The translations under genes were made by a program, and so were the position numbers. Of a stretch of DNA of 40,207 nt, positions 1-40,207 are shown piece by piece. The stretch is from Eubacteriales bacterium. GTDB taxonomy: Bacteria; Bacillota; Clostridia; Christensenellales; UMGS416. The stretch's first letter is position 1. Each line of letters begins with the position of its first letter. The notes beneath the pieces were generated by a model. That model searched no databases, was not told the origin of the DNA, and worked only from the letters and a program-made list of their open reading frames with translations. Where the stretch lies: positions 1 through 40,207 of the forward strand of contig JAQUVY010000010.1 of assembly GCA_028693155.1 (NCBI GenBank), given 5' to 3'.

Positions 1-845
1 CAAGGCAGGTAGGACTCCTTGGACTTGCGCAGACCGGGGATTCCCATGTCCTCCTGCCGATTGACGAAGGGAACCTCTGCAAAATGTCTTTGCAAAAACT
101 CCTGATTGATGGCGGCATAAATGCCGGGGATCTCGGCGTTCCCCTTTTCAAAATGGATGACCGCCAGCTGCGGATTGATCATGCCGCCGATGGCAAAGGC
201 CTCCAGGCGATCGCCGATCACCATGCCCGCCGCCGTCAGCTCCAGCAGCTCAAAGTGGCAAAACGCCTGCTCAATGGCCTCGCGTTCGGCCGTGATGTCT
301 TCGTTGGCGTCGTGCTGCGCCGCCCACCCGTCAAACATGGCCAGGCACTCGTCGCCGTCCTTCGCGCCCAGCTCCCGCCACGCAAACACCGTGCTTTGGC
401 GGAATTTATTCACATGGTTGCGCTTGCCATGGTATTTCTTTCCGGCCAATGTCATCAGGTCGGGCACCGAATAAATATATTCGGACATATCCCGATCCTC
501 CTGCACATCATAGGCGTCGGTTTCGCTCAGCAAGCGCCGGCGGAAATCCTCATTGGCGCCCACAATAACCTCGGGCACGCCCCGTTGGCGCAGGTCGGCC
601 ATCGCCGCCTCCACCGCCGCAGCCACCGGCTTGTCCCGGGGCACCATGGGTTGAAAATGCACCGTTTCGTGGGCGTGCTGAGAAAGCATATAAATAACGC
701 CGTCTTCCTGCGCCAGGCGCAGACCCCAGCCTTGCCGCCACATATACATATTTGCAAAAGTCAGCTCTGAATTTTCAAAGGTTTCTCCCGCCAAACAATG
801 CTGCACCGACGCTTTGTCCGCCGGTGTAATCTCGTGAAACTGCAA
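1..845 (-). CDS. DUF2156 / phosphatidylglycerol lysyltransferase C-terminal-like (GNAT-fold) protein, C-terminus cut by window edge
   Basis: Reverse-strand open frame running to the window edge: LQFHEITPADKASVQHCLAGETFENSELTFANMYMWRQGWGLRLAQEDGVIYML...YIYSVPDLMTLAGKKYHGKRNHVNKFRQ...; TTG start at 845 preceded by GGAGG. Absent from the ORF track, probably because its stop lies outside the window. Confidence 0.8.
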   Translation of the reverse strand, partial: MQFHEITPADKASVQHCLAGETFENSELTFANMYMWRQGWGLRLAQEDGVIYMLSQHAHETVHFQPMVPRDKPVAAAVEAAMADLRQRGVPEVIVGANEDFRRRLLSETDAYDVQEDRDMSEYIYSVPDLMTLAGKKYHGKRNHVNKFRQSTVFAWRELGAKDGDECLAMFDGWAAQHDANEDITAEREAIEQAFCHFELLELTAAGMVIGDRLEAFAIGGMINPQLAVIHFEKGNAEIPGIYAAINQEFLQRHFAEVPFVNRQEDMGIPGLRKSKESYLP

Positions 846-991
846 AATAAGCCTCCGTATGTGATGGTTTCCCAGTTTAAAAAATGCAAGCGCGGCGCGG
901 TTTTCCCGCGCCGAAGAAAAGGCTTTCCCTTCCCCCATTTTCCTTTATTATATACCCACGAATACCCGAGTTAAATCATCGGATTTTGTTT

Positions 992-1667
992 TTACTCTAC
1001 AACATCTTTAATTTGCGCGTCGTTGAGATCCTCCACCTGCACATAGCTGTTGGGCACATCTCCCACGATGATGGCCTCGGTCACGGGGATCTGCGCGACG
1101 ACATCCACCCGCTCGCCGCCCCCGGGCATGACCACACGCACCGAGGTTTTTTGCGTTGAGCAAAATTTTCAGGCGGGTCTGGTTGATCCCGGCCTCCTCA
1201 AACTCCGTGGAAAACTCGGTGCTCACCGCGCCCACCGGCACAATGCGGATATAGATGAGCGGACCGCGCCCGGAAAGCAGTTGGCTGGCAAAGAGGGAAC
1301 CCAGAGAAATGCCAATGCCTTGCGTTCCCATTTGCGAGATGCGATCCTGGGCGGCCAGCGCCGTGCGGGTGGACAGGTCGTTGAGCAGGGTGGAGTTTGC
1401 CCGCACCATGGTCACCTTTCCCGCGTCGTCACGCACCACGTCGATGATCTGCGTATAATCGTCGGCACCATTTAACAGCTCCCGCAGGGAATCGTTCACC
1501 GCCTTGAGCGCCATGGCGCGCACGCGAGCCTCGGCCATGGCTTGCGCCACCGGCAAAAGGTTTTTTTCCACCAGCACCACCGCCGCTACCGCCAGGGCGA
1601 TCATCGCCAGCAAAATCGCGGTGAGCCGGCTTTTCCACCGATGCTTGAACAGCCTCCTTGCAGACAT
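992..1667 (-). pseudogene. yunB: YunB-like sporulation protein, interrupted by a +1-nt frameshift in an A6 run
   Basis: N-terminal part ...SLFASQLLSGRGPLIYIRIVPVGAVSTEFSTEFEEAGINQTRLKILLNAK is YunB-like; removing one A from the A6 run (plus-strand T6 at 1147-1152) restores ...KTSVRVVMPGGGERVDVVAQIPVTEAIIVGDVPNSYVQVEDLNDAQIKDVVE* ending at 992. Confidence 0.75.
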
Positions 1668-1834
1668 GACGATTCCCCCATTTCTCTTTATCTTATGCGC
1701 CGGCGCGTCGGCTTGTGCGCCGCTTGGACAAAGCGGGAAAAATAGGTTATACTATAAACTGTATTTTTGTAATCTGAAACGTGATTTCTTCCCCGCCCTT
1801 TGGCGGTATTCCAACTTGATAACGGAGGGCTTTC

Positions 1835-4800
1835 ATGCTCCGAGACGATCAGAACAATCCCATGGGAGGCTCCGACACCTCCAAAAAGAAACGCCCCGGC
1901 GAAGCATCCGGCGCGCCTCGCCGCCCATCTTCAAACACGCCGCCGCGCACGCGCAGGCGCGCGCCCGCTCCCCAAAGCGAAGAGGGCTTTTTGCCCCGCC
2001 GCCGCCCCGCTGCGCCCAGTGACCCCACGCCCGTTCGTCGGCGCGTGCAGCCCCCGATCCCCGAGCGGGAGGAGCCGCCTGCCCCGCCCGCCCAACCGGT
2101 GAGCGAAGAGGCTTGGGGGCAGGAACCGGCAGCCCCGGCCAACCGTCATGTCATCACGTTCGGCAAAAACGGCTCCATGGAGCCCACCGCCGAAGCGGAA
2201 CGCGACATGACCACCTCCGAGCTGCCCGATCTGCAGGCGCTGGCTTTGCCCGGCGAAGAAAAGCCGCCCGAAGCACCCCGCAGCCCCGCCCCGCGCAAAA
2301 AGGTTACGCTGGAGCCGCCCGCGCAAAGCGGCCCTCCTCCGCTGCCCAAAAACGCCCGGGCCAACCGCCCCTTTTGGGAGCACACGGCCGGCAAAAAGGA
2401 TTTCATGGGCTGGCTGAAATCCGGCAAATACGGTACCAAGCCCCCGCCCGACGACGGCGCTCCCTTTGCGCCCCGCAAGCGCGAGCGCAATGCCTTTGTG
2501 GGGTTGGGGCTGACCACGCTGCGTTTGCTGGTCGTGGCGCTGCTCATCGCGGGGATGACCGCCGCCGGCGTGGGCATCGGCATCGCCAAGGCTTATATGG
2601 ACACGACACCGGATCTGGATCTGGCACAGCTTTCGGAACAGGATCTGTCCAGCTTCGTTTATGACGGCAACGGCGATCTCATCACCACCATCGCCGGCAT
2701 GGAGAACCGCATCTACGCGCCCATCTCCGAGATCCCCGATTCGCTGCAGAAGGCCATCATCGCCATTGAGGACAACCGCTTTCTCAGCCACAAGGGCATC
2801 GACCTGAAGCGCATTGCCGGCGCGTTTTTCAACAACCTGCGCTCCTCCTCGGTGAGCGGCGGCAGCACGCTGACCCAGCAGCTCATCAAGCTCAAGGTGC
2901 TTTCCTCCGAGCGCACCTACAAGCGCAAAATTCAGGAAGCCTGGCTGGCCCTGCAGCTGGAGACCCAGTACAGCAAGGATCAGATTTTGGAGGCCTATCT
3001 TAACGCCATCCCGCTGGGGCAGTCCAACTATGGGGTGAAGGCGGCGGCAAAGGATTATTTCGGCAAGAAGCTCTCCGAGCTTTCCCTGCGCGAGTGCGCC
3101 ATGCTGGCCGGCCTGACCCAAAGCCCCAACACCTATGACCCCCGCGCCAACACCTACTCCCGCAACCGGATGGATCTGACCGACCGGCGCACCGACACGG
3201 TGCTGATGCGTATGTACGAATGCGGGTTTATCACCAAGGATGAATACCGCGCCGCGCTGGAAGCCGATGTGACCATCGTGGAGAAGAGCAACTATAAGGA
3301 CATGTACGACATGCCCTATTTCGTGGAATACGCCATTCAGGACGTGATCGACGGCTTTTTGAAGGCGCGCGGATTGCCGGATACCGCCGCCAACCGCCAG
3401 ACCATTCAAAACGAGCTGCGCACCGGCGGCTATCGGATCTATCTCACCGTGGATCGCACCGTTCAGCAGATCGTGGAGGACACGCTGTACAACTGGGACA
3501 AGTACCCCAGCATGCGTTATTCTCAGGATAAATACACCGTGGTGGGCACCTCGGACAGCAGCTTTACGCGCATTGAACAGCCTCAGGCTGCCGCCGTGGT
3601 GTACGACTACCACACCGGGCAGATCAAGGCCGTGGTGGGCGGGCGCTCTCAGCCCACCACCCGCATGACGCTGAACCGCGCCTATCAGTCCCACATGCCC
3701 GTAGGCTCCTCCATCAAGCCCTTGGCGGTTTACGGCCCGGCCATCGACCTGGGGCTGTCCCCCGCTTCGCCTTCGCTGAACGTGCCCCTGGCCATTGAGG
3801 GCTGGAACACCGAGCAGGGCTTCCCCAGCAACTACGGCGGCGGCGGCTTCACCGGCATCGTTTCCCTGCGCCAGGCCATGAAGAAATCACTCAACGTGGT
3901 GGCGGCGCGCGTGCTGATGGACAACGTCAGCGTGACCAGCTCGGTGGAATATCTGCGCAGCATGGGCATCACCAGCGCGCTCAACGAGGACGGCGCCGGT
4001 CTGGCGCTGGGCACCTCGGGCATTACCCCGGTGGAAATGGCGGTGGCCTACGGCGCCATTGCCAACGACGGAAAATATCAGGAAGCCTTCTCCTACACCA
4101 AGGTAACCGACAGCTACGGCGCCACCATACTGGATGCCGACTCCCTGCGCGAAACCAAACAGGTGCTCAAGGAATCCACGGCCTTCATTCTCACCGACAT
4201 GCTGGTGGACGCCGTTCAGGGCGGCACCGGCACCCGCGCGCAGATCAGCGGCATGACCGTGGGCGGAAAGACCGGCACTAACTCCGACAATGTGGGCGTC
4301 AGCTTTGCCGGCATCACGCCGTACTACTCCGCTTTCGTGTGGATCGGCCACGACAACTACAAGCCCCTGGCCAGCAACGCCACCGGCTCGACCGGCGCAG
4401 CGCCCCTGTGGCAGGCCTTTATGTCCAAGATCCACAGCACGCTCAACCTGCCCAACGACAGCATCCAACAGACCACCGCCGAAGGGCTGGGCATTACCAA
4501 GGTGGAGGTATGCGCGGTTTCGGGCAAGCTGGCCACCGACGCCTGCCGGCTGGACGCCAACGGCTATTTGCCCGTTACCGATTACTTTGCCGCGGGCACG
4601 GCACCTACCGATCCCTGCGATCAGCACCACGTTCTGAAGATCTGCAGCACTTCCGGGCTCATCGCCACGCCCTACTGCCCCGAAGCCGGGCTCACCGACA
4701 AGGCCATTTTGGCCATCCCCGGCGATTCCGTCATCCGCCAGCTGAGCGCGGCCGATCTGCAAGAGTATTTTGCCGGCGCTGTGTTTGATTATCCCACGGG

Positions 4801-5107
4801 GGACGCTTTGCAGGACTTCACCTACGACAACCCCGCTTACGCCTCCAGCTTCTGCAACGTGCACACCGCGGCGTGGGGCGCGGAGCAAAGTCAGCTCATC
4901 GCCGCGCGGGCGTCCGCGCAGACCCTGATCGACTCGCTGACCACCCGTCTGGAGCAGGCGACTGATTTGGACGCCTCGGTGGCCAGCGACCTGAAAGCCC
5001 GCATCAATGCCCTGAAAAAGCTGGCCAATGCGGCCGACACCACGGCCGATGCGCTGACCCAGGCCACCAACGCCCTGCGCACCCATGCCGCCAGCGTGCT
5101 GCCCTAA
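1835..5107 (+). CDS. Class A penicillin-binding protein (glycosyltransferase + transpeptidase, PBP1A family)
   Basis: 1090 aa; glycosyltransferase motifs (AIEDNRFLSHKGIDLKRIAGA, GGSTLTQQLIK), TM segment, transpeptidase motifs SSIK, SLN, KTGT; long Pro/Arg-rich N-terminal cytoplasmic extension. Confidence 0.95.
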   Translation: MLRDDQNNPMGGSDTSKKKRPGEASGAPRRPSSNTPPRTRRRAPAPQSEEGFLPRRRPAAPSDPTPVRRRVQPPIPEREEPPAPPAQPVSEEAWGQEPAAPANRHVITFGKNGSMEPTAEAERDMTTSELPDLQALALPGEEKPPEAPRSPAPRKKVTLEPPAQSGPPPLPKNARANRPFWEHTAGKKDFMGWLKSGKYGTKPPPDDGAPFAPRKRERNAFVGLGLTTLRLLVVALLIAGMTAAGVGIGIAKAYMDTTPDLDLAQLSEQDLSSFVYDGNGDLITTIAGMENRIYAPISEIPDSLQKAIIAIEDNRFLSHKGIDLKRIAGAFFNNLRSSSVSGGSTLTQQLIKLKVLSSERTYKRKIQEAWLALQLETQYSKDQILEAYLNAIPLGQSNYGVKAAAKDYFGKKLSELSLRECAMLAGLTQSPNTYDPRANTYSRNRMDLTDRRTDTVLMRMYECGFITKDEYRAALEADVTIVEKSNYKDMYDMPYFVEYAIQDVIDGFLKARGLPDTAANRQTIQNELRTGGYRIYLTVDRTVQQIVEDTLYNWDKYPSMRYSQDKYTVVGTSDSSFTRIEQPQAAAVVYDYHTGQIKAVVGGRSQPTTRMTLNRAYQSHMPVGSSIKPLAVYGPAIDLGLSPASPSLNVPLAIEGWNTEQGFPSNYGGGGFTGIVSLRQAMKKSLNVVAARVLMDNVSVTSSVEYLRSMGITSALNEDGAGLALGTSGITPVEMAVAYGAIANDGKYQEAFSYTKVTDSYGATILDADSLRETKQVLKESTAFILTDMLVDAVQGGTGTRAQISGMTVGGKTGTNSDNVGVSFAGITPYYSAFVWIGHDNYKPLASNATGSTGAAPLWQAFMSKIHSTLNLPNDSIQQTTAEGLGITKVEVCAVSGKLATDACRLDANGYLPVTDYFAAGTAPTDPCDQHHVLKICSTSGLIATPYCPEAGLTDKAILAIPGDSVIRQLSAADLQEYFAGAVFDYPTGDALQDFTYDNPAYASSFCNVHTAAWGAEQSQLIAARASAQTLIDSLTTRLEQATDLDASVASDLKARINALKKLANAADTTADALTQATNALRTHAASVLP

Positions 5108-5131
5108 GCAGCGCGCCCCACACCCAAAGAA

Positions 5132-5166
5132 AACGCCGGAAGAGCTGCTCTTCCGGCGTTTTTTTA
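5132..5166 (+). terminator. Rho-independent terminator downstream of the PBP gene
   Basis: AACGCCGGAAGAGCTGCTCTTCCGGCGTTTTTTT: perfect hairpin plus T-run. Confidence 0.9.
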
Positions 5167-5195
5167 CTTTGATTGGGTTTGCCCGCGGCAGGCGC

Positions 5196-6017
5196 TCAGT
5201 CCACGCCGATGCGGGTGCAGGGCGCCTCGTCGTTCAGCAGCTGGCTGAGGCGATAGCGCGCGTTGCCGATGATGACCTCCGTGCCGTTGCGCACGGCCTG
5301 CGCCGCAAACTCCAGCTTGGCCTTGGCACCGCCCGCCCACTTACGGCTGGCACCCTCGCAGTGCTGCTTGGCCAGCTCGATGTTGGCAAGCACCGCTTCC
5401 ATGTCCCGACCGCCGATGCGGCGGATGAGGGTGGCGGGATCGGCGGGGTCGGCATAAATGCCGTCCACCGACGTCATGATGAGCAGCCGCTTGGCCTGCA
5501 CGGTCTTGGCGATGACCGCGGCGGTCTCGTCGTTGTCCACACATTCCACAGCCTGGCCGTTGTGCCGGCGAAAAGCGGCCAGCTCCATCTTGCGGTTTTC
5601 CTCAAAGCTGACCGGGTCGTTGTAGTTTACGATGGGAATGGCGTTTTGCTGGGGGCAGCGCAGCAAAAAGCTGCGGATATACTCCCGCTTGGCTTCGTCG
5701 TTGAAGTGGGTATGCTCCACCAGCAGCTGCCGCACCGAATATTTTGGGTCGATATATCTGCGATAGTTTTCCATGAGGATGGACTGCCCCTGGGCGGCGT
5801 AGTCGGTCTTGACCTCCTCGTCCGCGCCGGTCAGCTCCTGCCCGTGGCGCTTCACATAATCCACACGGCCGATCTCGGTGGCGCCGGAGGAGACCCAAAT
5901 CATCCCAGGGCGCAGCTCCGCGCCCAACCGGCTGAAAATGTTATAGTCGATGTCATGATCCTCCCGACGGATGAGGGCCATGGATCCGATCTTTCCGACC
6001 AGCTCAATCTGCCCCAT
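5196..6017 (-). CDS. Amino-acid kinase family protein (glutamate 5-kinase / uridylate kinase-like, PF00696-type)
   Basis: MGQIELVGKIGSMALIRREDHDIDYNIFSRLGAELRPGMIWVSSGATEIGR...IPIVNYNDPVS...VDNDETAAVIAKTVQAKRLLIMTSVDGIYADPADP...GGAKAKLEFAAQAVRNGTEVIIGN. Confidence 0.8.
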   Translation of the reverse strand: MGQIELVGKIGSMALIRREDHDIDYNIFSRLGAELRPGMIWVSSGATEIGRVDYVKRHGQELTGADEEVKTDYAAQGQSILMENYRRYIDPKYSVRQLLVEHTHFNDEAKREYIRSFLLRCPQQNAIPIVNYNDPVSFEENRKMELAAFRRHNGQAVECVDNDETAAVIAKTVQAKRLLIMTSVDGIYADPADPATLIRRIGGRDMEAVLANIELAKQHCEGASRKWAGGAKAKLEFAAQAVRNGTEVIIGNARYRLSQLLNDEAPCTRIGVD

Positions 6018-7389
6018 TGAGAACCTCCCCCGCGGGCTGCGCATCCTCGGTCAGGCGGCGCATCCAGCCTTTTTTCATAAACACGATCAGCCCGATGATG
6101 ACCTTGCTGGCCTCCTCCACATACACGCAGGAAAACACCAGCTCAAACGGCAGCTTCCACACAAAGCCCGCCAAAAAAGTAAGCGGCAGACCGATGAGGT
6201 ACATGGGCAGCAGGTCGATGAAGGCACTGATCTTGGGCGATCCGCCCGAGCGGAAGATGCCCACGATGAACGTATAGGGCAGCAGGCGGCATATGGTCAT
6301 AAAGCTGCCGATGAGCAGCAGGCGCTTGGCCATCTCCGCCGTCTCGGGGTTGGTGGGGTTCATCAGCTCCACCAGCGGCCCGCGCATCACGGCCAGGAAG
6401 ATGCCCATCAGCGCGGCAATGACCACCGTCGTCCAGCAGAAGCGCTTGGCGTCGCCCCAGGCGCGCTCGTTGTCCCCCGCGCCTACGGACTTGCCCACCA
6501 TCACCACGCAGGCGTTGCCAAAGCCGATGAAGAAGGAGAACGCCAGGTTATCGATGGAAGCAAAGAGCGTGTAGGCCGCGTAGTTGGACGCACCCTGACG
6601 ACCCAGCACCACGCTGTACAGATTGCTGCCCACCGCCCAAACGATCTCGTTGATGAGCACCCAAACGGCGATCTTATAAAACTTGGCCACAAACGCCCGG
6701 CTCATGGAAAACATTTCCGAGAACTTCGCGGCAGCCACATTTTTTTCCTTATAACACACGATCAGCAGCAGCACCACCTGCAGCCACTGGGAGATCACCG
6801 TGGCATACGCCGCGCCGGCCACGCCCAGAGCGGGGAAGCCCAGCTTGCCGTAGATCAAAGCATAGTTGAGCACCGTGTTGGAAACCACGCTGAACAGCGA
6901 CGCAAACAGCGGCAGCTTGACCTGCTCGGTGTTGCGCAGCACGCTGGTGAGCATGGTGCTCACCGCCATGGCGATGGAACCGAAGCAGGCGATGCGCATA
7001 TACTCCGCCCCCAGCGTGATCAGCTCTGTTTGATTCCCGGCAAACACCTTCATCATTACACCCGGCGCAACCAACATGAAGACCATGGAAACCAGCACCA
7101 CACCCAGGGAGTTGATCATGCCCAGGCCGTACGCGCGCTTGATGTTCTTTTCGTCCTTCATGCCCCAGTACTGGGCCATCAGCACCGACGCGCCCGAGGC
7201 CACGCCGAACAAAATAATGTTAAACATAAAGAACCAGCGCCCCGCCATGCCCACGGCGGCGGTCGCTTCATCGCCCAGGCGGACGATCATCGCCGAATCC
7301 ACCAGGTGCATGGAAGCCGCCAGCAAATTTTGCAGAGAGATGGGAATGGCCAGGCGGAGCATATCCCGAAAAAATTCTTTATTCTTCAT
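6004..7389 (-). CDS. MATE family efflux transporter
   Basis: 461 aa, about 12 hydrophobic segments; N-terminal LRLAIPISLQNLLAASMHLVDSAMIVRLGDEATAAVGMAGRWFFMFNIILFGVASGASVLMAQYWG typical of MATE/NorM. Confidence 0.92.
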   Translation of the reverse strand: MKNKEFFRDMLRLAIPISLQNLLAASMHLVDSAMIVRLGDEATAAVGMAGRWFFMFNIILFGVASGASVLMAQYWGMKDEKNIKRAYGLGMINSLGVVLVSMVFMLVAPGVMMKVFAGNQTELITLGAEYMRIACFGSIAMAVSTMLTSVLRNTEQVKLPLFASLFSVVSNTVLNYALIYGKLGFPALGVAGAAYATVISQWLQVVLLLIVCYKEKNVAAAKFSEMFSMSRAFVAKFYKIAVWVLINEIVWAVGSNLYSVVLGRQGASNYAAYTLFASIDNLAFSFFIGFGNACVVMVGKSVGAGDNERAWGDAKRFCWTTVVIAALMGIFLAVMRGPLVELMNPTNPETAEMAKRLLLIGSFMTICRLLPYTFIVGIFRSGGSPKISAFIDLLPMYLIGLPLTFLAGFVWKLPFELVFSCVYVEEASKVIIGLIVFMKKGWMRRLTEDAQPAGEVLNGAD

Positions 7390-7492
7390 TTTTGTCCGAT
7401 ATCCTTTATACAGTAAAATAGAAACTTATTCATCTTAACATACTCCCCCAAAGAAGTAAACGCAGGACAGAAAATGAATTTTGCCGCCGCGG

Positions 7493-7520
7493 TTGACCCG
7501 CCGAGTTTGTGTGCTATAAT
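7493..7520 (+). promoter_or_regulatory. Sigma-A-type promoter for topB
   Basis: TTGACC - 16 bp - TATAAT with upstream TG, about 80 bp before the ATG at 7599. Confidence 0.65.
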
Positions 7521-7598
7521 AGCAAACAGATTCTTTGCGCCGCAAAACGCGGTTGTAAACGATAGATACTAATATACGATAAATCATATGGAGGCCAC

Positions 7599-9902
7599 AT
7601 GGCAAAGACATTAATTATTGCCGAGAAACCCTCGGTAGGCGGCGATATTGCCCGGGTGCTGGGCAGCCGCAAGCGCACCAAGGGCTACATTGACGGCGAC
7701 GCGTACATCGTCACCTGGGCCATCGGACACCTCATCTCCCTATGCTCCCCCGAGGAGCTGGATGAAAGCCTGAAGGATTGGAAATTTGAGACCCTGCCCA
7801 TCATTCCCGACCAAATGAAGCTGAAGATCCTGCCCCGCACCCGGCAGCAGTTTGAGACCATCAAATACCTGATTCACCGCGAGGACGTGGATAACATCAT
7901 CTGCGCTACCGACAGCGGCCGGGAAGGCGAGCTGATCTTCCGGTATATTTATCATGTGGCGGGCAGCGACAAGCCCTTCCGCCGGCTGTGGATCTCCTCC
8001 ATGACCGACGAGGCCATCCGCGACGGGTTTGACCACCTGAAGCCGGGCAGCGAGTATGACAACCTGTATCGCTCGGCCAAGTGCCGCGCCGAGGCCGACT
8101 GGCTGGTGGGCATGAACGCCAGCCGCGGCTACACGCTGCAATACAGCCGGCTGCTGTCGGTGGGGCGTGTGCAGTCCCCCACCCTTGCCATTTTGGTAAA
8201 GCGGGAGCACGAGATCAAAAACTTCGTACCCGAGCAATATGAAGAGCTCTGGGCGTCCTTTACCGGCTACAAGGGGCGTTGGTTCGACGAAACCAAGCCC
8301 GCCGATGATTCCCTGCGCTCACGCATCCCCGCCGAAAAGCACGACTGGGCGGCGCAGTTTGCCCAGGAGCTGGCGGGAAAGCCCGCCGTGGTGGAGTCGC
8401 TGCGCCGGGAGAACAAGACCATTCGCCCCCCCGCGCTTTATGACCTGACCCAGCTGCAGCGGGACGCCAACCGTATGTTTGGCTACACCGCCAGCAAAAC
8501 GCTGAGCCTGGCGCAGGCACTGTACGAAAAGCATAAGCTCATCACATACCCGCGTACCGACAGCCGCTACCTGAGCGCCGATATTTTCAAGACGCTGAAG
8601 ACCCGGCTTTCCAAGCTGGACATGGAGCCCTGGAGCACGTTTGTGCCCACGGCCATGGAATCGCAGCGCAAGCTCTTCGGCCCGGTCATCAACGACGCCC
8701 GGGTATCCGATCACCACGCCATCATACCCACCGGCCGGGATCCCTCCCGCGCCAAGCTGGATGAGGACGAGCGCGCGCTGTTCGATTTGATCGTGCGCCG
8801 TTTTCTGGTGGTGTTTTTTGACGATGAGATCCTCGAATATGTAGATGTCATCACCCGCTGCGACGGGCAGCCCTTCCACTCCCGCGGCAAGGCGGTGCAG
8901 CAGGCGGGCTGGAGCGCCATCTATGAAGGCATCGGCAAAAAAAGCCGACGCAAGGCGGTGGGCGAGGAGGATCTGGTCAATCTGCCCGCGCTGGAGGAAG
9001 GCATGGAGCGCAAAGCGCGCTCCGCCAAGCTGGAAGAGAAGAAAACTACGCCTCCCCCGCGCTACACCGAAGCCATGCTGCTGGCGGCGATGGAAAACGC
9101 CGGCAGATTGGTGGACGATGAAGAACTGCGTGAGCAGATGAAGGACGGGGGCTTGGGCACCCCCGCCACCCGCGCCGCCATTATCGAGCGGCTCATCCAG
9201 GTGCAGTATGTCCGGCGCAGCGGCCGCCAGCTGGTGCCCACCGAGAAGGGCATCTGCTTTGTGGCGGTGCTGCCGCCGCAGCTGTCCTCGCCGGAGCTGA
9301 CCGGGCGCTGGGAAAAAGGGCTGGCCGAAATCGGCCGGGGCGAGCTGGCCGCCGACGCCTTTATGGACGACATCAAAAAGCTGGTGGTGGACATCGTGAA
9401 CGCTTCCCGCCAGCGGGTGACCGACGTGGAGTTTCCCGAGGATCCCCGGTACAACCACGACCCCGACGCGCCCAAGCCCGAAAAGGTTTCCCTGGGCAAG
9501 TGCCCGGCGTGCGGCGGCGAGATCTACGAAAACCGCAAGGCCTATTATTGCAGCAACTGGCGCAACCCCGCAGGGCGGTGCAAGTTCAGCATCTGGAAAA
9601 ACGGCCTGGAGCGCCAAGGCGGCCCCATGCTCACGCCGGAGATGATGACGACGCTGCTCACCCAGCCCTCGCTGGACGACCCCAGCGGTGCCATTTCGGT
9701 AGACAAGACCTCGCCGTTCATCCATTGGGCGGGGCAGGCCGAGCCCGCGCAGCCGCCCGCCAAAGCGACGCGAGCCGCCAAGGCTGCCAAAACCACCAAA
9801 ACCGCTAAGGCCACCAAAACCACCAAAACCGCCAAGGCTGCCAAGACAACCAAAACGACAAAGGCCGCCAAAACGGCCCAGGAAGGAAAAGAACGTGGCT
9901 GA
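7599..9902 (+). CDS. topB: DNA topoisomerase III
   Basis: 767 aa; KTLIIAEKPSVGGDIARVLG toprim start, ATDSGREGELIFRYIY, catalytic Tyr region KLITYPRTDSRYLS, C-terminal zinc-finger-like CPACGGEIYENRKAYYCSNWRNPAGRC and Lys/Ala/Thr tail. Confidence 0.96.
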   Translation: MAKTLIIAEKPSVGGDIARVLGSRKRTKGYIDGDAYIVTWAIGHLISLCSPEELDESLKDWKFETLPIIPDQMKLKILPRTRQQFETIKYLIHREDVDNIICATDSGREGELIFRYIYHVAGSDKPFRRLWISSMTDEAIRDGFDHLKPGSEYDNLYRSAKCRAEADWLVGMNASRGYTLQYSRLLSVGRVQSPTLAILVKREHEIKNFVPEQYEELWASFTGYKGRWFDETKPADDSLRSRIPAEKHDWAAQFAQELAGKPAVVESLRRENKTIRPPALYDLTQLQRDANRMFGYTASKTLSLAQALYEKHKLITYPRTDSRYLSADIFKTLKTRLSKLDMEPWSTFVPTAMESQRKLFGPVINDARVSDHHAIIPTGRDPSRAKLDEDERALFDLIVRRFLVVFFDDEILEYVDVITRCDGQPFHSRGKAVQQAGWSAIYEGIGKKSRRKAVGEEDLVNLPALEEGMERKARSAKLEEKKTTPPPRYTEAMLLAAMENAGRLVDDEELREQMKDGGLGTPATRAAIIERLIQVQYVRRSGRQLVPTEKGICFVAVLPPQLSSPELTGRWEKGLAEIGRGELAADAFMDDIKKLVVDIVNASRQRVTDVEFPEDPRYNHDPDAPKPEKVSLGKCPACGGEIYENRKAYYCSNWRNPAGRCKFSIWKNGLERQGGPMLTPEMMTTLLTQPSLDDPSGAISVDKTSPFIHWAGQAEPAQPPAKATRAAKAAKTTKTAKATKTTKTAKAAKTTKTTKAAKTAQEGKERG
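9760..9890 (+). repeat. Degenerate Lys-Ala/Thr codon repeat encoding the topoisomerase III C-terminal tail
   Basis: KATRAAKAAKTTKTAKATKTTKTAKAAKTTKTTKAAKTAQ; DNA built from AARACC/AARGCY units. Confidence 0.85.
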
Positions 9903-10614
9903 GCAAATGCGACTGGATAAACTGATGGCGTTGTGCGGCGTGGGATCGCGTTCTCAGTGCAAGGATCTGATCCGCTTTGGTGCGGTGCGCATCGACGGCG
10001 AAACCGCCGCGTCGGGCACCCAGAAGGTGGACCCCGCCTCCAGCGAGGTCACCGTGAACGGAGAGATCCTGCGCTATGAACCCTATATCTATTTAATGCT
10101 GCACAAGCCGGCCGGCTACATCTCCGCCACCTACGACAAATACCGCCCCACGGTGATGGACCTGCTGGCCGGAGAATACGGCCACCGGGAGCTGTTTCCC
10201 GTAGGGCGGCTGGACGAAGACACCACCGGGCTGCTGCTGCTCACCGATGACGGCGGGCTTTCGCACTTTCTGCTGTCGCCCAAGCGCCACGTGCCCAAAA
10301 CCTACCACGCCCTGCTGGCCAAGCCGCTGAAGCCCGGCGACGCCGAGGCCTTTGCCGCCGGCATGGATCTGGGCGACTTCACCGCGCAAAGCGCCTCCCT
10401 GCGCCCGCTGCAGGACGGCTGGGCGGAGATCATTATTCACGAGGGCAAGTTTCATCAGGTGAAACGCATGGCGCAGGCCATCGGCAATGAAGTCCTTTCG
10501 CTGAAGCGCGTCACATTCGGCCCCCTGCCGCTGGACGAAAGCCTGGCGGAGGGCGACTGGCGCCCGCTCACCGAAGAAGAGGTGGCCTTGCTGCGCGGCG
10601 CGGTGGGGCAATAA
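9895..10614 (+). CDS. RsuA/RluB-family rRNA pseudouridine synthase (GTG start; ATG alternative at 9907)
   Basis: S4-like N-terminus MRLDKLMALCGVGSRSQCKDLIRFGAVRIDG and pseudouridine synthase motif GRLDEDTTGLLLLTDDG; overlaps the topB stop. Confidence 0.93.
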   Translation: MAEQMRLDKLMALCGVGSRSQCKDLIRFGAVRIDGETAASGTQKVDPASSEVTVNGEILRYEPYIYLMLHKPAGYISATYDKYRPTVMDLLAGEYGHRELFPVGRLDEDTTGLLLLTDDGGLSHFLLSPKRHVPKTYHALLAKPLKPGDAEAFAAGMDLGDFTAQSASLRPLQDGWAEIIIHEGKFHQVKRMAQAIGNEVLSLKRVTFGPLPLDESLAEGDWRPLTEEEVALLRGAVGQ

Positions 10615-10639
10615 CCTTACAACAGCTTTGGAGATAACA

Positions 10640-10674
10640 AAAAGACGGTTCCGTGAGGAACCGTCTTTTTTTGC
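10640..10674 (+). terminator. Rho-independent terminator
   Basis: AAAAGACGGTTCCGTGAGGAACCGTCTTTTTTT hairpin between convergent genes. Confidence 0.9.
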
Positions 10675-10684
10675 TTAGCCCGTC

Positions 10685-12139
10685 TTATGGCATGATGCCG
10701 GGGATGGTGGTCACCGCATAGGCCTCGTTGATGCAGGCCTGATGCTCGGCGTCCACCTTATTGCTGCCGTGGGTGCGGCTGTTAACAAAGTGAATGCAGA
10801 TCTGCCCGCGCATGCCGTTGTCCGAAAGGGAGTTATAGCCGTGGGGCATGCCGTTCATGGAGGCGGCCAGCCGCTGCCCGTTGACGATGACCCAGATGGG
10901 GCGGCGCGCCCAGTTCCACTTGTTGCCGTAGCACTCGTAGAGCGTCTTGGTATCGTTGAACGAAACGGGCTCGCAGTCGGCATGGTTGGTGCCGCCGGTG
11001 CGTTTGATTAGGAAGGTCTTTCCCGTGCGTACATCCACAATGGTCGCCGTGGACTGCTTGGGGAACAGCTTGGCGTTGTCTGCCCACAGGGGCTTGACCA
11101 GCGGCAGGTTCAGATCCACCGGGTAATTCACCGCGACTATGCTGCTGTACTCCGTGCTGTGGATCATGGTGTACAGCACCGCCAGCGTATAGTTGCCGGC
11201 CAGACCGTCACAGTCCAGCCCCATGCGGCTCTGGAAGGTGCGCACGGCGTTATAGGTGCCCGTGCCGAACTTTCCGTCCACGGTGCTGCTGTAATACCCC
11301 AGCGCTTTTAAGGCGGCCTGCAGATCCTTCACATGATACCCCGAGCTGCCGCGCTTCAGCGTGGTGGTGATCTGCTGGGCATAATATTTATAGCCGTCGG
11401 CTCCCACCAGCTCGCTGCGCTTTACCACGGCAGGAACGGGCGTGGTCTGCGGCGTGGGCGTGGGCTCGGTGGTGGCCGCGGGCGTGGCCGTAGCCTCCGG
11501 GGTGGGCGTTGGGGTGGCGGGGGTCAGCGCGGCCAAAGCCTCGTTGAGCGCCTTGACCGTGGCGGCGCCCACCAGGCCGTCAGCCTTGAGGGACTTCGCC
11601 GCCTGGAACGCCTTCACCGCGTTGGTCGTTTTGGTGCCGAACACGCCGTCAGCGTTTCCCACCGGATGACCCAGCGCGTTCAGCGCCAGCTGCAAATTTT
11701 TCACATCGGTGCCCGAAGTACCCCGGCGAAGCAGCCGGGAATAGGTCAGGCTGGCAGGCGCGCTGCCCGCCGGGGGCGTGGTGGCTGCCGGGGCAGGCGT
11801 CGTGGTGGGCGCTGCGCCTCCGGCGGCGTTGACGGCAGCCTCCAGCGCGGCGTAGGTCTTGGTTCCCACAATGCCGTCGGCGGCCAGCTTATTGTCCTTT
11901 TGAAAGTTGATGACAGCGGTGCGTGTGGCCGTGCCGAACACGCCGGTGGGCGCCACGCTTAAATATTTCAGGGTGTTAAGCTGCTTTTGCAGTGCGGTCA
12001 CGTCGTCCCCCCGGCTGCCCTTCTGCAAGGTGCGAGGCGCGGCGTAAGCCATGCCCGACAAGCAGGAAATGATCAGTGGGATGAGCAGCAGCGCGGCCAA
12101 TACCGCCGCCAGAATTCCGGAAATGCGCTTTCGATTCAC
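10685..12139 (-). CDS. Secreted protein with three PG-binding-1 domains and a C-terminal Cys/His-containing domain
   Basis: Signal peptide; three repeats of L(Q/R)(K/R)GSxGxDVxxLQxxLNxLG...DGxFGxxTxxAVxxFQ; Pro/Thr linkers; C-terminal HADCEPVSF...MPHGYNSLSDNGMRGQICIHFVNSRTHGS. Confidence 0.88.
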   Translation of the reverse strand: MNRKRISGILAAVLAALLLIPLIISCLSGMAYAAPRTLQKGSRGDDVTALQKQLNTLKYLSVAPTGVFGTATRTAVINFQKDNKLAADGIVGTKTYAALEAAVNAAGGAAPTTTPAPAATTPPAGSAPASLTYSRLLRRGTSGTDVKNLQLALNALGHPVGNADGVFGTKTTNAVKAFQAAKSLKADGLVGAATVKALNEALAALTPATPTPTPEATATPAATTEPTPTPQTTPVPAVVKRSELVGADGYKYYAQQITTTLKRGSSGYHVKDLQAALKALGYYSSTVDGKFGTGTYNAVRTFQSRMGLDCDGLAGNYTLAVLYTMIHSTEYSSIVAVNYPVDLNLPLVKPLWADNAKLFPKQSTATIVDVRTGKTFLIKRTGGTNHADCEPVSFNDTKTLYECYGNKWNWARRPIWVIVNGQRLAASMNGMPHGYNSLSDNGMRGQICIHFVNSRTHGSNKVDAEHQACINEAYAVTTIPGIMP

Positions 12140-12272
12140 AGCCTTGCCCTCTTTTTCATTTGTTTCGTTTTTATTTTATGCAATTCGAGCCGATTTTGCA
12201 AGGAATCCTGTAAAGATTTGCACTTTCTTGAAACCTGTATCCAAGATGTAACCGTTTGGAGCGGTGCCGGAG

Positions 12273-12905
12273 CTATTCGGTTTCCTCCAGATAACGCTTA
12301 AGCGCGTGCAGATCCTCCTCATAGGTGGTCTGCAGCGCGCGGTTATAGATGATGCTGGCCGGGTGATACAGCGGAAACAGGCTGGTCTCCAGCCCGGGCA
12401 GGCTCAGCGGGCGCGGCGCGCCGTGGGCGCTGCCGATGGTGAGCGCGCCGTGGGCGCTGCCGATGGTGAGCGCGCCGTCGTCGGTCACGGCGCGCAGCGC
12501 CGTATTGCCCAGGGTGACCACCACCTGCGGCGCCAGAATGCTCAGCTCTTTCATCAGCAAATGATAACACAGGCCGATTTCCTCGCGCTTGGGCGGCCGG
12601 TTGGAGAGGCTGCCCCGGGTGGGGTGAATTTTAACCGGGCGGAACTTCACCACGTTGGTGATATAAATATCTTCCCGCCGCAGCTCCAGCAGCTCCAAAA
12701 AGCGACTCAGGTTCTGCCCGGCCTTGCCCACAAAGGGCTTCCGCTGCAGCGTTTCCTGCTCGCCCGGCGCCTCGCCCACCAGCACCAGCCGCGCCTCGGG
12801 GCTGCCCTCGCCCGGCACCATCACCGTATCCCCCGCGGGATAGACCTCGCGCAAAAGCGCTTCAAAGCGCGCATATTCTTTTTCCAAACGGTGTTGCTTA
12901 TCCAT
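12273..12905 (-). CDS. Uracil-DNA glycosylase superfamily protein (family-4-like, lacking the N-terminal CxxC)
   Basis: VLVGEAPGEQETLQRKPFVGKAGQNLSRFLELLELRREDIYITNVVKFRPVK...PLYHPASIIYN; no N-terminal CxxC pair. Confidence 0.85.
   Translation of the reverse strand: MDKQHRLEKEYARFEALLREVYPAGDTVMVPGEGSPEARLVLVGEAPGEQETLQRKPFVGKAGQNLSRFLELLELRREDIYITNVVKFRPVKIHPTRGSLSNRPPKREEIGLCYHLLMKELSILAPQVVVTLGNTALRAVTDDGALTIGSAHGALTIGSAHGAPRPLSLPGLETSLFPLYHPASIIYNRALQTTYEEDLHALKRYLEETE
12421..12474. repeat. Perfect 27-bp tandem duplication inside the second UDG gene
   Basis: CCGTGGGCGCTGCCGATGGTGAGCGCG occurs twice head-to-tail; encodes a duplicated 9-aa segment (GALTIGSAH GALTIGSAH). Confidence 0.95.
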
Positions 12906-13473
12906 GCTCCTCCTGTGGCAGCCCCTGGCTGCGGGTCTTGATGGCCTGCATATCCCGCCAGGCGTCGATGAGCAGCCGGTCGTCGCGCAGCAGCGCCGCC
13001 GGGTGGAACGTGGCGATCACGTCGCGCCCCTCCAGGGTCTGCCACACACCCCGCTCCCGGGTAATGGCAAAATTTTCATGCATCAGGCAGCTGGCAGCCA
13101 CCTTGCCCAGGCACACCACGATGCGCGGCTGCACCAGCTCCATCTGCCGACGCAGATAGGGCAGGCAGGCACGCATCTCCTCGGGGGAAGGGTTTCGGTT
13201 CTGCGGCGGGCGGCATTTGACCACGTTGCAGATATAGACATCCTCCCGCGTGAGATCGACGGCGTCCAGCATTTTATCCAGCAGCTTGCCCGCCCGACCC
13301 ACAAAGGGACGTCCCGTCGCGTCCTCGTCCGCGCCCGGCCCCTCACCCACCAGCATAATCTCCGCCTGCGGGTTGCCCTCTCCGGGCACGGCATGGGCGC
13401 GGGTCTGGCACAGGCCGCACAGCCGGCAGTCCCCAATCTCCTCATACAGTTTTTCCCATTGTTCATTTCTCAT
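12898..13473 (-). CDS. Family-4-like uracil-DNA glycosylase with Fe-S-type cysteines
   Basis: MRNEQWEKLYEEIGDCRLCGLCQTRAHAVPGEGNPQAEIMLVGEGPGADEDATGRPFVGRAGKLLDKMLDAVDLTREDVYICNVVKCRPPQNRNP...ATFHPAALLR; overlaps the start of the downstream UDG. Upstream TTTACA-17-TATGAT promoter on the minus strand. Confidence 0.93.
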   Translation of the reverse strand: MRNEQWEKLYEEIGDCRLCGLCQTRAHAVPGEGNPQAEIMLVGEGPGADEDATGRPFVGRAGKLLDKMLDAVDLTREDVYICNVVKCRPPQNRNPSPEEMRACLPYLRRQMELVQPRIVVCLGKVAASCLMHENFAITRERGVWQTLEGRDVIATFHPAALLRDDRLLIDAWRDMQAIKTRSQGLPQEEHG

Positions 13474-13562
13474 GCGGCATTCTCCCTTTTTCTTGCCTTT
13501 TATCATAGCAAACCGCGCTGCCAATGTAAAAGGGCAAACCCGCCCCGGCGCAAAAACGCAGC

Positions 13563-13595
13563 AAAAAAGCCGACCGGGCATCCCCGGTCGGCTTT
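13563..13595 (-). terminator. Rho-independent terminator for the lipoprotein gene
   Basis: AAAAAAGCCGACCGGGCATCCCCGGTCGGCTTT; T-run on the minus strand. Confidence 0.85.
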
Positions 13596-13612
13596 GCACC
13601 TTACCCTGTTTT

Positions 13613-14206
13613 TCAGAAGATCAGCACCAGCAAAATGATGATACCCACCAAGGTCAGCACGCCGCCCACCAAAAGCAGAATGTTGCGCGTTTTTTTATCG
13701 GTGGGATCGCCGTTTTTCTTGATGATCTTGGCAAGCTTTCCGCTGAACACCAGCAGCAAAACGCCCGCCAGCAGGAAGAGCAGCATGAACACCACCGCCC
13801 CTGCGGGGTTCCCCGCCACCACCACGCCCAGCCGGTTCACTTCACAGGCGTTCTTCACGGTGTCGTAGGTTTCGGGGGTCAGCGAGGTGCCAAAGGGCAC
13901 GGTCACCGTTTCAGGAGAGCCCTGCTGATCCAGATGAACGGTCATTGCTCCGCCGTCGGCCAGCGTAACCTCCAACGTTTTTCCGGTCAGGATGCCCACC
14001 AAAGTATCCGCACGGTAAATCTTCACGGTGCGGCCCGATACGGTGCGATTCCAGGTTTCCCCGGCCAGCTGAAAGCTCAGCGTGTGTTTGTCTACCTTTT
14101 GATAGGCGACGCCCTCCACCTGTGTTTTCTTGCAGCCGGTCAATACACTCAGCATCAGGCACACAATCAGGGTGATGATGATAAAATTGCGACTTTTGCG
14201 CGTCAT
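13613..14206 (-). CDS. Putative membrane-anchored lipoprotein of unknown function with C-terminal TM segments
   Basis: MTRKSRNFIIITLIVCLMLSVLTGCKK lipobox; two C-terminal hydrophobic stretches; ATG preceded by AGGAGG. Confidence 0.75.
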   Translation of the reverse strand: MTRKSRNFIIITLIVCLMLSVLTGCKKTQVEGVAYQKVDKHTLSFQLAGETWNRTVSGRTVKIYRADTLVGILTGKTLEVTLADGGAMTVHLDQQGSPETVTVPFGTSLTPETYDTVKNACEVNRLGVVVAGNPAGAVVFMLLFLLAGVLLLVFSGKLAKIIKKNGDPTDKKTRNILLLVGGVLTLVGIIILLVLIF

Positions 14207-14359
14207 GCGTGTTCCTCCTGTCCCAGCCGCAGCTTCTTTGATGCATGGGCTTTTTAATAGTTTACCACAAATTGACGAAATATACCTGTTTTTAAAAATA
14301 TTTACATGTTCATACAATCTTGATACAAGTTTTTCTTATCGTTGTACGAAAATACTCTA

Positions 14360-14388
14360 TTGTCACATGCGAACGTTTGTGCTATTAT
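14360..14388 (+). promoter_or_regulatory. Promoter with embedded LexA-like box for the radical-SAM repair operon
   Basis: TTGTCA - 17 bp - TATTAT; spacer contains CGAACGTTTGTGC (14370-14382), close to Gram-positive LexA consensus CGAAC-N4-GTTCG. Confidence 0.6.
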
Positions 14389-14406
14389 TAGCGCGAGGTG
14401 ATCCCT

Positions 14407-15714
14407 TTGGATCTGATGGAAAAGCTGAAAATATTGGGCGATTCGGCAAAATACGACGCCTCCTGCGCTTCCAGCGGCTCAGCCGGCCGGGGCGGCTCTT
14501 TCGGCAAAACCGCCGTTCCCGGCCTGTGCCACACCTGGAGCGCCGATGGGCGATGTGTTTCTCTGCTGAAGGTGTTGATGACCAACAAATGTATGTATCA
14601 CTGCGCTTACTGCGTCAACAGCGCCCTGCGGGACTGCCCGCGGGCGGAGTTCACGCCCCGGGAGCTGTGCGACCTGACCGTGGCGTTCTATAAAAGAAAT
14701 TATGTGGAAGGGCTCTTTTTAAGCTCGGGCATTGCGGTTTCCCCCAACCGCACCATGGCAAACATGGTGGAGACGGTACGCCTGCTGCGCGCCGAGGGCT
14801 TCGGCGGGTATGTGCACATGAAATCCATCCCCGGGGCGGATCGGGCGCTGCTGGACGAGGCTGCGCTGCTGTGCGACCGCATGAGTGTCAACATTGAGCT
14901 GCCCAGCCAAAAAAGCCTGCTGGCCCTAGCGCCGGATAAATCCGCAAAGGCCATTCTGGATCCCATGGGATATGTGGCCGGGCAGATCTTTGAGCGCCGC
15001 GATCCCCGGGCTGCCCATCAGCCGCCGCCCTACGCCCCTGCCGGGCAGTCCACCCAGCTCATCGTGGGCGCAACCCCCGAGAGCGACCGCAGCATTTTGC
15101 GCCTGAGCGAGGCTTTATACCGAAAATACGCCCTGAAACGCGTTTACTTTTCCGCCTTCATGCCCGTGGTCGCCCACCCCCTTCTCCCCGGCATCAAGCA
15201 GCCGCCGCTTTTGCGGGAGCACCGGCTTTATCAGGCCGACTGGCTGATGCGCTTTTACGGTTTTTCCGCCGAGGAAATTCTGGACGACGCCCATCCCCAG
15301 TTGGACGAACAGCTGGATCCCAAATGCGCTTGGGCGCTGCGCAACCCGCAGTTTTTTCCGGTGGACGTGGCCACCGCCCCCTTGGGCGCGCTGCTGCGAG
15401 TGCCGGGCATTGGGCAGATCTCGGCGCGGCGCATCCTCTCGGCGCGGCGTTACGGCGGCCTTACGCTGGAGGACGTCAAACGCTGCGGCACCGTGATGAA
15501 GCGGGCGCAGTATTTTATCACCTGCCGGGGACGCGCCCCGGGGATCGGCGCTTCGGCGAACACGCTGCGCGCCGCGCTGCTGGGCGGCGCGTCCGCCCTT
15601 CCCTCCTTCGCGTCCCAGGTTTCCCTGTTTGATCCCCCGCCCGGCGCGGCGTTTCCCCAGCTTCAGCTTGTTTCGGAGGTGCCTCATGCTGTCCAGTATC
15701 CTGTATCTTTGTGA
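14407..15714 (+). CDS. Putative DNA modification/repair radical SAM protein (rSAM_link_UDG-type) with C-terminal HhH region
   Basis: Radical SAM Cys motif CMYHCAYC (Cx3Cx2C), VNIELPSQKSLLALAPDKS, C-terminal LLRVPGIGQISARRILSARRYGGLTLEDVKRCG helix-hairpin-helix. TTG start at 14407 is inferred from an upstream GAGGTGAT. Confidence 0.9.
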   Translation: MDLMEKLKILGDSAKYDASCASSGSAGRGGSFGKTAVPGLCHTWSADGRCVSLLKVLMTNKCMYHCAYCVNSALRDCPRAEFTPRELCDLTVAFYKRNYVEGLFLSSGIAVSPNRTMANMVETVRLLRAEGFGGYVHMKSIPGADRALLDEAALLCDRMSVNIELPSQKSLLALAPDKSAKAILDPMGYVAGQIFERRDPRAAHQPPPYAPAGQSTQLIVGATPESDRSILRLSEALYRKYALKRVYFSAFMPVVAHPLLPGIKQPPLLREHRLYQADWLMRFYGFSAEEILDDAHPQLDEQLDPKCAWALRNPQFFPVDVATAPLGALLRVPGIGQISARRILSARRYGGLTLEDVKRCGTVMKRAQYFITCRGRAPGIGASANTLRAALLGGASALPSFASQVSLFDPPPGAAFPQLQLVSEVPHAVQYPVSL

Positions 15715-16462
15715 CCCCACGCCCGAAGGGCTTTTTACCGTCATGCACCATGCCTGGCACAGCGACGATGCCGTCATGGGCATCGTATCCTCCCAGCCGG
15801 CACAGATCGACCTTTTTACCCGCGTGGTGCCCATAACCAGCGACGCCCGCGCCGCGCAGGAGGTCATGACGCTGCTGCAGAAAAAGCTGGGCATGGGCAG
15901 CGTGCGCAACATGGCGCTGTGCTGGCTCTCCGAGCTGCCCGGCTGCGGGCGAAACATCCTGGACTACGCCGAGCTGGGGCTGCGCTACGGCCGCCGGCTG
16001 GACGGGATGGAGGCCAACCCCGTGGTGCGCGCCCTGCACGCCAAGGTCAGCCGGGTAACCTTTGAGGTACACCGGCTCAGCGGGCTTTTGCGCTTCCGCA
16101 GCGCGCAAAACGGCTATTGCGCCACGGTGGAACCCGATCACAACATCCTAAGCCTTCTGGCTCCGGTGTTTGTGCCGCGTATGGGCGAGTGCCGCTGGTG
16201 CATCCACGACACGCGCCGTGGGATATGGGCGGTGTACGACAAGGAGCTGTTTTATACCGACACCGCGCCGGAGTTTGCGCTGGCGCGGGTCGACCCCATC
16301 GAAAAGCTCTGGAAGGAGTACTACGATACCATCGCCATTGAAGGGCGGTTTAACCCCGATTGTCAAAAGCGCCTCATGCCCCGCCGCTACTGGAAAAATC
16401 TGGTGGAGGATCCGCAGGGCGCGGCGGCGAAATATTTGCGGGACTATCACGCCGCCACCTGA
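15687..16462 (+). CDS. DUF4130 / TIGR03915-type putative DNA metabolism protein
   Basis: LYLCDPTPEGLFTVMHHAW...LLPGCGRN-like region; C-terminal HNILSLLAPVFVPRMGECRWCIHDTRRGIWAVYDKE...IEKLWKEYYDTIAIEGRFNPDCQKRLMPRRYWKNLVE; directly follows the radical SAM gene. Confidence 0.88.
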
Positions 16463-16557
16463 AGCGGCCGGGTTTGCTCTTGCCAAACTTCGTAATAATT
16501 CCTATACTGTATGCAAACATACGCAGCGGCTCATCCGCTGGGAAAGAAGGCATTTCT

Positions 16558-17997
16558 ATGTCCGAAAGCTTATTGCATGCCCTGCCCTGCCAGGCGGGGG
16601 TGGATCCCAACGGGATTCTGCATTTTTTGGACGATGTGGAGTCTCAGGAGCTGGCCCTGCACGGGTTGATGGTACTGCGGCACAACAAGGTGGTCGCCGA
16701 AGGCTGGTGGGCACCCTATCAAAGCGCCTACAACCACATGCTTTTTTCTCTGAGCAAAAGCTTTACCTCCACCGCCGTGGGCTTCGCCGTGCAGGAGGGG
16801 CTTGTGTCGCTGGATGATCCCATTCTTAAATTTTTCCCGGGCAAGCTGCCCGCCGCACCCTGCGAGAATATGCAGAAGATGAAGGTACGCCACCTCATCG
16901 GCATGTGCACCGGCCACATTGTGGAACCCTCCTTCCACGATCAGGAGGACTGGGTCTACACCTTCCTCGCCTCCTATGTGCCGCTGGAGCCGGGCAGCAA
17001 ATTTCTTTACAACACCGCCGCCACCTACATGCTGTCGGCCATTTTGCAGACCGTGACCGGCCAAAAGGTCAGCGAATATCTGCGGCCCCGCCTGCTGGAA
17101 CCTCTGGGCATCGAAAACGTGTGGTGGGAAACCTGCCCCAAGGGCTATGAGACCGGTGGCTTCGGCTTCAACATCAAAACCGAGGATATTGCCCGCTTCG
17201 GCACCTTCCTGCTCAACCGTGGCGCCTATAACGGCCGTCAGCTCATCGACGCGGCGTGGATTGACGAGGCCACCGCTCGCCACATCTCCAACGGCGATCC
17301 TTCGGTCGCTTCGGACTGGACGCAGGGCTACGCCTATCAGTTTTGGAGATGCCAGCCCGAGGGCGTCTATCGCGCAGACGGGGCCTTTGGCCAGTACTGC
17401 ATCGTGATGCCTAAGCAGGACGCGGTCATCGCCATCAACTCGGGGCTGAACAATCTGCAGGGCGTGCTCGACTTGGTGTGGAAGCATCTGGTGCCCGCCA
17501 TGCGGGACGACGCGGTGTGCGATAAGGCCGTCAACGACCGCCTCAAGGCGCGTCTGGCCGCCCTGCGCCTGGCAATGCCCCAGGGCACCCAGCCCACTCC
17601 CAACCATGCAGGCAGCGGGGTGCATTATCACTTGGTGGACAACCGCTTTGGCCTGACCGGCATCCGCTTTGACTTCGGCGCGCAAACCACCTTCACGCTG
17701 GAAGCGGGAGAAAAGTCCTTTGCGCTTCCCGTGGGGCATGACCGCTGGGTGGAGACCCATGTCCAGGGATCCCCCAGCTCCGATCGCGACGCTTCGGGCT
17801 TTTCGCTGCCCTTCAGCGACGTAGCCTGCGCCGGCGCGTGGAAAGACGGCTGCTATCGTTTCTGCATGGCCTACACCCGCACACCCTTTGTGGATACGCT
17901 GGAGGCTCGCTTCTCCGGCAACGCGCTGGTGCTTCGTTTCCAGCGCAACGTGGGCTTTGATGCCGAGCCCATCGTCTTTTGCGGATTGTGTGAATAA
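16558..17997 (+). CDS. Serine hydrolase, class C beta-lactamase / DD-peptidase-like family
   Basis: SxxK motif in MLFSLSKSFTSTAVGFAVQEG; YNTAATYMLSAILQTVTGQKVSEYLRPRLLEPLGI; ATG at 16558. Confidence 0.9.
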   Translation: MSESLLHALPCQAGVDPNGILHFLDDVESQELALHGLMVLRHNKVVAEGWWAPYQSAYNHMLFSLSKSFTSTAVGFAVQEGLVSLDDPILKFFPGKLPAAPCENMQKMKVRHLIGMCTGHIVEPSFHDQEDWVYTFLASYVPLEPGSKFLYNTAATYMLSAILQTVTGQKVSEYLRPRLLEPLGIENVWWETCPKGYETGGFGFNIKTEDIARFGTFLLNRGAYNGRQLIDAAWIDEATARHISNGDPSVASDWTQGYAYQFWRCQPEGVYRADGAFGQYCIVMPKQDAVIAINSGLNNLQGVLDLVWKHLVPAMRDDAVCDKAVNDRLKARLAALRLAMPQGTQPTPNHAGSGVHYHLVDNRFGLTGIRFDFGAQTTFTLEAGEKSFALPVGHDRWVETHVQGSPSSDRDASGFSLPFSDVACAGAWKDGCYRFCMAYTRTPFVDTLEARFSGNALVLRFQRNVGFDAEPIVFCGLCE

Positions 17998-18014
17998 ATC
18001 CTCTTTTTGGGCAC

Positions 18015-18042
18015 AGCGCGCTCCCGGCGGAGCGCGCTCTTT
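18015..18042 (+). terminator. Hairpin terminator after the serine hydrolase gene
   Basis: AGCGCGCTCCCGGCGGAGCGCGCT followed by a T-rich tract. Confidence 0.7.
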
Positions 18043-18061
18043 TCATATTTTTTCTTTTTTG

Positions 18062-18141
18062 TGCATAAATACGCATCTATATTCACGGCAATAAATAATA
18101 TTCGTGTGAATGTTCAAAAATAATTTTGTATAAATATGCAT
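18062..18141 (+). promoter_or_regulatory. Two ARG-box-like sites upstream of the ABC transporter promoter
   Basis: TGCATAAATACGCAT (18062-18076) and TGTATAAATATGCAT (18127-18141); the second lies just upstream of the -35. Confidence 0.55.
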
Positions 18142-18148
18142 TTTTCTA

Positions 18149-18177
18149 TTGACATTGCTTTTCTCATCTTCTATAAT
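18149..18177 (+). promoter_or_regulatory. Sigma-A-type promoter for the amino-acid ABC transporter
   Basis: TTGACA - 17 bp - TATAAT. Confidence 0.85.
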
Positions 18178-18213
18178 CCTACTCGTAATCATCATTTACG
18201 GAGGAATTCAACC

Positions 18214-19062
18214 ATGAAAAAGACCATGAAGCTTTTTAGCGCCGCGCTGTGCTTTGTGCTGTGCCTGGCCATGTTTGCCGGCTGCGCAAAGACCCCTGCC
18301 GCCGAACCCACCGCCGCTCCCACGGCTGCCCCCACCAAAGCTGCCGACGCCACCACGGCTCCTGCCCAAGGCACCTCCAAGTTGGATGCCATCAAGGCCG
18401 CCGGTAAGATCGTCTGGGGCACCAACGCCGAGTTCGTTCCCTTTGAAATGAAGGACGGCAGCGGCACCGTCATCGGTGTAGACGCCGACATCGCCGCCGC
18501 CATCGCCAAGAAGCTGGGCGTTGAGCTGGTCGTCGAGGACATTCTGTTTGACTCCCTGCCCGCCGCGCTGGCTTCCGGTCAGATCGACTTCATCGCCGCC
18601 GGTTACACCAACAACGAAGAGCGCGCCCAGAAGATGGACTTCACCGATTCCTACTACAAGGCCAAGCAAGTCGTGGTTTATAAGGAAGGCGCCACTGCCC
18701 CCGCCGCCGAGGATGAGCTCAAGGGCAAGAAGATCGGCGTGCAGACCGGCACCACCGGCGACTTCATGGCTTCGGATATTGAAAATGCCGATGTGCAGCG
18801 TTATGATAACATGACCTTGGCTGTGCAGGATCTGGCCAACGGCACTCTGGATTACGTCATCGGCGACAGCCTGACCATCAGCATGATCACCAAGAAGGTC
18901 AGCGGTGTGGCCATTGCCGAAGCCATCGTTTACGACGACGAGTTCTACGCCATCGCCGTGGACAAGGGCGAAACCGCTCTGCTGGAGGCCATCAACGAGG
19001 CCCTCAAGGAGCTGATCGACACCGGCGCCATCGACGCCAGCGTCAACAAGTTCTCGTCCTAA
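18214..19062 (+). CDS. Polar amino-acid ABC transporter substrate-binding lipoprotein
   Basis: Lipobox MFAGC; WGTNAEFVPFEMKDGSGTVIGVDADIAAAIAKKLGVELVVEDILFDSLPAALASGQIDFIAAGYT; RBS GGAGG. Confidence 0.95.
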   Translation: MKKTMKLFSAALCFVLCLAMFAGCAKTPAAEPTAAPTAAPTKAADATTAPAQGTSKLDAIKAAGKIVWGTNAEFVPFEMKDGSGTVIGVDADIAAAIAKKLGVELVVEDILFDSLPAALASGQIDFIAAGYTNNEERAQKMDFTDSYYKAKQVVVYKEGATAPAAEDELKGKKIGVQTGTTGDFMASDIENADVQRYDNMTLAVQDLANGTLDYVIGDSLTISMITKKVSGVAIAEAIVYDDEFYAIAVDKGETALLEAINEALKELIDTGAIDASVNKFSS

Positions 19063-19138
19063 TCCCTAGCAACACCGTTAATAAAAAGGCGGGGCCTGCG
19101 CTCCGCCTTTTCGTTGTAAGGAAAAGGAGGTCTCCCCC

Positions 19139-19819
19139 ATGGGGCTGCTTTATACCCTCTCCGACGCGCTGTACTCCAACCTCATCCGTGAAAGCCGCTA
19201 CCTGCTTTTGGTGCGCGGCCTGAACATGACGGTGCAGATCTCGCTGTACGCGCTGCTCATCGGCATCGTGATCGGCCTGCTTGTGGCCGTGGCGCGCATC
19301 ACCCACATCAAGGTGCTGGACGGCATCGCCAAGCTGTATGTGGACGTGATTCGCGGCACCCCCGTGGTGGTACAGCTGGTTATTATCTATTACGCCGTGC
19401 TGGCCGGCAGCGGCCTGCCCAAGCTTCTCATTGCGTCGGTCGCCTTTGGCATCAACAGCGGCGCCTACGTTTCCGAGCTGATCCGCGCGGGCATCATGGC
19501 GGTGGACAAGGGCCAGATGGAGGCGGCGCGCTCGCTGGGGCTGTCCTATTTTCAGACCATGCGGTTCGTCATTGTGCCCCAGGCCGTGAAGAACATTCTT
19601 CCCGCGCTGGTCAACGAGGCCATCGTCATGCTCAAGGAAACCTCCGTGGCCGGCTACATCGCGCTGGACGATCTGACCCGCGCGGGCAACGTCATCCGCA
19701 GCCGCACGTTCGATCCCTACACGCCCTTTTTGTTGGTCGCGGCGGTATATTTATACGCCACGACGATCATGACATTCTTTGCCACCAAGCTGGAGAGGAG
19801 GCTGCACGCCAGTGATTAA
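19139..19819 (+). CDS. Polar amino-acid ABC transporter permease
   Basis: [28 protein letters not shown]...[19 protein letters not shown]...[51 protein letters not shown]. Confidence 0.95.
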
Positions 19820-20534
19820 GGTAGAAGGTCTGTATAAATCCTTTGGCGAGCTGGAGGTGCTCAAGGGCGTCAACGCGCACGTCGGCAAGTCCGAAGTGGT
19901 GTGCATCATCGGTGCCAGCGGCTCGGGCAAGAGTACCTTTCTGCGCTGCATCAATCTGCTGGAGGTGCCCACCGCCGGCAAGATCTACATCGAAGGCGTG
20001 GAGCTGATGGAGCACCGCCGGGAGATCGACAAGCTGCGCCAGAAGGTGGGGATGGTCTTTCAGCAGTTCAACCTGTTCCCCAACCTCTCGGTCATCGAAA
20101 ACGTGATGCTGGCACCGGTGCAGACCCGCAAGCTGGATCGCACCGCCGCCCGGGACAAAGCCGCCGCCCTTCTGGAGCAGGTGGGGCTGTCGGACAAGCT
20201 GAGCGAATACCCCAACCGGCTTTCCGGCGGGCAAAAGCAGCGCGTGGCCATCGCCCGCGCTCTGGCGATGGATCCGGATATTATGCTTTTTGACGAGCCC
20301 ACTTCGGCGCTGGATCCCGAAATGGTGGGGGAAGTGCTGAACGTGATGAAAAAGCTGGCGCAGGACGGCATGACCATGGTGACGGTGACCCACGAGATGG
20401 GCTTTGCCCGCGAGGTTTCCGATCGGGTGCTGTTTATGGACGAGGGCGTCATCGCCGAAGAAGGCCCCCCCGCCGAAATATTTACCCATCCTTCGCAGGC
20501 TCGTACCCGCGATTTCCTGGCCAAGGTTTTATAA
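19812..20534 (+). CDS. Amino-acid ABC transporter ATP-binding protein (GTG start)
   Basis: Walker [10 protein letters not shown], signature [15 protein letters not shown], Walker [15 protein letters not shown]; overlaps the permease stop. Confidence 0.95.
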
Positions 20535-20544
20535 AGGAGGCAGT

Positions 20545-21078
20545 ATGAAAACCACATTGTACGTTTACCTCGGGATCTTCATTCTGCTGTTCATCCCGCT
20601 TGCCTGCATCTTCATCAGCAATCTGGTCGGCAAGAAACACGCCAAGGCGCTGCGCCTGCGCAACAGCATTTTATCCGGCGCGGCCATCGTGGCCTTGGGG
20701 GCGCTGTGCCTGAGCCTGTATTTTGTCACCATCAACCGCCAGCCCATGCTGGTGATCGACCGCGTAGTCAACGGCATTGTTGCCGATCAGGAAAGCGAAC
20801 TGGTGTCCAAGCGCCTGCTGACCTCCGCCTGCCTGGAAAAGGACGTGCCCCGCATCAAGGCGGCGCTGACCGCCTCGCAATACGCCATCGGCGACAAAAC
20901 GCTGACCTCGGGCAACAATTCGGTGTTCGTCGTGCGGCCCGATCAGGCCGAGGATACGGTGATCCTGATGGAGGTTTACCAGACCGACGCCCAAAGCACC
21001 GTGGTCGCCATCAACCTGAAAACCGGGGAAGAGGCGGCCGAGCTCATCAGTAAGGATACGTTTCAGCCCTTTAATTAG
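20545..21078 (+). CDS. Membrane protein of unknown function
   Basis: 177 aa, two N-terminal TM segments, ATG with AAAGGAGG RBS 11 bp after the ATPase gene. Confidence 0.65.
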   Translation: MKTTLYVYLGIFILLFIPLACIFISNLVGKKHAKALRLRNSILSGAAIVALGALCLSLYFVTINRQPMLVIDRVVNGIVADQESELVSKRLLTSACLEKDVPRIKAALTASQYAIGDKTLTSGNNSVFVVRPDQAEDTVILMEVYQTDAQSTVVAINLKTGEEAAELISKDTFQPFN

Positions 21079-21098
21079 CGCACGAAAGCAAAGAAAAA

Positions 21099-21135
21099 CA
21101 GGCGTCTGCCGAACTCCCGGCGGACGCCTGTTTCT
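21099..21135. terminator. Bidirectional hairpin terminator between convergent genes
   Basis: CAGGCGTCTGCCGAACTCCCGGCGGACGCCTG. Confidence 0.8.
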
Positions 21136-21153
21136 TATTTACCCGAAAAATAA

Positions 21154-21807
21154 CTAAGCCGACTTTTCACCCTGGGGCGGCAGCGCGGCCTTCAGCCAGC
21201 GGGGCGTGCCCAGCCAGCGCTGAAACAGACCGATCAAGGGGCCGGTGGCCAGCGCGGTGACCAACGTGGTGACGCCCACCGTTCCGCCCAGCAAAAAGCC
21301 CAAAAGCGCATAAGTGGCGTCGGTGATCAGCCGAACATGTTTATACGGAATATGCGTCACATCCGACAGGATCATCCCCACCCCGTCGGCCGGGCTGGCG
21401 CCCAGCTGCGGCAGCAGGTACAGATACACCCCAAAGGCCAGCAGCACGCTGCCCAGCACCAAAACGCCCGCCTTGATGGGCCAAACGCTCTCCGGGGACA
21501 AAAAATGCTGAAAGATCCAGGTAAAGCCGTCGATCAGCGCCCCGTTCAGAAACACCGAAAAAAACATGGCCACATTGATGTACTTGCGATTGAAAATCAG
21601 CATCAGCACAAAAATCAACCCGTTCATCGCGTAGTTGGCCATGCCGTAGGAAATGTTCAGCTTCCGATGAAGCCCCACCATAAATACCTGATAAGGGTCC
21701 GATCCCCAGTTGATCAGGTACAGCAGGGACGCGCTTACGCAAATAAGCGCCAAGCCCACCAGGCATACGCCCAGCCTCCCCAGCATCTGCCTCGGGTTTT
21801 TTCGCAT
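21154..21807 (-). CDS. YczE/YyaS/YitT-family integral membrane protein
   Basis: GVCLVGLALICVSASLLYLINWGSDPYQVFMVGLHRKLNISYGMANYAMN...LGASPADGVGMILS. Confidence 0.75.
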   Translation of the reverse strand: MRKNPRQMLGRLGVCLVGLALICVSASLLYLINWGSDPYQVFMVGLHRKLNISYGMANYAMNGLIFVLMLIFNRKYINVAMFFSVFLNGALIDGFTWIFQHFLSPESVWPIKAGVLVLGSVLLAFGVYLYLLPQLGASPADGVGMILSDVTHIPYKHVRLITDATYALLGFLLGGTVGVTTLVTALATGPLIGLFQRWLGTPRWLKAALPPQGEKSA

Positions 21808-21945
21808 TGCCCGTTTCTCCCCATCCACAAATTTTTTCTTCTGCGATACCTTACCATGGATCGAAAGGCTTTTCAATCAACGATGCGAACTTCTTCGGCG
21901 TATCGGCGAAAAAAAAACGGCTCCCGCCGCCTTTTTTCAGGTTGT

Positions 21946-22560
21946 TCATGCCATACGCCGCCGGATCAGCCATACGATGCCGCCGGCAGCCATGACGACG
22001 CCGCCACCCACCGCGACCCAAATGCGCAGATCATCCTGCGCGCGGGGCGCCTTGTCCATCATGGGCGCGTTCGCCATCTCGGGCGCACCGGCGTCCTTCG
22101 CCCGACCCGTGCTCTCCTGCGGTATTTCTTCCTCGGTCTTGTCCTCCTGCGCCGCCCCTGTCGCGTCCCCCACCGCGACCCCGCCGCTCAGCGACGTCGC
22201 TTCGTAAAGCGCAGTGGGGCTTTGCTTCTCGGCCAGCAAGCCCGGCAAGTAGCTCCCCAGCGCCAAACACACCACCAAAGCGCCGGTCATGGCCATAAGC
22301 GGCGCGCTCATGCGCGCCAAGGCAGGTTCCCTGCGCGGAAGCGCCTGTGCCGCCTGCGCCAGTTTGCCGCGCAGCGCCGGCGGTGTCTCAACGGCGGGCA
22401 GGGTTTGCAGGGTGCGGCGCAAGGCGCGGCTGTGCGCCAGCGCGACCCTGCAGCTCTCGCATTCCTGCAAATGCTCCTCCAGCCGCTTGGCCGCTCGATC
22501 GCTCAGCTCTCCATCCAAATAGCGCTCTATTTTGTTTTCCATCTTCGTGCAAGCCATCAT
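21946..22560 (-). CDS. Zinc-finger (zf-HC2) anti-sigma factor with one TM segment
   Basis: IERYLDGELSDRAAKRLEEHLQECESC (Hx3Cx2C); TM; overlaps the upstream sigma gene. Confidence 0.88.
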   Translation of the reverse strand: MMACTKMENKIERYLDGELSDRAAKRLEEHLQECESCRVALAHSRALRRTLQTLPAVETPPALRGKLAQAAQALPRREPALARMSAPLMAMTGALVVCLALGSYLPGLLAEKQSPTALYEATSLSGGVAVGDATGAAQEDKTEEEIPQESTGRAKDAGAPEMANAPMMDKAPRAQDDLRIWVAVGGGVVMAAGGIVWLIRRRMA

Positions 22561-23138
22561 CGTATTCCCTTCTGCTCATTGGACGCAGCGCCCGGCGAAA
22601 AAGTTCCGTTTTTTTCGCAATGGGTGCGCAGTTGAGCGCGGGCACGATTCAAACGGGAACGAACGGTGCCCACCGGCAGCCCCAGCCCGTGGGCAATTTC
22701 TTCATAGGAAAGCTGCTGCACCTCCCGCAAAAGCAGAATAGCGCGATACTGCGGCTTGAGCGCCGCCAGCGCCTGCTGCAGCGCCGCCCGCTGCACCGTG
22801 TCCTCTTCAAAGCCCGGCTGCGGCAGCTCCACGCCCGCCTCCTGCAGCGTATCCATGGAAACCGGCTTTCGCTTTGCCCGGCGCAGAATGTCGTAACAGC
22901 AGTTCAGCGCAATGTGGTACAGCCAGGTACCAAACTCGCTTTGGGCATGAAACCCGCCCAGCGAACGCCAGGCCTTTATCATGGCCTCCTGCACGGCGTC
23001 CTGGGCGTCGGCGTCGGTGCCACACATGCGGTAGCACAGGGCGTAAAGCCGGGGGCTATAGCGCAGATAAAGCTGGGCAAAGGCGTCTTCGTCCCCTTGC
23101 CTGGCTTCCTCCAGCAGCTTCTTCTCGTCGTTGCTCAT
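22557..23138 (-). CDS. ECF-family RNA polymerase sigma factor
   Basis: DEDAFAQLYLRYSPRLYALCYRMCGTDADAQDAVQEAMIKAWRSL...LREVQQLSYEEIAHGLGLPVGTVRSRLNRARAQLR. Confidence 0.95.
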   Translation of the reverse strand: MSNDEKKLLEEARQGDEDAFAQLYLRYSPRLYALCYRMCGTDADAQDAVQEAMIKAWRSLGGFHAQSEFGTWLYHIALNCCYDILRRAKRKPVSMDTLQEAGVELPQPGFEEDTVQRAALQQALAALKPQYRAILLLREVQQLSYEEIAHGLGLPVGTVRSRLNRARAQLRTHCEKNGTFSPGAASNEQKGIR

Positions 23139-23142
23139 GGCT

Positions 23143-24372
23143 TCACTTCTCCTTTTGCGAATCCGTTTCCTGCGCCTCCAGGTCGCTGAGATTGCGGCCG
23201 AAGGTCAGCGAATCTTCCCCGAATTTGCGCCGAATGGCGTCCATGGCCGTTTCTACCCGTTCCTGCTTTTCCCGCTGCCAGGGGCGCTGCGCCGGGAACA
23301 GCATCAGCTGCTCCCCCGCCTCTTCCGCCGCCACCAGACGGCTGCCCGTCACCGTCAGCATTCGGATGGGGCTGCGCAGGTCCCAGTTCGCCTTTACCAG
23401 CTCCAGCGCCGTTTCGAAGATCTCTCTGGCCAGATCCGTAGGCGTGTCCAGGCTCGCCTGGCGGGAGATCACCTTCAGGCTGGGGTTCTTGATCTGCACC
23501 TGCACGGTGCGGCACTTCATGCCGTGCCGGCGCAAGCGCCCAGCCACCGTGTCGCTTAGGCTGAGCAGCCCCCTGCGCACATCGTCTTCGCCCAACAGGT
23601 TGCGGCGAAACGTCATGCCGTTCCCCACCGACTTGACCTCGGGGGTATCCTGGGGTGTGCGAACCGGGCTGTCCTCCAGCCCGTTGGCGTAGTCGTGCAG
23701 CGTATCGCCCATTTTTCCCAGGCGGAAGCGCAGCGCCGCCGGATCGGTGCGCGCCAGATCCCCGATGGTATGGATGCCCATCTGCCCCAGCGCCTGACAG
23801 GCCGTCTCGCCCACATAGATCATATCCCCCACCGGCAGAGGAAACAGAATGTCTTTAAAGTTTTCCCGGGTGATGACGGTGGTGGCGTCGGGCTTTTTAT
23901 AGTCGCTGCCCAGCTTGGCAAAAATTTTGTTGAAGGATACACCCACCGAAATGGTGATGCCCAGCTCCTTTCGCACCGTGGCGCGCAGTGCATCGGCTAT
24001 CTGCGGCCCATCGCCGAACAAATGCTGGCTGCCCGTCACGTCCAGCCAGGATTCGTCAATGCTGAACGCCTCCACCTGATCGGTATAGCGCAGATAGATC
24101 TCGTTGATGCGGCGGGAAAAATCGCCATAGGCTCCCCGTGTGGGCGGCACCAGCACCAGCTGGGGGCATTTGCGCTTTGCCTGCCAAATGGTTTCGGCCG
24201 TCTGAATGCCGAAGGCCTTGGCCAGCTCGTTTTTTGCTAAAATAATGCCGTGCCGATCCTCCGGGCTGCCCGCCACCGCCATGGGCACGCTGCGCAGCTC
24301 GGGACGGAACACACATTCCACCGAGGCAAAAAATGCGTTGCAGTCGCAATGCAGAATCACGCGATCGCCCAT
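23143..24372 (-). CDS. dinB: DNA polymerase IV (Y-family)
   Basis: VILHCDCNAFFASVECVFRPELRSVPMAVAG; EAFSIDESWLDVTGS; SVGVSFNKIFAKLGSDYKKPDATTVI. Confidence 0.95.
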   Translation of the reverse strand: MGDRVILHCDCNAFFASVECVFRPELRSVPMAVAGSPEDRHGIILAKNELAKAFGIQTAETIWQAKRKCPQLVLVPPTRGAYGDFSRRINEIYLRYTDQVEAFSIDESWLDVTGSQHLFGDGPQIADALRATVRKELGITISVGVSFNKIFAKLGSDYKKPDATTVITRENFKDILFPLPVGDMIYVGETACQALGQMGIHTIGDLARTDPAALRFRLGKMGDTLHDYANGLEDSPVRTPQDTPEVKSVGNGMTFRRNLLGEDDVRRGLLSLSDTVAGRLRRHGMKCRTVQVQIKNPSLKVISRQASLDTPTDLAREIFETALELVKANWDLRSPIRMLTVTGSRLVAAEEAGEQLMLFPAQRPWQREKQERVETAMDAIRRKFGEDSLTFGRNLSDLEAQETDSQKEK

Positions 24373-24383
24373 GGTACTCCCTC

Positions 24384-25250
24384 TCAGCTCAAGATATCTT
24401 CGGTCAGGATGAGCCTGTCCTCACCCTGCTCCACCCGGCGAAACACCGCCCGTTCGCTGCCCGAAGGCTCGTTGGGCGTATGCCAGGTCAGGTATTGCTT
24501 TGCGTCCTTTTCAAACACCATGCCGTGCCCGCCGCCCATGACCAGCGGCTCGCTCAGGTGACGCCAAGGGCCGACAATGCTGCCGCTGTCCGCCACGGCC
24601 ATGCCGATGGCATAGCCGCCCTCGCTCATGCTCGACCAGATCATCAGCAGCTTTCCCGAGGTCAGGCGAACAAGCCATGGGCCGTCGGTGATATAGCAGC
24701 CGGGGCGATACGCACGGCACCAAGGCGCTTCGCTGGCGTGAAACAGCACCCGGGGTTCACCCTGCGGGGCAGACAGATCCCCCGCCAAACGCTGCAGGCA
24801 CATGCTGCCGTCGCCGATCTGCAGCCACTCGTGGCAAAACACCGTGTACGGCACGCCCTCCTCCACAAACAGCGTCGCGTCCAGGCAGTCCCACCCCGGC
24901 GGGGTGAGGCGCTCCTTCATCGGCACAAAGGGTCCCTCCGGCCGGTCGGCTGCCAGCACATGACTCCCCCGGCGGGCATTGTCTGCGAAGAACGAGGCGA
25001 ACATATAATAACGTCCTCCCAGCGCATGCACCTCCGGCGCCCAATAATCCCGATCCGCCCAAAAGTCCGGGGGCGCCTCAAAGGAATGTCCCAGCTCCTC
25101 AAAATTTTTCAGATTCTCACTGGCATAGCACAAAAAACCGGCCGGCCGACCCGCACGGCGCTGCACGCCCGTGGTGCCGTATAAATAAAACCGACCCTCC
25201 GCACGCAGCACAAAGGGATCGCGAATGGGAATTTCCTCTCGGCGAAGCAT
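24384..25250 (-). CDS. Glycoside hydrolase family 43-like protein
   Basis: IPIRDPFVLRAEGRFYLYGTTG, DRDYWAPEVHALGGRYYMFAS, GPWLVRLTSGKLLMIWSS; five-bladed beta-propeller style GH43 motifs. Confidence 0.85.
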   Translation of the reverse strand: MLRREEIPIRDPFVLRAEGRFYLYGTTGVQRRAGRPAGFLCYASENLKNFEELGHSFEAPPDFWADRDYWAPEVHALGGRYYMFASFFADNARRGSHVLAADRPEGPFVPMKERLTPPGWDCLDATLFVEEGVPYTVFCHEWLQIGDGSMCLQRLAGDLSAPQGEPRVLFHASEAPWCRAYRPGCYITDGPWLVRLTSGKLLMIWSSMSEGGYAIGMAVADSGSIVGPWRHLSEPLVMGGGHGMVFEKDAKQYLTWHTPNEPSGSERAVFRRVEQGEDRLILTEDILS

Positions 25251-25527
25251 AGCGTTTCTTTCTCCTGTTTTTTTGTTTAAATTATAGCATACGCCGAAGA
25301 AAAAGCCCACCCCAAAGGCAAAAGTATGTTCGCCCGCAAAGATATGCTGCCGCTCCCTACTTTTTTGCGAAATTGCCGGCGTCTTTCTTGACGGCGTCCC
25401 TTCGGCAGGTTAATATATCAATGGAATAGAACAATTCCACGACTGCAACTCTGTTCACAGAAAGGGAACACGCCGCGCCTTGGGCGGCCTGCTTCCCTAT
25501 TTTTTTCGGAGAGGACGGATCCATCAC

Positions 25528-26679
25528 TTGCTTTCTCGTCATTTAAAACTGAAGTTCTCCCTGCTGCAGTGCACCTACTGGTGCTCGGTAGGCGCCTTTT
25601 CCTCCTTCGCCATTAATTACCTGCAAACCCAGCGAGGCGTTTCGGCCGGCACGGCGGGTACGCTTTTGGCCGTGTTCACCTGCGTGGCCTTTGCCGGGCA
25701 GTTTTTCTGGGGGCGGCTGTGCGACCGCTGGAAAACCAACCGAAAGGTGTTTATCATCACCAACTTCATCATGCTGGCCGCCTGCTTCGGGGTGTTTTTC
25801 CTGCGTGATCTGTGGATGATCTTCCTAGCCTATGGGCTGCTGGGCTTTGTGCAGTCCACCATGCCCGCGGTGCTGGATTCGTGGATCCTGAAAACCTATG
25901 CGGACAATCCTCAGGCCTATGGCCCCATCCGCTCCAGCGCATCCTTTGTGTACGCCATCTTCACCTTCTTTTTCGGAAGCATCATTTCCCGGGCGGGTTA
26001 CGGCATTATGCTGGTGTTCGTCAGCGTCTTCGTGGTGGGCAGCATCGTGGTGGCCTTTGTCGCGGCCGATGCACCTCAGGCCGAGATACCCGCGGCGCAC
26101 CCCGGTGCCAAGGGCGGCATGCGCCGTCTGCTGACCGGCCAGTTTTCTCTGGTGCTGGTCGCCTTGCTGTGCATGGGCATGTCCGGCGGCATGTACACCT
26201 TTATGGCCATCATCATGAACCAGGTGGGCGGCTCGGTGGATTTCCTGGGCTACACCATGTTCGCCAGCGCAATGTGCCAGGTGCCGTTCATGCTTTTCAG
26301 CCGCAAGATGGCGCGCTTCTCCCCCAAAAGCCGGCTGCTTTTCGCGGGCTGCATTTACGCGGTGACGCTGGTGGGAATGGCGCTGGCCAAGACCCCGCTT
26401 ACGCTGGTGCTGATGAGCCTGCTTTCGGGCGCGGGCTTCGGCATTATTCTGCCGGCTCTGCGCGAACTGGTGGAGACCTACGCCCCGGCCGACCTGCGCA
26501 CCACCGCGCAAAGCGTTTCGGACGCGGTCAACGTATCGCTGGCGGGGCTGCTCAACAGCCTGCTCATCAGCGCGCTGGGGGACACCGCGGGGGTCAGCGT
26601 GGTGCTGTTTATCCTGGCAGGGGTGCAGATCATCGGGTTCATTCCGCTGCTGATGATCCGTCCGCCGCAAAAGCAATGA
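25528..26679 (+). CDS. MFS transporter
   Basis: LKLKFSLLQCTYWCSVGAFSSFAINYLQTQRGVSAGTAGTLLAVFTCVAFAGQFFWGRLCDRWKTNRK; about 12 TM. TTG start at 25528 inferred (25480 is alternative). Confidence 0.88.
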   Translation: MLSRHLKLKFSLLQCTYWCSVGAFSSFAINYLQTQRGVSAGTAGTLLAVFTCVAFAGQFFWGRLCDRWKTNRKVFIITNFIMLAACFGVFFLRDLWMIFLAYGLLGFVQSTMPAVLDSWILKTYADNPQAYGPIRSSASFVYAIFTFFFGSIISRAGYGIMLVFVSVFVVGSIVVAFVAADAPQAEIPAAHPGAKGGMRRLLTGQFSLVLVALLCMGMSGGMYTFMAIIMNQVGGSVDFLGYTMFASAMCQVPFMLFSRKMARFSPKSRLLFAGCIYAVTLVGMALAKTPLTLVLMSLLSGAGFGIILPALRELVETYAPADLRTTAQSVSDAVNVSLAGLLNSLLISALGDTAGVSVVLFILAGVQIIGFIPLLMIRPPQKQ

Positions 26680-26686
26680 TTTGGCT

Positions 26687-26722
26687 GAAGCGCTCTTCGC
26701 AAAAACGAGGAGCGCTTTTTTC
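26687..26722 (+). terminator. Rho-independent terminator
   Basis: AAGCGCTCTTCGCAAAAACGAGGAGCGCTTTTTTCTT. Confidence 0.8.
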
Positions 26723-26779
26723 TTGCCCATCCCGCCCATCGGGGGTATGATGATATTGTTTCTTTTTTAAGGAGGAGCT

Positions 26780-27889
26780 ATGCCCTACCGCCGACTTTCC
26801 ATGCTCATCAAGCCCGCCTCCTCGCTGTGCGACATGCGCTGCGCATACTGCTTTTATGCCGACGTGAGCGACCTGCGGCAGATAAAAAGCTATGGCATCA
26901 TGACGCCCGACACCGCGCAGGCGCTTTTGCGGCGCGCCTTTGAGGCGGCAGGCGAACGCGGGGAGATCACCTTCGCCTTTCAGGGCGGAGAGCCCACCCT
27001 GGCAGGACTGCCTTTTTTTAAAGACTTTACGGCCGCCGCCCGGCGGCTGTGCCCGCCGAGCGTGTCGCTGCACTATGCCATGCAGACCAACGGCCTTCAT
27101 TTGGACGAGGACTGGTGCGCGCTGCTGCGCGAGCACCGTTTTTTGGTGGGCCTGTCCTTTGACGGCACCGCGGCGCTGCACGATGCCCAGCGACCCGACG
27201 CTTCGGGCGCGGGCACATCCCGACGGGTGCTGCAGGCGGCGCGTCTGCTGCGCGAGCAAGGCATTGAAACGAATATCCTGTGCGTGGTGACCGAGCAAGC
27301 CGCCCGGCATCCCCAGCAGATCTGGAACTTCTGCCGCCGGCAGGGGTTCGATTTTTTGCAGTTTATCCCCTGCCTGGCTTCGCTGGATGAAGCCGCCGCC
27401 TCGCCCCATGCGCTGACCCCCCGGCGCTACGCCGCCTTTTTAAAGGGATTGTTTCCCCTGTGGCGGCAAGCGCTGACCACCCCTTCCCCTGTGAGCATCC
27501 GCGTCTTTGATAACCTGCTGAGCCTGCTCAGCGGACGTCCCCCCGAGCAGTGCGGCATGCTGGGGCGGTGCAGCTGCCAGTTCGTCCTTGAGGCCGACGG
27601 CAGCGTATACCCCTGCGACTTTTATGTGCTGGACGACACCCGGCTGGGCCGGGTTCAGGAAAGCAGCTTGGAGGCGCTGGCCGCCTCCCCCGCCGCGCAG
27701 GACTTTATGCAGCCCCGCGCGCTGCCCGCCCTGTGCACCGATTGCCCGGTATGGCAGCTGTGCTTTGGGGGCTGCCGGCGCACCCGGGAAATGTTTTTTT
27801 CTCAGCCCGATTACTGCCCCTGGCGCGATTTTCTCACCGAAACGCTGCCCGCCTGGCAGGAGCTGGCGCACGCCCTGCGCCTGAGATAA
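26780..27889 (+). CDS. Anaerobic sulfatase-maturating enzyme (radical SAM, SPASM)
   Basis: CDMRCAYCFY, FAFQGGEPTLAGLPFF, C-terminal Cys cluster CTDCPVWQLCFGGC; immediately upstream of a sulfatase. Confidence 0.95.
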   Translation: MPYRRLSMLIKPASSLCDMRCAYCFYADVSDLRQIKSYGIMTPDTAQALLRRAFEAAGERGEITFAFQGGEPTLAGLPFFKDFTAAARRLCPPSVSLHYAMQTNGLHLDEDWCALLREHRFLVGLSFDGTAALHDAQRPDASGAGTSRRVLQAARLLREQGIETNILCVVTEQAARHPQQIWNFCRRQGFDFLQFIPCLASLDEAAASPHALTPRRYAAFLKGLFPLWRQALTTPSPVSIRVFDNLLSLLSGRPPEQCGMLGRCSCQFVLEADGSVYPCDFYVLDDTRLGRVQESSLEALAASPAAQDFMQPRALPALCTDCPVWQLCFGGCRRTREMFFSQPDYCPWRDFLTETLPAWQELAHALRLR

Positions 27890-27901
27890 GGAGGAACCCT
27901 C

Positions 27902-29227
27902 ATGCCCACCCGTCAAAATGCCATTTGGATTATGGCCGACCAACTGCGCTCCCAGGCGCTGAGCTGCCACGGAGATCCCAACGTACACACGCCCAACATT
28001 GACCTGTTGGCTCGCACCGGTTTGGACTTTACCCAAGCCGTGGGCGGCTACCCGCTGTGCTGCCCCTGCCGCGGCTCCATGCTGACCTCGGTCTATCCGC
28101 ACCAATGTGTGCCCGGGCATGAGTACCGGATGCCGCCGGAAATGCCCACCATTGCCGACGCCTTCAACGCCCAGGGTTATCACACCGCCTACATCGGCAA
28201 ATGGCATTTGGACGGCTACCACGAAAGCGACGGCCGCGCCGGCACCCACATCATCCCGCCCGAGCGCCACGGGCACTTTGCCTACTGGCTGGGATATGAA
28301 AACAACAACAACCAATACGATTGCTATGTCCACGGGCATGACGCCCAGGGAGACATTCCGCTGACCCGTCTGGAGGGCTATGAAACCGACGCGCTGACCA
28401 CGGCCTTTTTGGAGCACCTGGATACCGTCGGGGAGGAGCAGCCGTTTTTTGCCGTGCTGTCGGTGCAGCCGCCTCACGACCCCTACGTCGCGCCCCCCGA
28501 ATATCTGGCGCGGCACAACCCCGCCGCGCTGACCCTGCGCCCCAACGTGCCGAATATTCCCGCCGTGCAGCACACCGCCCGGCAAGATCTGGCCGGGGCA
28601 TATGCCATGATCGAGAATCTGGACGACAACGTCGGGCGTGTGATCCGCTATCTGAAGCAAAGCGGGCGCTGGGAAAACACCCATGTGTTCTTTTTCAGCG
28701 ATCACGGCGACATGCACGGCTCTCAGGGGATGTTCCGCAAAACCAACCCCTATGAGGAGGCCATTCGCGTACCCTTTATCATCAGCGGCTGCAACTTCAA
28801 GTACGATCATTACGGGTTCGGCGAGCGTCTTTACCCGGTCAACCATGTGGACATCGCGCCCACCACGCTGTCTTTGTGCGGTCTGCCCATCCCCGAAGGG
28901 ATGCAGGGCACGGATTACGCCTGCCTGCGCCGCACCGACCGCCCCAAGGACGCATTGCCCGACTCGGCTTACATCCAAAATGTGATCCCCACCGGCCACG
29001 GAGACTCCACCGAGTTCCCCTGGCGGGGCGTGGTCACCACCGATGGCTATAAGTATGTCAGCTTTGAAAACATGCCCTGGCTGCTGTTCAACCTGAACGA
29101 AGATCCCTATGAGCAGCGCAATCTGGCGCACAACCCGGCCTACGCCGCCCTGCGCGCCCGCCTGCAGGCTCGCCTGCGCCGCTGGATCGACGAGACGGGG
29201 GATTCCTTCCCCCTGCGGGAAAAATAG
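27902..29227 (+). CDS. Sulfatase (alkaline phosphatase superfamily)
   Basis: NAIWIMADQLRSQALSCHGDPNVHTPNIDLLARTG; active-site motif CCPCRGSMLTSVYPHQ; GKWHLDGY; FFFSDHGDMHGSQGM. Confidence 0.95.
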   Translation: MPTRQNAIWIMADQLRSQALSCHGDPNVHTPNIDLLARTGLDFTQAVGGYPLCCPCRGSMLTSVYPHQCVPGHEYRMPPEMPTIADAFNAQGYHTAYIGKWHLDGYHESDGRAGTHIIPPERHGHFAYWLGYENNNNQYDCYVHGHDAQGDIPLTRLEGYETDALTTAFLEHLDTVGEEQPFFAVLSVQPPHDPYVAPPEYLARHNPAALTLRPNVPNIPAVQHTARQDLAGAYAMIENLDDNVGRVIRYLKQSGRWENTHVFFFSDHGDMHGSQGMFRKTNPYEEAIRVPFIISGCNFKYDHYGFGERLYPVNHVDIAPTTLSLCGLPIPEGMQGTDYACLRRTDRPKDALPDSAYIQNVIPTGHGDSTEFPWRGVVTTDGYKYVSFENMPWLLFNLNEDPYEQRNLAHNPAYAALRARLQARLRRWIDETGDSFPLREK

Positions 29228-29241
29228 AAAGGAAGGCGTTT

Positions 29242-29427
29242 ATGGAGCTTTGGTTGGTGGTCGTCGGAGCCGTTTTCTTCTGGCTGGCGGCAGGTGTTTT
29301 GACCATCCTGGCGGTGAAGCGGCGCACGGGGATGGCAATCTGCCTGTGCGTGCTGACCTGGCTGCTGTTTTTGGCGTTGGCCGTGCTGATCCTGTTCACG
29401 CTGATGTTTGTCGCCGCCATTGATTAG
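29242..29427 (+). CDS. Small (61 aa) two-TM membrane protein
   Basis: MELWLVVVGAVFFWLAAGVLTILAVKRRTGMAICLCVLTWLLFLALAVLILFTLMFVAAID; AGAAAGGAAGG RBS; followed by a terminator. Confidence 0.65.
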   Translation: MELWLVVVGAVFFWLAAGVLTILAVKRRTGMAICLCVLTWLLFLALAVLILFTLMFVAAID

Positions 29428-29436
29428 GGCGGCAGC

Positions 29437-29475
29437 AAAACGGCGTCCCCGCATACTTTGGGGACGCCGTTTTTT
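29437..29475 (+). terminator. Rho-independent terminator
   Basis: AAAACGGCGTCCCCGCATACTTTGGGGACGCCGTTTTTT. Confidence 0.9.
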
Positions 29476-30554
29476 AGTTGTTTACGCGCTTGGCGACCAC
29501 TACCAGCCTGCCCTGCTCCTGCGTTGCGCAGCAGGTGGAAAGCAGAAGCAGGCGCTCGCCAAAGGCGGCGGTCACGCCGGTTTCGTAAAGCGCCGCCGCT
29601 TTTACCTGCCGCACAAAGTCTTCGTAGGCCTCCCGGGTGGGCAGGGCGACCTGGCGGTCATAGGCAAACGCCGCGTCGCCGCCCTGGTTGGCTTTGGTCA
29701 CCATCACCGCCATCACCGCATATTCCCCCGAAGCATGAAGGGTGTCGAAGCGCACGGCGGGATGCTCCCGCCAATAGCCCTCCTGCCGGTAATCGAGCAG
29801 CGTGCCGAACATGGTGCCGTTTTTCATGTTGTGCCCGTAGATCAGATAGACCTCATCGGGCTGCCCCAGCGCGCAGCGGGCATCCAAAAAGGGCAGCCCG
29901 CTGTATCGCCGGTTTTTGGAGAAATCCCGGTGCAGATAGAAAAACGGATCGTCTTTGGTCTGCATGACCGGGTAATCCACCGCCGTGCCGGGAATGCTGA
30001 CCCAGCCCACCACATCGCCATTTTCCGCCAGCAGTGCCTCAAACCCGGGCAATACCTCCGCCGGCGCAGAGCTTTGTTTGGGGGCGGGCGTCGGCGTGCA
30101 GGTCGGTTTCGGCGTGGGTGTCGGCGTAGGTGTGCAGGTCGGCTTCGCGCCAAAATTGCCATAATCCAGATGGCTGATCTTATCCGGGTCACAGGTCACG
30201 GTAGTTTTACCGATGACACCCGCTTAAAGGTTCGGAGGTTTCCAATTGAATGGTCGTATCGGTGGTGAAAACAAATGTGCAGCGCGCCAAAGAAGGGTCT
30301 TGCTGCGCTGCCAACGTTTTAAATTGGTGTTTCTGAAAATCGCTTAGCGCTTCACGCGTTCAAACGATGGCAGTGGTCGCTTGCTTGATGACCACGAAAT
30401 CCGTCCCGGAGGGGATGGTGTAAAGCGCCTGTGCGCGGTCAATTTTATGAAAGTTGGCAATAACCAGCGACTCGGAATAGGCGGCCAACGCCGTTGCGGC
30501 GCATACACCGGCCAGCAAAAATGCAATCAGCAAGACTGCTAAAATCTTTTTCAT
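29474..30554 (-). pseudogene. Class B sortase gene interrupted by an in-frame TGA and a downstream 1-nt frameshift; sortase domain ORF 29474-30199 intact
   Basis: Intact sortase domain (YLIYGHNMKNGTMFGTLLDY, LLLLSTCC). Upstream ORF 30360-30554 encodes a signal peptide/TM; same frame continues after TGA (30360-30362) as TREALSDFQKHQFKTLAAQQDPSLARCTFVFTTDTTIQLETSEPLSG; deleting one G at the GGG (30219-30221) joins it to VIGKTTVTCDPDKISHLDYGNFGAKP of the sortase frame. Confidence 0.75.
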
Positions 30555-30640
30555 AGCAGGCCAGATTCCTTTCGGGCTTTTTCATCAGACCATGCGTATC
30601 CGTGCAAAACAATACTTGCCCACAAAAATTACCCCGGCCG

Positions 30641-30669
30641 TTGACACATTCGTTTTGTTGTGCTAAAGT
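30641..30669 (+). promoter_or_regulatory. Promoter of the ior T-box leader
   Basis: TTGACA - 17 bp - TAAAGT. Confidence 0.7.
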
Positions 30670-30675
30670 GAGCCA

Positions 30676-30922
30676 TAATATAAACCAATGATGCGGAAGA
30701 GGTCGGCGGCAGGCACCAACAGCGAGCGGGCGGCAGTGAAAGCCCCGCGGAATGCGCCCCGGTCGTTTGGGCCGCAGAGGGTATCGGGGAACGCGGAGCT
30801 TTTCCGTCTGTATCCGAACCGGGTCGCCCCCGTTAACGGGCGCTGAGAGGGTCGGGCTTTCCGGCCAACAAAGGTGGTACCGCAGATGTCCGTCTGTCCT
30901 TTTCGGGGCAGGCGGTTTTTTT
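30676..30922 (+). promoter_or_regulatory. T-box riboswitch (tRNA-sensing leader) upstream of iorA
   Basis: AGCGAGC...CAGTGAAAGCCC stem-I apical features; T-box AACAAAGGTGGTACCGCAG (about 30867-30885); terminator CCGTCTGTCCTTTTCGGGGCAGGCGGTTTTTTT. Confidence 0.9.
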
Positions 30923-30942
30923 ATTTTCCGAGGGAGGCAATC

Positions 30943-32730
30943 ATGGCAAAAACGTTTCTGATGGGCAATGAGGCCATTGCGCTGGGCGCCATCCACGCGG
31001 GGGTGCAGCTGGTGTCGGGCTATCCCGGCACGCCCTCCACCGAGGTGCTGGAAACAGTGGCAAAGGAAAATCCCGGGCACATCCATGTGGAGTGGTCGGT
31101 CAACGAAAAAGCGGCGCTGGAGGTGGCGGCCGGCGCGTCCTACGCCGGAGCGCGGGTCATGGTCACCATGAAGCAGGTAGGGCTGAACGTGGCATCCGAC
31201 CCGCTGATGAGCCTGGTCTATGTGGGGATAGAGGGCGGCATGGTGCTGGTGGTGGCCGACGATCCCGGCCCCATCTCCTCGCAGACCGAGCAGGACACCC
31301 GGCATTTCGCCCGTTTTGCAAAGCTGCCGGTTTTTGATCCCTCCTCACCCGAGGAGGCCTACGCCATGGTGCGCGAGGCGTTTGAGGTGTCCGAAAAATA
31401 CCACACGCCCGTCATTTTGCGCCCCACCACCCGGGTATGCCACGGCTGCGCCACGCTGGAAACCCAGCCCGCGCTGCCCGCGCGCCCCGTGCCGGGCTTC
31501 GGCAAGGATTCTTCCCGGTGGGTCATCTTCCCCAGGCTCTCCAACGCCAACCACAAGAAGATTGAAGCGTATTTGCCCCAGCTGGGCAAGGAGTTCTGCG
31601 AGAGCCCCTTCAACCGCCTGAGCGGCTTCGGCCGCCGAGGCATCGCCGCCGGCGGCATCGCCTATGAATACCTGATGGAAGCGCTGGGCGAGAACACCGA
31701 TGTGCGCGTGCTGAAGATCGGCACCCCGCACCCCTTCCCCGCTTCGCTGGCCGTGGAATTCATGACCGGGCTGGATGAGGTGCTGGTGCTGGAGGAGCTG
31801 GATGGGGTAATCGAGCGCGAGCTGACCGTGCTGTGCGGCCGCTATCACCTGAGAACCAAAATTTTGGGCAAGGCCAGCGGCCACGCGCCCTGCGCCGGTG
31901 AGCTGTCGGTGGAGATCGCGCGGGAGCTGGCCGAGGCCTTCCTCACGGGCAGCGAAGCCGCCGTTCCCCTGCCCAACCCGCCGCCGCTGCCTGTGCGGCC
32001 GCCGGTTTTATGCGCCGGCTGCCCGCACCGCGCGTCTTTTTACGCGGTCAAGAAGGCCATGGAAGGGAAGAAAGCCGTTTTTTCCGGTGACATCGGCTGC
32101 TACACGTTGGGCAACGCCCAACCGCTGGACATGACCGACACCTGCCTGTGCATGGGCGCAGGCGTCACCATCGCCCAGGGGCTGCAGGCTGTGGAGCCCG
32201 ACGCCGTGCATTTTGCCTTCATCGGCGACTCCACCTTCTTTGCCTCGGGCATCACCGGGGTGGTAAACGCCGTGTACAACCAGCACGATATGGTGCTGGT
32301 CGTGCTGGATAACTCCACCACCGCCATGACCGGCCATCAGCCTCACCCCGGCACCGGCCGCAGCGCCATGGGGGAGATCGCCGGACGGATCGACATTGAA
32401 AAGGTGCTGGAGGCGCTGGGCGTGTGCTCCATCCAAACCGTGGACCCGCTGGATCACAAGCTGGCGGTGGAGGCGGTGCGCTTTGCCGCGGGCATTCCCG
32501 GCGTGCGGGTCATCGTGTTCCGCTCGCCCTGCGTGGCCATTGCCCACCCCAACATTCCTTTCCGGGTCAACGAGCGCTGCGTGGGCTGCCAAAAGTGCAT
32601 CCGCGAGCTGGGCTGCCCCGCGCTGGTGCTGCAGGACGGCAAAGCGGCCATTGAACCCTCGCTCTGTGCCGGCTGCGGGCTGTGCGCCCGCATTTGCCCG
32701 GCTCACGCCATAGGAGGTGTGGAAGCATGA
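30943..32730 (+). CDS. iorA: Indolepyruvate:ferredoxin oxidoreductase alpha subunit
   Basis: MAKTFLMGNEAIALGAIHAGVQLVSGYPGTPSTEVLE; GDIGCYTLG; C-terminal 2[4Fe-4S] CVGCQKCIRELGCP...CAGCGLCARICP. Confidence 0.96.
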   Translation: MAKTFLMGNEAIALGAIHAGVQLVSGYPGTPSTEVLETVAKENPGHIHVEWSVNEKAALEVAAGASYAGARVMVTMKQVGLNVASDPLMSLVYVGIEGGMVLVVADDPGPISSQTEQDTRHFARFAKLPVFDPSSPEEAYAMVREAFEVSEKYHTPVILRPTTRVCHGCATLETQPALPARPVPGFGKDSSRWVIFPRLSNANHKKIEAYLPQLGKEFCESPFNRLSGFGRRGIAAGGIAYEYLMEALGENTDVRVLKIGTPHPFPASLAVEFMTGLDEVLVLEELDGVIERELTVLCGRYHLRTKILGKASGHAPCAGELSVEIARELAEAFLTGSEAAVPLPNPPPLPVRPPVLCAGCPHRASFYAVKKAMEGKKAVFSGDIGCYTLGNAQPLDMTDTCLCMGAGVTIAQGLQAVEPDAVHFAFIGDSTFFASGITGVVNAVYNQHDMVLVVLDNSTTAMTGHQPHPGTGRSAMGEIAGRIDIEKVLEALGVCSIQTVDPLDHKLAVEAVRFAAGIPGVRVIVFRSPCVAIAHPNIPFRVNERCVGCQKCIRELGCPALVLQDGKAAIEPSLCAGCGLCARICPAHAIGGVEA

Positions 32731-33347
32731 TCCGAAATTGTTTGTTGTGCGGAGTGGGCGGTCAGGGCACCGTTCTGGCCTCCAAGCTCATTTCTGCCGC
32801 TGCCATGCAGCGCGGCGACGACGTGCGCACCGCCGAGACCATCGGCATGGCGCAGCGGGGCGGCTGCGTGGTCAGCCATGTGCGCATCGGCCGGGACATT
32901 CACTCCCCCATGATCCCGCTGGGTCAGGCGCAGATCATCCTCGCCTTCGAGCCGGCAGAAGCCGCGCGCTGCCTGCCCTACCTTGTCCCCGGCGGCACGG
33001 TGGTGGTCAACCGCAAGGCCGTGCAGCCCGTTACCGCCACCTTAAGCGGCAAGCCCTACGACGCCCAGGCCGTGTTGGACTATTTGGCCGCGCAGGTAGA
33101 AAACCTGGTGGTGCTGGACGGCGACGCCGTCTGCGCGCAGTGCGGCTCGCCCCGCGTGCTCAACGTGGCCCTGCTGGGTGCCGCCGCGCAAAGCGGCGCG
33201 CTGGGGCTCACCTGTGAAGAGCTTTCCGCCGCCATCATGCAGCGGGTAAAGCCGCAGTTCCACTCTCTCAATCTACAGGCGCTGGCGCTGGGCGCGCAAG
33301 CCGCCGAAAAGGAGCTTTCCCATGAAGATGAAGCAGGCACAGTTTGA
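32727..33347 (+). CDS. iorB: Indolepyruvate oxidoreductase beta subunit
   Basis: LLCGVGGQGTVLASKLISAAAMQRGDDVRTAETIGMAQRGGCVVSHVRIG; overlaps the iorA stop. Confidence 0.95.
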   Translation: MIRNCLLCGVGGQGTVLASKLISAAAMQRGDDVRTAETIGMAQRGGCVVSHVRIGRDIHSPMIPLGQAQIILAFEPAEAARCLPYLVPGGTVVVNRKAVQPVTATLSGKPYDAQAVLDYLAAQVENLVVLDGDAVCAQCGSPRVLNVALLGAAAQSGALGLTCEELSAAIMQRVKPQFHSLNLQALALGAQAAEKELSHEDEAGTV

Positions 33348-34554
33348 CCTCATCAAGGCGCAGCTGACGCGCCTGGCCGCAGGCAGCGGCTTTTACGCCG
33401 ACAAGCTGGCCGGTATCGACGTCTCCGCCATTCAAAGTCAGGAAGACTTTGAAAAACTGCCCTTCACCTGGAAGGGCGACCTGCGCGAGGCCTACCCGCT
33501 GGGGCTGCAGGCCGTGCCCGATGAGGACATCGTGCGCATCCACTCCTCCTCCGGCACCACCGGCACGCCGGTCATCATCCCCTACACCCGGCAGGATGTG
33601 GAGGACTGGGCCGTCATGTTTGAGCGGTGCTACCGCATGGCGGGGATTACCCCGCTGGATCGCATTCATGTGACCCCGGGGTATGGGCTGTGGACGGCAG
33701 GCATCGGCTTTCAAAACGGCGCCGAGCGACTGGGCGCCATGGTCATCCCCATGGGTCCGGGCAACACGGACAAACAGCTGCGCATGATGGTGGATCTCAA
33801 ATCCACCGTGCTGTGCGCCACCTCGTCCTATGCGCTTTTGCTGGCCGAGGAGATTGCCCGCCGGGGCATCGGCGATCAGATCCATCTGCGCAAGGGCGTC
33901 ATCGGCTCCGAACGCTGGGGCGAAAAGATGCGCCGCCGCATTGCCGACGAATTGGGCGTGCAGCTGTATGACATCTACGGCCTTACCGAAATTTACGGCC
34001 CGGGCATCGGCATGAGCTGCGAGCACGAATGCGGCATCCATATGTGGGACGACTATATTTACTTCGAAGTGGTGAACCCCAAAACCGGAGCCGTGGTTCC
34101 CGATGGTGAAATCGGCGAGCTGGTCATCACCACCCTGCGCAAGCAGGGCGCGCCGCTGATTCGCTACCGCACCCACGACCTGACCCGCATTCTCCCGGGA
34201 GAGTGCGCCTGCGGCTCGCCCTATCCCCGCATCGACACCATTTTGGGGCGCACCGATGACATGGTGAAGGTCAAGGGCGTGAACATCTTCCCCAGCCAGA
34301 TCGACGAGATGCTGCGGGATATTCCCGGCGCATCCAGCGAATATCAGGTCATGATCGACCACCTCAACGGCAAGGATATCTGCACGCTGTTTGTAGAAAC
34401 CGCTCCGGGAGCCAACCTGTACGCGCTGGAGATGGAGATCGGCGACGCCTTCAAGCAAAAGATCGGCATCACCGCCGTCATCAAGCCCGTGGCGCTGGGC
34501 GATCTGCCCCGCAGCGAGAAAAAATCCACCCGCGTGTTCGACAACCGGTACTAA
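33322..34554 (+). CDS. paaK: Phenylacetate-CoA ligase family (aryl-CoA ligase)
   Basis: HSSSGTTGTPVIIPYT; DIYGLTEIYGPGIGMSCEHECGIHMWDDYIYFEV; GRTDDMVKVKGVNIFPSQI. Confidence 0.95.
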   Translation: MKMKQAQFDLIKAQLTRLAAGSGFYADKLAGIDVSAIQSQEDFEKLPFTWKGDLREAYPLGLQAVPDEDIVRIHSSSGTTGTPVIIPYTRQDVEDWAVMFERCYRMAGITPLDRIHVTPGYGLWTAGIGFQNGAERLGAMVIPMGPGNTDKQLRMMVDLKSTVLCATSSYALLLAEEIARRGIGDQIHLRKGVIGSERWGEKMRRRIADELGVQLYDIYGLTEIYGPGIGMSCEHECGIHMWDDYIYFEVVNPKTGAVVPDGEIGELVITTLRKQGAPLIRYRTHDLTRILPGECACGSPYPRIDTILGRTDDMVKVKGVNIFPSQIDEMLRDIPGASSEYQVMIDHLNGKDICTLFVETAPGANLYALEMEIGDAFKQKIGITAVIKPVALGDLPRSEKKSTRVFDNRY

Positions 34555-34557
34555 ACC

Positions 34558-35064
34558 ATGGCGGAGCGATTTTTATGCGTTCTGGCGCACTTGGACGCGG
34601 CGGGGCAAGCTGAAGTCTCCCGCGTTTGCGACGCGCTGCGCCAGGCAGGTTTTATTGGCCGGCAGACACCGGGGCTGTATCATCACATCACCCTGGGCAC
34701 CTTTGCCCCCGGCGAGGAAGCGCGTTTGACGAATCTGCTGGATACCGTCGCCCGGGACACGGCACCGGTGGAGATCCACTACAGCCATTTGGGGCTTTTC
34801 GGCACGCAGGTGCTTTTCCTTGCGCCCGACCTCACCCCGGCGCTCTCGGCGCTGCAAGCCCCCTTTGACCGGGATTTTGCCGGCAGCTATGACTGGACGC
34901 CGCACACCACACTGCTCATCGACGATCAGCCGGCCATCTGCGCCGCGCTGCCTGCGGCAGCTCAGGCATTCACACCCTTTACTGCCCATCTGGACGCGCT
35001 GAGCCTGTACGAATTTTACCCCACGCGCTTTATCGCGCTGAAAAAACTGCGCACAGACGCTTGA
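34558..35064 (+). CDS. 2H phosphoesterase / 2'-5' RNA ligase-like protein
   Basis: Two HxT motifs (HHITLGTF, PHTTLLID) about 130 residues apart in a 168-aa protein; starts 3 bp after the paaK stop. Confidence 0.85.
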   Translation: MAERFLCVLAHLDAAGQAEVSRVCDALRQAGFIGRQTPGLYHHITLGTFAPGEEARLTNLLDTVARDTAPVEIHYSHLGLFGTQVLFLAPDLTPALSALQAPFDRDFAGSYDWTPHTTLLIDDQPAICAALPAAAQAFTPFTAHLDALSLYEFYPTRFIALKKLRTDA

Positions 35065-35089
35065 CAGCCTTGGGGAGCTGTGCTATCAT
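35061..35089 (+). promoter_or_regulatory. Promoter of the second T-box leader
   Basis: TTGACA - 17 bp - TATCAT; the -35 overlaps the stop codon of the preceding gene. Confidence 0.75.
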
Positions 35090-35095
35090 CTGAAA

Positions 35096-35380
35096 TAATT
35101 TCAAACGCGATGACGGGAAGAAACGCGGAGCGCATCCAGTCAAGAGAGCCGCCGGTTGGTGCAAGGCGGTACGGATTCCCTGCGAATTACTGGTCCCACG
35201 AGCGGCCAAACCCAACGCCGGCTTCGGCAAGTAGGTGCGGACGGGATTGCCTCCGTTATGAATCGGCAGGGCATTTATAGATGCCCCAAAGTGGGTATGA
35301 TTTTCATACCAAAAAGAGTGGTACCGCGGAAGTATATCGCTTTCGTCTCTTGCAAAGGCCGGAGACGAAAGCTTTTTTTC
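35096..35380 (+). promoter_or_regulatory. T-box riboswitch upstream of the TIM-barrel/acyl-CoA synthetase fusion gene
   Basis: AGAGAGCCGCCGGTTGGTGCAAGGCGG apical stem-I motif; T-box AAAAAGAGTGGTACCGCGGAAG (35311-35332); terminator GCTTTCGTCTCTTGCAAAGGCCGGAGACGAAAGCTTTTTTT. Confidence 0.95.
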
Positions 35381-35427
35381 GTTCTCCCAACAAAACGAAA
35401 ATTTGTCAAGGAGGAACGACACAACAC

Positions 35428-37959
35428 ATGAAACTCGCATTTTCCACCCTGGGCTGCCCGGATTTTGACTGGTCTGACATTTATTCCATGGCTAAGGACA
35501 TGGGCTTTGACGGCATTGAGATGCGCGGTCTGGGCGATGCTATTTTTTCGGTGCATGCCAAGCCCTTCCGCGCCGATCAGCTGCCCAAGACCCGGGAGAA
35601 GCTCGCCCGGATGCATTTGGAGCTTCCCTGCCTGTCCACCCACTGCGCCTTAAAATATAAAGAGGAGTCGGAAAAGACCCACGCCGAGATCCGTGAATAT
35701 ATCGACCTGGCACAGCGCCTGGGCACGCCTTATATCCGCATCCTGGCTGACCGCTACCCCGCCCCCGACGGCGAGGTGGACGATGCGTGGATCCGCAAGG
35801 CGCTGACCCGCCTCATCCCCTATGCCGAGGCAGCGGGCGTCACGCTGCTGGTGGAGACCAACGGCGTTTACGCCGACACCGCCCGCCTGCGCGATCTGCT
35901 CAACGACATCCCCAGCGATGCCATCGGCGCGCTGTGGGACATTCACCACCCCTACCGCTACGCCCACGAAACGCCCGCGCAAACGGTGGAAAACTTGGGT
36001 GCCTACATCAAATATGTTCACGCCAAGGACTCGGTGATGGAAAACGGCCGGGCGGTCTACCGCATGATGGGAGAAGGCGATCTGCCCATCCCCGACATCA
36101 TGCGCGCCCTGCGCTCCATCAATTACGAGGGATACGTCTCGCTGGAATGGGTGAAAAGCTACACGCCCGACCTGCAGGAGGCCGGCGTAGTGTTCCCTCA
36201 CTTCGCCCATTATATGAGCCAGTTCATGGACAAGCCCGTCGAGTCGCACCGGCTGTATGACAACGCCCGCAGCACGGGAAAATTTGTCTGGCCCAAGGAG
36301 CACCTCATCGACCTGACCTTCCCGCAGGTGCTGGACCGCATGGTGGATGAATTTCCCGAGCAATACGCCTTCCGCTACACCACGCTGGATTACACCCGCA
36401 CCTACGCCGAATTCCGCGACGACGTGGACACCTTTGCCCGCTCTTTGCTGGCCATGGGGGTAAAATCCGGCGATCACGTGGCCATCTGGGCCACCAATGT
36501 GCCCGCCTGGTACATCACCTTTTGGGCGACCACCAAGATCGGCGCGGTGCTGGTGACGGTAAACACGGCCTATAAAATTCACGAGGCTGAATATTTGCTG
36601 CGCCAGAGCGACACCCATACGCTGGTCATGGTGGACGGCTACAAGGATTCGGATTATGTATCCATCATCAACGAACTGTGCCCCGAGCTGGCGCAAACAC
36701 CGGCCGGCAAGCCCCTGCACAGCAAGCGTCTGCCCTTCCTGCGCAACGTCATCACCGTGGACTCCCGGCAGCCCGGCTGCATGACCTGGGACGACGCCAT
36801 CGCCTTGGCGCCCAGCGTGCCCGCCGAAGAGGTCTACCGCCGCGCCGCTGCCATCGACAAGCACGACGTATGCAACATGCAGTACACCTCGGGCACCACC
36901 GGCTTCCCCAAGGGCGTCATGCTCACCCACTATAACGTGGTGAACAACGGCAAGGCCATCGGTGACTGCATGGACTTATCCACCGCCGACCGCATGATGA
37001 TCCAGGTGCCCATGTTCCACTGCTTCGGCATGGTGCTGGCCATGACGGCCTCCATGACCCACGGCGTGACCATGAGCCCCATCCCGGCCTTCTCCCCCAA
37101 GAAAGGGTTGGACTGCATCAACCGCGAGAAGATCACCTGCTTCCACGGCGTCCCCACCATGTTTATCGCCATGCTGGGGCATGACGACTTTGCCAAAACC
37201 GATTTCAGCCAAATGCGCACCGGCATCATGGCCGGCAGCCCCTGCCCCATCAAGGTAATGCAGGATGTGGTGGAAAAGATGCACATGAGCGAGATCTGCA
37301 TCACCTACGGGCAAACCGAGGCCAGCCCCGCCACCACCATGAGCAAGACTACTGATTCCCTGGATGCCCGCATCAATACCGTGGGCGCCTCCATGTTCGC
37401 GGTGGAATGCAAGATCGTCGATCCGGAGACCGGGGAAGATCTGCCCGACAATATGGACGGCGAATTCTGCGCCCGGGGCTATAACGTGATGAAGGGCTAC
37501 TATAAAATGCCCGAGGCCACCGCCGCCGTCATCGACGCCGAGGGTTGGCTGCACAGCGGCGACTTGGCTCGCCGCCTGCCCGACGGGTATTTTAAGATCA
37601 CCGGGCGCATCAAGGACATGATCATCCGCGGTGGGGAAAACATCTACCCCAAGGAAATCGAGGACTTTATTTACACCCATCCCAAGGTTTCCGATGTGCA
37701 GGTCATCGGCGTGCCCGACAAGGCCTACGGCGAGGAGATCATGGCGTGCGTGGTGCTCAAGCCCGGCGAAACCTCCACCGCCGAGGAGATCAAGGAATAT
37801 GTGGCTTCCCACATGGCCAAGCACAAAACGCCCCGGTATGTGGCCTTTGTGGAGGGCTTCCCCATGAACGCCGCCGGCAAGATCCTCAAGTATAAAATGC
37901 GGGAGCAGGCCGTGCAGCTGCTCAACCTGCAAGGCGCCAATTCCATCGAAACCGCCTGA
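35428..37959 (+). CDS. Fusion protein: N-terminal sugar-phosphate isomerase/epimerase-like TIM barrel plus C-terminal AMP-binding acyl-CoA synthetase
   Basis: N-terminus MKLAFSTLGCPDFDWSDIYSMAKDMGFDGIEMRGLGD...LLVETNGVYAD...GALWDIHHPYRYAHETPAQTVENLGAYIKYVHAKDS...GYVSLEWVKSY; C-terminus MQYTSGTTGFPKGVMLTH, YGQTEASP, GWLHSGDLARRLPDGYFKITGRIKDMIIRGGENIYPKEIE, NAAGKILKYKMRE. One uninterrupted 844-aa frame. Confidence 0.93.
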   Translation: MKLAFSTLGCPDFDWSDIYSMAKDMGFDGIEMRGLGDAIFSVHAKPFRADQLPKTREKLARMHLELPCLSTHCALKYKEESEKTHAEIREYIDLAQRLGTPYIRILADRYPAPDGEVDDAWIRKALTRLIPYAEAAGVTLLVETNGVYADTARLRDLLNDIPSDAIGALWDIHHPYRYAHETPAQTVENLGAYIKYVHAKDSVMENGRAVYRMMGEGDLPIPDIMRALRSINYEGYVSLEWVKSYTPDLQEAGVVFPHFAHYMSQFMDKPVESHRLYDNARSTGKFVWPKEHLIDLTFPQVLDRMVDEFPEQYAFRYTTLDYTRTYAEFRDDVDTFARSLLAMGVKSGDHVAIWATNVPAWYITFWATTKIGAVLVTVNTAYKIHEAEYLLRQSDTHTLVMVDGYKDSDYVSIINELCPELAQTPAGKPLHSKRLPFLRNVITVDSRQPGCMTWDDAIALAPSVPAEEVYRRAAAIDKHDVCNMQYTSGTTGFPKGVMLTHYNVVNNGKAIGDCMDLSTADRMMIQVPMFHCFGMVLAMTASMTHGVTMSPIPAFSPKKGLDCINREKITCFHGVPTMFIAMLGHDDFAKTDFSQMRTGIMAGSPCPIKVMQDVVEKMHMSEICITYGQTEASPATTMSKTTDSLDARINTVGASMFAVECKIVDPETGEDLPDNMDGEFCARGYNVMKGYYKMPEATAAVIDAEGWLHSGDLARRLPDGYFKITGRIKDMIIRGGENIYPKEIEDFIYTHPKVSDVQVIGVPDKAYGEEIMACVVLKPGETSTAEEIKEYVASHMAKHKTPRYVAFVEGFPMNAAGKILKYKMREQAVQLLNLQGANSIETA

Positions 37960-38056
37960 CGCCATTCACCAAAATGCCGTTGCCTTTGGGTAGCGGCATT
38001 TTTTGATTGACAGCGCCGCGCGCGCCGTCTATGGTGATAGCAGGAGGATGTATGAG

Positions 38057-38293
38057 ATGGATAAGACTGCGCGTACATGGATCGCCATTGCCATTGCCGT
38101 GGCCTTGTTGTGCACCTGTTTCGCCTGTGTAGATTGGGTGCGCTGCCGTGCGGAGCTGGATCCCATTTTCGCGCTGAACATCGGCGCAGACGGCATTAAC
38201 CATTGGGTGGGCGTGGGCTATCACGTTTTCCGAACCGAAAACCGCTCGAACGTCCCGTTGGGGCCGCCGCATTTTTTCTGGTTCTGGCAATAA
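38057..38293 (+). CDS. Small hypothetical protein with one N-terminal TM/signal segment
   Basis: MDKTARTWIAIAIAVALLCTCFACVDWVRCRAELDPIFALNIGADGINHWVGVGYHVFRTENRSNVPLGPPHFFWFWQ; AGGAGG 9 bp before ATG. Confidence 0.6.
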   Translation: MDKTARTWIAIAIAVALLCTCFACVDWVRCRAELDPIFALNIGADGINHWVGVGYHVFRTENRSNVPLGPPHFFWFWQ

Positions 38294-38506
38294 CCAGTGC
38301 CGCACAGCGGCAATATGAGAGCGGCAATTAACGGAAAAGCGAGAACCCCACAAGGGGTAGCCGGCCCTTAACCAGTGCCATCCCTTGGCGGGCTTCCCCT
38401 TGCAGGGCGGCGCCGTGTAAACGGCTCCTTCACTCTCCAAAGGGCGGCCGCCGGAGCGCCCCTTGCCTAATACGTTATATTTTTTATGTTTATCGTAAAA
38501 TTTATG

Positions 38507-38535
38507 TTGACATTCATTAACTCCTTTGCTACACT
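38507..38535 (+). promoter_or_regulatory. Sigma-A-type promoter for the DUF2975/XRE pair
   Basis: TTGACA - 17 bp - TACACT. Confidence 0.75.
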
Positions 38536-38585
38536 ATAGTCATCTTATGAGCCGCCTGAACACAGCGCGGCAGAGGAGTTTTATT

Positions 38586-39122
38586 ATGACAGACACCATT
38601 GCAAAGATGAAAAACAGCAGCCGCTCCATGGCCGTACTTTTCAAGGTCCTGCAAACCATCCTGTATGTGGGCATGGGCATTACCCTGTGCAGCGCGATTT
38701 TTTTGACCCTGTTTCCCAACGGCAGCGCCTCCTGGCTCTCCATCCGTGTTTACAGCGGCTTAAGCTTTAACGGCCAAGCGCTTACCCTTGCCCAGCTTCC
38801 CATTATGACATCGGTGCTGTGCTGGATGGTGCTGCTGCAGATCATGTTTTACCAGGCGAGAGATGTTTTTCAGGACATTTATACATCCGGCACGCCGTTT
38901 ACCCCGGTCAATGTGCGGCGCATCCGCACCATCGCCATCGTTTTGCTGATCGGCTCCGTGCTTCCCGGCCTGCTGCAGTACATCGCGTCTCTTTTCGCCC
39001 AAGTCCCCGCCGGCGAGTTTGTAAACGGCATTGCGCTTACCGTGGGTTTGGTGCTGCTGTGCCTGGCTCGCATGTTTGCCTACGGCGTTCAGATTCAGCA
39101 AGAGAACGACCAGTTGCTTTAA
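38586..39122 (+). CDS. DUF2975-family membrane protein
   Basis: Four TM segments; YARD-like ...ARDVFQDIYTSGTPFTPVNVRRIRTIAIVLLIGS; followed by a small XRE regulator as is typical for the family. Confidence 0.8.
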   Translation: MTDTIAKMKNSSRSMAVLFKVLQTILYVGMGITLCSAIFLTLFPNGSASWLSIRVYSGLSFNGQALTLAQLPIMTSVLCWMVLLQIMFYQARDVFQDIYTSGTPFTPVNVRRIRTIAIVLLIGSVLPGLLQYIASLFAQVPAGEFVNGIALTVGLVLLCLARMFAYGVQIQQENDQLL

Positions 39123-39132
39123 GGAGCGGCGC

Positions 39133-39339
39133 ATGGCTATCATTCTTCGATTGGATCGCGTCATGGCAGACCGCAAAATGTCACTCAACGAGCTTTCCGA
39201 GCGCGTAGGCGTGGCAAACGTAAACCTCTCCAAACTGAAAACGGGCAAGGTGAGCGCTGTACGTTTCAGCACGCTTAACGCCATCTGCGCCGCGCTGGAG
39301 TGTCAGCCGGGTGACATTTTGGAATACCAGCCCGACTGA
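39133..39339 (+). CDS. XRE-family (Cro/C1-type, YozG-like) transcriptional regulator
   Basis: MAIILRLDRVMADRKMSLNELSERVGVANVNLSKLKTGKVSAVRFSTLNAICAALECQPGDILEYQPD. Confidence 0.93.
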   Translation: MAIILRLDRVMADRKMSLNELSERVGVANVNLSKLKTGKVSAVRFSTLNAICAALECQPGDILEYQPD

Positions 39340-39352
39340 CCCCAGCCCAAAC

Positions 39353-39391
39353 AAAAAAGGAACCGTGCCGGATGGCACGGTTCCTTTTTGT
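39353..39391. terminator. Bidirectional terminator between convergent genes
   Basis: AAAAAGGAACCGTGCCGGATGGCACGGTTCCTTTTT. Confidence 0.9.
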
Positions 39392-39406
39392 TGTTAAAAA
39401 ACGAGC

Positions 39407-40207
39407 TTACATGAAAACGGGCTTGCCGGTTTCAGCGGATTCATAGATGGCCGCCAAGATCTTGGTGACAACCAGAGCCTGCTCGGGCTTGGTGATAAGC
39501 GGGGTATCCTCCAGCACATGGCTGATCCAGTTCTGCGCTTCGAGATCCTCGTTCTTCACGGTGGTGCCGTCATAGAAGGCAACGCCGCCCATCTGCACGT
39601 CGGGCTTGTCCATGTAGGTTTTGGAATACTTCTCGCCGTTGATGCGCAGGCCGTCGAACTCGTCCGCGCCGCCCTTGGTGCCGCACAGCATAACGCTGGC
39701 TTCAATGGGGTCGGCGATGTTCAGCGCCCAGGAAGACTTCAGCACCACGGTGGCGCCGTTCTTGAAGCGGATGAAGCCAAAGGCCGAATCCTCTACGGTG
39801 AACTTCTCGGGATCCCAAGGGCCCCAGGCGTTGGCGGCGTCTTTGGTGCCGCGCAGCTTCTTATAGGTGGTGCCTACCACCATCTCGGGCTCGTAGTTGT
39901 CCATGAAGTACAGGGTCAGATCCAGCGCATGGGTGCCGATGTCGATCAGCGGTCCGCCGCCCTGCTCTTCCTCGTTGAGGAACACGCCCCAGGTGGGAAC
40001 GGCCCGGCGGCGCAGCGCCAGCGCTTCGGCGTAATAAATTTCGCCCAGCTCGCCGTTTTCGCAGACCTGCTTCAGGTAGCGATGGTTGGGGGAGTAACGG
40101 TTCTGATAGCCAATGGTCAGCTTCTTGCCGGTGCGCTTGGCGGTTTCCAGCATCTTTTCAGCGCCGGCTACGTCCTTGGCCATGGGCTTCTCGCACATCA
40201 CGTGATA
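39407..40207 (-). CDS. Gfo/Idh/MocA-family oxidoreductase, N-terminus beyond window edge
   Basis: VMCEKPMAKDVAGAEKMLETAKRTGKKLTIGYQNRYSPNHRYLKQ...GGGPLIDIGTHALDLTLYFM. Confidence 0.95.
   Translation of the reverse strand, partial: YHVMCEKPMAKDVAGAEKMLETAKRTGKKLTIGYQNRYSPNHRYLKQVCENGELGEIYYAEALALRRRAVPTWGVFLNEEEQGGGPLIDIGTHALDLTLYFMDNYEPEMVVGTTYKKLRGTKDAANAWGPWDPEKFTVEDSAFGFIRFKNGATVVLKSSWALNIADPIEASVMLCGTKGGADEFDGLRINGEKYSKTYMDKPDVQMGGVAFYDGTTVKNEDLEAQNWISHVLEDTPLITKPEQALVVTKILAAIYESAETGKPVFM

Follow-up and report, generated by a model that had tools for sequence, protein, structure and literature searches.

The window analyzed here, a stretch of 40,207 nucleotides from contig JAQUVY010000010.1 of an Eubacteriales bacterium, includes a gene whose product joins, in a single chain, an isomerase-like TIM barrel to an acyl-CoA ligase under the control of a leucine T-box. 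We propose, with a probability of roughly 0.58, that leucine starvation induces this fusion and that it acts as an ATP-dependent CoA ligase on a branched C5 acid, isovalerate being the most likely one, and so feeds leucine synthesis.

Features of the fusion locus and of the nearby ior-paaK leader in the window.
Feature	Position	Strand	Basis
T-box upstream of iorA-iorB-paaK, separate from that of the fusion	30679..30904	+	RF00230, 70 bits, below gathering score
Specifier TGG (Trp) of the ior T-box	30768..30770	+	Same position rule as for the fusion T-box
T-box leader of the fusion	35101..35353	+	RF00230, cmscan 95.2 bits, gathering score 93; stem-I model R1, 75.2 bits
Specifier codon CTG (Leu)	35190..35192	+	Position rule from same-genome T-boxes; model alignment column
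Intrinsic terminator, 11-bp perfect stem GCTTTCGTCTC/GAGACGAAAGC then T7	35339..35379	+	Sequence; RNA fold
Ribosome-binding site AAGGAGG	35408..35414	+	Read from sequence; just 5' of the fusion ATG
Fusion gene	35428..37959	+	Uninterrupted open frame, 843 aa, ATG at 35428, stop codon at 37959; 80 full-length relatives
Xylose-isomerase-like TIM barrel, N-terminal, residues 1-265	35428..36222	+	PF01261; AlphaFold2; Foldseek
Putative metal-site residues E143, D171, H174, H198, E240	35854..36147	+	Invariance; alignment with AsbF
Variable linker, residues 266-290	36223..36297	+	Identity to relatives; low pLDDT
AMP-forming acyl-CoA ligase, residues 291-843	36298..37956	+	PF00501, PF13193, PRK12583 match, invariant motifs

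The initial annotation described one uninterrupted frame running from a barrel into a complete AMP-forming acyl-CoA synthetase, and this is borne out, with a chain one residue shorter than the 844 it had given. Pfam recovers the barrel (AP_endonuc_2, PF01261, 123.6 bits) and both ligase domains (AMP-binding, PF00501, 303.3 bits; AMP-binding_C, PF13193, 73.6 bits), and every motif that had been quoted is present in the translated frame: VETNG at residue 142, LWDIHH at 169, LEWV at 239, SGTTGFPKG at 488, GWLHSGDLARR at 706, and AAGKILK at 815. The structure prediction that had been suggested agrees with this division, with an AlphaFold2 pLDDT of 92.7 for the barrel alone and 82.7 for the whole chain, falling below 50 at residues 269 to 274 of the linker. 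The linker is also the least conserved segment in the family alignment, at 44% identity versus 63 to 84% in the rest of the fusion. A full-chain Foldseek search listed 50 matches, all of them ligases, and none was a solved structure with the barrel-ligase architecture.

A survey of genomes, also suggested at the outset, showed that this architecture is widespread. In the genome collection, each of the 80 best matches is a full-length fusion, with 70 to 81% identity; this set is limited to the closest relatives and drawn mostly from metagenome-assembled genomes (MAGs). Carriers span several families of Clostridia as well as the Negativicutes, including records from the Peptococcaceae, Oscillospiraceae, Lachnospiraceae, and Sporomusaceae among others, and many are gut or rumen MAGs; the cultured species Sporomusa acidovorans (L039) and Anaerobacterium chartisolvens (L027) are also carriers. 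When 300 genomes were sampled evenly across the phylum, a near-full-length match turned up in about 15 (counting that of the window), and one more contained a match in frame-broken pieces. These relatives and the phylum sample exclude an assembly artifact as the source of the fusion, and the concern that homologues might always occur as two separate genes does not hold in general. Fused sequences formed one group in each of the trees of the two halves (support 95/100 and 99/99), which fits a single fusion event. Among gut and anaerobic Clostridia, the fusion is both old and common.

The T-box leader that had been noted upstream of the fusion is real, scoring above the Rfam gathering score and combining a readable specifier with a clean terminator. 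As a control on the specifier position we used 12 further T-boxes of the same genome, whose genes were named by eye from N-terminal sequences; the synthetase genes read TTC (pheS), TAC (tyrS), TGG (trpS), ATC (ileS), ATG (metG), TCC (serS), GTC (valS), TGC (cysS), and ACC (thrS), and the others TGG (trpB), ATG (metN), and AAC (asparagine synthetase). We then derived a stem-I covariance model from 32 family leaders and ran it over 94 loci, where it placed a T-box directly upstream of 48 of the 80 fused relatives, the window gene, and 7 ligase-only genes (48 CTC and 8 CTG specifiers). A second run added 7 more ligase-only genes and the operon of a divergent fusion (L127, discussed below), all with leucine specifiers. 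In total, every one of the 64 T-boxes found upstream of the fusion, its ligase-only homologues, or the L127 operon has a leucine codon (CTC or CTG). Since the model was trained on family leaders, the number of T-boxes is not a blind count and the codon tally is its informative part; T-boxes of other genes within the first 94 loci carried AAC, ATC, AAC, TAC, and TTC, indicating that leucine is not imposed by the model. At 32 of the 80 fused relatives the stem-I model found no T-box, and partial leaders are visible by eye in some of these (e.g., L030 and L021).

Three fusions (L064, L072, and L074) have a stem I with a leucine specifier upstream, but a pattern search did not find the usual TGGNACCGCG antiterminator there; these may be variant or decayed T-boxes. 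Upstream of one ligase-only gene (L098), a tRNA-Ala gene (anticodon GGC, positions 4740-4814) lies within the leucine T-box (4572-4860), between stem I and the antiterminator. The window's genome also has a T-box with an apparent isoleucine specifier, ATC, heading an HTH/cupin-like gene on a contig that ends soon after (L109, G000:C105, 556-803).

The initial annotation had looked to the neighboring ior and paaK genes for the substrate of the fusion. That connection fails: those genes have their own T-box with a tryptophan specifier, and iorA, iorB, or paaK was found directly beside the fusion in none of the relatives' 80 loci, and a functional tie was rejected. More distant matches were limited to a paaK-like gene 3 to 8 kb away in 2 of the 80 loci (39 to 43% identity) and an iorA-like match (27%) about 9 kb away in 1, and no neighbor of any kind was conserved around the fusion across these loci, with neighbor clusters spanning at most 5 of them. 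By their leaders, ior-paaK and the fusion are two separately controlled units, one with a tryptophan and the other with a leucine specifier, and they look like parallel acid-salvage units. The tryptophan T-box on iorA-iorB-paaK suggests arylacetate salvage for tryptophan, with Ior run in reverse. With the ior/paaK link gone, an aryl substrate for the fusion is unlikely, and the leucine specifier points instead to an aliphatic branched acid.

The ligase half has the hallmarks of the ANL superfamily of AMP-forming ligases: AMP-binding and C-terminal domains, a P-loop (YTSGTTGFPKG, residues 486-496), and a catalytic lysine (K818), the latter two invariant in the relatives. Its best match is PRK12583 (NF009233), with scores for the window protein (705 bits) and L127 (698 bits) below the 832-bit cut-off, which a ligase-only relative (L107) exceeds at 854 bits. 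The domain is 50 to 63% identical to ligase-only relatives in Clostridia, and these homologues are informative about its substrate. Among the 31 ligase-only loci opened, 14 have a leucine T-box directly upstream. Another eight, with no overlap with the former, lie among genes for acyl-CoA dehydrogenase, biotin carboxylase, HMG-CoA lyase, or acetoacetyl-CoA synthetase; neighbors in L106-L108, L134, L135, L140, L144, and L145 were named partly by tblastn with NCBIfam-named L107 proteins and partly from N-terminal sequences. This gene set belongs to leucine degradation via isovaleryl-CoA, and we take clusters of this kind with PRK12583 ligases to be of the liu/Bacillus yng type. A single acid, isovalerate, fits both the synthesis and the degradation contexts. 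Ligases without an adjacent barrel share the leucine control, which argues that the barrel is dispensable for the basic ligase step.

Six genomes (L089-L094) encode ligase and barrel as adjacent separate genes, in the order opposite to that of the fusion, with 58 to 62% (ligase) and 39 to 45% (barrel) identity. Directly after the barrel gene, three of these (L090, L092, and L094) carry genes encoding 2-oxoacid:ferredoxin oxidoreductase subunits, and the ligase-barrel pair of L093 is followed by a match to the alpha subunit; ilvN and ilvD lie directly upstream of the pair in L094. Of the remaining two, the L089 pair is close to a contig end and the L091 pair has other genes in the place of the oxidoreductase. 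The stem-I model found no T-box upstream of the split operons. The two parts thus occur as a single gene in one lineage and as neighboring genes in another, which is good evidence that barrel and ligase work together.

The barrel belongs to the AP_endonuc_2 family, its PF01261 score far above the cut-off of 31.1 bits and its fold and ligands in agreement. Foldseek likeness is about equal to sugar epimerases, AsbF, and IolI, with UlaE also matched, and by profile the closest solved relative is AsbF (7.8e-16). The putative metal-site residues sit at the barrel strand ends, in part within the VETNG, LWDIHH, and LEWV motifs first pointed to, and all five, H198 included, are the same throughout 81 fused and 9 separate barrels. 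The possibility that homologues lack these ligands therefore fails across 90 of 91 proteins and applies to one, the divergent fusion L127, in which comparison by eye against the family alignment gives D171Q, H174A, K200M, and E240V beside a ligase that is 70% identical. The L127 operon (G053:C2:58000-68000, positions 3039-7238, minus strand) consists of a leucine T-box, a leuA-like gene, and the barrel-ligase fusion. Its leuA-like protein seems to be without the usual LRDGEQ and HxHND metal motifs, the C-terminal part being kept, and the operon may possibly combine two pseudo-enzymes (the leuA-like protein and the barrel) with one intact ligase. Because the L127 barrel lost its metal ligands while the ligase stayed intact, the ligase is the constant part of the protein, with barrel chemistry presumably retained in most lineages and lost in at least one. 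A stand-alone barrel paralogue with 36% identity and an intact metal site, without a ligase beside it, is present in the window's genome (L082, G000:C55, 1501-2304).

Known activities do not transfer readily to this barrel. The metal positions align with those of AsbF, a 3-dehydroshikimate dehydratase, but the AsbF histidine two residues after the metal glutamate (ETH), which we take to be catalytic, is asparagine here (ETN), and we rejected that assignment. Identity as IolE, IolI, or hydroxypyruvate isomerase found no support among the matches listed: the general PF01261 was the only barrel family matched in Pfam and the best 25 of 115 NCBIfam matches were ligase models.

From the fusion, its active sites, the leucine specifier, and the split operons, all read from the sequence, we infer a substrate, a direction of flux, and a role for the barrel. 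Uncharged tRNA-Leu would bind the T-box, termination would be avoided, and the fusion would be made; its ligase domain would convert isovalerate to isovaleryl-CoA, a 2-oxoacid:ferredoxin oxidoreductase working in the carboxylating direction would yield 2-ketoisocaproate, and a branched-chain aminotransferase would convert this to leucine. For the barrel, the likeliest role is that of a metal-dependent enzyme acting in this pathway; it would be held to the ligase by the short linker and be dispensable. The choice of isovalerate follows from the leucine T-boxes, the split operons with an oxidoreductase (once beside ilv genes), and the contexts of the ligase-only genes. The window's genome contains an ilvE and VorB-like fragments, although VorB-like sequences occur in 45 of 46 genomes and are uninformative as a presence test.

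Several observations weigh against this proposal. The barrel is conserved although nothing of the isomerase type is required in the pathway; the link between ligase and oxidoreductase genes is seen in 4 split operons and is absent beside the fused genes; and ligases of the PRK12583 type carry a fatty-acid ligase annotation. Both leuA and leuB are present in most carriers, which rules out replacement of leuABCD as a rule and implies that the isovalerate route would be a salvage route rather than the only source of leucine. In the window's own genome (assembly 94% complete), leuA has another leuA-family gene of lower score (C134) as its neighbor, no leuB match was found, and the only aconitase-family protein is a 756-aa open frame.

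As one half of a leucine-switched bifunctional enzyme, the metal barrel might catalyze a reaction not yet on record, its substrate being a branched oxo- or hydroxy-acid or the CoA or AMP ester of such an acid, which it would pass to the fused ligase or receive from it; we regard this as somewhat unlikely, and if true it would mean that leucine synthesis in anaerobes has a branch that has not been described. The idea of the initial annotation, that the barrel generates or isomerizes the carboxylate that the ligase then activates, with channeling between the domains, has a parallel in petrobactin synthesis, in which AsbF supplies an acid to a separate ligase, and would be consistent with the profile match to AsbF, the metal site shared by 90 barrels, and the pairing of the parts as fused or adjacent genes. 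This appears unlikely, as the same leucine T-box occurs on ligases with no adjacent barrel, L127 keeps an intact ligase despite a dead metal site, and the AsbF histidine is replaced. L127 would be accounted for if the barrel were mainly structural or regulatory, a former enzyme serving as a scaffold or ligase sensor, as would the faster divergence of the barrel (63% identity to the window protein among relatives versus 78 to 84% for the ligase), but the metal site is complete in every one of the 80 closer fusions and of the 9 separate barrels, which makes such a role quite improbable.

A different fate for the product is also conceivable. Leucine is the normal source of the isovaleryl-CoA that serves as iso-branched primer, and the leucine T-box would also fit a ligase that salvages isovalerate for membrane fatty acids when leucine is short. 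The ligase falls in a fatty-acid ligase subfamily, and MbcS of Staphylococcus aureus offers a precedent with 2-methylbutyrate and isobutyrate (PMC10026030). Against this, the split operons carry the oxidoreductase and once ilvD-ilvN, one fusion lies behind a leuA-like gene in an operon headed by a leucine T-box, and no fatty-acid synthesis genes were among the neighbors read, so that we consider a priming function quite unlikely. Leucine synthesis from isovalerate remains our preferred reading. Of the earlier interpretation, the two-domain protein with intact active sites, the T-box control, and a tie to a branched-chain amino acid and to a reaction of the 2-oxoacid oxidoreductase type stand; the ior/paaK route does not, and an aryl substrate is unlikely.

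What is new is that the T-box is leucine-specific, that the fusion is broadly distributed, that its two parts also form split operons, and that ior-paaK is a separate unit. A literature search that lacked two key T-box surveys returned no paper on a barrel-ligase fusion or a leucine T-box ligase, and an earlier mention of the latter could exist, for example in such surveys. PRK12583 acyl-CoA ligases correspond to the ligase domain over its whole length; the fusion differs in its N-terminal barrel, its leucine T-box control, and its subthreshold score. The barrel shares its fold and four-ligand metal site with AP_endonuc_2 enzymes such as AsbF, IolI, UlaE, and the D-tagatose/D-allulose 3-epimerases, but it is fused to a ligase, is no more than about 20% identical to the solved structures, and forms its own subfamily with invariant R33, R104, H174, and K200. 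The barrel poses the puzzle of a conserved putative metal enzyme attached to a pathway with no evident need for its step. MbcS resembles the proposed function in salvaging external branched short-chain acids with an AMP-forming ligase; it has no barrel, it prefers 2-methylbutyrate and isobutyrate with isovalerate a poor substrate (PMC10026030), and its model, NF047394, was not among the best 25 of 115 NCBIfam matches of the window protein.

A further parallel is the rumen, where leucine synthesis by isovalerate carboxylation is established physiology, described by Allison and co-workers in 1962-1966 (as cited in PMC7356843 and PMC10701908), and the pathway proposed here matches that system, as does the type of habitat. 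That route is known as physiology, and in the literature searched, which did not include Allison 1966, we found no paper naming a gene for the activation step. Branched-acid cross-feeding shapes the growth of gut and rumen Clostridia, and the widespread leucine T-box ligases and oxidoreductase operons make the activation step of the 1960s route testable in these organisms, with the fusion a good candidate for the isovalerate-activating enzyme in the synthesis of leucine from a waste acid.
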